From a virus, in the IMG/VR virus record IMGVR_UViG_3300033141_004862, positions 1 to 64,000 of that record: a stretch of DNA of 64,000 nt; one strand, written 5' to 3'. A program made the position numbers and the translations under genes. A model generated the notes under the pieces. It was not told where the DNA came from and did no database searches. It was given only the letters and a program-made list of their open reading frames with translations. This document shows, in pieces, positions 1-64,000 of this stretch (positions within the stretch are counted from its first letter, which is position 1; each line of letters begins with the position of its first letter).

Positions 1-942
1 TTTCGGTACAATATGTATCCGTTTCAGAACAACGTCCAGGGTATCCATGCCCGGCATATCTGGGACCAGTCTATCAGGTCGTATGTGTATGACTTGACCG
101 AGAGGGTGTGCCTCGTGTACCGCAAAGTGTATGGCGACGCCTACAAGCCGTGGTTCAAGGTGTGCAATGAACCAGCGCACGGCGGCAGCGGAACGGCGTT
201 CCATGAGATTATGCGGTTTCATGAGGATGTCTATGAGAACGTGCTGAAGCACTACACGGACTTGAGACATGTCATTGTCGACATCAGCCATTCGGAGGGT
301 GCTCTGGACGAGCTTCGAGAACCCCATCTGTGCGTGAAGCAAGGGGAGTGTGATCAGAAAGCAGACTTCGTTGTCAAGAGCGTGGACGAGGAGAAGAACA
401 GGATGCTTGTTGAAAACGCGGTAGTCGGAGTTCGTGAGTGGACGACTCTTCGGGCGGGCGTCAAGGTCGGCGACGTGGTGCGTTTGGGATGGCACGGAAA
501 GAAGGGATACGACAGATTGGCGATGGCCGAAATGCACGGATTTTCGACGAAAGCTGACTTTGCCGAAAAAATCACTGACAGCCATGGACGAAAACGACCG
601 CTCGTTGATGTCTATCTTGGGTCGGCGAACAAGTGGCGAAGGTTCACGGAGGATGCTGGTGGTCGTTCTCGTGATGGGCACGGAATGACGTGGCCTCCAA
701 ATGACCCCTCGCCGACGTTCATATTCGGAGATGCCGATCAGCAGTACGAGATGGGGAAGTTCATGTGGGCGAAAGCCAAGGCGAAGGGAAAGCGTATCGT
801 CTACGGGTCGTTTCCGGTGGAGACAATTCAGATACTCGATGAAGGCGGTGTTGTACGGTATCTGGAGGACTATCGTGTAGAGAGGATCAACTGGTCTCGG
901 TTTAAAGCTCTGGTGAAGGCTTGGGATGAAGTCTATGGGTAG
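1..942 (+). CDS. Glycoside hydrolase-like protein (clan A, GH5-type), 5' partial
   Basis: The frame is open to the left window edge (codons before the ATG at 13 are sense), so the N-terminus is probably missing. About 310 residues are visible. The stretch WFKVCNEPAHGG carries the Asn-Glu-Pro signature of clan A glycoside hydrolases, where the Glu is the acid/base; a second conserved region, HVIVDISH, fits a TIM-barrel strand. A middle segment (about residues 105-170) looks inserted. It overlaps the downstream endolysin start by 17 bases, so it may degrade a cell-surface or capsule polysaccharide during entry or lysis. GH assignment rests on motif reading only; the exact family is uncertain. 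Confidence 0.5.
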   Translation, partial: FRYNMYPFQNNVQGIHARHIWDQSIRSYVYDLTERVCLVYRKVYGDAYKPWFKVCNEPAHGGSGTAFHEIMRFHEDVYENVLKHYTDLRHVIVDISHSEGALDELREPHLCVKQGECDQKADFVVKSVDEEKNRMLVENAVVGVREWTTLRAGVKVGDVVRLGWHGKKGYDRLAMAEMHGFSTKADFAEKITDSHGRKRPLVDVYLGSANKWRRFTEDAGGRSRDGHGMTWPPNDPSPTFIFGDADQQYEMGKFMWAKAKAKGKRIVYGSFPVETIQILDEGGVVRYLEDYRVERINWSRFKALVKAWDEVYG

Positions 943-1492
943 GCTCGTCATCGATCCGGGACACGGAGGCCGGGATCCCGGAGCGGTCAGCAGGGACGGC
1001 CTGATCTTCGAGAAGAACATCAACCTCGACGTTGGTCTATACCTCAGTCACTATCTCGAACGCAACTCCAACATGGAGATCGCGATGACGCGAAACGACG
1101 ACACGTTCGTTTCGCTTCAGGAACGGTGTGACATCGCAAACAATCTGAACGCCGACTACTTCATAAGCCTCCATACTAACGCCCGCCCATTGCGCGGAAA
1201 GTACGGAATCGAGCTGGAAGTTTGGCACTACGCAGGCTCAACCTCGGGGGAAAGGTTGGCGAAGGCTGTGCTGGATCGCCTCGTCGACGACGTCAGCGAG
1301 GCGATGAGATGTCATAGCAGGGGGACAAAAGAGGGGAGATTCTACGTCCTTCGCAACACGAGAATGCCTGCGATCCTCGTTGAGATGGGATTCGTCTCGG
1401 ACCCCGAGGAGGCAGAATGGCTGAGCCTGGTCACGAGTCAAACCCTGTTGGCAGGGTCGCTGGGTGAGGCGTTGATTTTGAACGCTACCTGA
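926..1492 (+). CDS. N-acetylmuramoyl-L-alanine amidase (amidase_3), endolysin
   Basis: Zinc amidase that cuts the bond between MurNAc and L-Ala in peptidoglycan. The whole 188-residue protein is one amidase_3 domain: IDPGHGGRDPG near the start (zinc His), FEKNINLDVG (zinc Glu), DYFISLHTNA (zinc His) and ILVEMGFVSDPEE (catalytic Glu). There is no signal peptide and no separate wall-binding domain, so export would need a holin. The start may be 926 or the in-frame ATG at 935, both overlapping the upstream gene. Its stop lies 8 bases inside the convergent radC-like gene. Confidence 0.9.
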   Translation: MKSMGRLVIDPGHGGRDPGAVSRDGLIFEKNINLDVGLYLSHYLERNSNMEIAMTRNDDTFVSLQERCDIANNLNADYFISLHTNARPLRGKYGIELEVWHYAGSTSGERLAKAVLDRLVDDVSEAMRCHSRGTKEGRFYVLRNTRMPAILVEMGFVSDPEEAEWLSLVTSQTLLAGSLGEALILNAT

Positions 1493-2042
1493 GGATGCTT
1501 TCGGGGCCGCGTTCGGGACGGAGCAACGCTGGGTCGTTTTCCTGCTCGAACGAGTAGAACGCCACCTCCCGGGAGCCGCCCGCGGATCGCCTCCGCCCGA
1601 GCACAATGAAGTCCTTGACGACCCATCCCATTACTCTGCAAAGCTGACACATCTGGATACAAAACATCTGGTCGCCTTGGCTCGGTCTGGCTTCTCCCTC
1701 CGGATGGTTGTGACAGAAAACCACCTTACTTGCGTTTAACAACGCCATCTGCTTAAAAATCTGTCTCGGGTCGATAACTACAAAGTCGATTCCGCCTGTC
1801 CAGATGTCATATCCGATTGGCATGTCGTTTCTGTCCAGGAACAGCACCACGGCCTGCTCCCTGTCAAAATGGATGAGCTTTCTGAACACGTGCGCCAGGG
1901 TACGAGCGTCTTCTAACTTTCCGCCACGGTACTCGAAGTTGCCATCCTCGACAAGCCGCGTCTCGACCTTCCTGATGTACCGCAGGTTTGAGTTGTCGTG
2001 CTGCGCGAACTCCCGCCGTTCGACCCGCCGCTTCTCTGCCAT
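1485..2042 (-). CDS. RadC/JAB-domain protein
   Basis: 185 residues, on the minus strand. Residues 110-124 carry the JAMM motif: HNHP at 111-114, then S121 and D124, the zinc ligands of RadC-type MPN+ domains. The helix-hairpin-helix of full-length RadC is absent. RadC function is not firmly established; the family is common in phages and mobile elements. The ribosome site reads AGGAGG five bases before the ATG, and a minus-strand copy of the phage two-part promoter lies about 40 bases upstream. It is convergent with the endolysin gene and is the only confident minus-strand gene in the window. Confidence 0.85.
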   Translation of the reverse strand: MAEKRRVERREFAQHDNSNLRYIRKVETRLVEDGNFEYRGGKLEDARTLAHVFRKLIHFDREQAVVLFLDRNDMPIGYDIWTGGIDFVVIDPRQIFKQMALLNASKVVFCHNHPEGEARPSQGDQMFCIQMCQLCRVMGWVVKDFIVLGRRRSAGGSREVAFYSFEQENDPALLRPERGPESILR

Positions 2043-2079
2043 TTCAGCCTCCTAAAATTTTCTCCTAAATTTTCCTCTG

Positions 2080-2110
2080 TATGTATTGTCGCCGTCGAGG
2101 GAAGATTCAA
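2080..2110 (-). promoter_or_regulatory. Two-part phage promoter, minus strand, for radC-like gene
   Basis: Read on the minus strand: TTGAAT (2105-2110), an 18-base spacer ending in GGCGACA, then ATACATAC. This matches the plus-strand family (box 1 TTGAAW/ATGAAA, box 2 GGTGACAATNCTWA) with one change (GGC for GGT) and a one-base-longer spacer. It is followed by an AAATTTTAGGAGG leader as at several plus-strand copies. Confidence 0.65.
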
Positions 2111-2284
2111 CGGGGTGCGATTTTCCGGCATGAATTCCCCTGATCCGTGATGATTCCCGGGAGATACGGCGTCACCTCCGCCGAAGACAAAAATTTTTTC
2201 CGGCCAATCGCTCCCATCTCCGAAACCTTCGTATTGACAGGAAGATACGGAAGAAAAAATTTTCAAAAAAATTTTAGAAAACAC
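2111..2284. other. Non-coding control region between radC and the first early operon
   Basis: No convincing gene on either strand. It is AT-rich toward its right end, with A-tracts and two AAATTTT runs just upstream of the sigma70 promoter that could act as an UP element. An imperfect dyad (CTTCGTAT against ATACGGAAG, about 2228-2255) could be a protein site. The A-tract and promoter segment is repeated near 9825-9895. Confidence 0.5.
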
Positions 2285-2313
2285 TTGACAAATAGGAAGA
2301 AAAAGACTATATT
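2285..2313 (+). promoter_or_regulatory. Strong sigma70 promoter (early promoter 1)
   Basis: Perfect -35 TTGACA (2285-2290), exactly 17 bases, then TATATT (2308-2313), preceded by A-tracts. The surrounding 60 bases are almost identical to those at 9825-9895. It drives the first block of small genes, read by unmodified host RNA polymerase. Confidence 0.9.
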
Positions 2314-2368
2314 ATTAATAGGATGAAAAAACAAAAAGAAAAAACCAAAATGAAGGGAGAAAAGGAAA

Positions 2369-2623
2369 ATGATGAATAATGGGTACAAGAGATTCGGAAG
2401 GTTTTATCAGAGACATTTCGAGGAGAAAAGGAAAAAGACGGAACTGAATCCGGAGTGGGTAGAAAGCAGAAACCGGGAATTGAGAATGAGGATCGCAAAC
2501 TTGAAATCGAAGCTGAGCCGAATCCAAAGGGAATTGAAAGTAAGGCGGGACATGAACCTTGGAATCGAAGAGCGAAGGCTGAAAGAGGAGATCGAAAGAT
2601 TCGAAAGAGTGATGAGGGGGTAA
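2369..2623 (+). CDS. Small coiled-coil protein, hypothetical
   Basis: 84 residues, very rich in Arg, Lys and Glu; residues 25-84 have heptad-like spacing and should form a coiled coil. Ribosome site GAAGGGAGAAAAGG in front of the ATG. First gene after early promoter 1, where phages usually place host-takeover proteins; its function is unknown. Confidence 0.7.
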   Translation: MMNNGYKRFGRFYQRHFEEKRKKTELNPEWVESRNRELRMRIANLKSKLSRIQRELKVRRDMNLGIEERRLKEEIERFERVMRG

Positions 2624-2625
2624 AA

Positions 2626-2802
2626 GTGAGAAACCAAAAAGCAAAAGCAAGGTTCAGGGTTTGGTTTGAAAACTCAATCGGATACGAGAGGCAGCGGGAG
2701 TTCAGGAGCATAGCGGAAGCCGAAGCCTGGAGACGAAATCGAGAGGTGGCGCTCGGAATCGGCTGCCTAATCAGAGTCGAAAGAATCAAGGAAGGGAGGT
2801 AA
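2626..2802 (+). CDS. Small hypothetical protein (GTG start)
   Basis: 58 residues, basic, with several aromatic residues near the N-terminus. The longer in-frame reading from 2455 overlaps the upstream gene; the GTG at 2626 directly follows GAGGGGG two bases after the upstream stop, so it is preferred. No family recognised. Confidence 0.6.
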   Translation: MRNQKAKARFRVWFENSIGYERQREFRSIAEAEAWRRNREVALGIGCLIRVERIKEGR

Positions 2803-2804
2803 AA

Positions 2805-2966
2805 ATGAAGCTGCGAGAAATCCGCGAAACACCGCCCGTTGCCGTTATCATCCTTGATAACGGTTGCAGGCTGGAGTATTCCTTGGTGTCTCAGGCGCGG
2901 AAAATGGCTGAAATTTTCCGGGGCTTGGGATATGAGCTTAATCTGAAAGGAGGTAACGGTGAGTGA
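2805..2966 (+). CDS. Small hypothetical protein
   Basis: 53 residues beginning MKLREIRETPPVAVIILDNG. Ribosome site GGGAGG directly before the ATG, two bases after the previous stop; its end overlaps the next start. Looks like a short beta-alpha fold; no family recognised. Confidence 0.6.
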   Translation: MKLREIRETPPVAVIILDNGCRLEYSLVSQARKMAEIFRGLGYELNLKGGNGE

Positions 2967-3219
2967 AATGAAAGAAAAAGTCAGACGGCTTGAGGAAATT
3001 CAAGAGGAGATGCTTTCTCTCTTGGATGAAGCGAGGGGAATCCTCGAGGGCACGCGAGCCTACAGTAGAGCGGACGCCTACTGGTTGGCTCACGTGAAGA
3101 TTGCTCTTACAAACGAGCATGACTATCTCGGCGAGTCAATGTGCTCGATGGAAGACACCATCGAGGAGTTGATGGAAGAGGCCGAGTCCGAGTCGGTTTT
3201 TGAGGGGAGGCAAAGATGA
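2959..3219 (+). CDS. Small acidic coiled-coil protein (GTG start)
   Basis: 86 residues, acidic, mostly helical. GTG start chosen because AAAGGAGG lies five bases upstream; the ATG at 2968 is an alternative. It overlaps both neighbours. Function unknown. Confidence 0.65.
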   Translation: MSEMKEKVRRLEEIQEEMLSLLDEARGILEGTRAYSRADAYWLAHVKIALTNEHDYLGESMCSMEDTIEELMEEAESESVFEGRQR

Positions 3220-3527
3220 CGAAAGAACAAGGCTTAAAATTCTTCGGCCCCCCAAAGGTCGGGGACTGGGTTGAGCCGGATGGCTGGAGTCTCCCTGGCA
3301 CTCTAGAACCTGGGGATGATCGCATTGACTCTAGCTATCCTGGATGTCAATTTCGTCTCCGGGGTCTTCATGAATCCGTCCCTGTCAATATCACTATTAC
3401 AGGAGGCCCTCGGAGACGGTGGGCTAGTGAATGGAAGTGGCGTAGATGCCGTATCGAATTTGTAAAGGACGGCGCACCGTCCACCTTCACCGGGGGATGG
3501 ATTTTAAGCAAAGGGAGATGGGAATGA
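3216..3527 (+). CDS. Hypothetical protein, Trp/Gly-rich
   Basis: 103 residues with many Trp, Gly and Pro, predicted mostly beta. ATGA overlap with the upstream gene and GGGAGG ribosome site; ATGA overlap with the metallopeptidase downstream. No family recognised. Confidence 0.65.
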   Translation: MTKEQGLKFFGPPKVGDWVEPDGWSLPGTLEPGDDRIDSSYPGCQFRLRGLHESVPVNITITGGPRRRWASEWKWRRCRIEFVKDGAPSTFTGGWILSKGRWE

Positions 3528-3901
3528 AAACGAAATGGAAGAAGGTTCGGAAGGAGTTCCAGGAAGAACTGGATGCTGTGGTAACTGAGCTATCGATCGA
3601 GAGACTTGGCGATCGCAGTAAGGATGTCGAGGGCGTCATCGTTGACGTTAGACAGGGAAAGGCATTTCCAAGCCGTGGCGAGTTTTCGGTCCCGCTCTGG
3701 TCCTTGAGACGGGGACGTGGGTTCTTCACATACTATGTGGCGCACGAGCTGGCTCACTTGTACGCAGAGACGGGCAGCCACGACGAGAGGTTTTACAGGT
3801 GGTTCAAGTTGATCTGTCCCGAGGAGTTCCAGGGTTACGAGTACTCATACAAGCCGAAGATGGCGGAGTCGTGCGGAGTGAAGAGGACCGTTGAAACATG
3901 A
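3524..3901 (+). CDS. YgjP/SprT-like zinc metallopeptidase
   Basis: 125 residues. HELAH at 74-78 plus a third His at 86 (HxxxF) form the zinc site typical of the small YgjP-like (DUF45) and SprT families. The start at 3524 overlaps the upstream stop (ATGA) and has AAAGGGAG before it; the earlier in-frame ATG at 3446 lies inside the upstream gene. Likely an intracellular protease; the target is unknown. Confidence 0.75.
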   Translation: MKTKWKKVRKEFQEELDAVVTELSIERLGDRSKDVEGVIVDVRQGKAFPSRGEFSVPLWSLRRGRGFFTYYVAHELAHLYAETGSHDERFYRWFKLICPEEFQGYEYSYKPKMAESCGVKRTVET

Positions 3902-3920
3902 CGGTCGGTGACAATCCTTA
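3891..3920 (+). promoter_or_regulatory. Two-part phage promoter
   Basis: TTGAAA (3891-3896), 10 bases, then GGTGACAATCCTTA (3907-3920), followed by a purine-rich leader with ATTTTAGGAGG. It sits at the end of the metallopeptidase gene and would drive the 3959-4859 genes. Confidence 0.7.
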
Positions 3921-3958
3921 AAAAGGGAAAATGAAAAAATCAATTTTAGGAGGACGGA

Positions 3959-4375
3959 ATGGGAAGTAAGAAATCGACAAGTCGGGTGATGTTAATTGAG
4001 AAAGCCAAAAGGCAGCGATACGACAGACCGGAGTATCGATGGACGGACGTTGAAATCGCGGAGCACCGAGCAAGGTTTGCGACGGGAATCAAGATGAGCA
4101 GACTCAATCGGAGGTACGAAATCGGATTTGTCTTGAACGACATATGGTTGGCATTGAGCACGGCCAAGCCCGAATCGAAGCCGGGGGATGGAGTGATGAG
4201 GATGAAAGAGGTACTCGAGAAAAGCTGGAAAGCCGGACGGATCGTGGAGCCGATTCAGAGAAATCGAAGAAACAAGGCAATCATGCAGGAGTTGGAACCC
4301 ATCATTATCAGATTCAACGAGAAAACCGCTGAGATGACGAGGCTTTATTTCGAGAAGAAGGGAGAATCAAGATGA
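3959..4375 (+). CDS. Hypothetical basic protein
   Basis: 138 residues, strongly basic, mostly helical. Ribosome site TTTTAGGAGG. First gene after a two-part promoter, coupled by ATGA to the zinc-finger protein and followed by the WGR protein and DNA ligase, so a nucleic-acid role is possible. No family recognised. Confidence 0.65.
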   Translation: MGSKKSTSRVMLIEKAKRQRYDRPEYRWTDVEIAEHRARFATGIKMSRLNRRYEIGFVLNDIWLALSTAKPESKPGDGVMRMKEVLEKSWKAGRIVEPIQRNRRNKAIMQELEPIIIRFNEKTAEMTRLYFEKKGESR

Positions 4376-4584
4376 AAAAGTGGACGTGCTCCGAGTGCGG
4401 ACATGAAGTAATCGCCAAGAACACTCCGAAGAAAATCGAGTGGTCGGACGGGCATGTGTGCAAAGAATGGCATTGTGAACCCATCCGGTTCTTGGTGTTG
4501 CCGGAGGAAGGCGAGCCCCTGTTTTTCAAGGGCGAAAATCACAGCTACGAGGATTCTAAAAAACAGCAGAGGAGGGGGAGATGA
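4372..4584 (+). CDS. Small zinc-finger protein
   Basis: 70 residues. CSEC at positions 6-9 with later C and H residues (HVCKEWHC) suggests a single zinc knuckle. ATGA overlaps on both sides. Function unknown; placed just before the WGR/ligase pair. Confidence 0.6.
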   Translation: MKKWTCSECGHEVIAKNTPKKIEWSDGHVCKEWHCEPIRFLVLPEEGEPLFFKGENHSYEDSKKQQRRGR

Positions 4585-4859
4585 CGGTTTTCTTTGGAGG
4601 CATGTCTCTCGTCAATACGAAGCCGCCCAGCAGGAAGTTCTACATTGTCAAGCTGTGGAGGGAAGATTCCAGATGGTCGGTGGAAAGGAGATGGGGGCGT
4701 CTGCGATCCGGGCCGGGCGACTACGCCAACGGGCGCTCCGAGAAACTGTACTTCGCCTCGAAGGAGGATGCAGTTAAATTCATTGCTCAGCTCATCAAGA
4801 GACGCATCACCCATGGATACAGACTTTTCGGGAAGCCGACGTTGAATCTGTCGGTGTGA
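4581..4859 (+). CDS. WGR-domain protein
   Basis: 92 residues, essentially one WGR domain: KFYIVKLW near residue 20, the defining WSVERRWGRLRS, then an aligned FASKEDAVKFIAQLIKRR helix and GY-containing end. WGR domains bind broken or nicked DNA ends in PARPs and occur fused to bacterial ligase/MolR-type proteins. Here it stands alone, immediately upstream of the DNA ligase but separated from it by a promoter. It may help the ligase find nicks (inference). Confidence 0.75.
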   Translation: MTVFFGGMSLVNTKPPSRKFYIVKLWREDSRWSVERRWGRLRSGPGDYANGRSEKLYFASKEDAVKFIAQLIKRRITHGYRLFGKPTLNLSV

Positions 4860-4872
4860 TGACAATACTTAT
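4842..4872 (+). promoter_or_regulatory. Two-part phage promoter
   Basis: TTGAAT (4842-4847), 17-base spacer ending in GATGACA, then ATACTTAT. One change from consensus (GAT for GGT). Drives the ligase operon. Confidence 0.65.
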
Positions 4873-4904
4873 AGAGAAGAAGGAAAGGGAAGGAGAAACA
4901 GAAA

Positions 4905-6005
4905 ATGGCTCCTGCATGGGATGACTTGAAACGGAAGCTCGAGGAGCTTGAAGGGAAGCCTCTGGAGTTTACGAAGCAGGAGGTCAGCCTCGAAGCTCTT
5001 AAAAACATGGTGGCGGCCCACTTCATACGGCCAGATACGTTGCCTCAGATTCAGCCGATGCTTGCAACGGACGCAGGCATTTTCACGGACGAGGCAGCAG
5101 AACAGGTTAACGATGCGAAATACGCAATCGAGCCAAAGTTCAACGGGGTGCGAATGCTGTGTTTTCTCCTGAACGGGCGAGTCAGATTCCAGACTAGGGG
5201 ACGTTCGCTACACACGCAGCTCTTCACAGAGAGGACGGACCATTACCCCCAATTTCACAAGCCTTATCCCGAGGAGTATGACGGAACGGTTCTGGATGGG
5301 GAATTGGTGGCGTATCCGAACACGCCGAACAGAAAGAGCCGGCTCTGGTGCGACAACGACTTGCATCTTGCGATGTCGATAAATGGTGGAGGAGCCCTAA
5401 GCGGGATAGAGGTACAAGAGAAGCGGGGATGGGCAAGATACATAGTGTTTGATATTCTCAGTCTTGGCGGCATGAACGTCGAGAAAGAGCCTCTAAAAGT
5501 CAGGAGGAAGTTACTGAAGGAGCATCTATCGAAGCTCGGCCTGGGATTCGACCTAACTCCTCAATGGATCCCGGGCAAGCGGTTCAGCGTCAAGGAGCGG
5601 TACGATGCAGTAGTCAAACAGGGCGGAGAAGGATTGATAATCAAAGACAGGGAATCAAGGTACGAACGGAGGCGAGCAAAGACGTGGTGGAAGTTCAAGC
5701 GATTCGAGGAAGAGGTGGGATACATCCATTCGATCCACAAGATGGGCGACAGAGGCATTGCAGGAATGGTGGGGTCGGTGGTCGTCGCAGATAAGGACGG
5801 AAACAAAATCGCAATCGTTGGAAGCCTGTCGCATGAAGATAGAAGAAAGATGGTAGGAGAGAATGGGCAGCTCAGCCCCGAATACGTGGGAAAGAAGGTC
5901 CTGATTCGGTACCATGTCAAGCATAAGGAGACAGGCAATCCCCACCACGCTAGACTGGTAGCGTGGCTGGATGACGATGTTCACTACGAAAAGGAGGAAC
6001 ACTGA
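4905..6005 (+). CDS. ATP-dependent DNA ligase
   Basis: 366 residues. Nucleotidyltransferase motifs: I at IEPKFNGVR (adenylated Lys K78; Asn replaces the usual Asp of KxDGxR), III at DGELVAYP, IV at GEGLIIKD and V at WWKFKRF, then a C-terminal OB-fold. Seals nicks during replication and repair. Ribosome site AAGGGAAGGAG. It follows a two-part promoter and the WGR gene, and the Pol X gene is 2.9 kb downstream. Confidence 0.92.
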   Translation: MAPAWDDLKRKLEELEGKPLEFTKQEVSLEALKNMVAAHFIRPDTLPQIQPMLATDAGIFTDEAAEQVNDAKYAIEPKFNGVRMLCFLLNGRVRFQTRGRSLHTQLFTERTDHYPQFHKPYPEEYDGTVLDGELVAYPNTPNRKSRLWCDNDLHLAMSINGGGALSGIEVQEKRGWARYIVFDILSLGGMNVEKEPLKVRRKLLKEHLSKLGLGFDLTPQWIPGKRFSVKERYDAVVKQGGEGLIIKDRESRYERRRAKTWWKFKRFEEEVGYIHSIHKMGDRGIAGMVGSVVVADKDGNKIAIVGSLSHEDRRKMVGENGQLSPEYVGKKVLIRYHVKHKETGNPHHARLVAWLDDDVHYEKEEH

Positions 6006-6361
6006 TGAAGTATGTGCTACTTGTATTTGCCGTTGTTTTGGTCTTCTTGCTCAGTCCGACGGGCGATCGCCTGATTCGACGACTCATCATTTGGAACATG
6101 CTGAGGAAGCTACGCAAAGATCCATACGTGAGAGCCTTGCGCAAGTTCGTGAAACGAGCTAATAAGGAGACTCGTCGTCGTCTTAAGCGTATGAGTGAAG
6201 AAGAGAGGCGCCGCAACGCTAATCCACTTGAACGCCGTATTGCAGAGCAACTTCATCGAAACCTTGAACGTTGGAACGGTGAAGAATTGCCTCCTGAGGA
6301 AGCCAGTCGCTTGTTCGGAGTCCCTATGGAAAGTGAGGAGGCAAAGAAAGCAAATGAGTAA
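6005..6361 (+). CDS. Membrane-anchored basic protein
   Basis: 118 residues: one N-terminal transmembrane helix (about 3-18), then a long, very basic helical region. The start overlaps the ligase stop. It could tether something to the inner membrane; function unknown. Confidence 0.6.
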   Translation: MKYVLLVFAVVLVFLLSPTGDRLIRRLIIWNMLRKLRKDPYVRALRKFVKRANKETRRRLKRMSEEERRRNANPLERRIAEQLHRNLERWNGEELPPEEASRLFGVPMESEEAKKANE

Positions 6362-6394
6362 AACTTGTAGGGTTGGAGGGCACAAAGAAGTAGG

Positions 6395-6685
6395 ATGATA
6401 AAGCTAACGAAGAGAGAGCACGATGAACTGTGCCGACTTCTATGGGCATCGTTGATGTCGCTCCATGAGGACGTTGGCATACCGAAAAGGATGTACCTGT
6501 TCGCACGTCGATTGGCAAAGATGGAGGACACAGAGGGAGGAAGGAGACTTGTCGAATGGCTGGATAGGCCGGAGACGAGAGACAGAGTGATCTGGGTTCT
6601 CTGTCCGGACGGCTCGTTTTCAAAACTCCCAAAACGCGGAAGCCTTGAAGGCGAATTAAAGGCGATAAAGGAAATCCTAAAATGA
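6395..6685 (+). CDS. Hypothetical helical protein
   Basis: 96 residues, mixed charge, mostly helical. The short gap before it (6362-6394) holds no clear gene. Coupled by ATGA to the next frame. No family recognised. Confidence 0.55.
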   Translation: MIKLTKREHDELCRLLWASLMSLHEDVGIPKRMYLFARRLAKMEDTEGGRRLVEWLDRPETRDRVIWVLCPDGSFSKLPKRGSLEGELKAIKEILK

Positions 6686-6729
6686 CGGCGCAACTTCCAG
6701 AAGGAGCGTTCGGACAAAGGAGGCGACAA

Positions 6730-6942
6730 ATGGGAGGAAAAAGACGATACCATTACAGAGTGCGGAACCTCGAAGGAAAGATCTGGGACACTCAGCACTC
6801 TTCGGTAACTCCGTTGCTCATCGTGAACGAAGAGGTCAGACCCGGAGCAACGCAGAAAATCTGTGGGATTCTGAACATCTTCGACTTCTCGATGAAACGG
6901 TACGAGAAAGTCAGAATGAGGACAAACGATGAGAGAAGCTAA
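6730..6942 (+). CDS. Hypothetical small basic protein
   Basis: 70 residues, predicted mostly beta. Start at 6730 chosen for the strong AAAGGAGG six bases upstream; an in-frame start at 6682 (ATGA overlap with the upstream stop) would give 86 residues. Unknown function. Confidence 0.55.
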   Translation: MGGKRRYHYRVRNLEGKIWDTQHSSVTPLLIVNEEVRPGATQKICGILNIFDFSMKRYEKVRMRTNDERS

Positions 6943-7360
6943 GCTCCCCAAACGGGCAGAGCAGGGGTTCAGAGAGTACAAGGGAGAGATGCCCGACAAG
7001 TCGAGAGATGAACTTCCGTGGGTGACACTGAACTCTAACGGGACGCTCTACGTTGCGAAAGCGGCGCAACCGTTTCTCAAAGCCAAGTATGTCAAGTTAC
7101 TGTACAATCCCGATCTGAACATTGTTGGGCTGAAGCCGTTGGATTCCAAGTCCGGTTCGTTGCAAGGAGCCAGGAAGGTTCGGTACACCCAACGAGGCGC
7201 AGCATACGTCGGACTCAAAGGATTCCTATGGTACTTTCGGATCGAAAGAGCGGCCCAGGGCCGTCGCTACCACCTCTACAAAGCCAAAGACATGTACGTC
7301 ATCTTCCTGGACAAGCCAATAGCGTTGGTTCGGGGCGGGCCGATCGGGGAGAGAACGTGA
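6929..7360 (+). CDS. Hypothetical beta-rich protein, paralogue of 24097-24510
   Basis: 143 residues. Residues 28-140 resemble the protein at 24097-24510: a PxxTL/V...G.L start, a YNP...KP centre and a C-terminal R.Y...L.KPI. The shared pattern suggests a duplicated two-lobed beta domain resembling AbrB-like or small DNA-binding folds; function unknown. Confidence 0.6.
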   Translation: MREAKLPKRAEQGFREYKGEMPDKSRDELPWVTLNSNGTLYVAKAAQPFLKAKYVKLLYNPDLNIVGLKPLDSKSGSLQGARKVRYTQRGAAYVGLKGFLWYFRIERAAQGRRYHLYKAKDMYVIFLDKPIALVRGGPIGERT

Positions 7361-7701
7361 AGTTGGGCGAGGAAAAGTGGGCTGTCGTCGACAGGTACGA
7401 CGCCGCAAAATGCACGAAAATCGTGCCTCGAGGTTGGTCTATTGCCCGGATCGCAGAATGGAAAGCGGACATGCTGGTCGTTGGAGACTTCGAGTGCGAA
7501 GTTAGGGTGAAACTTGTCGGACTTGTGTCGGAGGATCAACAGGAGGCGCTTTTTCTGGTGGTGCACAAGCTCGTCCCAGACTCCGATGACGTCATCCAAT
7601 GTGTGGTTAACATCCTAGAGTCCTCGATGGCAGACTTTGAAAACGTCGCTCGGGCGATCGAAGAAGGTCCCATCGTACCTGACTCAAGAGAGGATATGTA
7701 A
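7357..7701 (+). CDS. Hypothetical acidic protein (GTG start)
   Basis: 114 residues. The GTG at 7357 overlaps the upstream stop (GTGA); the longer frame from 7228 lies inside the upstream gene. Mixed alpha/beta, acidic C-terminus. Not recognised. Confidence 0.6.
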   Translation: MKLGEEKWAVVDRYDAAKCTKIVPRGWSIARIAEWKADMLVVGDFECEVRVKLVGLVSEDQQEALFLVVHKLVPDSDDVIQCVVNILESSMADFENVARAIEEGPIVPDSREDM

Positions 7702-7742
7702 CCATTTCGGCCCGATCCTTTTCGGAGAAGGAGGTTGTGACG

Positions 7743-8033
7743 ATGAGATTCAAAAAGAGGCAAAGCCTCGAAACACTCAGGAGGAGGGTAGGTGAATTCT
7801 ACGGTCTCGAAGCAAAAGTCGAGAAGCATCGGTTTTCCGACGATGGCGAACACGCCACGATTGTTGTGAAGTCCCCCACAGGTAAATACCTTGTTGAAGT
7901 TGAAGCGTTCATCGATCCGATCGGCGGGCGTTGGTCTATCAACAGCTTCCTGAACACGGTTAGGAATCGATATGCAAATGAACTTATGCTCTTAGACTTG
8001 GTTGAGCCGAAGAGAAAAAGGAGAGCAAAATGA
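7743..8033 (+). CDS. Hypothetical protein
   Basis: 96 residues with basic ends. Start ATG 7743 preferred over GTG 7737 because AAGGAGG is eight bases from it. ATGA overlap with the next gene. Not recognised. Confidence 0.6.
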   Translation: MRFKKRQSLETLRRRVGEFYGLEAKVEKHRFSDDGEHATIVVKSPTGKYLVEVEAFIDPIGGRWSINSFLNTVRNRYANELMLLDLVEPKRKRRAK

Positions 8034-8212
8034 GGCACGTACATAGAACTTTCAGGGTCGGCTTCGACTTTGCGAGGTTGGAGTGCCGTATCACCTGCAC
8101 GGAGTGTGGCAGGAGCTTCTATCCCACTAAAACCGGAAGGGGAGTCTATGAAAAGTTCTGGAGAAAGAATGCGGGTGAGGACCTCCGACTCGGACAAGTT
8201 GCCAAAATTTGA
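8030..8212 (+). CDS. Small zinc-ribbon-like protein
   Basis: 60 residues. CRITCTEC near residue 20 provides a CxxC/CxxxxC cluster that could bind one metal; the rest is basic. ATGA overlap upstream. Confidence 0.5.
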   Translation: MRHVHRTFRVGFDFARLECRITCTECGRSFYPTKTGRGVYEKFWRKNAGEDLRLGQVAKI

Positions 8213-8253
8213 GGGGACAAAACGTGGCATCGAGGCGGGAGGAAAAGATTTCA

Positions 8254-8427
8254 ATGAGCAAGCCGAACGAGGAAGTCTTTCAGTGCTGCGGTCGAATCTT
8301 CGAGAAGTCCGGCGCGGTGAGCGACAAACGAGGAGTCGCAAGATGTCCGATCTGCGACTCCCCTCTCATCCTCGTGACGCGACAGGAGATTCAAGACGAG
8401 GACTGGATGCGAGTCCGCGACAGGTAG
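8254..8427 (+). CDS. Small zinc-finger protein
   Basis: 57 residues. Two Cys groups (FQCC and RCPICD) suggest a zinc finger. The ATG at 8254 follows GGGAGGAAAAG; the frame extends back to a TTG at 8209 overlapping the upstream stop. Unknown function. Confidence 0.5.
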   Translation: MSKPNEEVFQCCGRIFEKSGAVSDKRGVARCPICDSPLILVTRQEIQDEDWMRVRDR

Positions 8428-8811
8428 GTGAAGGGCCGCAAAAGAATGGGCACAGGAACGTACCACACAGTGAAGGGAGATAGGGTAGGCGTCATCCTTG
8501 GGATCTCGGACGGCGTAATCTACCTTCTAGGGTACGGAACTTTTGAAGGCTACGAGGTTCCTCCTCCCGGGGAACGAGGCGGCGGACTCCGGGACGTTTT
8601 CCATAGGGAAGGGCGATTAACACCAAAGATTGTCCTCGACAACGGAAAAGTCGTTTGGGGATGCGAGTGCTGGTGGCAGGATGAGACGACAATAAAGGCA
8701 ATGGTAGAGATAGCATTGAGCGAGGGCAAGAACGGGATCGTTGAAGTGGACATTGACGACGTGAGATTCGGAAAGACTCCCGGGAAGCCGTTGAAGGGTT
8801 CGCCTCGGTGA
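8428..8811 (+). CDS. Hypothetical protein
   Basis: 127 residues, beta-rich, with a WGCECWW stretch around residue 77 and a C-terminal DIDDVRFGK. Start GTG 8428 or ATG 8446 (GAAGGG before it). Its last codons lie within the next two-part promoter. Not recognised. Confidence 0.6.
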   Translation: MKGRKRMGTGTYHTVKGDRVGVILGISDGVIYLLGYGTFEGYEVPPPGERGGGLRDVFHREGRLTPKIVLDNGKVVWGCECWWQDETTIKAMVEIALSEGKNGIVEVDIDDVRFGKTPGKPLKGSPR

Positions 8812-8820
8812 CAATCCTTA
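8791..8820 (+). promoter_or_regulatory. Two-part phage promoter
   Basis: TTGAAG (8791-8796), 10 bases, GGTGACAATCCTTA (8807-8820), then an AAAAATTTTAGGCGGG leader. Directly precedes the Pol X gene. Confidence 0.7.
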
Positions 8821-8854
8821 AAAAAAGAAGGAAAAAATTTTAGGCGGGAAGCAG

Positions 8855-9415
8855 ATGAGTAGTCGAAACGGAAGACATCAAGGACTCGAGAGAATCCTCC
8901 GAGCCGCAGCGACCCCGTATGTTGAGCTGGTCCAGGCAAAGCTGGGCGGGATAGCGACGGTCGTGGTGGCAGGAAGTTACAGGCGAAAACGAGAGACAGT
9001 GGGCGACCTCGATTTTGTGGTTGTGCCTACGGAAACGACAATCGAGGGACTGTGGCAGGCGTGCCGAGAAGCGTTCGGCGAGCCTGTGCTCGGCGGAAAG
9101 GTGAAGGAGAGGCCGCGGGCGAATAGAGTGGACGTGGACAGAAAGGGACAATGGATTCTCGACGGGAAGGTGACGTTGGATATCTACGTGGCGGAGTTGG
9201 GGCATTTCGAGCCGATGCTCCTATACCTTACAGGCTCAGCCTCCTACAACAAGATGATGAGATGGACAGCGAGGAGGCAAGGTCTGATACTGAGCCAATA
9301 CGGACTCAGGGACGCCGAGACAAAACAGTTGGTCGGAGAACAGACGGAGGAAGGAATTCATCAAACACTCGGACTCGAATACAAACAGCCCGAGGAAAGG
9401 AACGGATTCGGATGA
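8855..9415 (+). CDS. Minimal family X DNA polymerase / nucleotidyltransferase
   Basis: 186 residues. Palm motif AGSYRRKRETVGDLDFVV gives two metal Asp (D51, D53); the third is D109 in TLDIYV. YLTGSASYNKMMRWTARR and GLILSQYGL match the Pol beta thumb region. The N-terminal 8-kDa lyase/HhH domains of Pol beta or bacterial PolX are absent, as in the very small ASFV-type PolX. Likely gap filling in repair. It sits behind its own two-part promoter, downstream of the WGR and ligase genes. Confidence 0.85.
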   Translation: MSSRNGRHQGLERILRAAATPYVELVQAKLGGIATVVVAGSYRRKRETVGDLDFVVVPTETTIEGLWQACREAFGEPVLGGKVKERPRANRVDVDRKGQWILDGKVTLDIYVAELGHFEPMLLYLTGSASYNKMMRWTARRQGLILSQYGLRDAETKQLVGEQTEEGIHQTLGLEYKQPEERNGFG

Positions 9416-9597
9416 GCGACGAGATCTGCAACTACACTCTTACGGTTCAGTTCAACTTCATCTCCGACAAGAAGATGAACGAAAAACTGAAACGCCAAAT
9501 CTGCGAAGAGGCGCTGACGGCTTTCGACAGGGTGATCCAACAATATAGGTTGGGCGGCGTCGTCTCCGGCTCGATAGTTGAGCGGCAGGAGCTATGA
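9412..9597 (+). CDS. Hypothetical small protein
   Basis: 61 residues, coupled by ATGA to the Pol X gene. A short beta strand followed by one amphipathic helix. Co-transcribed with Pol X, so it could be an accessory factor; not recognised. Confidence 0.55.
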   Translation: MSDEICNYTLTVQFNFISDKKMNEKLKRQICEEALTAFDRVIQQYRLGGVVSGSIVERQEL

Positions 9598-9794
9598 AAC
9601 CTCCCACGACACCCCTTTCGGAAAACGAGGTTCGGATATCACAAGGAACGGGCGATATTCGCTCTCAGCGTCCGATTTTGGGGCGTTTTTGTGCAGACAA
9701 GACCCTAGGTATGAAAAAGCCGCATTTTCGCCTCAGCGAGCCTCTGAGACGTTCTGGGCAGGTGCAGGAGGCGTCGGCTTCGTCCGATGAGTGA
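9594..9794 (+). CDS. Possible small hypothetical protein
   Basis: 66 residues, ATGA overlap with the previous gene, Ser/Arg-rich and of low complexity. A competing frame (9578-9790) covers the same bases, so this may be non-coding. Confidence 0.3.
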   Translation: MKPPTTPLSENEVRISQGTGDIRSQRPILGRFCADKTLGMKKPHFRLSEPLRRSGQVQEASASSDE

Positions 9795-9857
9795 CAAGAA
9801 TCATGCCAAGTCGCGGAAATCGCCCAAAAATTTTTTTCAAAAAATTTTAGAAAACAC

Positions 9858-9886
9858 TTGACAAATAGAAAGAAAATGACTATATT
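9858..9886 (+). promoter_or_regulatory. Strong sigma70 promoter (early promoter 2)
   Basis: TTGACA (9858-9863), exactly 17 bases, TATATT (9881-9886), with an A-tract region upstream. Near-copy of the element at 2285-2313. Drives the sigma-like gene. Confidence 0.9.
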
Positions 9887-9923
9887 ATTAATAGGAAGAA
9901 AAAATCAAATGAAAGGGAGTGTC

Positions 9924-10487
9924 ATGGTAAGTCCAGAGAGGATTCAAGAGATCGTTGAGAAAGTCGCTCGGAAGCAAGTGCGAGACGCGATCAGGCCGCA
10001 GTTCAGGGAAGAGCTGGTGAACGAGGCTTGGTTAGCGATTCTCGAAGCGAAGCAGAAGAAGAATCTCACAGAACGGGACGTATGGGCCATCGCAAGGTGG
10101 AGAATGATCAAGTGGAAGTTGAAGATGAATCAAGCATTGTCAATTCCGTTGGAGTCGGTCTGGTGGTGGTCGAGGCACAGAGGCAGGGCGAACAAGGAGG
10201 AGAACAGAACGAGTATCCCGATGGAGCTGAGGGACGACTTGGTAACCACACAGCAGGGCTGGAAGGACGAGGAGTCGCAGAAAATCTTGGAGATGATACG
10301 GAGAAAAATCGAGCGGAAGCTCGGCAGGGTGTCGAGGCGAGTGATGAGACAGATGCTCGAGGGCGGCAGGTTGAGCGAAGTTTGGCGGGAGTTGGAGAAA
10401 ACCGATATAGGGTATGCAAAGAAACGGGTGTATGTGGACGCAATCAAGCGGATCAGGGAAGCTTGGAAACAAGAGCTGGGGGAATAG
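9924..10487 (+). CDS. Sigma-factor-like transcription protein (candidate phage sigma)
   Basis: 187 residues. The N-terminal third holds REELVNEAWLAILEA, which matches the region 2.1-2.2 pattern of sigma70-family/ECF factors, followed by AIARWRMIKWK and IPLES (region 2.3-2.4-like). The C-terminal part has a helix-turn-helix-like segment (about residues 130-180). This two-block layout fits an ECF-type sigma. The start at 9924 follows AAAGGGAG; 9909 is an alternative, and the TTG at 9858 is the promoter's -35. Placed right behind a host promoter, it is the best candidate to read the phage's two-part promoters. A profile search is needed to confirm. Confidence 0.6.
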   Translation: MVSPERIQEIVEKVARKQVRDAIRPQFREELVNEAWLAILEAKQKKNLTERDVWAIARWRMIKWKLKMNQALSIPLESVWWWSRHRGRANKEENRTSIPMELRDDLVTTQQGWKDEESQKILEMIRRKIERKLGRVSRRVMRQMLEGGRLSEVWRELEKTDIGYAKKRVYVDAIKRIREAWKQELGE

Positions 10488-10501
10488 GAAGGGGCGTCGT
10501 C

Positions 10502-10648
10502 GTGGAGGTTGAGTTGAGTATCAAGGACGACAAAGAGCTAAGAAATGTCATCAAGGATATGATTCGGGCCGGGCGCACGATGCGAGCGGTGGGAGAGACG
10601 CACTTCGCGCCACCCATACGCTCCAAAGGAGAGATATACTACCTTTGA
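10502..10648 (+). CDS. Small hypothetical protein (GTG start)
   Basis: 48 residues; GAAGGGG seven bases before the GTG. Short helix-rich peptide in the sigma operon. Not recognised. Confidence 0.45.
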   Translation: MEVELSIKDDKELRNVIKDMIRAGRTMRAVGETHFAPPIRSKGEIYYL

Positions 10649-10666
10649 GAAAGGAGGGGAAAAGCC

Positions 10667-10999
10667 ATGATCAACCTCGATGATCGATTCTCTGCTCTGA
10701 ACAAAGATGTGGGCGCAAATCTCAACGAGTGCAGGCAAATCTTCGCCCGGAGGCGCGGCCAGATGGGCCTTTTGCTCCTCTTTGCTACAGGCATTATCGC
10801 TGCGATCATATTTTGGAGGCCATCTATCTTCATGAAGGCATATGTCCTCGTCTGTGGTGCAGGGTACCTATTTGCTCTTGTTTCCAACGTCGTTTCGATG
10901 CTACGAATTCGGAATTGTCTTCGCCACGCCCGGACAGGACTTGACCAGATGGAAGCGATACTCCTTGGCATGGAAGATGGGGATGAGCAAAGCCGCTGA
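10667..10999 (+). CDS. Small membrane protein, two TM helices
   Basis: 110 residues. Two hydrophobic segments (about 33-51 and 57-76) separated by a short loop, with a soluble, mixed-charge C-terminus. Strong AAAGGAGGGG ribosome site. Could be a membrane takeover or superinfection factor; unknown. Confidence 0.6.
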   Translation: MINLDDRFSALNKDVGANLNECRQIFARRRGQMGLLLLFATGIIAAIIFWRPSIFMKAYVLVCGAGYLFALVSNVVSMLRIRNCLRHARTGLDQMEAILLGMEDGDEQSR

Positions 11000-11177
11000 G
11001 AAACTTCGAGAGGAAATTCAGGACCTCGAGGAAAGATGCAACAGAGCCCACACACGTCTGGTCTTTGCGTCGGCGGGCTTGCCGCGGAAACAAGCCTACA
11101 GAGAGTATGCAAGGCTTTCACGTATGCTTGAAAACAGAAGGCGAAAGCTCGAGGCGTTGACGAAGAAGGAGGCATGA
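10983..11177 (+). CDS. Small coiled-coil protein
   Basis: 64 residues, basic and helical throughout. Start 10983 or 10977 (GGAAG nearby), overlapping the upstream gene. Not recognised. Confidence 0.5.
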   Translation: MSKAAEKLREEIQDLEERCNRAHTRLVFASAGLPRKQAYREYARLSRMLENRRRKLEALTKKEA

Positions 11178-11178
11178 C

Positions 11179-11358
11179 ATGGGACATCTAGTCATTGCCT
11201 TTGTTTTGGGTGTCTTTGTCGGGGCGTTTTTAGGGGGCGTGGGAATGGCCCTCGCAGCAGCCGCGAAGATTTCGGACCTGAGGATTTTGATAGACACTCT
11301 CCGAGAGAGCGACCGTCAGCTCACTGCTCTTCTCGGCGACTTCAAGAAGGAGATTTAG
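11179..11358 (+). CDS. Small single-TM protein
   Basis: 59 residues: a Gly-rich transmembrane helix (about 4-28) then SDLRILIDTLRES and a short coil. The layout (Gly-rich helix, KISD, coil) repeats in the gene at 17580-17792. GAAGGAGG ribosome site. Function unknown. Confidence 0.6.
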   Translation: MGHLVIAFVLGVFVGAFLGGVGMALAAAAKISDLRILIDTLRESDRQLTALLGDFKKEI

Positions 11359-11359
11359 G

Positions 11360-11590
11360 ATGACGAGGCTGTTCTTGGAGAACGGAATTCCGGCAGGATT
11401 GTTGGACGTGTGCGAGTGGCTAAAGGGGATGTATCCCGAAGACATTTTCAGCGAGTCGGAGACAGCGAGGGCGGCGAAGGAGCGGTGCTTAGCTCTTGGG
11501 TCGTATGAATGTATCGTCCTCATGAGGGAGCTGGCAAAGGCCCTGCTAGCGAGGGTCGTCCCCAATGAGGGCGGAAAACGGAGGGAATAA
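11360..11590 (+). CDS. Hypothetical helical protein
   Basis: 76 residues, start one base after the upstream stop with AAGGAG before it, stop overlapping the next start. Not recognised. Confidence 0.55.
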   Translation: MTRLFLENGIPAGLLDVCEWLKGMYPEDIFSESETARAAKERCLALGSYECIVLMRELAKALLARVVPNEGGKRRE

Positions 11591-12465
11591 TGGCAAAGAG
11601 ATACAGCTACAAAACCGATAAGCATGGCGGCGTCGGTTGCGTCTACGACGCAAAAGCATCGAAGCAATCCCCCGTTGCCTTTACCGATGAAGTCAGACGC
11701 CCGGGGTTTGCTCGACACATCGCCCGGGTTTTGAACCTAAATGAGGCGGTGTGGTCAAGAGTGGAAGCAACAAGGAGGAAGGACGTGGGGTATAAAGGAC
11801 AAATTTTCGACCCCCGGATGCCACACGGCGTCACGCAGATGAGTCTGGCGTTTGTCAGACAAAACCTCGAAGTCATTGCTCCGGTGAGTATGATTCAGTT
11901 TCGTCGGATGGAGGAAGAGGGAGCAAGGACGTACATCTATGGGCGTTATGGGTGTCTTGTGACAGATGGGTTTGAAGTGGGTTACGGCGGAGAAGGGCCG
12001 AGAGGACTTCAGGACATTCTCCACGAGGTCGGGTTTTGTTGGGACCCGCGCCGTGATATTGTTGATGTCGGGCGGTTCATTGAGTGGACGAAGTCTAGTT
12101 GTCACCGCGGAACCATTGAAGAGCTGAGCGGGGTGATATGTAAAGAATGTGGAGCGGAAATTCGTTTTGGGTTTGGGAAAGAAGTGGAAGACAGAATGAG
12201 AAGGTTGGGGGTGTGTGTTAGTTGCGAGTTCTGGTTGGGTTGGGTAGAGAGGCGTGACGATTCGAGGGTCGCTCGTGTTAACCATGTGCATTATTTCGTC
12301 GAGGACGAATTCGATACCTGCGGGGTTCGTGGGTTTGACGGACGGAGGTTCGTCATTGAATGGAACGACGGACGACGTGCGACGACTACGAATCTGTGGT
12401 GTCAGGGAGACATTCCCGAGTATTTTTGGGATAGACTCCCTGACAATGCCAAATTTGTCAAATGA
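11590..12465 (+). CDS. Hypothetical protein with zinc finger
   Basis: 291 residues. Residues about 187-215 contain CKEC ... CVSC, a four-Cys zinc ribbon; the remainder is a beta-rich domain with many aromatic residues. Largest gene of the early block without a recognisable family. From about 11980 its codons are more AT-rich than its neighbours. Confidence 0.65.
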   Translation: MAKRYSYKTDKHGGVGCVYDAKASKQSPVAFTDEVRRPGFARHIARVLNLNEAVWSRVEATRRKDVGYKGQIFDPRMPHGVTQMSLAFVRQNLEVIAPVSMIQFRRMEEEGARTYIYGRYGCLVTDGFEVGYGGEGPRGLQDILHEVGFCWDPRRDIVDVGRFIEWTKSSCHRGTIEELSGVICKECGAEIRFGFGKEVEDRMRRLGVCVSCEFWLGWVERRDDSRVARVNHVHYFVEDEFDTCGVRGFDGRRFVIEWNDGRRATTTNLWCQGDIPEYFWDRLPDNAKFVK

Positions 12466-12476
12466 AAGGAGGCGAG

Positions 12477-12803
12477 GTGAAGGAACAAAATGCTCGGTCA
12501 GGGAGGCCCGACGTGGAGTCGACACGAGACAAGATTTCCCGGATGAAGAACACCGCTCGTCAATGCAGTCTGTTAGCAAGCGAAGCGCAAGAACTTTTCG
12601 AAGAGCTACACGACCTTCTTTTCTCGGGATTCGCCGAACCGACGGCACGTATCGGAGGCGAAGTGTCATCCGTTGTCCGGAAAGGAGAGACCGCAGGGTC
12701 TGTCTTTTCTGACCTGGAGGAGAGCATCAACGCCATATACTCCTCCCTGCTTCCGCTTGTGGGGAGATTGCGAGGCTGTCTTCGATTTGTTCGTGGCGAG
12801 TAG
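12477..12803 (+). CDS. Hypothetical helical protein (GTG start)
   Basis: 108 residues, helical. GTG 12477 chosen because AAAGGAGG lies between it and the in-frame ATG at 12462. Not recognised. Confidence 0.55.
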   Translation: MKEQNARSGRPDVESTRDKISRMKNTARQCSLLASEAQELFEELHDLLFSGFAEPTARIGGEVSSVVRKGETAGSVFSDLEESINAIYSSLLPLVGRLRGCLRFVRGE

Positions 12804-13057
12804 ATGTGCGAAGAAGGATCGACTCAGAAAGTTATCATCGACGGAAAGGAAGTCGAAGTCGACAAGTGCCTTGCACCCTCATTCAGACATTGAATGATTT
12901 CGGCGTGCGAACTATCGCATCTTGTTGTGGGCACGGGAAGACAAAGCATTCGTACATAAGGATTGATCCACGGAATGTTGGGATCTTGCCGCTTGATGAC
13001 GCATTCACTGTTCACCTGAGGGTGAGGTATAGAGATGACGAGAGGAGGGTAAAATGA
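12804..13057 (+). pseudogene. Frameshifted small SCCGHG-motif protein
   Basis: Two overlapping frames make one protein. Frame 1 from ATG 12804 reads KVIIDGKEVEVDKCLAP and then stops at 12893. Frame 2 picks up at about 12878 with LIQTLNDFGVRTIASCCGHG and runs to 13057. Joined by a -1 shift at the CCC of 12876-12878 they match, from memory, a family of small phage proteins with a VDxCIAPxIxxLN...SCCGHG signature. Either one C is missing in the assembly, the gene is broken, or a real -1 frameshift occurs. Function of the family unknown; the Cys/His residues could bind metal. Confidence 0.65.
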
Positions 13058-13200
13058 TTAACTTAGTATGTCTCGGATGCCTCTGGTGGAAATTCGACTG
13101 TGAAGGCGAATCGCTTGAAGATGAATACTGGGCAGATTGCCCTTCGCTCCGAGCTGCAGAAGAAGAGCCGTACCCGGTTGAACCCTGGGAGTGCGTCTGA
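13054..13200 (+). CDS. Small Cys-rich protein
   Basis: 48 residues with CLGC, then single Cys at about 16 and 29, and a C-terminal Cys: a possible zinc-binding miniprotein. ATGA overlap upstream with AGAGGAGGG. Stop overlaps the next start (TGATG). Confidence 0.5.
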   Translation: MINLVCLGCLWWKFDCEGESLEDEYWADCPSLRAAEEEPYPVEPWECV

Positions 13201-13544
13201 TGAAAAATCCAAAAGTTGAATTGATTCGTATCGATGGTGGGGGATATCACTGGGAGGCGAAAGACGACGTAGGCGGACTCGTCCAGAGCGAAACCTACAA
13301 AACGGAAGAGGCCGCATGGAAGGCATTGTTCGCAAATAGAGTCAAATGGAAGCTGCGAGGCGGCGAGCTTGGGTGTTTCCACAAGCGCACTATCTCTCTT
13401 ATGGTCTTTGGGGTCAACGGAGAGGGACGCACGGGGACATTTTGCGTAGAGTGTGGCAAAGAGATAATCGATAACCCGAAGGAGGAACAACGAGAGAAAA
13501 AGTCATCTAAGCAAGCTATGAAGGAGGGAGAGGATGTCGAATGA
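13200..13544 (+). CDS. Hypothetical protein with Cys motif
   Basis: 114 residues. N-terminal beta-sheet segment, then FCVECGK (CxxC) near residue 80 and a Lys/Glu-rich tail. Start at 13200 (TGATG coupling) rather than GTG 13191. Not recognised. Confidence 0.55.
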   Translation: MKNPKVELIRIDGGGYHWEAKDDVGGLVQSETYKTEEAAWKALFANRVKWKLRGGELGCFHKRTISLMVFGVNGEGRTGTFCVECGKEIIDNPKEEQREKKSSKQAMKEGEDVE

Positions 13545-13734
13545 TTTGAAAACGTGCAAGGATGCTTTTGCCAAAAGGATGTTCGGAATGACAGCTTCCG
13601 AGGCGAAGGCGCAAAGGGTTTGCATTTCATGCAAGAAGCCAGTTGACGAAAAAATCATGAAGCCAATCGAAGTAGCTGAGTATCGCATATCAGCTCTTTG
13701 TCCTTCGTGTTTCGAAGACTTTTGTGGAGTTTAG
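13534..13734 (+). CDS. Small zinc-finger protein
   Basis: 66 residues. CISCKK and CPSCFEDFC give a four-Cys zinc site. GAAGGAGGGAGAGG ribosome site within the upstream gene's end. Its last 28 bases form the first copy of a 31-bp tandem repeat. Confidence 0.6.
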   Translation: MSNDLKTCKDAFAKRMFGMTASEAKAQRVCISCKKPVDEKIMKPIEVAEYRISALCPSCFEDFCGV

Positions 13735-13799
13735 GAGGTGTTTCGAAGACTTTTGTGGAGTTTAGGAGGTGTTTCGAAGACTTTTGTGGAGTTTAGGAG
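13707..13799 (+). repeat. Three perfect tandem copies of a 31-bp unit
   Basis: Units at 13707-13737, 13738-13768 and 13769-13799 are identical, beginning GTGTTTCGAAG and ending TTTAGGAG. The unit contains the last codons, stop and an AGGAG ribosome site of the upstream zinc-finger gene, so the repeat multiplied a gene end plus a translation start signal. Confidence 0.95.
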
Positions 13800-14015
13800 T
13801 GAGAAGATGACGGAAAGGAGTAAGAAGACGCTTCCAAGACACATGACAGTTGAACAATGAAACGGGTGGGTGGAGAAGAACAAATGTCGACTCTACGATG
13901 ATCGGAAGCATAGCGTTTAATCAGAGGAGAGGAGTGACACCTTAGTCGGAACGGCAGTCGTTCGCTGCGAAGAATTCGATGAGAAAGATCGAGCATCAAC
14001 GATGGGAGGAATGAG
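13800..14015. other. Gap with only tiny ORFs
   Basis: Two very short overlapping ORFs (13807-13860, 17 residues; 13858-13902, 14 residues) follow the tandem repeat. Neither is convincing. The rest shows no gene or obvious hairpin and may be a decayed gene. A GGGAGG at its end serves the next gene. Confidence 0.4.
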
Positions 14016-14249
14016 ATGAGCCTAAAGTTGAGGAAACATAGGGACAAATATGTCCAGTTGTATGGCATCGAGAAGGAGGGACAAATAGTTTGCCAAATTC
14101 AAGAACTCCCTAATTTTATAGTCATCTATCCGTTTCATGATAGTAAGACTGCGGTGTACGTAATAAATGAATCAGGGAACGGGCCGACCAAAGGGGGGTT
14201 GGATCCAGCGAACCCTCCACGGGGCGGTTCTGGAGTTCCAAAAACGTAG
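14016..14249 (+). CDS. Hypothetical protein at start of AT-richer block
   Basis: 77 residues, beta-rich N-terminus, Gly/Pro-rich end. GGGAGG before the ATG. Codon use changes here to more AT-rich than the genes before it. Not recognised; the C-terminal 25 residues may run past an original stop. Confidence 0.45.
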   Translation: MSLKLRKHRDKYVQLYGIEKEGQIVCQIQELPNFIVIYPFHDSKTAVYVINESGNGPTKGGLDPANPPRGGSGVPKT

Positions 14250-14286
14250 GGAGGCTTGCAAAACCCGGCAGGATTGTTTGGCAACG

Positions 14287-14691
14287 ATGAATAAGGTACA
14301 TTTTTCAAGCCAGCGATTAGATTGGAAAACGCCAAAGGCAGTATTCCAGGTACTTGATGCCGAGTTCCATTTTAACTTCGACCCCTGCCCACCTAGTCCT
14401 TTCTTCGACGGATTGTCAATTGAATGGGGAGAAAGCAATTTCGTAAATCCTCCATATGGGCGGGAGTTGCCTAAATGGATTAAGAAAGGCTATGAGGAAA
14501 ACCAGAAGGGGAAAACTGTTGTCTTTTTAATTCCAAGCCGGACCGATACAAGATGGTGGCACGACTACGTAATGAAAGCTGATGAGATAAGGTTTATAAA
14601 GGGACGCTTAAAATTTGACGACGGGAAAGGTTCCGCACCTTTTCCAAGCTGCATAGTTATTTTCTATGGGGGCAGCAAAAGAACCAAATGA
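14287..14691 (+). CDS. DNA N6-adenine methyltransferase (phage Dam type)
   Basis: 134 residues. Starts KVHFSSQRLDWKTP as in phage Dam-like methylases (PF05869), with FDPCP at 31-35 and the catalytic NPPYG at 54-58. Transfers methyl from SAM to adenine N6, probably protecting phage DNA. The in-frame extension from 14167 lacks family similarity, so 14287 is preferred, though its ribosome site is weak. AT-richer than neighbours. Confidence 0.85.
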   Translation: MNKVHFSSQRLDWKTPKAVFQVLDAEFHFNFDPCPPSPFFDGLSIEWGESNFVNPPYGRELPKWIKKGYEENQKGKTVVFLIPSRTDTRWWHDYVMKADEIRFIKGRLKFDDGKGSAPFPSCIVIFYGGSKRTK

Positions 14692-14702
14692 AAGGAGGAA
14701 GC

Positions 14703-15116
14703 ATGAGGGAAATCAAATACAAGGGCGTCACGGCCTATATAACCGAGGCCGATTGGCGCAATCTCTTGCGTCGACTTGATCCAGCGAGAGCCAAAAAGAT
14801 TAAGGGCCGCTTTGTAATCTCTGTCCCTTCCAGCTTATGCAAGCGATTCCATCGTCCCATTGGTAGATACGAAGCATCGTGTACCAAGTGTCCTCTAAGA
14901 GTATTTGAAGCCATGGGCGAGGTTGGGTGCGATAGATTAGAGCATGGTCTCATTCCAGAAAAAATCTTTATAGCAACTACAACGGAGGTATTTTGGGCGA
15001 TTGAAGATGATAAAGAAGCCCGTTACCAGCTTGCTAAGCTCAGAGATATTATAAAAACACTACCAAGGATAGAGCGAGGTGGCGAGGACACACATCGAGA
15101 GAGGGAGGAAGCATGA
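14703..15116 (+). CDS. Hypothetical Cys-containing protein, tandem paralogue A
   Basis: 137 residues. Shares with the next gene the start REIKYKGVTAYITEADWRN, a SLCK...C..CP(L) Cys cluster (possible zinc or iron-sulfur site), and a C-terminal DKEARYQLAKL. AAAGGAGG before ATG 14703, so the in-frame 14688 start is rejected. Function unknown. Confidence 0.65.
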   Translation: MREIKYKGVTAYITEADWRNLLRRLDPARAKKIKGRFVISVPSSLCKRFHRPIGRYEASCTKCPLRVFEAMGEVGCDRLEHGLIPEKIFIATTTEVFWAIEDDKEARYQLAKLRDIIKTLPRIERGGEDTHREREEA

Positions 15117-15496
15117 GGGGAATAAAATACAAGGGCAAAACGGCTTACATCTCTGAGGCCGATTGGCGTAACCTGCTAAAGCGGTTTGATGCGTCAAGGG
15201 CCGAACAAGGTCAGCTTGCAATATACTTCACTATCCCCATACCTTGTAGCCTGTGCAAGAAGCACCTCCAACCCCGCTGGGCGCTACCAAAGGCATGTGC
15301 TGAGTGCCCTTTAGTTGTATTCGCAATCGAGGGACAACTTGGGTGCGTCCAACTGTTGCAGAGCATTGTTCCGGTGATGGCCTTTAGCCTGAATTCTAAG
15401 GGGATTAAATGGCTCACCAAGAAAGATAAAGAAGCTCGGCATCAACTTGCCAAAATTCACAAGGCTATAAAAGCATTGCCGAGGAGGAAGAGATGA
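15113..15496 (+). CDS. Hypothetical Cys-containing protein, tandem paralogue B
   Basis: 127 residues, clearly related to the preceding gene over its full length (KYKGKTAYISEADWRNLL; SLCKK...C.ECPLVVF; DKEARHQLAKI). ATGA-coupled. Recent tandem duplication; function unknown. Confidence 0.65.
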   Translation: MRGIKYKGKTAYISEADWRNLLKRFDASRAEQGQLAIYFTIPIPCSLCKKHLQPRWALPKACAECPLVVFAIEGQLGCVQLLQSIVPVMAFSLNSKGIKWLTKKDKEARHQLAKIHKAIKALPRRKR

Positions 15497-15966
15497 AGTT
15501 TACTCGAGAGGAAATAAGGCTTTGTGAGGAAATTACCCGACATTATAGGAAGCAGATTAAATATGGGGATTGGTATCTGATGAAAACTTCTAAGCCAGAA
15601 GACATTACGGATGTTAACTACAGTTACGATAAGGATGGCAAGCGCAGTAGGCTTAACGTTAGAAGGCAGCTCAGATTGCTCAGTATTTGTTCTCCCAAAG
15701 CTCTTGATATTATTCCTCTTTGGACGTGGAAAGATGCAAGAGAATGGCTTTTTAGCAGAAGCGAGGTTGAGGTGTTGACTCTTCGTTACTATCAGATTTT
15801 GGGGATAAGCCATAAAGGGTACATTGCAAAAGTAGTGATTCTATATGCAAACGGGAGGTTCTATGAAGCCGAAGGCAAGACGGACACCGAAGCCATACTA
15901 AAAATAGTGCTGGCCGTATTAAAAGAGGAGGCAAAGAAAAGTGGAAGTGAATCAGCAGAGCTGTAG
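15493..15966 (+). CDS. Hypothetical phage protein (ABA-sandwich-like)
   Basis: 157 residues. IIPLWTWKDAREWL in the middle and a C-terminal TEAILKIVLAVLKE resemble small phage proteins with an alpha-beta-alpha sandwich and an end like AICRAALLAVLE. Role unknown. ATGA-coupled to the previous gene. Confidence 0.55.
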   Translation: MKFTREEIRLCEEITRHYRKQIKYGDWYLMKTSKPEDITDVNYSYDKDGKRSRLNVRRQLRLLSICSPKALDIIPLWTWKDAREWLFSRSEVEVLTLRYYQILGISHKGYIAKVVILYANGRFYEAEGKTDTEAILKIVLAVLKEEAKKSGSESAEL

Positions 15967-15992
15967 ACAATGTCACAAGGAGGCGCCGAAAA

Positions 15993-16166
15993 ATGAAAAC
16001 AGAAGAAAAACAAAAGACGAGTGTACCTTACGCGTTCATATGTAAGTGGGCGGAAATATTCGGTCAGGAGACGGGGTTTGGATATCTCACTCCTCCACGC
16101 CGCCTCTTTATAGAGATGCTCAGGGAACTCGGCATCGAGGTAGAGCATGAAGGGAGGCACGGATGA
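15993..16166 (+). CDS. Small hypothetical protein
   Basis: 57 residues with AAGGAGG nine bases before the ATG; stop overlaps the next start. Helical; not recognised. Confidence 0.5.
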   Translation: MKTEEKQKTSVPYAFICKWAEIFGQETGFGYLTPPRRLFIEMLRELGIEVEHEGRHG

Positions 16167-16411
16167 TAAAGGAAAATCGCAAGTTTCTTTGTGCGCATTA
16201 CGATTGCCAGGTGTGCAGGAAGGAACATTTGCTGAAAGTTCAATGGACACCTCCGTTTGCGACGCCTCAGGAAGACTTCAATATCAAACTCGAAGAGGAG
16301 TTGAAGCAGGCGTTGTTGACTCGCTCAAAAACCGCCTTTCAAAAATTACACCCCAGCGAGGAATTTGACCCGGGGCGTGTAGAGATACGGGAGAGTAGGA
16401 GGAAGAGATGA
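16163..16411 (+). CDS. Small Cys/His protein
   Basis: 82 residues. CAHYDCQVCRKEH near residues 10-22 is a plausible single zinc finger. ATGA-coupled both sides. Not recognised. Confidence 0.55.
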   Translation: MIKENRKFLCAHYDCQVCRKEHLLKVQWTPPFATPQEDFNIKLEEELKQALLTRSKTAFQKLHPSEEFDPGRVEIRESRRKR

Positions 16412-16680
16412 GTATTAAATTGGCAGTGAGGATTACTGATGTCTGTATGCTTGCACATACGAAATCTTCCGACCCGGAAGTACACACCTATGTCGTTGAG
16501 GTGGAAAGCCCGGAGCTGGAGGAGCTTCTTGCGCCGTTTCTACAGACATGGCAATCAGGCTGGAGAACCTACTCTATTAGCTTAGTGCGTGAGTTCAGAA
16601 AGGGCGAAGAACCTAAATTCCCACGGCCTAGACCCATTGACGACAGGGAGTTAACGAAAAAATCAAGGAGGAAGAGATGA
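16408..16680 (+). CDS. Hypothetical protein, tandem paralogue C
   Basis: 90 residues beginning MSIKLAVRITD, with TYSIS in the second half. Related to the next gene. The preceding AGGAGGAAGAG ribosome site is itself repeated before several genes here. Unknown function. Confidence 0.6.
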   Translation: MSIKLAVRITDVCMLAHTKSSDPEVHTYVVEVESPELEELLAPFLQTWQSGWRTYSISLVREFRKGEEPKFPRPRPIDDRELTKKSRRKR

Positions 16681-16901
16681 GCATTAAGCTGGCAGTCAGA
16701 ATTACTGACCTAGGGGAAGCTGTCCACGGGGGCGAAGTGATTGTACAGACCCACGTCTTCAAGATAGAACACCCAGCACTAGAAAGGCTGATAAAGCCCT
16801 TCCTGGACAAAAAAGCCCCGGATTATACAACATACTCCATCAGCGTGGTACATGAGAGCGAGGAGTTTGGCGCAAGGCACTTAAAGATACGAGAGGGATG
16901 A
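16677..16901 (+). CDS. Hypothetical protein, tandem paralogue D
   Basis: 74 residues with the same MSIKLAVRITD start, an EHPALERLIKPFL segment matching ESPELEELLAPFL in the neighbour, and TTYSISVV. Product of a local gene duplication. Confidence 0.6.
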   Translation: MSIKLAVRITDLGEAVHGGEVIVQTHVFKIEHPALERLIKPFLDKKAPDYTTYSISVVHESEEFGARHLKIREG

Positions 16902-16916
16902 CGGAAAGGAGGAAAG

Positions 16917-17111
16917 ATGTTTGAAGAGAAGCGGGGCTTGGAAATCAAGGTGAAGGAGCTCGGAGGCGGTCACTTTGGAATAAGGATAACGGAGGAGATC
17001 GCGGGGCCGTGGCGAATCCTACGCCAAGAGATTCTGCATTCGATCGAGGACGTGCAAAGAGAAGTCGACACAATGTTGTCAAAGTATTTCAAGGAAATTC
17101 CGAAGTCGTAG
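16917..17111 (+). CDS. Small hypothetical protein
   Basis: 64 residues, beta strands then one helix. AAAGGAGGAAAG ribosome site. Not recognised. Confidence 0.55.
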   Translation: MFEEKRGLEIKVKELGGGHFGIRITEEIAGPWRILRQEILHSIEDVQREVDTMLSKYFKEIPKS

Positions 17112-17135
17112 CTCTGCCCCAAAGGATAGCGGACA

Positions 17136-17234
17136 ATGAAAAAGAAGGTTTGGAGAGAGAGAGAGGACAGAAGGTTCAAATTTGGGATACGAGCGGCGAG
17201 AGTCCTGTCTTTCTCGGAGCAGGACGGTCGTTGA
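17136..17234 (+). CDS. Possible mini-protein, very basic
   Basis: 32 residues, Arg/Lys-rich, with AAAGGA about ten bases before the ATG. Ends inside the next promoter. Weak evidence. Confidence 0.3.
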   Translation: MKKKVWREREDRRFKFGIRAARVLSFSEQDGR

Positions 17235-17261
17235 GATTGCTTGTCCGGTGACAATAAATAA
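17231..17261 (+). promoter_or_regulatory. Two-part phage promoter
   Basis: TTGAGA (17231-17236), 17-base spacer ending GGTGACA, then ATAAATAA. Deviates at the NCTWA part. Drives the 17286-20041 genes. Confidence 0.6.
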
Positions 17262-17285
17262 TAGAGAAAAAGGAGACATGTCAGA

Positions 17286-17564
17286 GTGGAAATCAAGAAA
17301 GGTAAGGTTTACCGAATTAAAGGAAGGTCCGGATACTTCGCCAAGAGGCATGGAACCCCTAATCCGACAATCCTTATCGAAGGGAAAGACACAGACCTCT
17401 GGCCGACTGGGTGGAAGCACCAAAAGGGAAACCCCGCCTGTATACTCTACAGCTTGCGTTCTATGTTTGAAGGCCTTCCGACCGAAGGCACAGTCTACTA
17501 TGGTAAAGTGGGCAGACTCGAGGAGCTTGTCCACGAGTCTGAGCTTGAGGAAATCAAAGAATAA
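17286..17564 (+). CDS. Hypothetical beta-rich protein (GTG start)
   Basis: 92 residues. GTG start with AAAAAGGAG ten bases upstream. N-terminal KKGKVYRIKGRSGYFAKR suggests a small beta-barrel. Not recognised. Confidence 0.5.
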   Translation: MEIKKGKVYRIKGRSGYFAKRHGTPNPTILIEGKDTDLWPTGWKHQKGNPACILYSLRSMFEGLPTEGTVYYGKVGRLEELVHESELEEIKE

Positions 17565-17579
17565 GAAAGGAGAAAGAGG

Positions 17580-17792
17580 ATGAGTCCATTCGTTTTGGGA
17601 GGCATTTGTGGTGCTTTCGTCGGCGTAGTCGTCGGCGTAGTCGTTACGAGTCTATCGGCAACCTCAAAGATCTCGGACATGAAGGCGATCATGGACCGCC
17701 TCATGGAGGAGAAGACGAACCTTCAGAAGGAAGTTCACAGACTGCACATAAAGCTGAGAAGGGCCGAGTCCGAGACCGAGAGGAGAAAATGA
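17580..17792 (+). CDS. Small single-TM coiled-coil protein
   Basis: 70 residues: Gly/Val-rich transmembrane helix (about 4-26), then SKISDMKAIMDRL and a coiled coil to the end. Same design as the gene at 11179-11358. AAAGGAGAAAGAGG ribosome site. Confidence 0.6.
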   Translation: MSPFVLGGICGAFVGVVVGVVVTSLSATSKISDMKAIMDRLMEEKTNLQKEVHRLHIKLRRAESETERRK

Positions 17793-18103
17793 CGATGACG
17801 CCGCTCGATGTAGTCGAGATTGTTCTTTGGGTTTCTATCCTCGTTATTATATCTCTTCGGGAGATGAGGCAGCGGAAGAGACGAGGGGAGCAAACGACGA
17901 AGAGGCAGAAAATTGCGATAAGAGTTAAAAATGACTCGGTCAAGGTCGAGATCGACAAAAAGGACTTCGCCCATATCAATAGTATCATCCGCCGCCACGT
18001 GGGCGTTTCGCTCGAGGAGATATTGACAAGGGCCGTCATGAATGAACTTAATAAGATGGAAAATTTCGTAGCCTTTGCTGAAAAGGAGGAGACGGAAGGA
18101 TGA
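17789..18103 (+). CDS. Membrane-anchored protein
   Basis: 104 residues: transmembrane helix about 8-24, basic linker, then a soluble part (KIAIRVKNDSVKVEID onward) resembling a ribbon-helix-helix-sized domain. ATGA-coupled to the previous gene. Not recognised. Confidence 0.55.
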   Translation: MTMTPLDVVEIVLWVSILVIISLREMRQRKRRGEQTTKRQKIAIRVKNDSVKVEIDKKDFAHINSIIRRHVGVSLEEILTRAVMNELNKMENFVAFAEKEETEG

Positions 18104-18155
18104 CCTCGAAATCAGATTGGCAGAAAGCGACCTGCCCCATTTTGCGGGGAGGAAT

Positions 18156-18284
18156 ATGAGTACCTCCCCGATTACAAACCTAAAACATGCTCAAAATTTC
18201 TCTGCCTCAGAGCTGCTGCGAGACGTGATGTTTCGCTGTCTAAGCGCAAAGCGGGAGAGAAGAAGAGACCAGGGATTGCGATGA
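18156..18284 (+). CDS. Possible mini-gene in an ATGA chain
   Basis: 42 residues with GGGGAGG close upstream. Part of a chain in which each stop overlaps the next start as ATGA: 18100-18159 (19 residues), 18156-18284, 18281-18454 and the gene at 18451. A competing reading, the frame continuing past the stop at 18101-18103, stays open to 18454. Confidence 0.3.
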   Translation: MSTSPITNLKHAQNFSASELLRDVMFRCLSAKRERRRDQGLR

Positions 18285-18454
18285 TGCGAAAGAGCGGATG
18301 TGTGAAATCTCAAACGGCACAAGAGGCGCTCCAAAACCTAGGCAAGGAGTGTCCGCCTCCTTTCGTTGAGCAATCGGCGAGAAGTTCAGGCAAGAGGGTG
18401 CCGTTACTCCACATCCGCTCTTCTAAATCTAAACGAAAGGGGGTGAGGCGATGA
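18281..18454 (+). CDS. Small basic protein, possibly the end of a broken gene
   Basis: 57 residues ending in Ser/Lys/Arg-rich sequence; its stop overlaps the next start (ATGA), supporting this frame. The same frame is open upstream to 18104 and encodes FCGEEYEYLPDYKPKTC, but has no start codon there, so the gene may have lost its start by a frameshift near 18130. Confidence 0.4.
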   Translation: MMRKSGCVKSQTAQEALQNLGKECPPPFVEQSARSSGKRVPLLHIRSSKSKRKGVRR

Positions 18455-19215
18455 AAACAGGAACGATGCACTTCGAGGTTGGCAGGGGGTTCGCGGAGCT
18501 TGTACGAGACGCCTTCTGGTACGAACAGAAGTTTGACTGGGCACGTAACGTTTTGAGATGTTTCCATGGCCTTTCTTCTGAGGTGGAGAGAGACATCCTC
18601 CGTGGCGATGCATACTTTGAGTCTGCAAGCGACGGGAAACACGTTAGGGTTGTGTTTGAGGAAAATGAGGAGTTCAAGAAGAATCTGGCAGAGTACGTGA
18701 AGTTTGTAAAGGGAAGGATCGAGGAGCTTCATAAGAAGGTCTACGAGCTAGAGGGGGCAAGGGACAAAATGCTGTTTGGCACCTTCTCGTCAATTCTCCC
18801 CGAGGATAAGCGGTCAGCCAGGTTGGCTTCGCTTGAGGCAAGCGTAGCTGAGTTGCGTGACAAGATCAATGTGCTGAACGAGCTTCTTCGTCATTACGAC
18901 AAGCTGTTCGCCAAGAGAGTGGTTCCGAAGTTGACTACGAATGTTGGAGGGTATGAAGTCCCGAGTTCTTTGCTAGATGAGTACGTCATGCATGTTGTAC
19001 GCAGAATCAGGGCTTCTCTGAGGTCGGGCGCTATCATACATGAGAACCCGATGAAGTTGCTTGAGTTGGAAGAGAGACGGAGACTGTTGCACGAAAGAAT
19101 ACTCCAGGCTGTTGGGTTTACGAAGTCAAAAAGGAAGAGCAAGAAGTTCAGAGAGTTTGCTGAGGCTCTCGAAGAATTTCTTGAGGATATGGGAGCAGGA
19201 CTCTTGGAGGAGTAG
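18451..19215 (+). CDS. Large coiled-coil protein, hypothetical
   Basis: 254 residues. Helical throughout, with strong heptads at about 80-155 and 195-225. GAAAGGGGG ribosome site. It directly precedes the AAA+ ATPase and may be its partner or substrate adaptor. No family recognised. Confidence 0.6.
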   Translation: MKTGTMHFEVGRGFAELVRDAFWYEQKFDWARNVLRCFHGLSSEVERDILRGDAYFESASDGKHVRVVFEENEEFKKNLAEYVKFVKGRIEELHKKVYELEGARDKMLFGTFSSILPEDKRSARLASLEASVAELRDKINVLNELLRHYDKLFAKRVVPKLTTNVGGYEVPSSLLDEYVMHVVRRIRASLRSGAIIHENPMKLLELEERRRLLHERILQAVGFTKSKRKSKKFREFAEALEEFLEDMGAGLLEE

Positions 19216-19228
19216 AGCGAGGAGAAAA

Positions 19229-20041
19229 ATGAGCGAAAACAAAAATCCCTTTTACGAGGTCCTTCCGGTTTGTAGAATGGAAGATCTCATCCTATCCGAC
19301 GACGTCGTTGAAGAGTGCCTAGAGGTCATCGAAGAGCAACACAGAATGGGCCTTCTCCGATCTAAAGGTCTCGAGCCGAGACACAAAATTCTTCTCGTTG
19401 GGCCGCCCGGAAACGGAAAGTCCCTTTTGGCAGATGCCATTGCGACTGAGCTGGCCGTTGGGATTCTTGTCGTCAGGTACGACTCTGTGATGGCTGGTTC
19501 GTTGGAGGGGGCATCCTCTAATCTGTCGCTTCTGTTTGAGCAAGCCAAAACGCGGCGATGCATGTTGTTCTTCGATGAATTTGACATCATCGCAAGAGAA
19601 AGGGACATTCACGAGAGAAGTATCGTGGGGTCTTTGTCACTTCACATCGACAACCTTCCAAGCCATGTGGTGGTCGTTGCCGCAACGAATCATCCAGAAC
19701 TTCTGGATCGGGGAGTGTGGAGACGCTTCCAGGTGAAATTAACGCTCTCTCCGCCCTCCCGAAAACAAATAAGGGATTTTCTTTGGCGGTTCGAAAAAAG
19801 GACAGGAGAGAAACTTGGCATCCCCATAGACGAGTTAGCGAAAGAACTAGAAGGAGCTAGCTTTTCGGACGTAGAACAATTCTGTCTGGACATCCGCCGT
19901 CGCTTCCTCATGTCGCGCGATTGGGACAAGCCGGAGGTCGCTAAGAAACGCTTAAAGCAGTGGAGGAAACGCTCCAACGATGATATGGATTTTTTTGAGT
20001 CGCTGAGAAGGACTCATGAACATTTTATGACAGAGCGGTGA
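19229..20041 (+). CDS. AAA+ ATPase
   Basis: 270 residues, a single classic AAA module: Walker A GPPGNGKS (about residues 57-64), Walker B MLFFDEFD, sensor 1 VAATNHPE and arginine-finger region DRGVWRRF, then the C-terminal lid. Most like the AAA (FtsH/spastin/proteasomal) clade, not clamp loaders or DnaC. It lacks protease or DNA-binding domains. Likely remodels a protein; the coiled-coil gene upstream and the duplicated-motif protein downstream (GTG overlap) are candidate partners. Ribosome site GCGAGGAG. Confidence 0.85.
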   Translation: MSENKNPFYEVLPVCRMEDLILSDDVVEECLEVIEEQHRMGLLRSKGLEPRHKILLVGPPGNGKSLLADAIATELAVGILVVRYDSVMAGSLEGASSNLSLLFEQAKTRRCMLFFDEFDIIARERDIHERSIVGSLSLHIDNLPSHVVVVAATNHPELLDRGVWRRFQVKLTLSPPSRKQIRDFLWRFEKRTGEKLGIPIDELAKELEGASFSDVEQFCLDIRRRFLMSRDWDKPEVAKKRLKQWRKRSNDDMDFFESLRRTHEHFMTER

Positions 20042-20325
20042 TAGAGGAGGAAATGCCGAGGTTTAGTAAGACCGTGTCAGTGAGTGGTTGCTCCTGGGTA
20101 GAGCATTCAGAGGTGTTCCTTGCCAGGAGAGAGGTTTTAGAGCTTGCCGAAGAGGTGAAAGGGATGCCCAAGAAGAAGCTGATAAGGATTGCCAAGACCA
20201 TAACCGTTGAGGGCTGCGGCGTTGAGGAACATTCGGAAATCGATGTCCCGGTGGGGATGATTCTAGAGGCGGCTGACTCCCTTCGGAAACGAGATAGGTG
20301 GAACATCGAGGAAAGCAATTCATAG
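20038..20325 (+). CDS. Small protein with an internal duplicated motif
   Basis: 95 residues. Residues about 10-37 (KTVSVSGCSWVEHSEVFLAR) and 56-82 (KTITVEGCGVEEHSEIDVPV) are an obvious internal repeat: KT[VI]xVxGC..[VE]EHSE followed by a helix (LELAEEV / LEAADSL). Cys and His in each copy could bind metal. GTG start overlaps the AAA+ stop; ATG 20053 is the alternative. Function unknown. Confidence 0.6.
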   Translation: MIEEEMPRFSKTVSVSGCSWVEHSEVFLARREVLELAEEVKGMPKKKLIRIAKTITVEGCGVEEHSEIDVPVGMILEAADSLRKRDRWNIEESNS

Positions 20326-20338
20326 GCGACAATGTATT
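20309..20338 (+). promoter_or_regulatory. Weak two-part promoter-like element
   Basis: AGGAAA, 17-base spacer ending AGGCGACA, then ATGTATT. Weakest match in the family, but correctly placed just before the primase gene. Confidence 0.4.
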
Positions 20339-20354
20339 CTAGGAGAATCTAAGG

Positions 20355-21176
20355 ATGGAAGACGAAGTCATCATCAAGTGTCCTGTATGTCACGACCATC
20401 CTACACACAACCACCTCTACATCAGCCTGACCAAAGGCGTATACCACTGTTGGTTGTGCGAAGCGAAAGGCCGTCTTGACAATCTCATCAGACGGTACCC
20501 GTCGGTCAAGACCAAAATCAAGGCCGCAGACCTGGCGTTTGCCTTGAGCCGAATGAAAGAACGGAGATGGTCAAGGGAGATTCCGATATTCACGCCCCTA
20601 GCAAAAGCCAGGTTTCCGCACGCCGGAGCCTGTTTGCGATACCTCAGACGGAGGGGATTGACAGATGAGGAAATCGTCAAATACAAGGTGATGATCTCCC
20701 CAAACACACCAAACAGAGCCATTTTCCCTCACCCACAGGGACCGGACAGGTTTTGGGCGGGTCGGGCATTTTACAAAAACGTATCGCCGCCCTGGCTTTT
20801 TCCGAAGAGAGGGCAGACAAGACTTTCAAAAGGCGAGGTTGTTTGGGGAATCGAGGACGTCAGGAGGCGGGGAGAGAAGGACATCTGGATTTGCGAGGGG
20901 ATCTTCGACGCGATAGCGTGCAACGGAGTTGCCGTATTCGGGAAATCGCCCTCTCCCAAACAACTCCGCACAATAATAGAGCTTGAGCCTCGAAGATTGA
21001 TCGTTGCATTCGACGCAGACGCCGAGAAAGATGCAAGAGCCTTGCAAGAACTGACGAGAAGCGTCATCCCGACACAGGTAAGACTGCCGGAGAAGGCCGT
21101 CGACTACGGGGAATACATGAGGTTTGGATACAGACGCTTGCCGCATTCCGACCGATGGGAGAGAATCGATGATTAA
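20355..21176 (+). CDS. DnaG-type DNA primase
   Basis: 273 residues. CHC2-type zinc ribbon at 9-35 (CPVC ... CWLC), then a Toprim domain with ICEGIFDAIA (catalytic Glu) and IVAFDADAEKDA (DxD). Shorter than bacterial DnaG (about 580) and without a DnaB-binding tail, as in many phages. Makes RNA primers. Stop overlaps the SF2 helicase start. Confidence 0.9.
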   Translation: MEDEVIIKCPVCHDHPTHNHLYISLTKGVYHCWLCEAKGRLDNLIRRYPSVKTKIKAADLAFALSRMKERRWSREIPIFTPLAKARFPHAGACLRYLRRRGLTDEEIVKYKVMISPNTPNRAIFPHPQGPDRFWAGRAFYKNVSPPWLFPKRGQTRLSKGEVVWGIEDVRRRGEKDIWICEGIFDAIACNGVAVFGKSPSPKQLRTIIELEPRRLIVAFDADAEKDARALQELTRSVIPTQVRLPEKAVDYGEYMRFGYRRLPHSDRWERIDD

Positions 21177-24042
21177 GATGGCGATGGGCAACATCCGCAC
21201 GAAGGTCGTACACTTCGACCATCCCGTCGAGGAGGAGGCGATAAAGAGGGCGTTGACCTTCGTCGTCCCGAACTTCTGGTTTATGAAGTCGTACAGGAAT
21301 CGCGTCTGGGATGGCACCTACTCGTTCTACAACCGCTATTCCCGCACCTTTCCGACGGGACTGCTGAACGTGTTTCCGAGCAAGATCAAGGACCGCCTCA
21401 AGATAACCGACTGTAGGAAGAAGCCCGAGGGACTTGAACTCGGGGAGCCAACACTACGGGGAATCGTCCTCCGAGACTATCAGATCGAGGCCATCAACGA
21501 GGCAATCAGGAAAGAACGGTGCATCATCCAGTCCCCTACAAACGCAGGGAAGGCTCTCCCTGTGGATGCTAAGGTTTACACCCCGCACGGACCTGTGCGG
21601 ATGGGCGATGTTAGGGTGGGAGACATCGTATGCACGCCCTCTGGCGGCGTAGCTACCGTAGTCGGGGTCTTTCCGCAGGGAATGGTCCCCGTCTACAGGA
21701 TAACATTCAGAAACGGGGACTCCGTTGAAAGCACGGCGGACCATTTGTGGAAAATTGGAAGCAGGGTTAACGGGGTTCGCCCCAAGGTTGTTCGACTAGC
21801 AGATATTATGGGGAATTATCTGTCTCCTTCTGGGCGACCTGTTTATCAGATTTACCCTTCTGAGTGTGTGGCTTTTCGGTTTCGTCCTGTTGATATTCCT
21901 CCGTATCTGATGGGTGTTCTGCTCGGAAACGGAAAGTTGTCTGGATCAATCGTTATTTCTAATGCTGACGAAGAGTTGTTGGGTCGTGTGAAAGAGCTCC
22001 TCCTAGCCGATTATAGGCTCAGATACGATAGGGGCTGTGATTATCTTCTAACTAGGTCCCACGCCTCCGTTGCTCATGATTCTAGGGGACATCTCTGTGA
22101 GAACTACTACGTTGAGGCCCTTAAGAGGTATGGACTTTGGGGGAAACGAGCCGAGGAGAAGTTTGTTCCTGACGACTACAAGTACAACGACGCCCCGCAC
22201 CGCATTGCGCTCCTCCAGGGATTAATGGACACGGATGGCTATGCTCAGGGCGGGAAGAGGGGCATTGAATTCTGCTCCTGCTCTAAACGTTTGGCTATGG
22301 ATGTGAAGGAGTTGGTTGAATCTCTCGGAGGAGTAGCCCGGTTCAGGTCGAAGATTCCGTCTTATCTGTATGGCGGAGAAAAGCATCTCGGTCGTAGGGC
22401 TTTTACAGTCACCATCAGCGGCGACTTGGCGCACAATCTTTTTAGCATCTCACGCAAGCGCAATAAGGTCCTGGTTGGCAATAAGCATCAGTCGAGGGTT
22501 ATTACGAAAATTGAGCCTGTTGGGGAGAAGGAATGTCAGTGTCTTTACGTAGACTCTCCGGAACATATGTACGTCACTGATCATTGCGTTCCTACCCATA
22601 ATACGGAGATGGGAGCGGGGATAATGAAGGTTCTGCGCCACCTTAGAATCCTCTGGCTTATCCACAGAGGCGATCTCATGTACCAAACAAAGGAACGCCT
22701 CGAGCACAGGCTTGGAGAACCCGTAGGCGTCATCCATCGAGACAAATTGGACATCAGACGTGTCAACGTCGCCATGGTGCAAACCTTATACAAGAGGCTG
22801 AGGTCGAAGGGAAAGCAAAAGCAGACGAAAGTGTGGCTCAAGGACTTTCTGATGAATCACGTCGACGTAATGATCCTCGATGAATGTCTGGACGGACAAA
22901 CCCAAGTGGCGACGCCGAAAGGAGAGGTCGCACTCCAAACTTTGAGAGCTGGCGATGAGGTGCTCACGCCAGACGGCAAAGTGGCAAGAGTGCGAAGGAT
23001 ATGGAAAACGAGAAAACCAGCCTTCCTCTTTCGGGTCAAAGGACAGCACAGATATCTCATCGCATCAAAAGACCACGTTGTCAAAACTCCCGATGGCCTG
23101 AAGGAAATCGGACAGGCGAAACGACTGACGCTCGGAATCACTGGAGTCAAACGAAAGCGAGAGAAACTCTTCCAACGAACAGTGGAACTTCGACAACCCA
23201 TCCCGCTGGGTGTGCGAGACCTATACGACATCGAAATCGACAGCCACGAACATCTCTTCGTAGCCAACGGCTTCATAGTTTCCAACTGCCACCATACAAG
23301 CTCGACAAGCTGGAGGACAATCGCCAAGTCCTGCAATGCCTTCTACAGATACGGGCTTTCCGCCACTCCGTTGATGCGAGAGGAAATCCAAAACCTGTGG
23401 CTTATCGGCATGACGGGAGAGGAAATCAAAACTGTCACGAATCGAGATCTCATCAGACGCGGCATCTCGGCCCGTCCCCGAATTGTCAGAATCAAGAACT
23501 GGGTTAACACTGCAGGTCGAGAATACAGAGGAGCCTACAAGGTAGGCGTCGAGTTGAACGAAAAGCGAAACCAAACCATCGCAGGCTTGATGAGGTTGCA
23601 CAAACGACGAAATGAGCCTATACTCGTCCTCGTCAACACAATACGACATGGAAACGCAATCAAGGCCATCGCACCCCCGGGGACGGTCTTCCTGTCGGGA
23701 CTCGAAACGAGCGAATACAGGGTGGCCGCTTTGAGGAATCTCAAACGTGGAATCATCAAGACACTGATAGCAACGCCGATTTTTGACGAGGGAATCGACG
23801 CGCCGATCGTCAGAGCTATGGTGCTAGGAGGAGCAGGAAAGTCGCACATGCGCCTACTTCAAAGAATAGGACGCGGGATGCGTCGAAAGCCCTCGGGCGA
23901 AAACGTCGTCACCATCTACGACTTCGAGGACAAGGGAGACAAGTATCTCGAAGGGCACAGCATCTACAGACTGAAGCTCTACCAAAACGAAGGATTCGAC
24001 GTGATCCCGACAACGATACAATTCGAAAGGGGAAATGAATGA
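21169..24042 (+). CDS. SF2 DNA helicase (UvsW-like) with two inteins
   Basis: 957 residues as read; 473 after removing two inteins (129-478 and 573-706). Exteins: N-terminal domain, Walker A SPTNAGK/T, motif II LDE/CHH (DECH box), motif III GLSATP, motif VI QRIGRGMRRK. Size and order fit T4 UvsW/RadD-type helicases that process branched DNA and start recombination-dependent replication. Start ATG 21169 overlaps the primase; the in-frame 21124 start lies inside it. Both inteins sit at catalytic motifs, so the helicase is inactive until both splice. Confidence 0.92.
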   Translation: MIKMAMGNIRTKVVHFDHPVEEEAIKRALTFVVPNFWFMKSYRNRVWDGTYSFYNRYSRTFPTGLLNVFPSKIKDRLKITDCRKKPEGLELGEPTLRGIVLRDYQIEAINEAIRKERCIIQSPTNAGKALPVDAKVYTPHGPVRMGDVRVGDIVCTPSGGVATVVGVFPQGMVPVYRITFRNGDSVESTADHLWKIGSRVNGVRPKVVRLADIMGNYLSPSGRPVYQIYPSECVAFRFRPVDIPPYLMGVLLGNGKLSGSIVISNADEELLGRVKELLLADYRLRYDRGCDYLLTRSHASVAHDSRGHLCENYYVEALKRYGLWGKRAEEKFVPDDYKYNDAPHRIALLQGLMDTDGYAQGGKRGIEFCSCSKRLAMDVKELVESLGGVARFRSKIPSYLYGGEKHLGRRAFTVTISGDLAHNLFSISRKRNKVLVGNKHQSRVITKIEPVGEKECQCLYVDSPEHMYVTDHCVPTHNTEMGAGIMKVLRHLRILWLIHRGDLMYQTKERLEHRLGEPVGVIHRDKLDIRRVNVAMVQTLYKRLRSKGKQKQTKVWLKDFLMNHVDVMILDECLDGQTQVATPKGEVALQTLRAGDEVLTPDGKVARVRRIWKTRKPAFLFRVKGQHRYLIASKDHVVKTPDGLKEIGQAKRLTLGITGVKRKREKLFQRTVELRQPIPLGVRDLYDIEIDSHEHLFVANGFIVSNCHHTSSTSWRTIAKSCNAFYRYGLSATPLMREEIQNLWLIGMTGEEIKTVTNRDLIRRGISARPRIVRIKNWVNTAGREYRGAYKVGVELNEKRNQTIAGLMRLHKRRNEPILVLVNTIRHGNAIKAIAPPGTVFLSGLETSEYRVAALRNLKRGIIKTLIATPIFDEGIDAPIVRAMVLGGAGKSHMRLLQRIGRGMRRKPSGENVVTIYDFEDKGDKYLEGHSIYRLKLYQNEGFDVIPTTIQFERGNE
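21553..22602 (+). mobile_element. Class 3-type intein with LAGLIDADG endonuclease in helicase Walker A
   Basis: 350 residues between K of NAGK and T of TEMG. First residue is Ala (ALPVDAKVY), not Cys or Ser. The three class 3 marks are visible: Trp in block B (TADHLW), Cys in block F (CLYVDSPEHMYV) and Thr in block G (VPTHN), with Thr as +1 residue. LAGLIDADG motifs are YLMGVLLGNGKL and LLQGLMDTDGY. Its middle (about 21790-22500) is more AT-rich than the exteins. Confidence 0.88.
22885..23286 (+). other. Mini-intein (134 aa) in helicase motif II
   Basis: Starts with Cys (CLDGQTQVATPKGEV) inside LDECHH, block B is SKDHVVKT, block F VRDLYDIEIDSHEHLFV, and it ends IVSN with Cys +1. No endonuclease. 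The penultimate residue is Ser in place of the usual His. At 134 residues it is about as small as natural inteins get. Its base composition matches the host gene, unlike most inteins here. Confidence 0.88.
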
Positions 24043-24096
24043 ACGGTTTTACACCGAACAAGGCACTAAGATTTTCAACGAAAGGAGGTGCTCTGA

Positions 24097-24510
24097 ATGT
24101 CTAAGGCGCAAGGTTTTCCACCCGGCTTCCGGCCGTTCACCCGGAAAGACAAACAAAAACTCCCGGGGCAGCACGTGAAGATGCCAACGCTCACCGTCTC
24201 AAGGGCCGGATACCTCATCCTAAACGCTCCTGCAGCGGCACTCGTTTGGGGGAAAGAGGGAAAGAACAGGGCGTGCGCAATCGCTTACAATCCATCCACT
24301 TCTCAGTTGGCCATCAGGCCCGAACGCAAACACCTGAAGCCGCCCGATACGTACAAAGTGGTACCCACAGGTCCGTACCGGAGACATGGGACGATCGGAT
24401 TCAAGACGCTATCTCGGGTATGGAACATACCCCTGAGCGGACGTCGGTTTTCGTGTGTGTGGGATGAAGAGCGGAAGCTATTGCTCGCCGACCTCTCTAA
24501 GCCGTTGTAA
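24097..24510 (+). CDS. Hypothetical beta-rich protein, paralogue of 6929-7360
   Basis: 137 residues. Shares the TLTVSRAGYL...AYNP...IRP...GTIGFKTL...DLSKP order with the earlier gene. GAAAGGAGG ribosome site. Probably a small DNA- or protein-binding fold; unknown. Confidence 0.6.
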   Translation: MSKAQGFPPGFRPFTRKDKQKLPGQHVKMPTLTVSRAGYLILNAPAAALVWGKEGKNRACAIAYNPSTSQLAIRPERKHLKPPDTYKVVPTGPYRRHGTIGFKTLSRVWNIPLSGRRFSCVWDEERKLLLADLSKPL

Positions 24511-24608
24511 GGCGGTAGACGTCGTGCGACTTGCGAAGCCTCTCAATACCAACACCCATGGGTATTCTGGACCAAAACGCCGAGGAGTTGGGGATTCGCT
24601 CCAGGAAT

Positions 24609-24633
24609 CCCCTTACTCTTATAGAGTAAGGGG
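24609..24633. terminator. Perfect 11-bp hairpin after 24097-24510
   Basis: CCCCTTACTCT, loop TAT, AGAGTAAGGGG. No U-run follows on either strand; instead a purine-only tract (about 24643-24690). It may be a factor-dependent terminator or RNA-processing site. Confidence 0.55.
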
Positions 24634-24718
24634 ATTACCTTAAAGAAAGAAAGAAAGAAAAAGAGAAGAAAGAGAAGAAAGGGAGAAGTGTTCCTTTTTC
24701 TTGTTCTCTTACATGGGT

Positions 24719-24751
24719 CTTCTACTTCGTAGAAGGACGCCGCTGGCGTCC
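24719..24751. other. Two adjacent perfect hairpins
   Basis: CTTCTAC-TTC-GTAGAAG (24719-24735) and GGACGCC-GCT-GGCGTCC (24735-24751), just upstream of a two-part promoter. Likely the 3' structure of the upstream transcript; no U-run. Confidence 0.5.
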
Positions 24752-24757
24752 GGGGAG

Positions 24758-24788
24758 ATGAAATTCTCGGCTTGGTGACAATACTTAT
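24758..24788 (+). promoter_or_regulatory. Two-part phage promoter
   Basis: ATGAAA (24758-24763), 17-base spacer ending GGTGACA, ATACTTAT. Drives the DnaB operon. Confidence 0.7.
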
Positions 24789-24807
24789 GACGAAGCGGGA
24801 AGGAAGA

Positions 24808-25596
24808 ATGCCTTTGAAACGGCGAGAGATGATCGAGATTCTCAGAGTCAAATCGCTTTACGAAACCAAGGTGCGTGATCTCACCGGATGGGGCCGCACG
24901 TTTTCCATTTCGGAGAGCGAAAAGGTAGGAGCCCGGAATCTCCGGTACCTCCAGCGGATTAACAGTAAGTGCAAGGCGAGGGGAATAGACGTCAGAGACT
25001 TTCTGAGCGTCATCTTCCATCAGCTCAAGTGGCCTTACGTGACGGTCGATGGGAGAAAGCTGGCGTATCCGTACCTCTCCTTTCTCCAGAGCGACAAGAC
25101 CTTTGACATCTACAGACGCAAACGCCGGGCACTCCGAACCCTGTTCGGAAACCCAGAGGTCGCCAAAGACGTTATCAAGGCCCACCATCCATCGGTGTAC
25201 GACACAAGGTTTGCAAATTGCTTCTACGAGGGATTCACAATTCTTTGGAACTACAATGAGGAGGTAGGATGGAGATTCATCAACGACCCCCTCCGTCTTT
25301 TTGAAATCTTTTTGGCTTGGAGACAGACGTTCACACCCGAATTCTTAGCAACCCATTCCAAGTTCGAGGCCGTCCTCGACTTGAAAGATGAGGAGATCAG
25401 CGAAAGCGACAGGGAACTGAAGATTTTCCTGGTCGAGTACACCAAACGTATCTTCAAACGTATGAACGTCTCCTTCACATATCGAAGGGCGTTGAAGAGG
25501 GCGAGGAAGTCCGTAATGGAGAGGGAGCTAAGAATGGTTGAGCAGCTTAACAAACAGAAGAGGAATTGGAGGCGGGTATGGGACCTGTTGAGTTAG
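24808..25596 (+). CDS. Hypothetical protein upstream of DnaB
   Basis: 262 residues, basic and mostly helical, no recognisable domain. Start 24808 follows GGGAAGGAAG; in-frame 24787 and 24772 overlap the promoter. It overlaps the DnaB start and shares its operon, so a helicase-loader or replication role is possible by context only. Confidence 0.6.
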   Translation: MPLKRREMIEILRVKSLYETKVRDLTGWGRTFSISESEKVGARNLRYLQRINSKCKARGIDVRDFLSVIFHQLKWPYVTVDGRKLAYPYLSFLQSDKTFDIYRRKRRALRTLFGNPEVAKDVIKAHHPSVYDTRFANCFYEGFTILWNYNEEVGWRFINDPLRLFEIFLAWRQTFTPEFLATHSKFEAVLDLKDEEISESDRELKIFLVEYTKRIFKRMNVSFTYRRALKRARKSVMERELRMVEQLNKQKRNWRRVWDLLS

Positions 25597-28154
25597 ATTC
25601 GATGGTCATACCATCGGATTTTCAATTGGAAGTGCTCGGGTATCTGGTCAGGGACAAGGAAGTGTTAGCAAGGTTTGTGGAGATAGTGACGGAGTCGAAT
25701 TTTGAAAACCCCGTTCATCGGGCAATCTACTCCATAGTTCGCCGTCATTTCCTGGAGTACCTCGTGCCACCGACACGAAAAACGTTGGAGCGCGAACTTG
25801 ATGCGTTCCTCCGGGAGGCGGGGGGCGAACAGATTGTTCCAACGCAAACCTTCTGGGCGGAGGTTGACAAGGTTTACAGGGTACGGATCGAGGAACGGGG
25901 CTACGTTATAGACAAGGTGACGAAGTATCTCCTTCGTCACGCGTTGGGACGACTGGGGGAGCGGGCGATCGCCGCCGCCCGTTCCGAGGATGCAGATACG
26001 AGGGCGGTCACGACAGAGATAGACTCCTTCTACACCCTTCAGTCGGGAGGCGTGGCACAGAGGATGGAGTTTCTCTTTCAAGATCTTGCCCAGCGCGTGA
26101 GAGAAAGTCCCGCGACGCACAAAATTCCAACGGGACTCAGAAACTTCGACAGAGTCCTGGGAGGCGGCCTGGATAGAGGGGAGTTGGGCATCATGTTGGC
26201 ACCTACGGGATGGGGAAAATGTATGCCCGCAGGGACGCTTGTTGCAATGGCCGACGGCACCTTCAAAAGGATAGAGAAGGTAGAGAGCGGAGACAGGATC
26301 GTCTCGATCGACCCAGAGACATTCCGACAGACAATAGACACTGTGGTCGTGTCTAAGAGTAACGGACTGAAGGAGACTTTCAGAGTGACGCTTGAAGGAG
26401 GACACGAGGTGACAGCCACGGGCAACCACCCATTTCTGACAGGAAGCGGGTTCCGACCTCTCAGAGACCTGGGGAAGGGCGAAATGGTGGGCGTTGTTGC
26501 TCGTTACGATGTACTGGAACCGTCCTCGCAACCATTGACGGACAACGAGGTGAAGTTCCTGGCCTATTACATGGCGGAAGGCGGCTCGACGGGTACAGTT
26601 CTCAACTTCTGGTCGTCCGACGAGCGGGTGTTGGATGAATATTGTGAGTGTGCTGAAGCGTTTCCAGACACGGAGACGGTCAGAAGGGAGGAGAAACCAG
26701 GGCTCGTCAGAGTTGCAGTTAGAAAACCAGGAAGATGGGAGCCGAGATGGAAGAGGTGTGGCGCTGCAGAATTTCTCGCCTCGCTTGGGGCTCTGGGATG
26801 GCCGTCGAAGAAGGTGCCAGACGACATTTTCAGATGTGACAGCAGACAGGTGGGGCTGTTTCTAAGTAGAGTTTTTGGGTGCGACGGATGGGTGGACGAG
26901 TCGAAAGGGACGGTTGAGATAGCGTCGGCTTCTAAGGCGTTTGCCTATCAGCTTCGGAGGCTCCTTCTTAGACTTGGTATCTACAGCAGAATTCATTTTC
27001 ATGAGTCCACGCTCGGCATCAAGAGTTTTGATGCGTGGCGACTGTCCGTGAGTGGGCGTGGCAACATCCTACGGTTTGCGGAGCGAGTGGGAATGTTTGG
27101 AAAGGAAGAAAAGCTGGAAAAGGTGAGGAAGAAAGCGGAACAAAGGAACGAAAAGGACCATAACGATAGGTTGCCGTTCACGTGGGATACGGACAGGAGT
27201 CGAGACAGGCGGGAGGGCCACATATCGAGGTATGCTGCTAACAGGCTCGGCTATGTTGGGCCGCACCTCAGGCGAGCAGTTGGAGCGGGGCAGGTTCGAT
27301 GGGAGAAGGTGAGATCAATTGAGACGAAGGGAATGACGGAAACGTTCAATTTGCAGACGGAGAAGTATCACACGTTTGTAGCAGAGGACATCTACGTCCA
27401 CAACTCATTTTTTCTTATAACGGTGGGGTCGCACGCCGTACAACGCAGGCACAACGTCCTCCATTTCACGCTGGAGCTGTCTCGGTCAAAGGTGATCGCA
27501 CGCTATGAGTCTTTCCACACCAAGATTCCCCGCTCGAGAGTGCTCGAGACGGACGATATGCTCAGGCGAGTGGAGAATAGGTTGCGAAGGACGCAGCGGC
27601 TCGTAAGGCCTGCCGACGTCCTTGTTATCGAATATCCAACACGAAACCTGACCGTCGACGGGATAAGGGCCGCGATAACGCAGGTTTCCCTTGTCAAGGG
27701 ATTCAATCCCGACCTAGTCATCGTGGATTATGCGGACATCATACGACCGACAAAAGAGGACAGGTTTGACACCATGTACGAGATTCAGAAGTCGATTTTC
27801 GAACGGCTTCGGGGCATCGCACAGGAGTTTCAGGTGCCGATTTGGACAGGTTCCCAAACGACGAGAAAGGCGTTGACGAAACGCACCATAACAATCGCCG
27901 ACATAGCGGAATCGTTTGGAAAGGCGCAGGTTGCGGATGTAGTCGCCGCTATCTGCGAAACCGCAGATGAGCGGATGAGGAACGAGGGGCGATTCTACCT
28001 TGACAAAGTGCGGGAGGCTCCGGGACACGTGACGATACCCATGCGAAAACGGTTTGACATAAGTAGGTTTGAGGAAATCGAGGACGCCCATCCGCAGGAG
28101 GTTAGACCATCCGAGGTTGAGTACGAGGAGGGAGACTCGGAGGTGCCTTTTTGA
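25578..28154 (+). CDS. dnaB: Replicative DNA helicase DnaB-like, with one intein
   Basis: 858 residues as read, 463 after splicing. N-terminal DnaB-type helical domain, a linker, then RecA-like core: PTGLRNFDRVLGGG, Walker A APTGWGK/S interrupted by the intein at 215-609, H1a LELSR, Walker B LVIVDYADII, H3 WTGSQTTR, and H4 ADIAESFGKAQVAD. Hexameric 5'-3' helicase of the replication fork. ATG 25578 chosen for GGAGG before it (TTG 25566 rejected). Overlaps the gene before it. Confidence 0.9.
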   Translation: MGPVELDSMVIPSDFQLEVLGYLVRDKEVLARFVEIVTESNFENPVHRAIYSIVRRHFLEYLVPPTRKTLERELDAFLREAGGEQIVPTQTFWAEVDKVYRVRIEERGYVIDKVTKYLLRHALGRLGERAIAAARSEDADTRAVTTEIDSFYTLQSGGVAQRMEFLFQDLAQRVRESPATHKIPTGLRNFDRVLGGGLDRGELGIMLAPTGWGKCMPAGTLVAMADGTFKRIEKVESGDRIVSIDPETFRQTIDTVVVSKSNGLKETFRVTLEGGHEVTATGNHPFLTGSGFRPLRDLGKGEMVGVVARYDVLEPSSQPLTDNEVKFLAYYMAEGGSTGTVLNFWSSDERVLDEYCECAEAFPDTETVRREEKPGLVRVAVRKPGRWEPRWKRCGAAEFLASLGALGWPSKKVPDDIFRCDSRQVGLFLSRVFGCDGWVDESKGTVEIASASKAFAYQLRRLLLRLGIYSRIHFHESTLGIKSFDAWRLSVSGRGNILRFAERVGMFGKEEKLEKVRKKAEQRNEKDHNDRLPFTWDTDRSRDRREGHISRYAANRLGYVGPHLRRAVGAGQVRWEKVRSIETKGMTETFNLQTEKYHTFVAEDIYVHNSFFLITVGSHAVQRRHNVLHFTLELSRSKVIARYESFHTKIPRSRVLETDDMLRRVENRLRRTQRLVRPADVLVIEYPTRNLTVDGIRAAITQVSLVKGFNPDLVIVDYADIIRPTKEDRFDTMYEIQKSIFERLRGIAQEFQVPIWTGSQTTRKALTKRTITIADIAESFGKAQVADVVAAICETADERMRNEGRFYLDKVREAPGHVTIPMRKRFDISRFEEIEDAHPQEVRPSEVEYEEGDSEVPF
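26220..27404 (+). mobile_element. Intein with LAGLIDADG endonuclease in DnaB Walker A
   Basis: 395 residues. Starts CMPAGTLVAMADGT after GWGK, block B ATGNHPFLTG, endonuclease motifs LAYYMAEGG and LFLSRVFGCDGWV, ends KYHTFVAEDIYVHN with Ser +1. All canonical class 1 residues present. Confidence 0.92.
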
Positions 28155-28184
28155 TGAAACTTCTGTTTTGGTGACAATACATAG
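28154..28184 (+). promoter_or_regulatory. Two-part phage promoter
   Basis: ATGAAA (28154-28159) overlapping the dnaB stop, 17-base spacer ending GGTGACA, ATACATAG. Drives the polymerase operon. Confidence 0.68.
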
Positions 28185-28214
28185 TAAGACCAGAGAGAGA
28201 TAAGGAGATTAACG

Positions 28215-28607
28215 ATGGACGAGAAGCAAGAGGAAAAAATCAAACTCTTGGCAAAGGCAGCGGGATTCATGGCGATCCCTGACGCCGATCAATTGGCATC
28301 GTTCGCTGCAGGCGTTGAGGCGGCCGTCATCGCCGTTCTCAAAATACTCGGATTCGACCTGTCGAATTGGGGGTGCGGTGAGGAAATCGAGGAGGTGCTG
28401 ACAAAAGGTGCAGTCGATGTGCTGTGTCTGCTCAGACAGGCCGAGGAGATTAGGGATGCGCGGGTTAAGAGGACGTCCGCGAGGTTCCTGGCGTTTCGAC
28501 ACGACAGGTTGAAGGCGTTTCTGGCGGCCTACAAAGCGACACGGGCCAAGGTTGATTTCGACCTCGACGCACTGCTCATAAAGCCGGAGAAGGGAAGAGA
28601 AAATTGA
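28215..28607 (+). CDS. Hypothetical helical protein
   Basis: 130 residues, helical. AAGGAG ribosome site; ATGA-coupled to the polymerase gene. Not recognised; could be a polymerase accessory by position. Confidence 0.6.
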   Translation: MDEKQEEKIKLLAKAAGFMAIPDADQLASFAAGVEAAVIAVLKILGFDLSNWGCGEEIEEVLTKGAVDVLCLLRQAEEIRDARVKRTSARFLAFRHDRLKAFLAAYKATRAKVDFDLDALLIKPEKGREN

Positions 28608-31009
28608 CGGAGAGATCTGGACCCCGGCTCTTTCCGTTGGAGTCTCCTGTCGAAGGAGACTCCCCGAGAAAGAACGTCAAAGTTGGGAAGGCTAAGGGAG
28701 GCTGTGATGTCTGTCCGCTTCTTGGGAGGAGCATCGTTCGCCCAACGGGGAATCTCAAGGAGGCGAAACTTGTCATCGTTGGGCAGGCTCCCGGCTCAAG
28801 GGAAGTGCAGGAGGGCAAGCCTTTCGTCGGTCCCGCTGGCCGGAAGTTGTGGCAGGAACTCCGGGCGTTCGGCATATACCGTGAAGACTGTTACGTGACG
28901 AACATTGTCAAATGCTGGCCCGGACGTACCGGGGACGGAACGGGCGATAAGGTTCCGGATGCAAAAACCAGAAAAAGCTGTACGAAGCAGTGGGAGTTCG
29001 AATGGGAAAGTATGGAGGGCAAGGTGATCCTGGTCCTCGGAGGTCCCGCTACGAAGCATTGCACGGGGAGGGCGCTGACGACGGTTCGGGGACAGCCCAG
29101 GGCAGACGAGAAAGGCAACAAATGGCTGGCAACGTGGCATCCGGCGTTCATCATAAGACCTCAAGGAGCCGTACATACTGGCGTATGGAGGAAAGACCTG
29201 TCGATACTCCCCGACCTCGTTCACAGAACGAGACGGAGGCATCAGACGATAAGCTACACGCTGATAACGACGCCGGGGGGTTTGGCGGAACTCGATTACC
29301 TTTTGTCGGACGAGTGCGTCTGGTTTTCGGTGGATTTGGAGACAACGTCGAAGCGACCGTCAGATGATGGAAGCAAAATCCTGTCGGTTGCCCTATCTAG
29401 CGGAGTCCGGACGTTCGTCGTGGACTGGGATGCGTTGGGGGCAGTTGCGGACGGGGCGTTGAAAAGGGTTCTGGAGTCGGACAAGCCGAAGGTGGCGCAG
29501 AACGCCAAGTTCGAGGTCGTTTGGCTCAGGGCGATAAAAGATATCTGCATGAGGAACATCGTTTTCGACCCATCCATAGCGCAGTACCTCCTCGATGAAG
29601 GTACGGGGACGAGCGTTAGGTTGAAGCAGTTGGTTTGGAAATATCTCCCTGAATTTGGAGGCTACGAGGAAGAGATCGACGTCGAGAACATGGAGGAAAT
29701 GCCGAAGGACAAGCTCTACGAGTACAATGCCCTCGACGCTTACGTAACGACGAAGATTTCCGAGATTCTCCTCCCGAAGGTTCTTGACGAGGGATTCGGA
29801 CCTCTGCTGTCTGACGTTTACCTGCCAGCCATCTATCCGATTGCCGAAATGGAGGCCGAAGGTTTCCAAATCGACATTGATGAACTCCACGCCCGAAAGC
29901 GCCAGCTCGAACGCCGCCTGACCGATCTGCATGACGAGATCATGGGCTTGCCGAGCGTACGACGCGTGCCGGACTTTCGGCTAACGTCCACGCCCAGCCT
30001 TCGCAAGTTGTTTTACGGTGTGCTGGGCATGAGGCCGACTATCAGATCGAAAACGGGCGTTGCGTCGTTGACGAAGGACATGCTCGAAACGTGGGCGCAA
30101 CGTGGGGTGCGGGAGGCACAGAAAATTCTGGACTACAAGCGGACTCGGAAAGTCCTCAAGACGTACTACGAGAACTACGAGAAGCTGGTTGACAGCAATT
30201 TCAGGTTGCACCCGGTTTACAACATGATGATTGCCAAGGGCGGGAGAATCGCAGCGGGCAGCCCGAACATTATGAATGTTCCAAAGCCGGAGAGGGCGAT
30301 ATTCGTGTCGCGGTTTGCCGACGGATGCCTTGTGCAGATGGATTTCAAGCAGATAGAGATGCGCGTCATGGCGTTCGAATCGCGCGACCCCGGGCTTCTC
30401 AAAATCTTTCGTGAAGGAGGCGACCCTCACGCCGAAGTTGCGGCAGAGATTTTGGGCAAACGGGTTGAGGACGTGACGCCGCTGGAGAGACAGCACGCCA
30501 AAGCTATCAATTTCGGACTGTTCTACGGGATGCAGGCGAAGACATTGGCGGACCGAGAGAAGATGCCTTTGGATCAGGCGACAAGGTTTTGGGACGGCTT
30601 TTTCGCTAGATTCCCGAAGGTGAGAGAGTGGCAGGAACGTCAACGAGAGAAGATGATGACGGACCAGAAGGTCGTCTCCCTGTTTGGTTTTCGGCGGGAT
30701 TTGTCAACGTACATGGGCGAGGACAAGGTGAAGCGAGCCTACAATACCCCGATTCAGAGCGCAGCCGCCCATATCAATCTGTTCTCCCTCGGCTCGATTT
30801 GGGAGATGATGAAGAGGGAGAAGTTGAAGGCTGTGATGGTGGCGACAATTCACGATTCGTTGGTTGTCGACTGTCCCGAGAGCGAACTTTTGGCGGTGCA
30901 ACGGATAATGAACACCGTAGTGGATTCGTTGCCGGAACATTTTCGTTGGATGATTGCTCCGATGGCAATAGATATAACGGTCGGCGCAAATTGGAGGGAC
31001 GCAAGTTGA
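28604..31009 (+). CDS. Fusion of uracil-DNA-glycosylase-like domain and family A DNA polymerase
   Basis: 801 residues. N-terminal domain (about 30-205) has family 4 UDG marks: CDVCPL, VGQAPGSREVQEGKPFVGP, two more Cys (NIVKCWPG; RKSCTK) for a 4Fe-4S cluster and TWHPAF. Then a DEDD 3'-5' exonuclease (SVDLET; NALDAYVT) and a PolA palm: motif A MDFKQIEMR, motif B RQHAKAINFGLFYG, motif C TIHDSLVVD. No 5' nuclease domain. Replicative polymerase; similar UDG-Pol fusions are known in phages such as SPO1. The UDG part may be structural or a uracil sensor. Confidence 0.92.
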   Translation: MTERSGPRLFPLESPVEGDSPRKNVKVGKAKGGCDVCPLLGRSIVRPTGNLKEAKLVIVGQAPGSREVQEGKPFVGPAGRKLWQELRAFGIYREDCYVTNIVKCWPGRTGDGTGDKVPDAKTRKSCTKQWEFEWESMEGKVILVLGGPATKHCTGRALTTVRGQPRADEKGNKWLATWHPAFIIRPQGAVHTGVWRKDLSILPDLVHRTRRRHQTISYTLITTPGGLAELDYLLSDECVWFSVDLETTSKRPSDDGSKILSVALSSGVRTFVVDWDALGAVADGALKRVLESDKPKVAQNAKFEVVWLRAIKDICMRNIVFDPSIAQYLLDEGTGTSVRLKQLVWKYLPEFGGYEEEIDVENMEEMPKDKLYEYNALDAYVTTKISEILLPKVLDEGFGPLLSDVYLPAIYPIAEMEAEGFQIDIDELHARKRQLERRLTDLHDEIMGLPSVRRVPDFRLTSTPSLRKLFYGVLGMRPTIRSKTGVASLTKDMLETWAQRGVREAQKILDYKRTRKVLKTYYENYEKLVDSNFRLHPVYNMMIAKGGRIAAGSPNIMNVPKPERAIFVSRFADGCLVQMDFKQIEMRVMAFESRDPGLLKIFREGGDPHAEVAAEILGKRVEDVTPLERQHAKAINFGLFYGMQAKTLADREKMPLDQATRFWDGFFARFPKVREWQERQREKMMTDQKVVSLFGFRRDLSTYMGEDKVKRAYNTPIQSAAAHINLFSLGSIWEMMKREKLKAVMVATIHDSLVVDCPESELLAVQRIMNTVVDSLPEHFRWMIAPMAIDITVGANWRDAS

Positions 31010-31308
31010 GCGACGCCGGGGAGAGGGAGATGCGGGATTTAGTGGGAAGTCCCGTTTTTCTGATGACCGCAGACAAAGTTTTTAAGGCCGTAGTCACCTC
31101 AGTTAATGTCGAGCTCCATCCGTACATGTACGTCTCAGCCACTTCTACATCGATTCCGGAAATAACTGGCCGAGTGAGGCCCGTTTATCATTTGGAGGTG
31201 GACGCTGAAAGTCTTGCACCGCTGACCGTTAACGACGGTGACGCCATCGAGTCCATCATCGACACGTTGAGTGCAATCATAGAAGGAGGTGAGGATGCCA
31301 GCGAATGA
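31006..31308 (+). CDS. Hypothetical protein (TTG start)
   Basis: 100 residues, beta-rich with an acidic C-terminus. TTG overlaps the polymerase stop (TTGA), and GGAGG lies eight bases upstream; ATG 31030 is the alternative. Not recognised. Confidence 0.55.
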   Translation: MSDAGEREMRDLVGSPVFLMTADKVFKAVVTSVNVELHPYMYVSATSTSIPEITGRVRPVYHLEVDAESLAPLTVNDGDAIESIIDTLSAIIEGGEDASE

Positions 31309-31846
31309 GGGCGAAATAGTAATCAGGTTTGGGAACGAGGTTTACCGGGGCAACTACCTCGAAGACTTGAGGATCAACGAGGCGACAATCAACGACATGC
31401 TTGCGGCTCAGCCGTCTTTGTTCGTGTTTTGGGCGAAAATGTGCGCCCTGCAACGTGCCATTCTGGAGAAGAAGAAAATGGAGTTGGACAGGTACGAGGC
31501 ACAACTCGACTCGTACATCAGGGCAGAGAAGGAAAGACGAGGCGAGAAGGTGACGGAGAAAATCGTGGAGAACGCAATAAAACGAGACTCACGACGGGAC
31601 GATCTGGCAAATCAGCTCCTTGCCGAGAAGTTGAAGTACGACCAGTTGGTGGCTATCAAAGAAGCCTTCTCACAGCGTGCGAGTATGCTGATGTCGATCG
31701 GGGCAAACCTGAGGGAGGAGCTTTCGGAAACGCAGCTAAGCGTCCGTGAGAAGGAGGTTATTAACGAACGCCTTCAGTACAGTGCCGCCCACCGCAACGC
31801 CGTCGAGGAAGAATTCAGAAAAAGGAGGAGGAGAGGAAAGACGTGA
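31295..31846 (+). CDS. UvsY-like recombination mediator candidate
   Basis: 183 residues, helical. The run QPSLFVFWAKMCALQRAILE, then long helices and AFSQRASMLMSIGANLREEL, matches the layout of small phage helical proteins that I associate with UvsY-type mediators (acidic N-terminus, FxxW, coiled middle). Context supports this: SSB and RecA/UvsX follow. UvsY loads UvsX onto SSB-coated ssDNA. Sequence similarity to T4 UvsY is not obvious, so this is a candidate only. ATG 31295 chosen (AAGGAGG). Confidence 0.45.
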   Translation: MPANEGEIVIRFGNEVYRGNYLEDLRINEATINDMLAAQPSLFVFWAKMCALQRAILEKKKMELDRYEAQLDSYIRAEKERRGEKVTEKIVENAIKRDSRRDDLANQLLAEKLKYDQLVAIKEAFSQRASMLMSIGANLREELSETQLSVREKEVINERLQYSAAHRNAVEEEFRKRRRRGKT

Positions 31847-31866
31847 GGGACGGCAAGCATGGTGTG

Positions 31867-31897
31867 ATGAAACTATCGCCTCGGTGACAATACTAAT
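31867..31897 (+). promoter_or_regulatory. Two-part phage promoter
   Basis: ATGAAA (31867-31872), 17-base spacer ending GGTGACA, ATACTAAT. Drives the SSB-RecA-SbcCD operon. Confidence 0.7.
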
Positions 31898-31932
31898 GGT
31901 GAGGCGAGACCATACGAAAGGAGGTGAAGGAC

Positions 31933-32169
31933 GTGGAGGACGAGACGGTAAAAGTCGAGGACAGTAAGAAGTTGTCGGGACAGCACAGAAGGAAGATCTC
32001 CGAGGGCGTCAGAAAATCCTGGGCACGTCGGAAAAACCACGAGTTGGACAGGGCGAAAGCCGAGGTGATGAGGGAAATAGCCAGCATCGACAAAGAGTTG
32101 GTGCGGCTCAAAGCTCTGAAAGCCCATCTCAATTCCGTGCTCAAAGGCATGAACGCCTACAAACGCTGA
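31933..32169 (+). CDS. Small basic protein with NUMOD3-like motif (GTG start)
   Basis: 78 residues. LSGQHRRKISEGVRKSWARR resembles the NUMOD3 DNA-binding motif of homing endonucleases; the rest is a coiled coil. GTG 31933 chosen because AAAGGAGG ends at 31924. Possible DNA-binding protein. Confidence 0.5.
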   Translation: MEDETVKVEDSKKLSGQHRRKISEGVRKSWARRKNHELDRAKAEVMREIASIDKELVRLKALKAHLNSVLKGMNAYKR

Positions 32170-32194
32170 AGGGAATCTGAAAGGAGGTGCAAAG

Positions 32195-32323
32195 CTGGAG
32201 TTTAGAGTTTTTAAACAGGACAGCAGTGCGGTGTGGTATTCGTTGGTCCGATCCGACTGGTGCAACGATGATTCACACACACACCGTAAGGTGCACAGGG
32301 TAAAGGAACAAAAGAAACAATAA
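32195..32323 (+). CDS. Mini-protein with apparent CTG start
   Basis: 42 residues after the start: EFRVFKQDSSAVWYSLVRSD and a His/Lys-rich end. No ATG, GTG or TTG is available in frame; CTG at 32195 lies seven bases after AAAGGAGG. The stop (TAA) is immediately followed by the GGAGG of the SSB gene, the usual packing here. Rare-start assignment, so tentative. Confidence 0.45.
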   Translation: MEFRVFKQDSSAVWYSLVRSDWCNDDSHTHRKVHRVKEQKKQ

Positions 32324-32334
32324 GGAGGTATTGT

Positions 32335-33210
32335 ATGAGTCGAAGAGAAGTTTTGGAAAGGGAAGCCAGCAGGCTCCGCGACCAGCAATCGCGGATCGGC
32401 CTGAACTTTTGGCGTCCGAAGGTTGGGAAGAACACCGTCAGGATTCTCCCCCATTGGAGCGGAGACGTGGAGGAGCTGTTCTACCACAAGTTCAAACGCC
32501 ATTTTGGGGTTGGGCCGAGCAAGGCCCAGGTCATCTGCCGTAAGTCCTACTCGGATAGCGAGGACTGCCCCATCTGCGACCACGTGGCAGAACTCAAAGC
32601 AACGGGACGGCGTGATGACGCCTACGCGGCTCGAGACATCAGCGCGAAGGAGCGGTTCATGGTGAACATGATTGACGTCAACGACCCCCAGGCAGGCGTC
32701 CAGCAATGGGAGATGGGCGCGGGGTTGTTCAACGACATCCTGATGCTCTTCCTCGACCCCGACTTCGGGGACATGGACAACCTGGAGACTGGCAGGCATA
32801 TCAAAGTCGACAGGGTCGGTGAGGGAAAGTTCGATACGAAGTACACGGTCATTCCGGCGGGGACGGCGACACGAATCGACCCGAGGGTGATGTCGAAGGC
32901 AAAGAATTTGGAGGAGCTGTGTGCCATCCCGTCTCTGGACGAGGTTGTTGCGGCGTTGGAGGGCGAGGAATACTACGAGGGCGATAACGAGGAAGACGTC
33001 TCCGAGTTCTTGGGGGATGACGGCGAGGAGGAAGCAGAGCCTGCGTCCCCACCCTCCGGTTCGGAGGAGAAGGAGGAGGAGGTTCTGTCAATTCCACTTG
33101 ACGATACGACCGAACCCGCAGCAGAGAAGTCCGAGGAGCCGAAACCCCGAACGACCTCAACCCGTGCGGAGAGGCTTGCGGAGATGAGGGGAAAGCTGAA
33201 GGATAAATGA
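32335..33210 (+). CDS. Single-stranded DNA-binding protein, T4 gp32-like
   Basis: 291 residues. Central zinc-containing OB-fold: H56 and C68-x9-C78-x2-C81 reproduce the gp32 zinc spacing. The FWRPKVGKNTVRILP segment is typical of gp32-type SSBs. Acidic tail (about 215-270) for partner binding. Coats ssDNA in replication and recombination. ATGA-coupled to recA. Confidence 0.85.
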   Translation: MSRREVLEREASRLRDQQSRIGLNFWRPKVGKNTVRILPHWSGDVEELFYHKFKRHFGVGPSKAQVICRKSYSDSEDCPICDHVAELKATGRRDDAYAARDISAKERFMVNMIDVNDPQAGVQQWEMGAGLFNDILMLFLDPDFGDMDNLETGRHIKVDRVGEGKFDTKYTVIPAGTATRIDPRVMSKAKNLEELCAIPSLDEVVAALEGEEYYEGDNEEDVSEFLGDDGEEEAEPASPPSGSEEKEEEVLSIPLDDTTEPAAEKSEEPKPRTTSTRAERLAEMRGKLKDK

Positions 33211-34196
33211 CAAGTAGAAACTCGGAATTTGAGGAACTTAGGAAACAGCTCTCCTCGATAGACCTGCGGGAGGTTGACGAGGACGTCAGGTGTATACCCA
33301 CAGGTGTCACGGCGTTTGACCTGGCGATGGGCGGGGGTTGGCCTGAGTCTCGATTCTCGGAGTGCTACGGAACTTGGCAGTCGGGCAAGAGCCTTCTGAT
33401 GTACCAAAGCATCCGAGCCTGTCAGAGACTTGGCGGGCTGGCTTTCCTCGATGATGCCGAGAGGGCTTTCGACAAAAGGTGGGCGAGGACGCTCGGGATA
33501 AACGTTGATGACTTGTTCTATTTCATCTCGGAAAGTCTCGAGCACGGATTCGCCCACCTTGAGAAGGTCGCACGGATAGTAAGGGAGAGCCCGTCGTTCC
33601 GCAACGTCCCCATACTCTACGTTAAAGACAGCCTGGAGGCGAGCATCGCCAAGGAAGAGGAGGAGATGGAGTTTTCAAAGACGGGCGTTGCGCTCAGGGC
33701 CAGAGCCATCTCCACGGGACTGAGACGCCTGACGAACTTGATAGCCGACCAGAGGATCGCCGTCGTCTTTGTCAATCAGCTTAGGACGAAGATCGGAGTG
33801 ATGTTCGGTACGCCCGAGGAGACGGCGGGAGGCAAGGCTCCGAAGTACTATGCAGGACTGCGCGTTCTGATGAAGAAGGGAAAAAGGATAAAGATGGGGA
33901 CAAGGACGGTCGGCATGGCAGGAACGTTGGAGGTTATCAAGTCGAAGATAGGCGTTCCGTTCCGCCATGTCAACTTCCAGATGATGTTCAATCGCGGCAT
34001 TCCCGAACTGAGCGGACTGCTCGATTACCTTGTCGAGCAGGAGGTCATCAAACAACCCACATCTCGAGCCTTCGAGTTCGAAGGCGAAAGGTTCTCACGT
34101 CGAAAATTCCCCGAGGTATGGGAAGAGAAGAAGGAAGCGATCCTCGAATCCTACAGGAAAATGGAGGAGGACTATGGGCAAGGTGTCGAGGGATAA
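33207..34196 (+). CDS. RecA/UvsX-like recombinase
   Basis: 329 residues. CIPTGVTAFDLAMGGGWP, Walker A GTWQSGKS, LAFLDDAERAFD with the catalytic acidic residue, AVVFVNQLRTK (L2 region/sensor) and a C-terminal winged part. Catalyses strand exchange with SSB and the mediator. ATGA-coupled to SSB upstream and overlapping the resolvase gene. Confidence 0.92.
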   Translation: MTSRNSEFEELRKQLSSIDLREVDEDVRCIPTGVTAFDLAMGGGWPESRFSECYGTWQSGKSLLMYQSIRACQRLGGLAFLDDAERAFDKRWARTLGINVDDLFYFISESLEHGFAHLEKVARIVRESPSFRNVPILYVKDSLEASIAKEEEEMEFSKTGVALRARAISTGLRRLTNLIADQRIAVVFVNQLRTKIGVMFGTPEETAGGKAPKYYAGLRVLMKKGKRIKMGTRTVGMAGTLEVIKSKIGVPFRHVNFQMMFNRGIPELSGLLDYLVEQEVIKQPTSRAFEFEGERFSRRKFPEVWEEKKEAILESYRKMEEDYGQGVEG

Positions 34197-34737
34197 AGGA
34201 AGGAGGGGAGAGACGGGGGCGAAGGCGATCATCAATCCCGTATTCTATCCGAATCCCGATGAAGGGCGGATTGTAAAGACGCCGAGGTCGGGAGGTTGGA
34301 GGGGGGAAACGATCCTGTCGGGAGACCTGGTGTGCGTCCGAAAGCTGAAGGACGAGGAACAGATCGACAGGCGATTTCCATTCTTCTTCGAGGTGAAGAA
34401 CGTTAGGAGGTCCACCGTACCAGCGTTTGGGATCTTAGGAGGCCACGTCAGACTCCTCGCCGACGGATGGTGGGCAAAGGCGAAGGAGAAGTCGCCTCCT
34501 AACTACTACACGCTCGTCCTATGGAAAGTAGACTTCTCCGAATGGTTCGTTTTTCTGTCGCTTTGGGATTTTCGGCAGTTGGAAGAGGGGTTTGGCCCGT
34601 TGCCTGCCGACTATGCGATCACGGAGATTCGTGAACGCTCCGTAGAGGAGGACGGGCCGGAAGTCGGATGGGTGAACATGCCCTGGGCCACGTTCGCCCG
34701 TTGGTTCAAGAGGAGCGTGTTTACAGGCGGGGAGTGA
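34174..34737 (+). CDS. Holliday-junction-resolvase-like nuclease
   Basis: 187 residues. SRDKGRRGE (basic plus Glu), SGDLV (Asp) and FFFEVKNVR (ExK) form a PD-(D/E)xK site as in archaeal Hjc/RecU-type resolvases. Position after RecA fits resolution of recombination intermediates. ATG 34174 with GGAGGAGG; the in-frame extension lies inside recA. Confidence 0.7.
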   Translation: MGKVSRDKGRRGETGAKAIINPVFYPNPDEGRIVKTPRSGGWRGETILSGDLVCVRKLKDEEQIDRRFPFFFEVKNVRRSTVPAFGILGGHVRLLADGWWAKAKEKSPPNYYTLVLWKVDFSEWFVFLSLWDFRQLEEGFGPLPADYAITEIRERSVEEDGPEVGWVNMPWATFARWFKRSVFTGGE

Positions 34738-34741
34738 TGAA

Positions 34742-35932
34742 TTGAGGTTCATAGCGTTTTCGGACCTGCATCTCCATCCGTTTAGGGCGTTTGCCTCTTA
34801 CGGAGAACGGGGGAACTCTCGGCGGCTGGAGATTGCGGAGCGTCTCCGAAACATTGTGGACATTGCCAACATGGACAAGTACGATGCCGTTGTCTTTGCG
34901 GGAGACTTCTTCCACGAACGGGGGAAGGTGAACGTGACCTCGATGACGATGGCGAAGGACATCCTCGGCAAGTTGAAGAAGCCGTTTATCGCCTGCTCGG
35001 GTACGCACGATTTGACGCCGGGAGGCCATTCTTCAATGACGGCGTTCAAGGAGCTTGCGGCTACCCTGAAAACGATGCAGGGAAGGAACCGGGTTGCGAC
35101 GTTCCACCTCGACGAGACGGTCACGCTGTTTGACAGTGCGATGACGCAGTGGACTTTCGTTTGCGTGCCTGATCCTTTGGACTACTCGGAGCATTACCGA
35201 CGCATCGTGGGGGCGCACCTTCTTGCGACGTCGAACCATCGCACGAACCTAATCCTGGTGACACACGGATTCGTGAGCGGCGAGCCGTGGGGAGGAGCGA
35301 GTTGGATGCCGACGGCACTGGATCCCACCGAGTTGAATCGCCTCTTCGCATTCTCCGTGGTAGGCCATTACCACAAACCTGCCTACGAGAACAGAATCCT
35401 CGTTCCGGGAGCCGCCATTCCTCACCATTTTGGGGACGAGGAGGCGGGAGGAGGAGCCGTGTGGGACGTTTCCATCGAGCACGATTCAAAAGAGGACATC
35501 TATCGGGCGAGTTGCACCCCAATATCCTTCACGCACCCGCAGTTTCGGACGGTTAGGTTGGCAAGCGGAGAGGAGTTCGACGGCACGTCAAGCGACTACT
35601 ATCGGATATTCACCAACGACCCCGATTTCGTGCTCCCCGAAGGAATCAAAGGAATCGTCATCTACGAACCCCCAGCGGAGAGAGTTGCGACCTCTGACAG
35701 GTCGGAAATCAGGCCCGCTGACTCACGAAGAGATCTCGTTTCCAAATGGGTGGACAGGAAGCTCGGAGACACGAGGGCGGCTGAGGACGGGGAGAAGGTA
35801 TCGAGGGCGAGAGAATTGGTTGATCGATTGAAGGAGAAGTACAAACGGGTGGGCGAGATCTTGGCAAGCGATTCCCCGACCCTCACCCCAGAGGAAATGG
35901 AGGAAATCGAACGAGTGATGGAGGAACGATGA
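34742..35932 (+). CDS. SbcD/Mre11-type nuclease (T4 gp47-like), TTG start
   Basis: 396 residues. Metallophosphatase motifs: SDLHLH, AGDFFHE, SGTHDL (Thr replaces the usual Asn of GNHD), THG and GHYHKP. Forms with SbcC the ATP-driven nuclease that trims DNA ends for recombination. TTG start with GGGGAG ten bases upstream; overlaps sbcC. Confidence 0.9.
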   Translation: MRFIAFSDLHLHPFRAFASYGERGNSRRLEIAERLRNIVDIANMDKYDAVVFAGDFFHERGKVNVTSMTMAKDILGKLKKPFIACSGTHDLTPGGHSSMTAFKELAATLKTMQGRNRVATFHLDETVTLFDSAMTQWTFVCVPDPLDYSEHYRRIVGAHLLATSNHRTNLILVTHGFVSGEPWGGASWMPTALDPTELNRLFAFSVVGHYHKPAYENRILVPGAAIPHHFGDEEAGGGAVWDVSIEHDSKEDIYRASCTPISFTHPQFRTVRLASGEEFDGTSSDYYRIFTNDPDFVLPEGIKGIVIYEPPAERVATSDRSEIRPADSRRDLVSKWVDRKLGDTRAAEDGEKVSRARELVDRLKEKYKRVGEILASDSPTLTPEEMEEIERVMEER

Positions 35933-38862
35933 GGGTCGAGTTCAAAAAGCTCGAAATTCAGAACTTCATGTGTTTCGAGTCCGCAACGTTCGAGTTCCAT
36001 GATAGCGGCCTGCACTTGATATGCGGGAAGGTTGAACGTGCGGACGCACCCTCAGCAAATAGTAATGGTGCTGGGAAGTGTTTACCGGAAGATTCCCCGG
36101 TGTTGATGTCAGACGGCTCGTGGCGAAAGTTGAAAGAGGTTCGAGTTGGTGATTGGGTAATGTGTGCTGATTTCGGAAAGGGCTGTTGCGTGCCGTCTCC
36201 GGTAGTTGCAGTGAGGGATTCTGGGGAGAAGGAGGTTTATGAGATTACGTTTTCGGATGGCGGGAAGGTTTGCGCTTCTGGAGAACATATATTTCCAATG
36301 AAGTTTTTTGCGGGCGGGCCATTCAAGATGCGGAGCGTGTTTGAGTTAGTTAAGAAGTATCAGTCTTCTGACATTAAACCTTCGCGCAGAGCTAGGTTTT
36401 TGACTTTGCCCATTGAGTATCCGGAGAGGGCTTTGCCACTAGACCCGTATTTAATTGGACTTTTGTTAGGTGATGGAATTTGTGATTTGGACAGTCGCCC
36501 TGGGTATTGGGTGACCACGACGGATTCTGAGATAGTTGAGTATTGCCGAGGGCAGTCTGAGATGTTTGGGTTTGAGCAGAGGAATGATGGGATGACCTAT
36601 CGAGTTTTTCCTCGAAGATATGGCAGTTCCGCCCCTAGTGACATTTTGGCCTCTTTGGGCATGAAGGGGAAGCGAGCAGAATCCAAGGAGATACCCCAAA
36701 GTTATCTAAGGTCTTCAGTGGAACAACGAAAGCATCTATTGGCTGGTTTAGTTGATACCGATGGGTATGTTGGAAGTGGTAGTATGATAGAGTTGTCCAC
36801 GAAGTCAGAGAAGTTGAAAGATGGAATCGTGGAGTTATTTTATTCGTTGGGCGGTAGGGCAAAGGCTGTGTTGCGAGAGGATGGCAAGAATTGGCGTGTT
36901 TATGGGCATTTACCGAGAGGTTGCGTTTTGCCCTTGAAGGTTAAAAGGAAGTTAGAAGTTCACAAGGAGAAGTCTAGGTGTATGTTGGATTATTCGTTGA
37001 GGATTGTTCGGGATGTGAAGCTGGTTGGGCGGAAACGGTGTGGAGATATTCAAGTGGCCCACAAAGACCATTGTTTTGTTTCTCATAGTTATGTAGTAAC
37101 TGGAAATAGTGCGATTTTTGAGGCGCTCACCTGGTGCCTGTTCGGAAAGACGCTACGTGGCATGAGGGCGAACGACGTTGTTCGCATCGGTTCCGAGGGA
37201 GGTTGCGTCGTCAAAGTGGAGTTCGTCAAGGGGGACAGGAACTACGCAGTTCGCCGATACCGACTTCACCCCATCCTCGGAAATAGAGTCGAGACCTATG
37301 TGTGGCGGACGGGATCTGCGCCGGAGGAGACGACGAAGAGCATCATTGCGGAAACGGACAGACACATCGTCGACAATCTCGGATTCTCGTTCGACCTCTT
37401 CCGAAACTCCGTATGCTACGGACAGGGCCTCCCCTACAGATTCGCACAAGCGACTGATGCGGAGAAAAAGGGAATCCTCGAGGAAATCTTGTCGATGGGG
37501 TGGGTTCGGAGGGGGCGGCTCAAAGCGTCGCAAGCCCTTCGGGACTATCAGGAGGCTCGGCGAGCGGTTGGGGCGGAAACCGACTCGTTGTGGGCGAGGC
37601 TCCACGACCACAGGGACAGAATTCGGGAGCTGTCATCCTTGCAACAACCGGACCCGGAGGAAGGAGAGCACGATGAGATCGCCAGCCTGGAGAGCGAGTT
37701 GAGGTCGTTGCAGAGTGAACGTAAGAGGATAGACGAGGAGGTTGCGACAATGGTGGCGGAGGTGAAAAAGGAAGAGGAACATCTCAAAAAACTGAGGGAC
37801 GAGATCGCCGATAGGAACAATGAGCTTACTCGTATCCGCACCGAGACAAACTTATTCACCATGAAGATGGAGGCGTGCGAAAAAAGAATAGAAGAGGCGA
37901 AGTCCCGAAAACTTCTCGGCAAGGACTGCCCAACATGCAAGAGAAAGATAACGGCTTCGGCGTTGAAGGGCATTGAGGCGACGGCAAAAAGCGAAATTCA
38001 GAGCATCAAACGGAAGTTGCAAAGGCGGAGGAACAGGGAGAACGCCATTTCGTATGAGGTGGTAGAGCTGCTGTCCTGGAGGCACCAAGTTGAGGAAAGG
38101 TTGTCGGAGAAGATAGCAGTACGGGACGGGCTGACGAACCAACGACCAAGCCTGCTGGCTCGAATCGCCTCCTGTCGAGAGAGGATTGATGCAAAGCGGC
38201 GGGAGGTGGCGAAGCCGGACAACATCAGCAGGCTCATCCAGGAGGAGCGACAACGGGCCGAGGCGTTGGAAGAGTCGATTCAGAAAAACCGTGAGTTAGA
38301 AGAGTACATCTCGAGTCTCATACGCGTCATGGAGTTTTGGGAGGAGGGGTTCGGGAATCAAGGTTTGAAATCGCTGATAATCGACAATCTCGTTCCGTTC
38401 CTGAACCACGCAGCCCGGAGGTACTCAACAATGCTGACGGACGGGGAAGTGGAGGTGGAGTTTCGGACCCAGACCGAGACTCTGAGGGGGGAGGTGCGGG
38501 AACGATTCGAGGTCGACGTGACACATCGTTCCGGCACCGACTACGCAGGTGGCTCGGGAGGAGAGAAGAGGAGAGTCGACGTGATTGTCCTCCTTGCACT
38601 TCACGACCTTATCGCTTGGCAGAACGGTGTCGACACGAACATCCTGATTTTCGACGAGGTGTTTGAGAACCTAGACGAGGTGGGCACCGAAAGGCTGGTG
38701 CTGATGCTGCGTGACAAGGCCGCAGGATCGGCGGAAAGGGGCGAACGTCCCCGGGCCGTCTACATCATATCCCATACGGACGAACTCGTGGAAGAGTGTG
38801 ACGACACCCTTTGGGTGCGCAAGGACAGTCGGGGAATCTCGTTGTTGGAGAGAAGACAATGA
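35929..38862 (+). CDS. SbcC/Rad50-type ATPase (T4 gp46-like) with one intein
   Basis: 977 residues as read, 634 after splicing. Walker A SNGAGK/S split by an intein (51-393), two long coiled coils around a zinc hook CPTC, ABC signature SGGEKRR, Walker B ILIFDEVFENLD and a C-terminal H-loop (IISHTDE). Partner of the SbcD protein in DNA end resection. ATGA coupling on both sides. Confidence 0.92.
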   Translation: MRVEFKKLEIQNFMCFESATFEFHDSGLHLICGKVERADAPSANSNGAGKCLPEDSPVLMSDGSWRKLKEVRVGDWVMCADFGKGCCVPSPVVAVRDSGEKEVYEITFSDGGKVCASGEHIFPMKFFAGGPFKMRSVFELVKKYQSSDIKPSRRARFLTLPIEYPERALPLDPYLIGLLLGDGICDLDSRPGYWVTTTDSEIVEYCRGQSEMFGFEQRNDGMTYRVFPRRYGSSAPSDILASLGMKGKRAESKEIPQSYLRSSVEQRKHLLAGLVDTDGYVGSGSMIELSTKSEKLKDGIVELFYSLGGRAKAVLREDGKNWRVYGHLPRGCVLPLKVKRKLEVHKEKSRCMLDYSLRIVRDVKLVGRKRCGDIQVAHKDHCFVSHSYVVTGNSAIFEALTWCLFGKTLRGMRANDVVRIGSEGGCVVKVEFVKGDRNYAVRRYRLHPILGNRVETYVWRTGSAPEETTKSIIAETDRHIVDNLGFSFDLFRNSVCYGQGLPYRFAQATDAEKKGILEEILSMGWVRRGRLKASQALRDYQEARRAVGAETDSLWARLHDHRDRIRELSSLQQPDPEEGEHDEIASLESELRSLQSERKRIDEEVATMVAEVKKEEEHLKKLRDEIADRNNELTRIRTETNLFTMKMEACEKRIEEAKSRKLLGKDCPTCKRKITASALKGIEATAKSEIQSIKRKLQRRRNRENAISYEVVELLSWRHQVEERLSEKIAVRDGLTNQRPSLLARIASCRERIDAKRREVAKPDNISRLIQEERQRAEALEESIQKNRELEEYISSLIRVMEFWEEGFGNQGLKSLIIDNLVPFLNHAARRYSTMLTDGEVEVEFRTQTETLRGEVRERFEVDVTHRSGTDYAGGSGGEKRRVDVIVLLALHDLIAWQNGVDTNILIFDEVFENLDEVGTERLVLMLRDKAAGSAERGERPRAVYIISHTDELVEECDDTLWVRKDSRGISLLERRQ
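36079..37107 (+). mobile_element. Intein with LAGLIDADG endonuclease in SbcC Walker A
   Basis: 343 residues. Starts CLPEDSPVLMSDGSW after GAGK, block B ASGEHIFPM, endonuclease motifs YLIGLLLGDG and LLAGLVDTDGYV, ends SYVVTGN with Ser +1. The penultimate His of typical inteins is Gly here. Visibly more AT-rich (TTT, TTG, GTT codons) than the extein, a sign of recent arrival. Confidence 0.9.
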
Positions 38863-38915
38863 CGACGCGACAGAGAGAAACCTCGAGGTCTGGCAACAAG
38901 AGAAGGAGGAGAACT

Positions 38916-39548
38916 ATGCCTAAAGGATTGAGACCCCACGGCGGGGAGATAGTGATGGTCCCCATCGATGAGATAACGCTTCTCGCCAATCCAAAAATTC
39001 ACAGTGAGGAACAAATCACGGACATGATGGATTCCATCAAGAAATTCGGATTTGTTGACCCCTGCCTCATTGGGCCAGCGAACACCCTACTTGCAGGCTA
39101 TTGCAGGCTCGAAGCGATGAAGCGGCTCGGCCACACAGAGATTCCATGTCGAATCGTTCGACTCAAGGAGGACGAATTTTTTGCGTACATCATGTCGGAA
39201 GGGAGGATTGCGGAGAAGACAAGTTGGGACTACGAGGTCTTCATTAAGAAGTACCTGGAAATGCCCGAGGTGGAGAGGGCAAACATAGTGGCGTGGAGAG
39301 AGGAGGAGATACAAGATCTGATTCGTTGGCAAGAGGAGCAGGCTCAACCCGTGGAGATTGAAGAGCCGACGGAGCTTCCTCCCCCTCCCGAACTCGATAC
39401 GTCGAGGGTGCAGGTGAACCTCTCGTTCCCGAGACGCTATTGGGACCTCCATCACGAGGAGATCGAGAACGAACTGATGGACTTTTGTAGGAGGCACGAG
39501 GGGGCGGAGTTTCAGGCTCGGTTGGAGTTCGGAAGGAGACGCCGTTGA
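38916..39548 (+). CDS. ParB/Srx-like nuclease-domain protein
   Basis: 210 residues. MVPIDEITLLANPKIHSEEQ then FGFVDPCLIG...LLAGYCRLEAMKRLG is the ParB N-terminal (ParB/sulfiredoxin-like) fold with its GxxR-type loop (AGYCRLEA). No helix-turn-helix partition domain. ATG 38916 has AAGGAGGAG; 38859 (ATGA overlap) is the alternative. It sits directly upstream of the Ubl cassette region, as ParB genes do in PRTRC-type clusters. Confidence 0.8.
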   Translation: MPKGLRPHGGEIVMVPIDEITLLANPKIHSEEQITDMMDSIKKFGFVDPCLIGPANTLLAGYCRLEAMKRLGHTEIPCRIVRLKEDEFFAYIMSEGRIAEKTSWDYEVFIKKYLEMPEVERANIVAWREEEIQDLIRWQEEQAQPVEIEEPTELPPPPELDTSRVQVNLSFPRRYWDLHHEEIENELMDFCRRHEGAEFQARLEFGRRRR

Positions 39549-39575
39549 ATCGAACGAGATGGTGACAATTCTAAT
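39545..39575 (+). promoter_or_regulatory. Two-part phage promoter
   Basis: TTGAAT (39545-39550) across the ParB stop, 17-base spacer ending GGTGACA, ATTCTAAT, then an AAATTTTAGGATG leader. Drives 39620-40723. Confidence 0.72.
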
Positions 39576-39619
39576 TAGAGAGGAAATTTTAGGATGCGGA
39601 AGAAACGACGGAGGTGAGA

Positions 39620-39811
39620 ATGGAAAGAAGATTCACAGACGAGAAAGAGTGTGCTGCCTACGATGCGGAAAATGGTACGTGGCTCATGTGGTCAGCCACG
39701 GGCGCTCCGGATAAAGACGGACGGCTCTGCACACGAGAAGCGTGCAAGCACCATGAGGTATGCAAGAATTATCAGACATGGTACGGAGGGAGCAAGCCAC
39801 TCTTGAGGTGA
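39620..39811 (+). CDS. Small Cys-rich protein
   Basis: 63 residues. C-terminal half has CTREACKHHEVC, a Cys/His cluster likely to bind zinc. GGAGG ribosome site. Function unknown. Confidence 0.55.
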   Translation: MERRFTDEKECAAYDAENGTWLMWSATGAPDKDGRLCTREACKHHEVCKNYQTWYGGSKPLLR

Positions 39812-39816
39812 CGAAC

Positions 39817-40395
39817 ATGGCGAAGACAGTATGGTCAGAGTCCCTGACTGACGTATTTGAAGCCGCAGAAACGTTCTGCAAGCGTGTCGATGAGCAGAAG
39901 TCGCTGAAGCTGTTCATATCTTTCTACGACTCGGCGCTTAGAGAGATGTTCCTGCGTCCCGAAGATGAGATGACGGAGCTTACACGCACCGTTTGGCTCG
40001 ACATCATTCGCTGGCTCGTGGCGTACAGAATTGCAAAGCTCAGGACGATGCGTGATCATTTGTGGATCGTCGTCGACTTGTTTCTACATACAGAACTCGA
40101 TCCGTGGTGTACATTCACGATGACGTTCGGAAAGACATGTGCCGACTGCCCGCTCGTCAAGCATAACGCGGTCAAGTTTGAGAGGATAAGCAATGCCGTG
40201 ATGTCGGTGGACAGCTTCTTGCGTTGCAAGCTGGCAAATCCTGCATTCCGCGAGATGGTGAAGGTTTTTCAGAAAAAGGATTTCGCCGCCTACAAGAAGC
40301 TCGTCCAAAGACAGGTTTTCGACAACCAAGCGGTGAAAGTTTGGAACGCCGTAAGAGGGAGGAGCAAAGATGGAAAGCGGAGGGACGATCCTTGA
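39817..40395 (+). CDS. Hypothetical helical protein with Cys cluster
   Basis: 192 residues, helical; FGKTCADCPLV near residue 110 plus further Cys at about 91 and 138. Start 39817 with GAGG upstream. Not recognised; lies between the ParB gene and the Ubl cassette. Confidence 0.55.
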   Translation: MAKTVWSESLTDVFEAAETFCKRVDEQKSLKLFISFYDSALREMFLRPEDEMTELTRTVWLDIIRWLVAYRIAKLRTMRDHLWIVVDLFLHTELDPWCTFTMTFGKTCADCPLVKHNAVKFERISNAVMSVDSFLRCKLANPAFREMVKVFQKKDFAAYKKLVQRQVFDNQAVKVWNAVRGRSKDGKRRDDP

Positions 40396-40723
40396 CGGGA
40401 GGACCGGAATGGATTTGACGAGCTACGAGAAGGCCTGTTATCTTCTCGCCCTCTATCGTGGTGCTATGGTGACGCTGGAGAGCAAGAAAGAGGCAGAAGA
40501 AGACAACAAGGAATTGCATGACATCCTCGAAAAGCTAATGATAGGCCAGGAGATGATTCTCAAGTTGTGGCAGGAGGAGGAGACAAGATCTTTCGACGAC
40601 GTGGTGGACGAACTTGTGGGCCGTGTGGGCGTGGAGGGGTTTCTTCGCGACGTCACCAAGCTCTTGCAGCTTACGAGAACCGAAAGCCGAGCGGCCGATG
40701 ACGTCAATGACAAGCCTCATTGA
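40370..40723 (+). CDS. Hypothetical helical protein
   Basis: 117 residues, acidic and helical, overlapping the upstream gene; GGGAGGAG ribosome site. Not recognised. Confidence 0.55.
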   Translation: MESGGTILDGRTGMDLTSYEKACYLLALYRGAMVTLESKKEAEEDNKELHDILEKLMIGQEMILKLWQEEETRSFDDVVDELVGRVGVEGFLRDVTKLLQLTRTESRAADDVNDKPH

Positions 40724-40726
40724 ACG

Positions 40727-40757
40727 TTGAATCATGACTGTCGGTGACAATTCTAAT
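40727..40757 (+). promoter_or_regulatory. Two-part phage promoter for the Ubl cassette
   Basis: TTGAAT (40727-40732), 10 bases, GGTGACAATTCTAAT (40743-40757), then AAAAATTTTAGACGGAGG. Starts a unit containing only the Ubl, E2, E1 and JAB genes before the terminators at 44465-44663. Confidence 0.75.
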
Positions 40758-40793
40758 AGAGAAAGAAGGAAAAAATTTTAGACGGAGGCAAAG

Positions 40794-41117
40794 ATGAACG
40801 AAAGAGATGGAATCGAAAGGCGTGCGCAGGACGAACCCTCCAACACCGAGAACGTATTTAGGCGATCTTCGGAGCGAGAGGGCGAGCGGGGAAGTTCTGA
40901 TGGCGTGAGGATTGCCGAGTTGGGACGCCCGCCCCACATCGTGCATTTGGGGCCGGACGAGCACATGACCATCGCAGACCTTATCGCCGAAGGACACGTG
41001 ACGGGAGCGCCCGACGTTCAGTATTTCGTCAATTCCCGTCAGGTTCACGATCTGTCGACGAGAGTCGAGAACGGAGACTCGGTCGTTGCCGTGAAGCGCA
41101 TAACGGCGGGTTGTTGA
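40794..41117 (+). CDS. Ubiquitin-like beta-grasp protein (ThiS/MoaD-like)
   Basis: 107 residues. The first 45 are disordered and charged. Residues about 46-107 have the beta-grasp order: HIVHLGPDEHMTIADLI, then YFVNSRQVHDLSTRVENGDS, then VVAVKRITAGC. The NGDSVV turn is typical of ThiS/MoaD/ubiquitin-like proteins. It ends Gly-Cys, so either the JAB peptidase must remove the Cys to expose Gly or the Cys has a role of its own. First gene of the conjugation cassette. Confidence 0.7.
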   Translation: MNERDGIERRAQDEPSNTENVFRRSSEREGERGSSDGVRIAELGRPPHIVHLGPDEHMTIADLIAEGHVTGAPDVQYFVNSRQVHDLSTRVENGDSVVAVKRITAGC

Positions 41118-41177
41118 TTCTAACATCTCAGCGATGAGAACCGAAGAGCCGGGGAGTCGAGACAAGGAGAACATTCA

Positions 41178-42641
41178 ATGACGCACGAACTTTGGCCGAC
41201 AGTCACCGTCTTCCGAAGGGGCGTTGCGCAGTCCGCCGCCTCGGTTCTTTTGGGCCTAGGTGCGTCGGCACCTCGTGGGCTGATGGCAGTACCCGGAGCG
41301 AACGAGCAGCAAATCTGCGTATTCGGAGAACAACTCGACGAGTTTATACGGTTGTGCAGAACCCACGGCTACGAAGTTAGAGTCGGATCGGGAGCGCCGC
41401 CCCAACCAGCGACTCCCCAGGAACGAGTTACTCCGTCAGAACCGGTACCTCCTTCCGAGGAGAAATGGGTGAGGCACAGGGAGCTGGGGAGAGCCAGGGG
41501 GGCAAGAACGAGAGAGCAGTTACGAGAGGAGCTATCCAGGGTAAGAACGCGACTAAGGCGAAGAAGGACACCCACGACCAGCATTCCCGAAGGCGATATC
41601 GTAATGGACGAGTCCGGCAACCTGCGGGTGGACAGAGCGGAAGCCGAGACGTTCAGGCGTCTCGTATCGACGAAAACGGAGCCTTTGAGGAATGCCGAGG
41701 ACGAAGCGAGAAAGCGACTTAGCACGACGCGGGTTCAGAAGGACATTGCCGATAGGATGGCGGACATATTGATAACGCAGTCGAGTTCGCAGATGGAGAA
41801 AATGCGGACGCAGCTGAGCGAGATGACGAATCAGTACTTCCAGATGATAGACACCGCTCAATCCATAGTCGGACTCTATCAAGCCGAAAAGCATCTCAAA
41901 AAGGCGTTTGACCAGGTGAAATCACAACTCACCGAGGACGGCGAGGAGACGCGGAAACGAAAAGGCACGTTCAGATCGTACGCCAGATTGTTCGGGAAGG
42001 ATACGAAGTTCTACGAGGACCTTTTCCGGAAGGGCTGCGAGTCGGTCCTGGATACGTTGGCGGGCCAGGACGGAATGGCAAAGAAGGTTGAAGAGGTGAT
42101 CGAATCAACGGTAAGGCAGGCGGCGAAAATAGACGCGCTCCGAAGGCTCCTGAACGCTTCATCTTTAGAAAGACGGGCGCATTTGCGAAAAGAGTGCGAA
42201 GAACAGGTGCGGCAGATAGCGAACTACGACTTCGTCACCGCAGTAAGCGTCGAGAACCAGACGCTCCTGGTTGATGTCAAAGAGGTCATCATCATACATA
42301 ACAGCCAGCGGTGGAACCTGGGCAGGTACAGAATGAAAATAGCATTGGGACCGAGAGAAGCACGTAGCCCCCGAATCGTCCTGTTCAACCTGGATTGGGG
42401 AAGCAACTACGGTCCCCAGGGGCCTCATATCACTAATAAGGGAACCGTCATCTGCTGGGGGAACATCGGAGCGGGCGTGAAAAAGCTCCATGCGGATTGG
42501 AACTGGCCCTTGCTCGTTCATATCCTGTGGAACTACCTCCACAGCTACACGCCGGGCGATTGTTTCAACAGGATTGAGACCCTGTTCGAGCAGTTAGGAC
42601 GTAGCCCCGAGCCTTTGGTCGGGCCTGCGGAAAATAAATAA
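41178..42641 (+). CDS. E2-fold ubiquitin-conjugating-like protein with long N-terminal region
   Basis: 487 residues. About 1-75 form a small alpha/beta domain, 80-350 are charged and helical, and 355-475 look like a prokaryotic E2 fold: WNLGRYRMKIALG, then GPHITNKGTVICWGNIG where C426 would be the catalytic Cys in the bacterial PHI...G..C.G pattern, then a helix bundle (LLVHILWNYLHSYTPGD). Flanked by Ubl and E1 genes, which supports the E2 call; sequence alone is moderate. The long N-terminus may select the target. Confidence 0.6.
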   Translation: MTHELWPTVTVFRRGVAQSAASVLLGLGASAPRGLMAVPGANEQQICVFGEQLDEFIRLCRTHGYEVRVGSGAPPQPATPQERVTPSEPVPPSEEKWVRHRELGRARGARTREQLREELSRVRTRLRRRRTPTTSIPEGDIVMDESGNLRVDRAEAETFRRLVSTKTEPLRNAEDEARKRLSTTRVQKDIADRMADILITQSSSQMEKMRTQLSEMTNQYFQMIDTAQSIVGLYQAEKHLKKAFDQVKSQLTEDGEETRKRKGTFRSYARLFGKDTKFYEDLFRKGCESVLDTLAGQDGMAKKVEEVIESTVRQAAKIDALRRLLNASSLERRAHLRKECEEQVRQIANYDFVTAVSVENQTLLVDVKEVIIIHNSQRWNLGRYRMKIALGPREARSPRIVLFNLDWGSNYGPQGPHITNKGTVICWGNIGAGVKKLHADWNWPLLVHILWNYLHSYTPGDCFNRIETLFEQLGRSPEPLVGPAENK

Positions 42642-42653
42642 AAGGAGGAGTCG

Positions 42654-43379
42654 GTGGCGGAAGAAAGAGAACAAAACCAACCCGAAAACCAGACCGTGGA
42701 CTACCAGAGACAGCTCGACATCTTCGACCCGGAGATACACAATGGTAGGACCGTCGAAATTATCGGCGCAGGAGGCATAGGTTCGTTCGTGGCTTTGGCT
42801 TTGGCAAAGCTCGGCCTGAAGCATCTCAGGGTGTGGGATGGGGATGATTTGGAGGCCCACAACGTTCCGAACCAGTTCCACCTCGTTAAGGCGCTCGGAA
42901 AGAAGAAGGTCGTCTCGACGAAGACGTTGTGCAAGGAGATGGCGGATACGGAGATTGAAGTCGTTCCTGAATTTTGGGAGCCGGGGAAAGAGCTGAATGG
43001 GCTAGTCATCTCAGCGGTGGACAGCATGGGCATCACGGAAGATGACCCGAGGCCGGGACGGAAGGAGCTGTGGGAAGCAGTCAGAGTGAGTCCGAGTGTC
43101 GAACTGCTGATCGACGCAAGGCTGGGAGGCGAGACGATTCGCGTCCTGTCGATCAGGCCCATCAACGATGCCTTGAAGCATGGTTGGTATGAGTCAAACC
43201 TGTTTACCGACAAGGAAGGTGCAGACTTGCCTTGTACGGGACGGTCAATTATCGACGTTGGTTTCGCTGTGGCAGCCATCATCACTCGGTTGGTGAGGGG
43301 ATATCTGAAGGACGGCGAGGTCATTCACGATATCGTGCTGAGTATGCGAGATCTAACGCTTATCAAAGTGGAGGTTTAG
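42654..43379 (+). CDS. ThiF/E1-like ubiquitin-activating enzyme
   Basis: 241 residues. Rossmann ATP site GAGGIGS (38-44), acidic WDGDDLEAHNVPNQ (61-74), SAVDSMG near 120-126, and C194 in DLPCTGRS as the likely catalytic Cys. Adenylates the Ubl C-terminus and forms a thioester. The single-domain size matches PRTRC/bacterial E1s. GTG start nine bases after AAAGGAGG. Confidence 0.88.
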   Translation: MAEEREQNQPENQTVDYQRQLDIFDPEIHNGRTVEIIGAGGIGSFVALALAKLGLKHLRVWDGDDLEAHNVPNQFHLVKALGKKKVVSTKTLCKEMADTEIEVVPEFWEPGKELNGLVISAVDSMGITEDDPRPGRKELWEAVRVSPSVELLIDARLGGETIRVLSIRPINDALKHGWYESNLFTDKEGADLPCTGRSIIDVGFAVAAIITRLVRGYLKDGEVIHDIVLSMRDLTLIKVEV

Positions 43380-43382
43380 CCA

Positions 43383-44408
43383 ATGAGTAAGAAGAAAAGT
43401 AGCAAGGAGAAAAAAGCCGCCGTAGTTGAGGTGTCGGAGCGAAAAAAGCCCGAAGAGGTCAAGTGGTCGATCCGCATGTCGCGGAAAATCCACGAAAAGA
43501 TGCTGTACATCGCCAAGCTGAGCGAGCCGCGCGAGGTACAGATGCTGGCGGCGGTGACGCAAAACGACAGGGAGTTCGAAATCGAGGACCTCTTTTTACT
43601 GAAACAGGGGGTGACCTTCGGTTCGGCGGACTTCGACATTCAGGATGTCGCGGAACTCGTGGCAAGGTATCCGCACCCGGAAAAGCTACGGGGGTGGGTG
43701 CACAGTCATGTTCGGATGGGAACCTTCTGGAGCGGCACAGACATTGCGACGATCCAGCGACTCATGACGGACCTAGGGTGGCTCGTCAGTATTGTGATGT
43801 GCACGGACGGCTCGATGAGAGGCAGGATCGACGTGAGCCTGGCCGATATGCAGAAAAAGGTGAGAGAAGCTCCTGAACGGTACCAGGAGTTTCGCAACCT
43901 CCTGATGGTGCCTGAGATAGTGACCTGGGACGAGCTTCCGGTCAAGGTTGAGGAGGCGTTGACCGAGGAGGAGAAGTCAGCCATCAGAGCGGAGTTCGAG
44001 GAGAAAGTTGGCGGTAGTGAGTGGGAGGAGCCGACCTTCCTTCATCATGGTGAACGGGTGCTGAGAAAGTATGCGGAAGAAAGGCCGCGCTACCAGCGAA
44101 CGCTCGACTTCAGTACCACAGCGACTCGTGAGATGTGCAGGACTTGCCGCTTTTGGAATCTGTCCGATTCCGGAGGATACATGAAAAGGTGCAAAAAGAG
44201 CGGCAGGCTGATGCAAGGAGACGAAGGATGTTCCGAGTGGGAGGAGCGGGAAGAATTTGATGAAGGTACCGACTCGGAGCAGCTGTCCTGCACTTCGTGC
44301 CGATACGAAACGCACGGGCTGACGTGTCTGAAGGGCGTGGACCGTGGCGGCAGCTTCTACCAAGACAGGGCGGATTTGCACTGTCCGTTCTACGTTCCTC
44401 GGGACTAG
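43383..44408 (+). CDS. JAB/JAMM metallopeptidase (Mov34/MPN) with Cys-rich C-terminus
   Basis: 341 residues. MPN core about 25-180 with a perfect JAMM motif: H107-S-H109, seven residues, S117, two residues, D120. C-terminal about 245-341 is Cys-rich (MCRTCRFW, CKKSG, CSEW, CTSCRYE, CLKG, CPF), probably two zinc modules. In such cassettes the JAB protein trims the Ubl or removes it from targets. Four bases after the E1 gene. Confidence 0.88.
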   Translation: MSKKKSSKEKKAAVVEVSERKKPEEVKWSIRMSRKIHEKMLYIAKLSEPREVQMLAAVTQNDREFEIEDLFLLKQGVTFGSADFDIQDVAELVARYPHPEKLRGWVHSHVRMGTFWSGTDIATIQRLMTDLGWLVSIVMCTDGSMRGRIDVSLADMQKKVREAPERYQEFRNLLMVPEIVTWDELPVKVEEALTEEEKSAIRAEFEEKVGGSEWEEPTFLHHGERVLRKYAEERPRYQRTLDFSTTATREMCRTCRFWNLSDSGGYMKRCKKSGRLMQGDEGCSEWEEREEFDEGTDSEQLSCTSCRYETHGLTCLKGVDRGGSFYQDRADLHCPFYVPRD

Positions 44409-44464
44409 ACAAAGAAAACGGAATATGGGATGATGAATAAAATGAGAGGCGGAGCAAAACGAGA

Positions 44465-44485
44465 ATCTCGGCGCAACGCCGAGAT
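44465..44485. terminator. Perfect 9-bp GC-rich hairpin after the JAB gene
   Basis: ATCTCGGCG-CAA-CGCCGAGAT, followed by a second hairpin GCCTGG-TCCCG-CCAGGC (44488-44504). No clear U-run; probably ends or stabilises the Ubl-cassette transcript. Confidence 0.55.
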
Positions 44486-44556
44486 AAGCCTGGTCCCGCC
44501 AGGCGCGCCAATAAGACTCCATCATCAACACCCCCTTTCCCCCTTTTTCCCAACCC

Positions 44557-44586
44557 ACCGAGGTTCGGCGTTAATGCCGACTCGGT
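44557..44586. terminator. Hairpin in the gap after the Ubl cassette
   Basis: ACCGAG, bulge GT, TCGGC, loop GTTAAT, GCCGA, CTCGGT. Preceded by a pyrimidine tract at 44531-44550, which on the minus strand is a purine run. Confidence 0.5.
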
Positions 44587-44639
44587 CCGAAAATCGCACC
44601 GATCCCCCAGTGTGGTGCGTGTGGGCAGGTTTGTTTTTC

Positions 44640-44663
44640 CCCAGACTCCCTCTGGGTTTTTGT
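44640..44663 (+). terminator. Intrinsic terminator
   Basis: CCCAGA-CTCCC-TCTGGG followed by TTTTTGTT: the clearest rho-independent terminator in the window. Separates the replication/Ubl half from the packaging/head half. The 44409-44639 gap holds the other hairpins and no convincing gene. Confidence 0.8.
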
Positions 44664-44703
44664 TCCTGTCCACGCTCCGCCTCTCTAACATAAGCAGATT
44701 GCC

Positions 44704-44841
44704 ATGATAGAGATAACGCTTGCGGCCGTAGCCGGATTCGTCTTTGGGTTCGTCGTCGGTTTTGGTGTCCAAACGACGAATAGACGGCGCAGGGAAAGAC
44801 GACGGAAACTGGCGGAACGGCTGAGACGGGACTACAAATGA
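44704..44841 (+). CDS. Small single-TM protein
   Basis: 45 residues: transmembrane helix (about 3-22), then a highly basic tail. Weak ribosome site. ATGA-coupled to the next small membrane protein. Possibly part of the lysis set (holin-like size), but unproven. Confidence 0.5.
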   Translation: MIEITLAAVAGFVFGFVVGFGVQTTNRRRRERRRKLAERLRRDYK

Positions 44842-45032
44842 GAAACAACCCGACGATTCAAAAGGTGCAGAAGGCAATCCGCACTCTCAAAGGTGCGATA
44901 GGAGCGCCTGGCGAAGGAGGAGCCATCGTGATAGTGGAGAAGATGGACAAGCTGGGATTCGCACTCTTGATGCTGGCTCTAGGTTTTCTCATCGGCTTGG
45001 TCGTTGGGTTTTTGGGAGGGTACCATTTTTGA
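44838..45032 (+). CDS. Small membrane protein
   Basis: 64 residues: soluble N-terminus and a C-terminal transmembrane helix (about 39-62, Leu/Gly-rich). ATGA-coupled. Function unknown. Confidence 0.5.
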   Translation: MRNNPTIQKVQKAIRTLKGAIGAPGEGGAIVIVEKMDKLGFALLMLALGFLIGLVVGFLGGYHF

Positions 45033-45105
45033 AGGAGCGGCGCAGACAGCCGCAAATCTCACCCTTGACCCAGGGACCATGCGGATTGTCCCCTTTCTTC
45101 TACGT

Positions 45106-45168
45106 CCATGTGAGGCGGGGTGTCGGCTTGATTCTACAAGCGCCTTGACAAAGGAATCGAATTTTGGG
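45106..45168 (+). repeat. Upstream element, copy 1
   Basis: CCATGTGAGGC (45106-45116), 28 bases, TTGACAAAGGA (45145-45155), GAATTTTG ending in a TTG start codon at 45164. Partner of the element at 45821-45880; spacing matches within one base. Confidence 0.7.
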
Positions 45169-45421
45169 ACCTTTCGAAGCGATGGAGAAACCGAAAGCAA
45201 GAGGGGCGGGGGTGGCTGAATCCATACTCCGCGAAATCCAAAAGCGCCTCGACAGGGAACAGGAGGCGTTGCGCCTTTCCAACGCCATCCTGGCTCGAGG
45301 TGACGTACCTCGATGGAAGAGGATTGCGCATGAAGATCGGATTCGGCTGGCTAGAGAACTCATTGATTTCATGACGCAGCTGGAACGCTCCGTCAGAGGA
45401 CTCGAAAGGGGGAGGCGATGA
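45164..45421 (+). CDS. Hypothetical helical protein (TTG start likely)
   Basis: 85 residues from TTG 45164 (79 from ATG 45182). TTG is favoured because an equally placed TTG starts the small terminase behind the twin upstream element. Charged coiled coil; unknown. Confidence 0.55.
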   Translation: MGPFEAMEKPKARGAGVAESILREIQKRLDREQEALRLSNAILARGDVPRWKRIAHEDRIRLARELIDFMTQLERSVRGLERGRR

Positions 45422-45663
45422 GGACAAGGACAAAATTCTTCCTGCTTAACATAGCGGGGCTGATTCTGATTTTTGCCGCTTCTCTCACCCTCCAGATGTG
45501 CCGGATAAGCGCCCTGGAACGCGAAAGTCGGGAGATTAGTGCGCAGCTGGAGGAACTCGGACCCCGGCTTGACAGGATCAGCGAGCAGGTCGAAGGAATC
45601 ACCGAGGAGCTTGGCGTTTTCTTTCGGTCTCAATTCCCCGAACCTCCTGCACCAATCGAATAG
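45418..45663 (+). CDS. Spanin-like membrane coiled-coil protein
   Basis: 81 residues: N-terminal transmembrane helix (about 7-25), then a coiled coil to residue 70. This is the layout of i-spanins such as lambda Rz, though much shorter. ATGA-coupled. Lysis role is a guess from topology. Confidence 0.5.
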   Translation: MRTRTKFFLLNIAGLILIFAASLTLQMCRISALERESREISAQLEELGPRLDRISEQVEGITEELGVFFRSQFPEPPAPIE

Positions 45664-45820
45664 ACGAAGGGTGCATGGATCCCACCACGAAAGGGCATTT
45701 CACCTGTCCCCTTTTGTTCCTTTTCCATAAAATCGTGTACCCTTGCGGATGGAGGCGGTGTGCCCCATTGTCCCAGGACATGATCCCAGACCCATACGAA
45801 CTGTCCTCTTTCGCCAGAAT

Positions 45821-45882
45821 CCATGTGAGGCTCGGTATCATATAACCCACAAAAGGGCTTGACAAAGGAGAGGAATTTTGAA
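45821..45882 (+). repeat. Upstream element, copy 2
   Basis: CCATGTGAGGC (45821-45831), 27 bases, TTGACAAAGGA (45859-45869), GAATTTTG with TTG at 45878. The gap before it (45664-45820) has no gene; an AAAGGG/CCCTTTT dyad at 45690-45715 may be a weak terminator. Confidence 0.7.
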
Positions 45883-46714
45883 AAGATTCCTTTTGATGGC
45901 AAAGCGGAAAGATCAAGACGCTATGTCAACGCCCCCACCCCAGGCGGACATCTCCGACTACCCCGATCACGTTGAATCGTTCGAGACGTACTACTGGCTC
46001 GGCGAGAACCGGACGCTGAAGGAAACCGCCCTGTTGCGGTTCCAGGAGCTTGTTCCGGATTGTCCCCCAACTGACCCGAGATTCCCTTCCAAGTTCGAAT
46101 CTTTCTACACCAAAATCAAGCGGTGGGCGGCGAAGGAGAATTGGAAGGAGTGGGTGAAGCGCAAGGAGCTGGAGGAGCGGACGAAACGAGAGGGGGAGAT
46201 GCGGGAGAAGATCATCCAGAGCCAGCGAAATATCGTTGGGTACCGCGGCATCCTCCAGCAAGGACTCGTTGGTTTTTCTCGGAAAGTTTCTCGATCTACC
46301 CGTATTCTGAACCGCATCTTGCAAATCGAGGAAGTGCTTGCACGAGGCGAACTCCCCGATGCGGCCAGAAAGGAGGCCGAGGTGGAGCTTGCAGACCTTC
46401 GTGAGGATTTGCGGCGGAACGGAATTGAAATCCGTAGCTACAAGGAGGCGAAGGAATGCATTGAACTCGACCTCCATCTCGGAAGGTATTTGGAGGAGCT
46501 TCCTGACGTAACGGAACACGGGAAATCGAGACTGTCCGAGGGGACAGCAGAAACCATTGACAAGATCATGGAAATCCTCCGCAAACGTGCGGCGGACAGT
46601 GTAAGGAGGAGCATTGGCGACGACAACCGCGAATTTGAGGAAGCATACCAGGAGCGTCTTGGGAAACGGCGCGATCGTTCGAAGAAAGCCCCGCCCTCTG
46701 ATTTTTCTTCGTAA
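45878..46714 (+). CDS. Small terminase subunit-like protein
   Basis: 278 residues. N-terminal DNA-binding-like segment YYWLGENRTLKETALL...FYTKIKRWAAKENWKEWVK is the usual terS helix-turn-helix with its WxxKENW end; the middle is a coiled coil for oligomerisation. Recognises phage DNA for packaging with TerL. TTG start with AAAGGAGAGG; ATG 45896 is the alternative. Confidence 0.7.
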   Translation: MKRFLLMAKRKDQDAMSTPPPQADISDYPDHVESFETYYWLGENRTLKETALLRFQELVPDCPPTDPRFPSKFESFYTKIKRWAAKENWKEWVKRKELEERTKREGEMREKIIQSQRNIVGYRGILQQGLVGFSRKVSRSTRILNRILQIEEVLARGELPDAARKEAEVELADLREDLRRNGIEIRSYKEAKECIELDLHLGRYLEELPDVTEHGKSRLSEGTAETIDKIMEILRKRAADSVRRSIGDDNREFEEAYQERLGKRRDRSKKAPPSDFSS

Positions 46715-46778
46715 GACTTCCAAGCCGAACCGACGTTCATCGGGTCGTAAATAATCAAACCAGGCAAAGGAGGATACG

Positions 46779-47636
46779 ATGCCAAAGAAACCCCCCGAGT
46801 TCAAAGATGTGCCATTCGGGCAGATAAAACTATGGGGAAAGAATCCGCGCCAAATCGAACCAGACAAGCTCCAAGCCCTGGCTCGTAGCATCGAAAAGTA
46901 CAGCCTCTTTCAGAATCTAACCTGCTGGATCGAGGACGGCGAGTACGTTACTGGCGGCGGGAACATGCGTTGGAGGGCGATGAAAGAGATCTTGGGATGG
47001 CCGCCCGACAAACTGGTTCACATCTCGGTAAACTACCCCGAGAGCGAAGCCGAGAAGCTCGAGTTGTCTTTCCTGGACAACCAGAGCTTCGGATTCTACA
47101 ACGAACTGGAGGTCGCAAGTCTCATCCGTCCCCACGCAGAAGAGATGGATTTGGACTTTCTGTCCATCGAGTCGAGAAGCCCAGTCGCCCTTCGTACCAT
47201 TCTCGACGACTGGGAGGAGGATGAGGGGATGGTTCCTGTCCTTGATATCTACGACGGGTCTGCGCCGATGGGAAATCGAGTGCCCATCTCAGGCGACTGG
47301 ACTGTCGTGGGAGTGGGGAACTACTGCGGCATTGTGCCGAGGACCATGGCTGAGCCTGTCGTTGAATTACTCCGACGGAAGTTCGGAGAGGCGAGGCAGG
47401 GTCGGACGAAAGCTGGCGAGATGATATGTGACATGGTGCGGCGGGCATTAGAACCCGAGGTGGGACCTGCTCCTCCTGCAGGCGGCAAGGAGGACATGAC
47501 TGAGCGAAGACGTGCGGAGAAGCAGGCCCGACGTGAGGCAGAGGCGAAGGAGCTTGAGAGGATAAAGGCCAAACGAGCTGCAAAGAAAGATGCGAAGAAT
47601 CGTGAGAAGGGCAAACGATCTTCGGGACGCGCTTGA
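46779..47636 (+). CDS. ParB/Srx-like domain protein
   Basis: 285 residues. PFGQIKLWGKNPRQIEPDKL and YVTGGGNMRWRAMKE form a ParB N-terminal fold; a middle segment resembles phage ParB-like proteins next to terminases, and the C-terminus is a Lys/Glu/Arg coil. CAAAGGAGG ribosome site. Distinct from the 38916 ParB protein. Perhaps a DNA nuclease or kinase-like co-factor of packaging. Confidence 0.75.
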   Translation: MPKKPPEFKDVPFGQIKLWGKNPRQIEPDKLQALARSIEKYSLFQNLTCWIEDGEYVTGGGNMRWRAMKEILGWPPDKLVHISVNYPESEAEKLELSFLDNQSFGFYNELEVASLIRPHAEEMDLDFLSIESRSPVALRTILDDWEEDEGMVPVLDIYDGSAPMGNRVPISGDWTVVGVGNYCGIVPRTMAEPVVELLRRKFGEARQGRTKAGEMICDMVRRALEPEVGPAPPAGGKEDMTERRRAEKQARREAEAKELERIKAKRAAKKDAKNREKGKRSSGRA

Positions 47637-47877
47637 AAAGGTAGTCGAAGCCGTCTCGACATTCGGAGTCACGGCAGAGGAAGCTGCCGGGGCGTTGAGA
47701 AGGATGTCGAGGATCGGGCGGATGGAGACGACCTCACGCACTAACGTACCCGAGTCGGGTATCGAACATGCGGATGGGGTCTTGCGCCCCTCGAAGGTGC
47801 CGCCCGAAGTGTCTGACGTTTCCGAGGCTGTGGAAAATTTCAAGAAACAGATGCTTACGAGCAGTCTGATTGAGTAG
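47590..47877 (+). CDS. Hypothetical helical protein
   Basis: 95 residues, overlapping the end of the ParB-like gene. Residues 18-40 (VVEAVSTFGVTAEEAAGALRR) resemble short motifs found in phage capsid-region proteins. Function unknown. Confidence 0.5.
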   Translation: MRRIVRRANDLRDALEKVVEAVSTFGVTAEEAAGALRRMSRIGRMETTSRTNVPESGIEHADGVLRPSKVPPEVSDVSEAVENFKKQMLTSSLIE

Positions 47878-47890
47878 GAAAAGGAACGCC

Positions 47891-49195
47891 ATGAGCAAGA
47901 GCCTTTTGAAAATCTGGCACACCGCCGCAACCCCGAACATGATGGCTGGATACGTTGCGGGCCTGTTCAGACACTTCTGCGCAAAACGAGGCATCACCGT
48001 CGACAACAAGAAGGACTTTGACGTCATCTTCTACTCGGTGTATGATCCCCAAGACGTCTTTCACCTCAAACGTCTGAGGGAGAAGTTCCCGGACAAGCTC
48101 ATCATCGTAGGAGGAATCGAAGCCTTCTCCCCTGCCTACCTCCTTCGGTACGCCGACTATGCGAACGTTGGCGAAGGATTCGAGTTTCTGAAGAACTTCC
48201 CCGTCGATAAAGGAGTGCCGGGACTTGCGGACTGGTGCGAGGAGCAGCCCTACATAGCGTCAAGAGCGAAAGTTGGGCAAACGATCAAGCCGAGCTACTA
48301 CATTCCGTGGGAGGAGCTTCCCGTCATCAAGGTCGGGCGCAAGCAGTACTACTACCTGTGTGCCAAAGGGTGTTCGAGAAAGTGCTTGTTCTGCATGACG
48401 TCCTGGTGCTATCCATACATGCAAAATCCCATCCATCAGCGAAAGTTCTTTAACAAACTGGCAGAGGGAGGAAACTCCATCTATTTCGTCGGGAACGATA
48501 CGGGAGATTTTGAGCCGCCCGAGAAGAGCACTGCGGCTGCATCTCTGTCTGTCAAGCGGTTTTTACAAAACCCGTCGAAGTACCGCCACAAGCGGATGCT
48601 CCATATCGGCGTGGAGGGATGGTCCGAGGCGCGTCGTAAGTTCTACGGTAAGCCAATATCGAATCAGGAGATACGGGACCTCCTCACGGTGACCAAGAAT
48701 CAAAACACGCTGTGGGAGATGTTCTTGATAATCCAATACCCCTTCGATCCAACAGAGCTGGTGGATGCCATTCCGCCCGATACCGACAACTACCCGCGCA
48801 TTTACCTCAAGTTCACGCACCTCGATCCGTCTCCGCATACTCCGTTCGAGGATTGGAGCATGGAGCATGAGGAGAACATTCACCACGACGATATCTACGA
48901 CATGTTCTGCGGGAAGAACCGCAGATTCCGTTCCTTTCCGGTTCTCCGGGTTCAGGCTGAGCATACGAAGGCCATGCTTCGACGTTCGACGATGGAGCAG
49001 GCCGACCTGGTGGTGATGGGGAGACGCTATTGGAAGGCGGGACTGGAGGCGTGGAGGGAGTGGATTCAGAAGTGCGGTCTATGGGAAGTCTACCGGGGGA
49101 AGTGGACGCGTCAATTTCCGATTGAGCATCCGAACCCGCAATATCTCAAGGCCAAAGAGAAAGTGAAGAAGAAGGCTCACCTAATACCAGGGTAG
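47891..49195 (+). CDS. Radical SAM protein
   Basis: 434 residues. N-terminal part (about 1-110, VIFYSVYDP...LIIVGGIEAF) looks like the B12-binding-type fold of many radical SAM enzymes without its cofactor His; CSRKCLFC (about residues 165-172) is the CxxxCxxC cluster motif. Substrate unknown. Located between the ParB-like gene and TerL, unusual for phages. ATG 47891 has AGGAAAAGGA. Confidence 0.85.
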   Translation: MSKSLLKIWHTAATPNMMAGYVAGLFRHFCAKRGITVDNKKDFDVIFYSVYDPQDVFHLKRLREKFPDKLIIVGGIEAFSPAYLLRYADYANVGEGFEFLKNFPVDKGVPGLADWCEEQPYIASRAKVGQTIKPSYYIPWEELPVIKVGRKQYYYLCAKGCSRKCLFCMTSWCYPYMQNPIHQRKFFNKLAEGGNSIYFVGNDTGDFEPPEKSTAAASLSVKRFLQNPSKYRHKRMLHIGVEGWSEARRKFYGKPISNQEIRDLLTVTKNQNTLWEMFLIIQYPFDPTELVDAIPPDTDNYPRIYLKFTHLDPSPHTPFEDWSMEHEENIHHDDIYDMFCGKNRRFRSFPVLRVQAEHTKAMLRRSTMEQADLVVMGRRYWKAGLEAWREWIQKCGLWEVYRGKWTRQFPIEHPNPQYLKAKEKVKKKAHLIPG

Positions 49196-52100
49196 ATGAG
49201 AAACCTTTTAGAGTCGCTGAACAGCAATACCACGGACGACGAGCTTATTCAAGATCTCGTCAACGATTTTCGTGTACAGCTCGGGATGGAACCCGAGGAC
49301 GTGGTCAGAACTCTCATCACCGCAACCGTTCTCACAGGCAATCCGAGATACCAAAGCCCGTCGAAGTACATCCAGGAGAAATACGCTTTTGAACCCGTGA
49401 ATGCCGCCAAGTGGCTGAACGACTACGAGTACTTCGGCCACGTGGGAGAGCACACGTGGGAGGTCGTCAAACGAGACTTCCTGAGAGTCATCGAGGCGAA
49501 CCCCAGGCCGCTGAGGCTCGTTTTGAAAGGGTCGATTGGCTGGGGGAAATGCGTGGGGGGAGACACAGAGTTTTATGATAATGTTTCGGGGCGCATGATG
49601 GCGATAAAGGATGCCGTCGGCAAGCGGTTGGAAGTGGTTTCTGAGAAAGAAGGAAAACTGGGGTTGTCCTCTGCGGTGGCGACGTATTCGGGAAGAAAGG
49701 AATGTATGAGGGTTGAGTTATCGGGCGGATATAAGATAACAGTCTCAACCGACCATCCTTTCAGGGTTAGAGAGGGGTGGGAAAGAGCGGGAGAGTTACG
49801 TGTTGGCGACAGAGTGGCGGTTGTGAGAAAATATGTGGATTCGGATTTAGCGTGGGAGAGGGTTGAGAGGTTGGAATATGCAGGAGTTAAAGATGTTTAT
49901 GATTTGTCTGTTCCTGAGACGGGAAGCTGGGTAGGGAACGGGATAGTATTACATAATACGTTCCTGAGTGCCCTCATCTGTGCAAGGCTCCTCTACGAGA
50001 TCGGGTGCCTGCGGAACCCTCAAGCCCATTACGGTCTCGCCCCAGGCACCCACATCTCCTTTATGAATCTTGCCGTCTCCGCCACGCACGCACGCCGCGT
50101 TTTCTTCACCACGCTGCGTGACATGATAGACGGCTCCCCGTGGTTCAACAATCAGTTTAGAAGAAGGGCCGACTTGCTGTCGACACTCTATTGGCCGCAA
50201 CGCCGCCTCAGCTTTGTGCCCGGCTCATCCTCTGAGCTTGCGCCGCTCGGTGAAAATCTGTTCGGTGGCGTTATCGAGGAGGCAAACTTCTTCCTCGTTT
50301 CGACGACATCCAAGCGCATCCGCTCGCCAGCAGAGCGGGAGTGGGACCAGGCGAAGAAACTGCATGACAGCATATGGCGGCGAATGAAGTCTCGTTATCA
50401 ACGCCACGGCAGGGTGCCTGGGATGCTCATCCTCAACTCGTCGGCGAAGTACCCTGACGACTTTCTCGAGCGAGTGGCCCGGGAGAACGACAAGGATACA
50501 ATGGTAATCGAGCACGCGGAATGGGAGACAAAACCTGCCCATAGGTTCTCGGGCAGAAAGATGTACGTCTTCGTGGGAGACGCCTCCCATCCGCCACGCA
50601 TCTGCAAGACAAAGAAGGACGTTGAGAAGTGGAAGAGGATAGGGCGAGTTGTTGCGGTGCCTGTCGAGTACGAGTCGGACTTCAAACGAGATTTGGAGGG
50701 GGCAGTAAGGGACGTGATAGGCGAAAACGTGAGGTCGTCTAACAGATTCATGACGAACGACGATGCGATCCTCGAGGCGTTTTCTGACAAGACAATTCCG
50801 TTGCTTCACGACGACAAGTACGCCGATGGTGTCGAGGCGACGGAGTTAACGCGACCGGATTTTCTCAACTGGTGGCGTCTTTTTAACCCTCCAACGGAGA
50901 AGGAACGCAAGGCTGGCAAGCGCCTCAGGCCTCCAAGGCTCAAGCTCCATCACAGAGCGCCGAGGTACGCACACGTGGACCTAGGGACTAGTCAGGACGC
51001 GACGGGGGTCTGCGTCGTTCATATCGGCGAAATGAAGGAAGTACAGCGACGCCACGAAGACGACCGTAGCGTCTACGTCACAAAAGAGATAGTGCCCATA
51101 GTGTACGTCGACCTCATCCTCAGAATTCTCCCACCGATGGATGGCGAGATTCAGATTGAGGATGTGCGGAACCTCATCTACGATCTGAGGGACAGGGCGA
51201 GGTTCAGGTTTCACAAAATCACCTACGACCAGTACCAGAGCAAGCAGTCGCAACAGACGCTTCAAAAGCGATTCGGGGAGGGAATCGTCGGCCACCTGTC
51301 CGTTGATAGGACAGCGGATCAGTACCATCTGCTGAAGGAGGTCATCTACGAAGGAAGGCTCAAGTGCTACGAGTACAAGCCCGTGATCCGTGAGCTACAG
51401 CAGTTGATGTACGATCCAAAAACAGGGAAAGTCGACCATCCTCCTAACGGGTGCTTCACGGGGGATACGAGAATATCGCTGCTGGATGGGACAGAGCCGA
51501 TGATAAAAGAGCTGGCCGAAAGAGAATCGTTTTGGGTCTATTCGGTCGATGATGACGGGATGATAGTTATTGGAAAGGGGAAGAATGCTCGGGTGACGGG
51601 ACGAAGGCAAGTCATGGAGTTGGTGCTGGACAACTACAGCGTCGTGCGGTGTACGCCTGATCATCTCTTCATGACTGCTGATGGTACCTACATAAAGGCG
51701 ATGGACATTGTACCTAATGAGACTTCTCTCTTTCCCCTTTATCGCAGCATCTCTCACAAGGGAGGCTGGTTTGACTACGAGAGAGTTTGGCAGCTGAAGA
51801 CTCGGGAGAGAAAGCTTGTTCACCACCTTGTAGCAGAGCAATTTGGGATAAGAAAGAAGGGCTGTGTGGTTCATCACATTGACGGAAACAAACGGAACAA
51901 CACACCTGAAAATCTTGATAGCTTGGCGAGACAGGCTCACACCTCGATAGAGCCGAAGCGACGGTGGGCCATAGATGGTCACTATGCAGACAGAACGTCG
52001 AGACAGCAGAATCACCGTATCATAGCAAAACGGTATATGGGGGTGGAGGAGGTTTGGGATATTGAAGTTGAAAAGTATCACAATTTTGCCCTCAACGCAG

Positions 52101-52369
52101 GTGTTTTTGTGCACAACTCGAAAGACGTAGCCGACGCCCTCGCCGGGGCAGTATGGAACGCCATAACGAACCAGGAGGAGTCTCTCGTTGACGAGGTAAC
52201 CGAGGGAATCGTCGTGGAACCCATGACAGATGAGGAAAGGCTCGCTAGAGAGTCGGAGAGGTGGCTCCTCGGCCTGCCCCCCACTAAAGAGGACGAGGAA
52301 GATGCAGAGTTTTGGGACGATGAAACGCTTGGAGCCGAAATGGAGGATGACGATGAGTTTGAAGAATAG
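49196..52369 (+). CDS. Large terminase subunit with two inteins
   Basis: 1057 residues as read, 699 after splicing. ATPase Walker A KGSIGWGK/T (interrupted), Walker B FGGVIEEANF, coupling-type NSSAKYP; nuclease domain HVDLGTSQDATGV and a second acidic site near SKDVADALAGAVW (interrupted). Inteins at 119-254 and 753-974. Pumps and cuts DNA into the prohead. Acidic C-terminal tail. Starts right after the radical SAM stop. Confidence 0.92.
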   Translation: MRNLLESLNSNTTDDELIQDLVNDFRVQLGMEPEDVVRTLITATVLTGNPRYQSPSKYIQEKYAFEPVNAAKWLNDYEYFGHVGEHTWEVVKRDFLRVIEANPRPLRLVLKGSIGWGKCVGGDTEFYDNVSGRMMAIKDAVGKRLEVVSEKEGKLGLSSAVATYSGRKECMRVELSGGYKITVSTDHPFRVREGWERAGELRVGDRVAVVRKYVDSDLAWERVERLEYAGVKDVYDLSVPETGSWVGNGIVLHNTFLSALICARLLYEIGCLRNPQAHYGLAPGTHISFMNLAVSATHARRVFFTTLRDMIDGSPWFNNQFRRRADLLSTLYWPQRRLSFVPGSSSELAPLGENLFGGVIEEANFFLVSTTSKRIRSPAEREWDQAKKLHDSIWRRMKSRYQRHGRVPGMLILNSSAKYPDDFLERVARENDKDTMVIEHAEWETKPAHRFSGRKMYVFVGDASHPPRICKTKKDVEKWKRIGRVVAVPVEYESDFKRDLEGAVRDVIGENVRSSNRFMTNDDAILEAFSDKTIPLLHDDKYADGVEATELTRPDFLNWWRLFNPPTEKERKAGKRLRPPRLKLHHRAPRYAHVDLGTSQDATGVCVVHIGEMKEVQRRHEDDRSVYVTKEIVPIVYVDLILRILPPMDGEIQIEDVRNLIYDLRDRARFRFHKITYDQYQSKQSQQTLQKRFGEGIVGHLSVDRTADQYHLLKEVIYEGRLKCYEYKPVIRELQQLMYDPKTGKVDHPPNGCFTGDTRISLLDGTEPMIKELAERESFWVYSVDDDGMIVIGKGKNARVTGRRQVMELVLDNYSVVRCTPDHLFMTADGTYIKAMDIVPNETSLFPLYRSISHKGGWFDYERVWQLKTRERKLVHHLVAEQFGIRKKGCVVHHIDGNKRNNTPENLDSLARQAHTSIEPKRRWAIDGHYADRTSRQQNHRIIAKRYMGVEEVWDIEVEKYHNFALNAGVFVHNSKDVADALAGAVWNAITNQEESLVDEVTEGIVVEPMTDEERLARESERWLLGLPPTKEDEEDAEFWDDETLGAEMEDDDEFEE
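49550..49957 (+). other. Mini-intein (136 aa) in TerL Walker A
   Basis: Starts CVGGDTEFYDN after GWGK, block B STDHPFRV, block F VYDLSVPETGSWV, ends GIVLHN with Thr +1. No endonuclease. AT-richer than the extein. Confidence 0.9.
51452..52117 (+). mobile_element. Intein with HNH endonuclease near the TerL nuclease site
   Basis: 222 residues. Starts CFTGDTRISLLDG, block B CTPDHLFMT, then an HNH nuclease (KLVHHLVAEQFG; CVVHHIDGNKRNNTPENL), ends FALNAGVFVHN with Ser +1 before KDVADALAG. HNH rather than LAGLIDADG, so its origin differs from the other inteins here. Confidence 0.9.
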
Positions 52370-52378
52370 GAGGTTAAG

Positions 52379-52627
52379 GTGAGTAAGTACAAGGACCTTC
52401 CTAGCGTCATTAAAAAGGCGCAGGAAGCGTTTCGAAAGAAGGGTGTCATCTACTCAGGTGAGGGTTTGAGCCGACGGGAGCTGCGGATGTTATGGCGAAA
52501 AAAGCTCGTTATCAGACTACGCTCCTTGTCGACCAGTAAATTCATCTACGCCTGGAAGGCAACGGAGAGGCTATGGAAACAGCATGGGTCAGAATCCAAC
52601 TCAACGATGACGGAACCTTCTCGCTGA
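52379..52627 (+). CDS. Small basic protein (GTG start)
   Basis: 82 residues, basic; TAGGAGG before the GTG. Middle part could be a small winged-helix. Not recognised. Confidence 0.5.
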   Translation: MSKYKDLPSVIKKAQEAFRKKGVIYSGEGLSRRELRMLWRKKLVIRLRSLSTSKFIYAWKATERLWKQHGSESNSTMTEPSR

Positions 52628-52770
52628 CTCTTGGTGGGAAGGGGCGGACGCGGACTGCAACGGCACGCTCCCTCAAGGAGTCGCTCTCAGTAGCAAAGGC
52701 TCATCTCGAAACGCGCGACTTCAGAGAGATTGCGCCGTCGGCAGGTGGGAGAATGAAGGAGGGGGAATGA
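52573..52770 (+). CDS. Hypothetical small protein
   Basis: 65 residues, beta strands then a helix; overlaps the upstream gene by 55 bases. GAGAGG before the ATG. Confidence 0.45.
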   Translation: METAWVRIQLNDDGTFSLTLGGKGRTRTATARSLKESLSVAKAHLETRDFREIAPSAGGRMKEGE

Positions 52771-53010
52771 ATGGGGGAGGATGGTTCTGGTACTTCCGAG
52801 AAAGGAGAAGAAATGAGGAGTGAGGTGTCGTTTCGAGAAGTCGTGACCAGCACAATTGCGGCTGGGTTGGTGATAGCTATCACCGTGGTTTTTGTCGGAG
52901 CACTTCTGAAGGTTGCGACAATGGTAGCGGCGCGAATGCCGCTTTGGGCCGCCTACATGGCGCTCGGTCTTGGCGCCCTGCTGTTGGGATACCTAGTGTG
53001 GGAGAAGTGA
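52771..53010 (+). CDS. Small membrane protein, holin-like topology
   Basis: 79 residues (65 from the ATG at 52813, which also has a strong GAAAGGAG). Two transmembrane helices (about 28-50 and 57-77) with short ends, a class II holin-like layout. Function unproven. Confidence 0.5.
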   Translation: MGEDGSGTSEKGEEMRSEVSFREVVTSTIAAGLVIAITVVFVGALLKVATMVAARMPLWAAYMALGLGALLLGYLVWEK

Positions 53011-53075
53011 GGCGGAATGGTGTGGGTGAAGCGAACTTCAGAGAGGTTCGGATTCCTTTCGGAGGAGAATCATCC

Positions 53076-53273
53076 ATGGCAAAACTCAACACGATGCCTC
53101 ATAGATTGAGTGAGGAAGACAGAGCCGCCCTGGGAAGGGAGTGTCTTCGATTGAAAGAGCAATACGGACTCAATTGGGCGCAGATAGCTCGTCGCAAGGG
53201 AGTCTCGTATAACACGGTTCGTCGGTGGGTGGAGGTCGCCGAGGCCTCCTTGCCAAGACATGCGGGGAATTGA
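53076..53273 (+). CDS. Helix-turn-helix protein
   Basis: 65 residues. LNWAQIARRKGVSYNTVRRW is a clear helix-turn-helix of the homeodomain-like/recombinase type. GGAGGAG ribosome site. Probably a late regulator or DNA-binding protein; TGATG-coupled to a second HTH gene. Confidence 0.7.
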   Translation: MAKLNTMPHRLSEEDRAALGRECLRLKEQYGLNWAQIARRKGVSYNTVRRWVEVAEASLPRHAGN

Positions 53274-53482
53274 TGGCGAGAATACACCAGATGACGGACA
53301 AAGAACATGAGTGGTACGCACGACGCTCCGAGGAGTTGCTTCAAAAGTTTCCGGAGCTACGAATTTCAGACGTTGCGAAACGGTTTGGAATGAGTACGGA
53401 GCGGCTGCGCACCATCAGGCGAAAGTTTGGCCTGAGCTGGAGGGACAGAGATGTACGTAGCAAGGGTGACGGCAGCCTTTGA
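53273..53482 (+). CDS. Helix-turn-helix protein
   Basis: 69 residues. LRISDVAKRFGMSTERLRTI is a helix-turn-helix. Forms a pair with the upstream gene; its end overlaps the PTPS-like gene. Confidence 0.65.
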   Translation: MARIHQMTDKEHEWYARRSEELLQKFPELRISDVAKRFGMSTERLRTIRRKFGLSWRDRDVRSKGDGSL

Positions 53483-53843
53483 CTCGGCCCATTTTTGCCG
53501 GGGCATCAAGGGAGCCGAGGCCCAGCTCCACGGGCATACGTGGCACGTCGAAGTGACATTTACGAGGGACGATGTTGACGAACTGGGCATGATCGCCCAT
53601 CCGCGCGATCTGCAACGGGCCATCGTGCGGATAATTGCACCGTTTGAGCACGACACCATCAACAAGTACGAGCCGTTCGATGAGGTCAGCCCAACTCCAT
53701 GGACGGTCGCTCGATACATTTTCGAAGGCGTCGAGGAGACTCTGAAGCAGGGAGCGCCGGATGGCCTGGAAGTCCGTGCGGTGAAGGTGAGTGCAGGTGG
53801 GGACGAGGCGGTTTATGTTCCTGACCAAGATGATATGAACTGA
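53451..53843 (+). CDS. 6-pyruvoyltetrahydropterin synthase / QueD-like enzyme
   Basis: 130 residues. Zinc ligands: H14 in FDSAH, H27 and H29 in LHGH; EHDTIN resembles the catalytic Asp/His region. The Cys that precedes HGH by four positions in QueD is Glu (E23) here, and the PTxE motif reads SPTPW. Glu replacement is known in the PTPS-III branch that works in folate synthesis. Could act in deazaguanine or pterin chemistry, but no partner genes are in the window. Confidence 0.75.
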   Translation: MYVARVTAAFDSAHFCRGIKGAEAQLHGHTWHVEVTFTRDDVDELGMIAHPRDLQRAIVRIIAPFEHDTINKYEPFDEVSPTPWTVARYIFEGVEETLKQGAPDGLEVRAVKVSAGGDEAVYVPDQDDMN

Positions 53844-53887
53844 GAACGGCCCTTCGAGTCTTTGGGATTTGGGCGCGGAAAAAGTCG

Positions 53888-53916
53888 TTGACAATGGAAA
53901 TTGTAGCTAGTAGGCT
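53888..53916 (+). promoter_or_regulatory. Promoter-like element before the portal gene
   Basis: TTGACA (53888-53893) in GTTGACAATGGAAAT, a block shared with 61093-61107 before the protease gene. A -10 at 17 bases (TAGGCT) is poor. The 53844-53971 gap holds no gene. Confidence 0.45.
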
Positions 53917-53971
53917 TTGTTGAGAGGGCTTGCTTCGGGTGCAGGTGTGGACTCTCGTTTAGGAGGAATTG

Positions 53972-55585
53972 ATGGAGAACGTGACTCAGAAGCTAAGCCT
54001 GATCCAGAAGGTCACGCGCCTTTTCAAAAAGGTCACGCCTGAGCATCTGAGAAGTCTCATCACGACCGAGCGGGAAACATATCGCTGGGAGGACGCAAAA
54101 CTTTTCGATCCGCGTCCCGATAGACTCTCCAAATACGACGACTACGACTCCATGGACAATGACATTGTGGAGATCTCTTCTGCCCTCGACCTCCACGCAG
54201 ACTTCATCACGTCAGTTGGAGACGAGGTTTATGACATCGAGTTTGGCGAGGAGAGGCGCGAACGCGAAGCTGAGATCGTTGAGGAGCTGGAGAACCGGCT
54301 CGAGCTGAAGCCCCGTACATGGTTCATTGCGCGGAACATCATCAAGTACGGAGACGCCTTCTACGAGGTGGTCGCCGCGCCGATGATGATTGTCAAGCTG
54401 AAGTTCCTGCCGCAGGACGAGATCTTCCTGAATTACACCAAGGAAGGAAGAATCGACAATGACATCCCGTGGGTTCAGCGAGACAGGGAGATGATGCAGA
54501 TAGTCGCAGAGTTCGCCCCCTGGGAAATCGTGCATTTCAAGGTCGGCGAGGAAGATTACGGCGTCAACTATTCGCTGTTAGCCAAGATGCGCAGGACGTT
54601 TCGAATCTTGCGGATGCTGGAGGACACTCTAATCGTCACCAGGGTAACAAGGGCGAATCAACGGGGCGTTCACAAGGTTGATGTCACGGGCATGGGGGAA
54701 CTGGAAGCGGCACGGTTCATACGTCGTTTGAAAATCATCAATCGTCGCAAAAAGTATTTCGACTCGTCTGGTAAACTCAAGACGGAACTCGATCCGCTCA
54801 ACCAGCAGGAGGACATCTTCATACCGGTACGGAAAGGAGGCGCAAACTCCGACTACACGGTCGTTGGTGGCGAGCGTCACCTGGGGAAAATCGAGGATGT
54901 GGAACATTTCCACAACAAGCTCTTCGCTGGTACGAAGGTGCCGAAAGCGTATCTTGGGTTTGAGCGGGATGTCAATGCAAAGGCGACGTTGATGCAGCAG
55001 AACGTCGCCTTTACCCGGGCCGTCAAGCGCAGTCGTCAAGCCCTGTCGCGGGGATTGAAGAAAATCTACAAGACGGAGTTTCTCCTCCGGGGCGTCGATC
55101 CCAACTCGTTCTCGTGGAAGATAAAGTTTCCCGCACTCGGCGAGGCGGACGAGGAGGCACGGTGGCAAATTGAAAAGCTCAAGGCTGAGTGTGTCAAGAT
55201 CTACGGCGAGGTTGGCATGTTACTCCCGGTGGAGTGGATCGTCAAGAAGCTGTTTATGAATCTGTCTGCGCAGGAGGCCGAGACCTTACTTGACATGATG
55301 GGAGCGGAGGACCAGCCCACGACGAAGCCAGCTCCGAAGGCCACCCCCGCCCCGAAGCCCCAACCTACTGGCGGAGAGCCGGAGCCGAAGAAGCCCGACG
55401 TTGACCCGCAGAAATCGAGAGGTAGAGGAAGGGAAGGTGGAGAGGTTCGAGGTGCGCTCACCGATTCGGAACTCGATGACGTTTTGAGGCGGATCGAGGC
55501 AGACGACCACCTTCAAAATCTCATTCGAGAGGGCGAAAAAGCGATAAAGGCCAGGTTGCAAGGTAGGCGATACGAGTATTACTAA
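53972..55585 (+). CDS. Portal protein, T4 gp20-like
   Basis: 537 residues. MDNDIVEISSALDLHADFIT at the start, RNIIKYGDAFYEV, PWEIVHFKV and GLLAKMRRTFR-type segments, then IPVRKGG and KVPKAYLGFERDVNAKATL are typical of gp20-family portals. Forms the dodecameric DNA gate and docks the terminase. The Pro/Lys-rich linker (about 440-485) is unusual. ATG 53972 with AGGAGG; TTG 53969 rejected. Confidence 0.88.
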   Translation: MENVTQKLSLIQKVTRLFKKVTPEHLRSLITTERETYRWEDAKLFDPRPDRLSKYDDYDSMDNDIVEISSALDLHADFITSVGDEVYDIEFGEERREREAEIVEELENRLELKPRTWFIARNIIKYGDAFYEVVAAPMMIVKLKFLPQDEIFLNYTKEGRIDNDIPWVQRDREMMQIVAEFAPWEIVHFKVGEEDYGVNYSLLAKMRRTFRILRMLEDTLIVTRVTRANQRGVHKVDVTGMGELEAARFIRRLKIINRRKKYFDSSGKLKTELDPLNQQEDIFIPVRKGGANSDYTVVGGERHLGKIEDVEHFHNKLFAGTKVPKAYLGFERDVNAKATLMQQNVAFTRAVKRSRQALSRGLKKIYKTEFLLRGVDPNSFSWKIKFPALGEADEEARWQIEKLKAECVKIYGEVGMLLPVEWIVKKLFMNLSAQEAETLLDMMGAEDQPTTKPAPKATPAPKPQPTGGEPEPKKPDVDPQKSRGRGREGGEVRGALTDSELDDVLRRIEADDHLQNLIREGEKAIKARLQGRRYEYY

Positions 55586-55598
55586 AGGGAGGCGCGTT

Positions 55599-55820
55599 TT
55601 GAGCAAGATCAGAAAGAAGATCGCATCTGCTGGAGGACGCCGTTATCTCGCAACCGCAATCTGGGCCGTGTTGGTGAATACGGTGTTCTACATCACTCTG
55701 TTCCAAGGCAAGGATTTGTCGTGGTGGGCCGAATACGTGAAGTGGCACACCTACGCTCTCGGTTTCGTCACAGGTGCACTGACAGTCACAGATGTCGTTT
55801 TGAAGAAGAAGGAGAGTTAA
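55599..55820 (+). CDS. Small membrane protein, holin-like (TTG start)
   Basis: 73 residues, two transmembrane helices (about 16-36 and 46-66) with a basic N-terminus and Lys-rich C-terminus: holin-type topology. TTG start with AAGGGAGG. Function by topology only. Confidence 0.55.
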   Translation: MSKIRKKIASAGGRRYLATAIWAVLVNTVFYITLFQGKDLSWWAEYVKWHTYALGFVTGALTVTDVVLKKKES

Positions 55821-55821
55821 G

Positions 55822-56247
55822 GTGCCGATATCCAAGGAGCTATCGTACATCATGGCTGGAGGGATCGGATTCCTTTTGCTCAAGGAGGCGATCGCATTCA
55901 TCAGATGGGCCGTGGAGAAGTTGGGAACAAAAAACAATCCGGGGCCTTCGCCCGTTCCCAGAGGCATGTCGGAGAGGGAGATGCTGTCATCGATTCTTGC
56001 GAAGCTTGATAAGGTGGACAGGTGCGTGGGACAGCTAAAGGTGGAGTTTGCGGCGCATAAGACCACACTCTCCTTTTTGTCTGAACAGGCGAAGAACAAC
56101 TCCTTGGGCATTCGAGATACGGCGAACAGGCTGAGCGAGATTGGAAAGGAATGCGCTACAAGATTAGCCACTTGCTCGGCTAGGTTCGACAGCATGGAGA
56201 GGGAGGTACGTAAAACGAGGCGAAGGAAATCGAAGGCGGAGACGTAG
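55822..56247 (+). CDS. Membrane-anchored coiled-coil protein (GTG start)
   Basis: 141 residues: transmembrane helix (about 9-30), Pro-rich linker, then a coiled coil (60-135). GTG after AAGGAGAGTTAAG. Could be a spanin or tail-fibre accessory; unknown. Confidence 0.55.
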   Translation: MPISKELSYIMAGGIGFLLLKEAIAFIRWAVEKLGTKNNPGPSPVPRGMSEREMLSSILAKLDKVDRCVGQLKVEFAAHKTTLSFLSEQAKNNSLGIRDTANRLSEIGKECATRLATCSARFDSMEREVRKTRRRKSKAET

Positions 56248-56256
56248 GAGTGGACA

Positions 56257-56472
56257 TTGGCAATCATAACCTGGTGGAAAATCATGGTCGTAACCTACGC
56301 TATTTTAGAAGTTATGAATCCAAAAAATTTCATTCATAACCTGGTGGTCGTTGACGACACATATCGATCGTTGCGTATAAGCAGGGTGTTCAGGAATCGA
56401 TTTGCCGGATTCAGAAAGGAACAGAGGAAAATACTCGACCACCTTCACTGGCATATTATCCTGAGGTCGTGA
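56257..56472 (+). CDS. Possible small protein overlapping repeat copy 1
   Basis: 71 residues from TTG 56257 (GTAGGAG upstream). The first 30 residues are the translation of the repeat, and the same frame is also open in copies 2 and 3, so it may be an accident of the repeat. Confidence 0.25.
   Translation: MAIITWWKIMVVTYAILEVMNPKNFIHNLVVVDDTYRSLRISRVFRNRFAGFRKEQRKILDHLHWHIILRS
56264..56347 (+). repeat. Late-region intergenic repeat, copy 1
   Basis: TCATAACCTGGTGG, then CGTAACCTACG, GTTATGAATCC and TTTCATTCATAACCTGGTGG. About 84 bp, roughly 85-90 percent like copies 2 and 3 by eye. Confidence 0.9.
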
Positions 56473-56485
56473 ACGGAGGTAATTG

Positions 56486-56773
56486 ATGGCTAACTTAAAG
56501 GCGACTGACTTTGAGGAGCAGGGAACGATGACGTATACGGGCGGCTGGACCTGTCCGTACTGTGCGCAGTGGGTGCCTGCGGGTACGTTGCACGATTGTC
56601 ATTGGTTTCCACCGACGACCACGTGGCTATATGAGGGGTCTAGTTCGGAAAGTGCCGCGCCGAAGGCGCTTCGCCTGCTTATGCGTCTCTTTGAGGAAGG
56701 AATTATCCCCTTTCCTGAGTCTTTTGAGGAGTTCAAACGGATTCTGGAAATCCTAGAGTCGGAGATGACTTGA
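56486..56773 (+). CDS. Small zinc-finger protein
   Basis: 95 residues. WTCPYCAQWVPAGTLHDCHW is a single zinc finger; the C-terminal half is helical. ACGGAGG before the ATG at 56486. Structural-region accessory; unknown. Confidence 0.55.
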   Translation: MANLKATDFEEQGTMTYTGGWTCPYCAQWVPAGTLHDCHWFPPTTTWLYEGSSSESAAPKALRLLMRLFEEGIIPFPESFEEFKRILEILESEMT

Positions 56774-56985
56774 TGCCTAAAGATACGGAAATACAGAAGT
56801 CGCTCGTCAACTTAAAGAGGAAGTATGAGGTGGTGGAGGAGAGGATTGCAAGGATTCAAGAACGTTACGATCGCATAGTCGCGCATATGAAGAATCTCCA
56901 TGCGCAGAAACGCAATCTTGAGAATGCCATTGAAGCACTCGAGAAAACGCTTTGCGAACAGGACAAGGAGCGCGACGTTGAGTGA
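56773..56985 (+). CDS. Small coiled-coil protein
   Basis: 70 residues, one continuous coiled coil. Its start overlaps the upstream stop. Unknown. Confidence 0.55.
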   Translation: MPKDTEIQKSLVNLKRKYEVVEERIARIQERYDRIVAHMKNLHAQKRNLENAIEALEKTLCEQDKERDVE

Positions 56986-57011
56986 CGGTTGGCGGGAAGG
57001 AGGCCGAAATT

Positions 57012-57104
57012 TTTCACTCATAACCTGGCGGAAAATCATGGCCGTAACCTACGTTATGTTAGAAGTTATGAATCCAAAAATTTCACTCATAACCTGACGG
57101 GTGA
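57012..57104 (+). repeat. Late-region intergenic repeat, copy 2
   Basis: TTTCACTCATAACCTGGCGG, CGTAACCTACGTTATG, GTTATGAATCC, then TTTCACTCATAACCTGACGG. Ends 30 bases before the next gene. Confidence 0.92.
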
Positions 57105-57134
57105 TGGTGAGAAAATTCAAGATCGGAGGAAAGA

Positions 57135-58121
57135 ATGGGAATGGAGCAAAAAGTTAGATGCGAATGTATCAAATGCGGGTGGCAGGTGAGCGTTGAAGGA
57201 CACTGTGCTGATATCAAGTGCGATAAATGCGGAGGGACGATGAGGAGAGTTGAGAGGCCCGGACCTGGGCGGGAGCAGCGACAACGGGTAACCTCGGTGG
57301 GCGGTATTCCCGTCTCTTACAAACCTTGGGGAAAGGTCATCAAGAGCAGGCTCCCCGCCGCTTGCTTTCTGGTGGTTGGCGATCCGCAGAAGAAGACAAC
57401 ATGGAAGTTGCCGTACCGCGAGGGAGCTGGAGGCATCGATCCCAAAACGAAAATGTACCGGAAGGCCGGACCGATAAACTACCACGGCGTAAGGGCTGCC
57501 ATCGCTGCGATCGCAGGGGCGAGGACAGGCAAGCCGATGAGGATACCCGCTGCGGCGAGGAAGAAGATTGACAGAATTGCGAAGGCCCTGGGCTTGGGAG
57601 AGGAATTCATCGAGGAGATGACGCCCTATGAATTCTTGTACGAGGTTGGATGGGAAAACCCTGGGGATTTCTTCGAGCCAGGAATCGACCCAGGCTCGAA
57701 AACTGCGAAGTACTATCGCGTGCGACAGAGACCTCCAGGGCAGTTCTCCAGATTCAGGATGAAGCCTTTCGGAAAGCCAGGCTCTGGCATCATGGTCGTC
57801 TACGGATTTCACAAGAAGCAGAAGAAGATGCTGGTTCAGTCTATTCTCTTCGACAAGCGGAAGTGGACGCCCGACAAAATTCGAGCCTGGATCAAAAAGC
57901 ACGGATTCAGGGTGATGGGCGAGGTCAAAACGTTGGCTCAGGTGTCGTCTGCGATTCGTAAGCTCTTCAATTACCGTGTGTCTTTGATAGAGGAATGGCG
58001 AAACTACTATCTCAAGGCGTTGGAACTCGACAAGCCTGATCCAACAGTCTGGGCGTGGTTTCAATTCGAGAAACGATGGATGAAGCTGTCAACGGGACGC
58101 TGGGTGCGGCGCCTGGGCTAA
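57135..58121 (+). CDS. Phage head-region protein with zinc ribbon
   Basis: 328 residues. N-terminal zinc ribbon (CECIKCGW ... CDKCGG), then a domain with LPAACFLVVGD...KLPYREG...HGVRAAIAAIAGARTG, the pattern of XkdF-type phage structural proteins in which a LPxxxF...KLPxxD...HVRAAxAR block recurs. The C-terminal 150 residues are unassigned. GGAGGAAAG ribosome site just after repeat copy 2. Confidence 0.6.
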   Translation: MGMEQKVRCECIKCGWQVSVEGHCADIKCDKCGGTMRRVERPGPGREQRQRVTSVGGIPVSYKPWGKVIKSRLPAACFLVVGDPQKKTTWKLPYREGAGGIDPKTKMYRKAGPINYHGVRAAIAAIAGARTGKPMRIPAAARKKIDRIAKALGLGEEFIEEMTPYEFLYEVGWENPGDFFEPGIDPGSKTAKYYRVRQRPPGQFSRFRMKPFGKPGSGIMVVYGFHKKQKKMLVQSILFDKRKWTPDKIRAWIKKHGFRVMGEVKTLAQVSSAIRKLFNYRVSLIEEWRNYYLKALELDKPDPTVWAWFQFEKRWMKLSTGRWVRRLG

Positions 58122-59158
58122 GCACCCTCGACCTACTAGTCCTCAACGAGTCGGCGAAGTCTATCACGACGAAGGTTAAAGATCTCGACCCAGAACGTGA
58201 CATATTCACAACGGCTCATGGTAGCGTCGGTGGGTTCGACTTGGGGGCACACCGTTCCTCGATAGCTCAGTACAGCTCCCTACGGCGGCGATTTGACAGG
58301 GAGTTGAAGGGGATCCTTGCCGACTTCCAGGCAGGAAAGATAGACCACCGTCAGGCGCTCCTCAAATTCCGCAACACCGCGACAACTACCTACAGGTCGG
58401 CGTTCAGACTCGGAGCCATGCGTGCGGGCAACCCTTACTATAAAGACATCGGACTCACAGCAGTCGATGCCAAATTTGCTGTGGCGGCAAGGCGGGCCGA
58501 GGAGAGGTTTTTCAATAGGTTCCTTACCCAGACTGCCAGGGGCACGAGCCGTCTCGACCCAATGACCAGGGTCAGTAACTACGCAAAGTCCCTCGACGCC
58601 CAGTTCTGGAATGGCTACGTTGCAGGCTCGCCCGAGACTGTGCAAATCCATTGGGAGCTGGGCTTGCCTTCAGGTGACCATTGCGGAGATTGCGAGGAAA
58701 TCGCAGCCCACTCCCCTTACAACAGAAACACCCTGCCCACCGTTCCGAGGGCCGGAGACACCCAATGTCTGCACCAGTGTTACTGCCAGCTTGTAACATA
58801 TGTGCCGGGGACGGGACAGGTGGGCAGGAGAATCTCTCGCACGGGCCTCGAGAAGTCGACGGTGATAGTGCGAACCGTTGACGGCCTGGAGGTTGACCAG
58901 GCGATTGCAAACCTCTTTGACGACTTGTACGACCAGCTCTATGTGTTGCGTGCGAAGATTGCTCTTACGAGGGGAGCCGAACAAGCGAAATTCATCGCTC
59001 AACGTCGTGTGCTCAATGCCGAGATTATCAAGCTGGCTAAGGCGTACAACGTGAGGGTCGTGCCGCGATTCTCTGTTGAGGACGTTATCAAGATAGCAGA
59101 ATCTTTGAAATCGAAAGGCTACGACATCGTTAAAGGAGTTTGGTTGTGCCCATCATAA
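58076..59158 (+). CDS. Head morphogenesis (Mu gpF-like) protein
   Basis: 360 residues. Central segment SGDHCGDCEEIAAHSPYNRN...PRAGDTQCLHQCYCQL is the Cys/His-rich core of Mu F-type minor head proteins. N-terminal helices fit the portal-binding region. ATG 58076 overlaps the upstream gene. Capsid assembly or DNA ejection. Confidence 0.75.
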   Translation: MDEAVNGTLGAAPGLSTLDLLVLNESAKSITTKVKDLDPERDIFTTAHGSVGGFDLGAHRSSIAQYSSLRRRFDRELKGILADFQAGKIDHRQALLKFRNTATTTYRSAFRLGAMRAGNPYYKDIGLTAVDAKFAVAARRAEERFFNRFLTQTARGTSRLDPMTRVSNYAKSLDAQFWNGYVAGSPETVQIHWELGLPSGDHCGDCEEIAAHSPYNRNTLPTVPRAGDTQCLHQCYCQLVTYVPGTGQVGRRISRTGLEKSTVIVRTVDGLEVDQAIANLFDDLYDQLYVLRAKIALTRGAEQAKFIAQRRVLNAEIIKLAKAYNVRVVPRFSVEDVIKIAESLKSKGYDIVKGVWLCPS

Positions 59159-59967
59159 GAGAGGTAAAGCGCCCATCCCTGAGCCGTATTCAGCAGTACA
59201 AGGTGTTGGGCCCTTGCCTTAAACCGGGCGCGGAAATCTGGACGGTTGAAGGGAAACGGCTTTTCGTGGGCACCGTCGAGAAGGTTGAGAAAGGAAAAGG
59301 CGTCTATATAAGGCGTGCTGATGGGACGGTTTTCCGAACTCCCTCGCGAACTATAATGATGGCAGAGCCCGATGAGTTGATGAAGGCTGCAATGCGGAGC
59401 GTTGAGGAGTTTGACTTGGATATCATGCCGGGAATTGAATCTTGGATGGCAGAAGACCCGAAGTTTCGGCAACAACTTGCGGATCGCATTTATGACACAT
59501 ACCAACGGCATTTGAAACGCCTCCCCAAAGAGCACACGGGCCTGATTAGGGAGTGGAAGCTCTGCACCCAATCCGACTTTCGAAAGCTAGCTAACGTGCC
59601 TCCCGGCAGGGAAATAGCCGGTCTCTATGACCCATTTACTCGGACGCTCGCTCTGCTCGGAGTTGAGGAGGACACTTCGGGATTCGTTGTCTTCCACGAG
59701 GTGGGACACGCTGTGTGGCACGAAATTTTGACGGATGTCGATCGGAAGAAAATTGAGAAATGGTGGAAGCGTAGCAAGGCGTTTTCCAAAGGGGAAGGGC
59801 CGAGCTTTCCTTATCCCACATTTTACTCGTTAAACAGCCCCAACGAGTACTTTGCCGAATGTTATTCCATGTGGTGGTCTGGGCGAACGGATAGGGTGGC
59901 TCCGGAGGTGCGTAGCTGGTTCGACCGTAAGTTCGGACGGTATAAAAAGGCGGGAGGTCGCTCATGA
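59146..59967 (+). CDS. Zinc metallopeptidase in the head region (GTG start)
   Basis: 273 residues. VVFHEVGHAVWHE (HExxH) and, about 60 residues on, PNEYFAECYSMWW whose Glu is the likely third ligand: a gluzincin arrangement. N-terminal domain about 1-85 is beta-rich. Adjacent to the Mu F-like gene; such metallopeptidase domains often accompany MuF-type proteins. GTG 59146 is seven bases after AAAGGAG. Confidence 0.7.
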   Translation: MPIIREVKRPSLSRIQQYKVLGPCLKPGAEIWTVEGKRLFVGTVEKVEKGKGVYIRRADGTVFRTPSRTIMMAEPDELMKAAMRSVEEFDLDIMPGIESWMAEDPKFRQQLADRIYDTYQRHLKRLPKEHTGLIREWKLCTQSDFRKLANVPPGREIAGLYDPFTRTLALLGVEEDTSGFVVFHEVGHAVWHEILTDVDRKKIEKWWKRSKAFSKGEGPSFPYPTFYSLNSPNEYFAECYSMWWSGRTDRVAPEVRSWFDRKFGRYKKAGGRS

Positions 59968-60227
59968 CGATACTTTCAAAATCGGGCAAGGTTCTGTACG
60001 GGAGTGGCGACCCCCAGTTTACGGTCTCACTCACTTTTTGGAACGCCCTGCGTAGGAAGAGGGTCAGGTATCGAACTGGGCGGTATAGGTCGGGTGTGTG
60101 GATGACCGAAGTCCGTGTCTTAGACATAGATGCTGACGGCTTCGAAACAGTTTTCAAGCAACTAGCTTCTTCCGAGATGGGTCGGGACCTCCTTTCGGGG
60201 AGACGTTCTGTGCCGAAAATTCTGTAG
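59964..60227 (+). CDS. Hypothetical basic protein
   Basis: 87 residues, basic N-terminal half, ATGA overlap with the metallopeptidase gene. Not recognised. Confidence 0.5.
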   Translation: MTILSKSGKVLYGSGDPQFTVSLTFWNALRRKRVRYRTGRYRSGVWMTEVRVLDIDADGFETVFKQLASSEMGRDLLSGRRSVPKIL

Positions 60228-60237
60228 GAGGCGAAAG

Positions 60238-60331
60238 TTTCACTCATAACCAGACGGAAAATCGCGGTCGTAACTTACGTTATGTTAGAAGTTATGAATC
60301 CAAAAAATTTCACTCATAACCTGGCGGGTGA
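60238..60331 (+). repeat. Late-region intergenic repeat, copy 3
   Basis: TTTCACTCATAACCAGACGG, CGTAACTTACGTTATG, GTTATGAATCC, TTTCACTCATAACCTGGCGG. Ends 20 bases before the GTG of the next gene. Confidence 0.92.
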
Positions 60332-60351
60332 AAATCGAAGGGAGGTGCCGA

Positions 60352-61083
60352 GTGAAGATAGGAATTAAGACGATCCTTACTTACACGGCGTTGGTCGTGT
60401 TGGTAGTGGTGGTGGTACTTTGGTGGTTCGAACGAGGAAAAGCCAACAAGTGGTACAGCCTCTATCAGGAGCGAGACAAGGAGGCGGTGGAAGCTAAGAA
60501 GGCTCTGGACGACCTGGAGGATTCAGCGACGAGGCAGATATTCGACTTGGAAGCCGAGATTGAAAAGGAGAAGGCGAAAAGAGTCGAAGCCGAGGGAAGG
60601 ATTGAGATTTTGGAGGCCGAGAAGGTCACACTTAAAACGCGACTCATTCAGGCACAGAAGGCCATCAAAGCCGCCCCCGCCAACTACATTGTCGTCGAGA
60701 TAGGCAAGCGAATCGGCGAGGACGAGATTACGTTTACACTCTCTGGTCATTTCCGCCTGACACGCGTTGGTGCAAACAACACGTTGTTTAGATTCAAGAC
60801 AGGCGAGTACTTTGAGACCGCGTTCCGGAAGCAAGAGGAGATATCGAAGGAGCAGGCAAAGGTCATTGCCGGGTTTGAAAAAGTGGAGTTCAACTTGCGC
60901 AAGGAGTTGAGGATAAAGGACGAGACGCTGAACGCCTGTAAAGAGGCATTGGTTAAGAGAGAGGAGGCTGAGGCTACACTTCATCGAGCTTTCAAAGCAA
61001 AAGAATGGCAGAGGCGAGGTGAAGGTTTCCTAGCTGGCGGTTTGGTCGTAGCGGTGCTGGGGAAACTGTTAGGCGTTTTTTAG
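60352..61083 (+). CDS. Membrane-anchored coiled-coil protein (GTG start)
   Basis: 243 residues: N-terminal transmembrane helix (about 8-26), long coiled coil (35-105 and 165-215), and a hydrophobic C-terminal helix. GGGAGG six bases before the GTG. Not recognised. Confidence 0.55.
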   Translation: MKIGIKTILTYTALVVLVVVVVLWWFERGKANKWYSLYQERDKEAVEAKKALDDLEDSATRQIFDLEAEIEKEKAKRVEAEGRIEILEAEKVTLKTRLIQAQKAIKAAPANYIVVEIGKRIGEDEITFTLSGHFRLTRVGANNTLFRFKTGEYFETAFRKQEEISKEQAKVIAGFEKVEFNLRKELRIKDETLNACKEALVKREEAEATLHRAFKAKEWQRRGEGFLAGGLVVAVLGKLLGVF

Positions 61084-61093
61084 GAGAAAGGGG

Positions 61094-61128
61094 TTGACAA
61101 TGGAAATGAGATAGGTTGCAATTCTAAT
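61094..61128 (+). promoter_or_regulatory. Composite promoter before protease/scaffold
   Basis: TTGACAATGGAAATG (61094-61108) as before the portal gene, then GGTTGCAATTCTAAT (61114-61128), two changes from the two-part promoter's second box. Both late and middle signals may meet here. Confidence 0.5.
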
Positions 61129-61143
61129 CGAAGGAGGCTCTGT

Positions 61144-62421
61144 ATGGCAGATAGGGAGCTAAAAGAGGTCCTGTGGTCAGACCTGACCTACACCGAACAG
61201 GAAGACAAAGCCACAGGCACAAAGAGGATGCGAATACAGGGTGTGGTGCAGGAAGCTGACACGGTAAATCGTAACAAGCGCATCTATCCAAAGGCCGTCC
61301 TTGAGGCCGCCGTCAAAAAGCTCGAGAAGAAAATGCCACATCGGGCTTTTGGAGAGGTCGACCATCCCGAATGGCGTGGTCACCTCAAGGACACGTCTCA
61401 TCTCATCACCAAGTTATGGTGGAATCCGAAGAACGACAAACAGCTAATGGGCGAGATGCTTGTTATGAACACCCCTGCGGGCCAAGTCCTTCAGGAGATT
61501 GTTAGGGCGGGAGGCCGCCCGGGTTTTTCCTCACGTGGCAGAGGTCGGTCAAAAATGGTGAAGAAGCGAGGGTACGGTGAGGTCGAAGTCGTCGAGCCGG
61601 GCTTTCAGTTCGACGCGTTCGACTTCGTCATCGATCCCAGCGTCCGGCCTGCTCGCATTACGAAGATAATGGAGCAATTCAAGGACGATCTGGGAGGCAC
61701 ATCTGAAGGAGGAAATGGCATGAGCAAGCAAACGCCTACTTCTGTTCAAGAACTGCGGGAACTCTATCCCGACCTCGTCGATGAGCTTATCGCCGAGGAG
61801 AAGTCGGGGATGCTGGAGGAGCTGAAGGAGGAGGTTCTGAAGGAGAACAAAGGAAAGGAAAAGAAGGAAAAAGAGGAGCTGGAGAGCAGAGTGGCCGAAC
61901 TCGAGGCCGAAATCGCTGAGAAAGACGCGGAAATCGAAAAGCACCTCGGTGTTATCGAGATCTTCGTGAGCACCCTCAAAGACAACGGCTACCTCCCGAA
62001 GGCGACTTCCGAGGAAGAAGATGCCGAAATCGCAGCCTTGAAAGACAGGGTTGCGGAGCTGGAGAAAGAGAAAAGCACGTTGGAGAAGGCGGTGAAGGAG
62101 AAGGAAGACCAGCTCGCCGAAATCGAGGAAGAGAAGGCAAAGGCTGAGGTGCAGGCCCACCTGGAGAAGGAGACCGAAGGTATGCCTGAGGGGCTGAGGA
62201 CACTGATTCGTAGCAGACTCGAGGACGCCAAGACCGTCGATGAGGTCGACGTAGGACTCAAGAACTACAAGGAACTCATCGAGGCGGTCCAGAAAGGCGA
62301 AATCGATGTCGAAGGTAAAGGTAGGGGCAAACGCGAAAAAGAGACAGACAAAGACGGTGAACGCAAGCTGAGAGAACGGATGCAAGCCAGAGCTGGCATC
62401 AAAAAAGGAGGACAACAATGA
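61144..62421 (+). CDS. Prohead protease fused to scaffold protein
   Basis: 425 residues. N-terminal about 1-190 is a T4 gp21/S80-type prohead protease: FGEVDHPEWRGHLKD (catalytic His) and GFSSRGRGRS (catalytic Ser). Residues 193-425 are acidic, Glu/Lys-rich coiled coil, typical of scaffolds. The protease matures the capsid and degrades the scaffold. AAGGAGG ribosome site. Overlaps the capsid gene. Confidence 0.85.
   Translation: MADRELKEVLWSDLTYTEQEDKATGTKRMRIQGVVQEADTVNRNKRIYPKAVLEAAVKKLEKKMPHRAFGEVDHPEWRGHLKDTSHLITKLWWNPKNDKQLMGEMLVMNTPAGQVLQEIVRAGGRPGFSSRGRGRSKMVKKRGYGEVEVVEPGFQFDAFDFVIDPSVRPARITKIMEQFKDDLGGTSEGGNGMSKQTPTSVQELRELYPDLVDELIAEEKSGMLEELKEEVLKENKGKEKKEKEELESRVAELEAEIAEKDAEIEKHLGVIEIFVSTLKDNGYLPKATSEEEDAEIAALKDRVAELEKEKSTLEKAVKEKEDQLAEIEEEKAKAEVQAHLEKETEGMPEGLRTLIRSRLEDAKTVDEVDVGLKNYKELIEAVQKGEIDVEGKGRGKREKETDKDGERKLRERMQARAGIKKGGQQ
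61720..62421 (+). CDS. Nested scaffold protein, internal start
   Basis: In-frame ATG at 61720 preceded by GAAGGAGGAAATGGC would yield a separate 233-residue scaffold lacking the protease, as in lambda C/Nu3 and similar phages. The strong internal ribosome site is the evidence. Confidence 0.6.
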   Translation: MSKQTPTSVQELRELYPDLVDELIAEEKSGMLEELKEEVLKENKGKEKKEKEELESRVAELEAEIAEKDAEIEKHLGVIEIFVSTLKDNGYLPKATSEEEDAEIAALKDRVAELEKEKSTLEKAVKEKEDQLAEIEEEKAKAEVQAHLEKETEGMPEGLRTLIRSRLEDAKTVDEVDVGLKNYKELIEAVQKGEIDVEGKGRGKREKETDKDGERKLRERMQARAGIKKGGQQ

Positions 62422-63641
62422 GCAAGTCTATCCACGAATCGCTCAAAGAACGGTTCGAGTCGCACGTTGAAACACCCGAAGCTCGGCTCCTCAAGGAAGA
62501 CCCCGTAAAGTTCTTTAGCGAGAGCTACGAGGCACTCATCGAGGACCTCGACCAAGAAAAACTCGAGTACGAGCCGTTCTCCCGTGACTGGGTGATTGCG
62601 AAGGCTCTCGAAAACGAAGCAAACCATCTCATCGAGACAACCACGACCACACTCCCCACCGGGCAGGACTTCTCTTTCACCACGATCGCCATGCCCCTCG
62701 TTCGGAAGGTCTTCAACCGCCTCATCGCCATGGACTTGGTGTCCGTGCAGCCCATCTCCCAACCCACGTCCAAAATCTTCTATCTCGACTTCCAGTACGG
62801 CACCGACTATGCGGCAGGCGGAATCTCCGCGGGTGACTCTGTGTACGACAGCAAGGGCGGCACGACCCACGGCTACGCGACCTCGACCGAAGGTAGCGAA
62901 AGCGTCAAAGAAATCGATATGAAGGTGACTCAGGAGACCGTCACCGCTATCGAAAAGAAGCTGAAAGCTATCTGGACGGTGGAGGTGGAGCAAGATCTCC
63001 AGGCCTACCACAGGCTCGCCGCCGAGACCGAGCTTATGCGCATTCTGCAGGATGAGATCGTCAGGGAAATCGACGGTCTTATCATCAGCGCGCTGTTGGC
63101 CGGAGCCGGAGGCACAGGCACGGGTTCGGGGACCGGAGCCGGAAACGTCAATTGGAACACCACGGGGTTCCTGGCTGACGACAAGTCGACTCTCGAGAGA
63201 AAAGAGTACAAGAAGACCTTGTACGAGGCCATCATCGACGCCTCAAACCTCATCTTCAAAAAGAGGTATCGCTACGCCAACTGGATCATCGGCCATCCCG
63301 ACGCCATAGTCAGGCTCGAAAAGCTGGAAGAGTTCAAGATCTCTTCCACCGCCTCTCCCTACGAGTTCGGGGTCGGACGCCATCTTGTTGGCACGCTGAA
63401 CGACAGGTTCAAGGTCTACAAAGACCCCTTCTTCCCCAACGCGAACAAGCTCCTGCTCGGATACAAGGGAGACAACTGGTCGGATGCCGTCGGGTTCTAC
63501 GCTCCCTACATCCCGCTCTACATGACGCCGAAAATCATCGACGCCAACGACTTCAAGCCTCGTAGAGGTTTGATGAGCAGGTTTGCATACGGAACCCTCA
63601 TCAAGGACGGACTGGCGACAGTTACTCTCGTGACCTCGTAA
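62418..63641 (+). CDS. Major capsid protein, T4 gp23-like (HK97 fold)
   Basis: 407 residues. PLVRKVFNRLIAMDLVSVQPISQPTSKIFYLDFQYG is the signature stretch of gp23-family capsid proteins, followed by ELDIK-type TVEVEQDLQAYH and C-terminal FYAPYIPLYM...RRGLMSRFAYG. The first about 45 residues are probably removed by the protease. ATGA-coupled to the scaffold. Confidence 0.92.
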   Translation: MSKSIHESLKERFESHVETPEARLLKEDPVKFFSESYEALIEDLDQEKLEYEPFSRDWVIAKALENEANHLIETTTTTLPTGQDFSFTTIAMPLVRKVFNRLIAMDLVSVQPISQPTSKIFYLDFQYGTDYAAGGISAGDSVYDSKGGTTHGYATSTEGSESVKEIDMKVTQETVTAIEKKLKAIWTVEVEQDLQAYHRLAAETELMRILQDEIVREIDGLIISALLAGAGGTGTGSGTGAGNVNWNTTGFLADDKSTLERKEYKKTLYEAIIDASNLIFKKRYRYANWIIGHPDAIVRLEKLEEFKISSTASPYEFGVGRHLVGTLNDRFKVYKDPFFPNANKLLLGYKGDNWSDAVGFYAPYIPLYMTPKIIDANDFKPRRGLMSRFAYGTLIKDGLATVTLVTS

Positions 63642-63683
63642 AGAGGCGCAGACAGATTTTTTAGCGGCAAGGTTTGAGTTAAC

Positions 63684-63714
63684 GGGTGCCATGCGGACTT
63701 AGGGCATGGCGCCC
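63684..63714 (+). terminator. Hairpin after the capsid gene
   Basis: GGGTGCCATGC, 9-base loop, GCATGGCGCCC: 11-bp stem with one G-T pair, no U-run. Likely transcript stabiliser or attenuator between capsid and the next gene. Confidence 0.6.
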
Positions 63715-63726
63715 GGGGCAGGTGAC

Positions 63727-64000
63727 ATGGCAGTGTTTTACAACGGTGGGGGTCTGCAAGTCTTCTACGATTGGAAGCGCGACCCAGTCGAAGTCCCAAC
63801 TCGGTTTGTGGCCGACATCGAGGGTGTTTCGAAAGCCTCCCTCGATAGGCTGAACTGTTCCCTTGTCGACTCTGTCGAGGACTGCCTCGCCGACGCATCG
63901 AGCGTTCTTCTTGTAAGAAACTTCGCTCTTGGCGACGTCCTCATGCTAATTCCTGTTGTGCGCGAGCTACGGGAGAGATACCCAGACAAGATTTTCTCCC
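63727..64000 (+). CDS. GT9-like glycosyltransferase, 3' partial
   Basis: First 91 codons only. Residues about 62-90, VLLVRNFALGDVLMLIPVVR then ELRERYPD, match the N-terminal phosphate-binding loop of ADP-heptose-type (GT9) glycosyltransferases. The first 60 residues are unassigned. May decorate the virion or host surface. Runs off the window. Confidence 0.55.
   Translation, partial: MAVFYNGGGLQVFYDWKRDPVEVPTRFVADIEGVSKASLDRLNCSLVDSVEDCLADASSVLLVRNFALGDVLMLIPVVRELRERYPDKIFS

Follow-up and report, generated by a model that had tools for sequence, protein, structure and literature searches.

Ubiquitin-like protein (Ubl) conjugation in bacteria is so far known mainly as an anti-phage weapon. Sets of E1, E2 and JAB proteins take part in anti-phage defence in CBASS (Cap2/Cap3; PMC10097602) and in BilABCD (PMC11354881). 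Do phages own such a cascade, and what would they use it for? The question is raised by four consecutive genes in a 64-kb stretch of phage DNA (hereafter the window), which were predicted from sequence alone to form a complete Ubl-E2-E1-JAB cassette. Our analysis indicates that the cassette likely encodes a reversible Ubl-conjugation pathway; conjugation itself, trimming and removal by JAB, and the timing of expression are inferred, in the absence of biochemistry. A phage-owned Ubl-E1-E2-JAB cascade reverses the usual picture and offers a compact, testable pathway.

Gene content of the cassette

All four ORFs were found where the original prediction had placed them, following one another on the + strand and separated by 60, 12 and 3 nt. 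The Ubl (40794..41117, 107 aa) consists of a flexible N-terminus (residues 1-36) and a beta-grasp core (37-106), ending with a conserved Gly106 and a variable Cys107. The E2-like protein (41178..42641, 487 aa) contains an N-terminal alpha/beta domain (~1-70), a helical coiled coil (~154-326) and a C-terminal UBC-like domain (~329-455), with the predicted catalytic Cys426 (codon 42453..42455) in PHITNKGTVICWG. The E1, a ThiF-type adenylyltransferase (42654..43379, 241 aa, GTG start), has its predicted thioester Cys194 (codon 43233..43235) in LPCTGRS. The last gene encodes a JAB/JAMM metallopeptidase (43383..44408, 341 aa) with HSHVRMGTFWSGTD and a C-terminal tail that is rich in Cys and resembles a zinc ribbon. 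The JAB and E2 motifs occur once each in the window, both inside the cassette, and neither is found on the reverse strand. Neither Rfam families nor tRNAs were found in the window. In Pfam searches with single proteins, E1 matched ThiF (4.3e-13) and JAB matched Prok-JAB (1.6e-5), while Ubl and E2 searched alone gave no meaningful match. The fold or homology of the latter two, lacking Pfam support, was then established by structure and profiles.

E1 carries the GAGGIGS nucleotide site and matches phrog_15670 (4e-16). Its catalytic residues and Cys194 are invariant, as is PCT in five divergent phage E1s, so that all features expected of an E1/ThiF enzyme (GxGGxGS site, catalytic Asp/Asn/Lys and thioester Cys) are present. 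It is a protein with one adenylation domain. The JAB profile matches Rpn11 at 3e-8, and HSHx7SxxD, which satisfies the HxHx7SxxD zinc motif of JAB/JAMM peptidases, is invariant in relatives. The tail of JAB is partly conserved (CxxC...CxKGxDR...C). The motifs originally assigned to the three enzymes (C426 in E2, GAGGIGS and C194 in E1, HSH-x7-S-x2-D in JAB) all held in the ORF sequences.

Ubl is a single-domain beta-grasp protein

The AlphaFold (AF2) model of Ubl contains one single beta-grasp domain, with a core pLDDT of 91-95. Its best matches in a structure search are MoaD and ThiS, with Z 8.0 to MoaD over 65 residues, and residue 106 superposes on MoaD Gly81. In profile comparisons, Ubl matches archaeal SAMP2 in the PDB (4.5e-9) and bacterial Ubls (hhalign, 94%, E 1.2e-7). 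Both the model and the profile therefore meet the requirement of a beta-grasp fold for ubiquitin-like modifiers. The second requirement, a conserved exposed C-terminal Gly, is also met: AG is invariant in three phage Ubls and the Gly is present in all eight aligned sequences. The C-terminus reads ITAGC, and the predicted Gly-Cys ending held only in part, since the terminal Cys is not conserved and the relatives end in AG or AGV.

An ATP-dependent Ubl/E1 pair could by itself serve sulphur transfer. One rival explanation is that Ubl and E1 are a sulphur carrier system delivering sulphur like ThiS-ThiF or MoaD-MoeB, with the other two genes being accessory. MoaD and ThiS are indeed the top structural matches of Ubl, and E1 matches ThiF/MoeB. 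However, almost every phage locus also has a JAB and an E2 whose catalytic Cys is conserved, and no rhodanese or thiolation target is seen near the cassette. In addition, the cysteines of E1 are limited to Cys93 and Cys194, without zinc CxxC pairs, and hence E1 lacks the zinc site that ThiF/MoeB form with four Cys. We consider this explanation very unlikely.

E2 is identified by sequence profiles

A profile built from E2 and its relatives was compared with 177,635 PDB sequences. The first 16 hits were all E2s, the best being UBE2L3 (1.9e-5), with Cys426 aligned to the catalytic Cys of UBE2L3. This residue is invariant across 13 aligned phage and bacterial E2s, and the match of the window E2 to bacterial E2s is strong (hhalign, 99.4%, E 8e-22). 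Thus, profile homology is obtained with the catalytic Cys and the HPN-like motif in register, as required of an E2. The AF2 model shows the topology alpha-4 beta-(H..C)-2 alpha at low confidence, with a pLDDT of 33 in the active-site loop. Foldseek with the full model retrieved coiled coils only and no E2, the search being swamped by the coiled coil of E2 itself. Because the active-site loop is poorly modelled and the fold search gave coiled coils alone, the assignment rests on sequence profiles. Single-protein scans found no phage relative of E2 in IMG/VR or GenBank phages and no relative of Ubl in GenBank phages; phage relatives of both proteins surfaced only via E1 and alignments.

The cassette in other phages and in bacteria

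The same four-gene set, whose presence in related phages had been proposed as a check, was found in two or three other phages (L002/L003 and L010), with E1s 59-60% identical. The central claim of a complete cassette in a phage therefore held, supported by the beta-grasp model, the E2 profile with the Cys in register and the set in related phages. It would have been refuted by the absence of a beta-grasp or E2 fold or by loss of the key residues in homologues. The beta-grasp is modelled, the E2 homology is supported by profile, and the Ubl Gly, E2 Cys and E1 Cys are invariant in relatives.

More distant relatives are present in bacteria, namely Methylomirabilota, Ignavibacteria, Rubrobacter and CPR. 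A divergent form, in the order Ubl-E2-JAB-E1, is found in crAss001, Flavobacterium phages and ~20 further phage contigs. Of 28 further phage loci that encode an E1 relative, the JAB motif is nearby in all 28, the E2-like H...C.G motif in 27 and a Ubl-like gene in 26, versus no JAB, no E2-like and at most two Ubl-like occurrences when the reverse strand and distant flanking regions of these loci are examined. The Crassvirales set is located among genes for primase, uracil-DNA glycosylase, resolvase and exonuclease. Its link to the window type is less firm. The E2s of the two groups are connected weakly (hhalign, 34%, E 4e-4), no hhalign link was obtained between the Ubls, and the Ubls are tied together only by gene order, the K-S/A-G motif and one structure match. 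In Fpv1, the gene directly before ThiF was considered as an E2 and rejected; it is the C-terminal part of the JAB gene, which is split by a reverse-strand ORF.

Crassvirales are the most abundant human gut phages. The relevant genes of crAss001 are annotated as thiamine biosynthesis or hypothetical. We lean, with reservation, towards a bolder reading, in which several tailed-phage lineages, Crassvirales among them, carry complete Ubl-conjugation pathways as a permanent component. The crAss-type 'thiamine biosynthesis protein' and 'metalloprotease' would then act as E1 and JAB in a cascade whose Ubl is a precursor processed at its C-terminus and which rewires host or phage proteins in replication. 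If the crAss001 locus is a counterpart of the cassette, a cultured and widespread gut phage is available for testing the question. The literature searched, with bioRxiv and most subscription journals outside the scope, yielded no account of such a cascade in a phage; as far as that search goes, the phage members are new and seem to have escaped notice.

Promoter and genomic neighbourhood

The original prediction also placed a two-part phage promoter at the start of the unit, and this held. The phage promoter-like element, GTTGAA-N11-GGTGACAATnCTtAT (40720..40764, + strand), is one of nine near-identical + strand copies in the window. These score 38-48 bits, compared with 8 for the next best site and a shuffle maximum of ~17. 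When left out of the model, the cassette element was still recovered (32 bits vs 9 for the tenth best). A standard sigma-70 scan did not single it out, and the element gave no significant score in cassette relatives. The nine copies span 3.9-40.7 kb, and none is found in the later packaging and structural genes; primase, DnaB, polymerase, UvsX and SbcD are annotated in the promoter-bearing part. Since the copies are all on the + strand and absent downstream, the cassette is grouped with the DNA-metabolism genes. The hairpins said to close the unit are less convincing. A perfect 9-bp hairpin 3' of the JAB gene (44465..44485, no strand assigned) is not significant alone, and a terminator-like hairpin with a T-run (44640..44656, + strand) is of a class barely above chance, with 11 such sites found in the region vs 7.3 expected.

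Upstream of the cassette, the predicted ParB gene (38859..39548, + strand) was confirmed only partly: its ParB_N match is weak (5.4e-5, below the cut-off), with better matches to phrog_498 (4e-23) and phrog_620 (8e-21). In L002/L003, too, such a gene is found upstream of the cassette. Two further neighbours, of 211 aa (39760..40395, + strand) and 117 aa (helical; 40370..40723, + strand), occupy the same places in L002 and L010. The former has no family match in Pfam or PHROG searches and contains an invariant PWC...TFG..C..CPL...C motif, possibly a metal site.

Downstream, the cassette sits just ahead of the terminase and portal genes. This position favours a virion or assembly role, in which Ubl would be joined to capsid, tail or packaging proteins as a phage counterpart of Bil, which reportedly attaches Ubl to a phage tail protein (2024 reports). 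However, the promoter element is common to DNA-metabolism genes and missing downstream, and the Crassvirales set is placed among replication genes. A virion role, and virion proteins as substrates, are thus unlikely; the latter is a guess.

A proposed conjugation pathway

The gene identities, the folds or profiles, the conserved catalytic residues, the conservation of the set in phages and bacteria and the common promoter element are shown by the above analyses. The pathway built upon them is putative. JAB, or a host protease, would trim Ubl to the conserved Gly where needed. E1 would adenylate this Gly with ATP, bear Ubl on Cys194 and pass it to Cys426 of E2. The latter would attach Ubl to a protein, possibly selected by the coiled coil or N-terminal domain, and JAB may remove Ubl from conjugates. 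No E3 was identified for the cassette. Transcription would start from the phage promoter common to the DNA-metabolism genes, and for this reason the most likely stage at which the cassette acts is takeover and replication, a timing that is inferred. Its targets may be DNA-handling proteins of the phage or the host. For the substrates, our first guess is DNA-replication/recombination or other phage proteins, although this is slightly more apt to be wrong than right, and host defence proteins are a second, conceivable guess. The originally suggested roles (on host defence, virion or replication proteins) remain proposals without experimental support.

The second of these guesses corresponds to a counter-defence explanation, in which phage Ubl is put on host immune proteins, or JAB strips host Ubl tags, blunting defences such as CBASS or Bil, which rely on Ubl conjugation themselves. 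The phage copy could target host Ubl machinery of this kind, and the promoter class would suit early takeover. However, counter-defence genes are usually patchy in distribution, whereas this set is maintained as a unit beside replication genes in very divergent phages. A full cascade with its own Ubl also exceeds the need for tag stripping. Counter-defence cannot be dismissed, but we favour a conjugation pathway acting in takeover and replication.

Comparison with known systems

The cassette does not belong to type II CBASS, judged by its E2 and E1, which are separate genes rather than the E2-E1 fusion of Cap2/Cap3; a further mark of that system is an accompanying CD-NTase gene. BilABCD is likewise a four-part Ubl/E2/JAB/E1 set. 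However, it features two Ubl domains in BilA, the CEHH motif in BilB (C, E+6, H+8, H+13; PMC11354881) and an extra inactive adenylation domain in BilD. Membership was rejected given the single beta-grasp domain, the one-domain 241-aa E1 and the lack of CEHH, A, V and A occupying the E/H/H places in the window E2.

PRTRC, operon type 6d of Iyer et al. 2006 (PMC1779556), resembles the cassette in its single Ubl with a C-terminal Gly, its E2, E1 and JAB and a nearby ParB. A plasmid cassette captured by the phage, with ParB in plasmid-like maintenance, would explain the ParB-like gene upstream and the same four enzyme classes. By contrast, PRTRC is plasmid-borne and its E2 His is arranged otherwise. 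The NCBIfam PRTRC models score 19.8 bits for E1 (ThiF; cut-off 144.75) and 17.4 for ParB (cut-off 278.6), and do not match Ubl, E2 or JAB at all. The conserved His downstream of the Cys in the PRTRC E2 class (PMC1779556) is a His in the window E2 and Lys and Met in relatives. Membership was therefore rejected and capture is all but excluded. The original comparison with PRTRC fails beyond analogy; the cellular relatives closest to the cassette belong to a different type of bacterial operon.

More remote systems share parts of the set. The lambdoid tail assembly proteins TAPI/TAPK (PMC1779556) are a phage-encoded Ubl and JAB, but in a tail assembly locus without E1 or E2. Archaeal SAMP2 with JAMM1 has the Ubl family and JAB in common, SAMP2 being the closest solved Ubl by profile, but is cellular and lacks E2. 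In Crassvirales and in Flavobacterium Fpv phages (crAss001 gp79-gp76), the locus likewise lies in DNA-metabolism surroundings and combines a phage E1 and JAB with neighbours that are E2-like and Ubl-like. These loci differ in E1 (only 20-30% identical to the window E1), in gene order and in Ubl, a precursor with a long tail beyond the conserved K-S/A-G; the assignment of E2 and Ubl is weaker for them than for the window.

The bacterial operons of Methylomirabilota, Ignavibacteria, Rubrobacter and CPR, for which no published name was found, contain the same four components. They are cellular and variable in gene order, with a function likewise without experimental support, and their Ubls end mostly in Gly-Gly (-KIxGG) rather than the Ala-Gly of the phage Ubl. 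Their Ubl and E2 are homologous to those of the window by profile (E 1.2e-7 and 8e-22), E1 is up to 37% identical, and E2, with the motif HPHI-dG-PC[LW]GN, carries a coiled coil like that of the window protein.

Ubl-E2-E1-JAB cassette and the identity of its products

The window covers positions 1–64,000 of a virus record of 67,841 bases. Genes for the Ubl (ubiquitin-like protein, 40794–41117), E2 (41178–42641), E1 (42654–43379) and JAB (JAMM metallopeptidase, 43383–44408) form a row on the + strand, with successive gaps of 60, 12 and 3 nt. E1 and JAB are directly identified by Pfam (ThiF, 4.3e-13; Prok-JAB, 1.6e-5). Neither Ubl nor E2 had an above-chance family match in Pfam, NCBIfam, PHROG or PADLOC and, thus, both were examined by other routes. 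The core of the Ubl AlphaFold model (pLDDT 91–95) has the β-β-α-β-β-β order of the β-grasp, and MoaD, ThiS, Urm1 and SAMP proteins rank high among its structure matches (Foldseek, VIA-align). In the MoaD comparison (Z 8.0, 65 residues), the final aligned pair is Ubl Gly106 and MoaD Gly81. The last 160 residues of the E2 model follow the UBC-domain element order, with a poorly predicted active-site loop. The nine best PDB matches of a seven-sequence phage E2 profile are all UBE2L3 (E 0.025); with bacterial relatives added, the best match reaches 1.9e-5, the top 16 are exclusively E2s and the cassette Cys (Cys426) aligns on their catalytic Cys. The original prediction of a β-grasp Ubl is therefore upheld by the model core and the MoaD/ThiS matches, and that of an E2 with a catalytic Cys by sequence profiles with the Cys in register.

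Relatives in phages and bacteria

The same cassette is present in the near-identical IMG/VR contigs L002/L003 and in contig L010 (E1 identity 59–60% in E1 scans), which retain the gene order and two short upstream genes; in L002/L003 the latter are preceded by a ParB-like gene. Invariant across these phages and the window are the Ubl C-terminal AG, E2 PHIT..G...CWG, E1 LPCT and JAB HSHVxMGxFWSGxD. Since the Ubls end in AGC, AG or AGV, the Gly-Cys ending originally predicted holds only for the conserved Gly, the terminal Cys being incidental. The product of the conserved neighbouring gene at 39760–40395 has an invariant PWC...TFG..C..CPL...C and could be a metal-binding accessory or adaptor. 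In the more distant phage locus L011 (607–5916), JAB and E1 are preceded by E2-like genes in an array, several members having HPHxxxxxxPCWG and others lacking the Cys. In another phage locus (L015, 5101–6135), E2 carries a C-terminal RING-like cysteine cluster (CxxC...C.H....CxxC...CxxC), possibly representing an E2-E3 fusion.

The window E1 also matches the 'thiamine biosynthesis protein ThiF' of Flavobacterium Fpv phages, crAss001 and other Bacteroides phages, and JAB matches their metalloprotease-domain gene. The JAB motif was found in 28/28 phage loci examined, the E2-like motif in 27/28 and a Ubl-like gene in 26/28 (25 by pattern, L015 by eye), versus 0, 0 and ≤2 in controls (reverse strand, far flanks). 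Because the E2 and Ubl patterns were composed after viewing some of the counted sequences and many loci are mutually related, these counts are descriptive and not a test. Independent support for the Ubl assignment comes from structure: among viral structures, the window Ubl model matches a 289-residue Fpv3 protein and a 211-residue cr111_1 protein, the lengths of the Ubl-position genes in these phages. In 15 Ubls of these loci, the last strand is followed by K-[S/A]-G, with invariant Lys and Gly, and then by a long tail, suggesting processing by the adjoining JAB. The Crassvirales E1 and JAB assignments are firm; those of E2 and Ubl are probable because the E2 link is weaker. In crAss001, probable Ubl, E2, JAB and E1 correspond to gp79–gp76 (L005, 3791–8201), and gp76 has ~140 additional N-terminal residues ahead of the E1 domain. 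The JAB gene of Fpv1 (L004) is divided by a LAGLIDADG-like reverse-strand ORF (6184–6933, −), whereas that of Fpv3 (L018) is intact.

The window encodes a T4-like major head protein, portal, UvsX-like recombinase, SbcD, DnaB and DNA polymerase. This phage is not a member of Crassvirales and, therefore, the cassette occurs in unrelated phage lineages. Its SbcC-like protein (35929–38862) is split by an intein carrying a LAGLIDADG homing endonuclease; residues 119–499 of the helicase encoded at 21124–24042 match terminase families, perhaps as another shared intein.

Scanned with the E1 alignment, bacterial and archaeal genomes yielded 96 relatives. Many of them are accompanied by a JAB, an E2 with a coiled coil and HPHI..G.PC[LW]GN, and a small Ubl whose C-terminus is Gly-Gly or close to it; one such Ubl matches Pfam ThiS (3.7e-7). 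The phage Ubl and E2 are joined to their bacterial counterparts by hhalign (94%, E 1.2e-7 and 99.4%, E 8e-22, respectively). The 100/100 clade that unites the window phages in the E1 tree adjoins bacterial E1s and does not group with the Crassvirales clade. The deeper forks are weakly supported, so the direction of transfer is not resolved.

Expression and proposed mechanism

The phage promoter originally predicted for the cassette held. The promoter-like element preceding the Ubl gene (40720–40764, +) is one of nine near-identical copies, all on the + strand (3884, 4835, 8784, 17224, 24751, 28147, 31860, 39538 and 40720), and was found again by a model built without it. The consensus is GTTGAA or GATGAA, 11 nt, GGTGACAAT and then CTtAT (short form, GTTGAA-N11-GGTGACAATnCTtAT); the elements are unlike sigma-70. 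Several copies sit 20–30 nt ahead of a called gene. They range from 3.9 to 40.7 kb, with none in the structural half (terminase, portal, capsid) of the window. The element had no significant score in cassette relatives. From this set of elements, we infer that the cassette is expressed together with DNA-metabolism genes.

In the proposed mechanism, the Ubl would be charged onto E1 Cys194, passed to E2 Cys426 and attached by E2 to a substrate protein, from which JAB would take it off again. These steps rest on the general chemistry of E1, E2 and JAMM enzymes, which is not shown for this cassette. The substrate is not identified; location and promoter class favour a putative role in the DNA-handling phase.

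Comparison with known systems

The PRTRC, Bil (BilABCD) and CBASS features examined (for CBASS, the E2-E1 fusion) are lacking, and membership in these bacterial systems was rejected. Neither ThiF nor ubiquitin is mentioned in two Crassvirales papers (PMC10354031, PMC10136315). The account of bacterial E1/E2/JAB/Ubl operons by Iyer et al. 2006 (PMC1779556) includes, for phages, only the Ubl and JAB of tail assembly; compared with that lambdoid-type set, the window cassette adds E1 and E2. Most likely, with conjugation inferred, it is a phage-carried Ubl-conjugation operon of a kind already known from bacteria.
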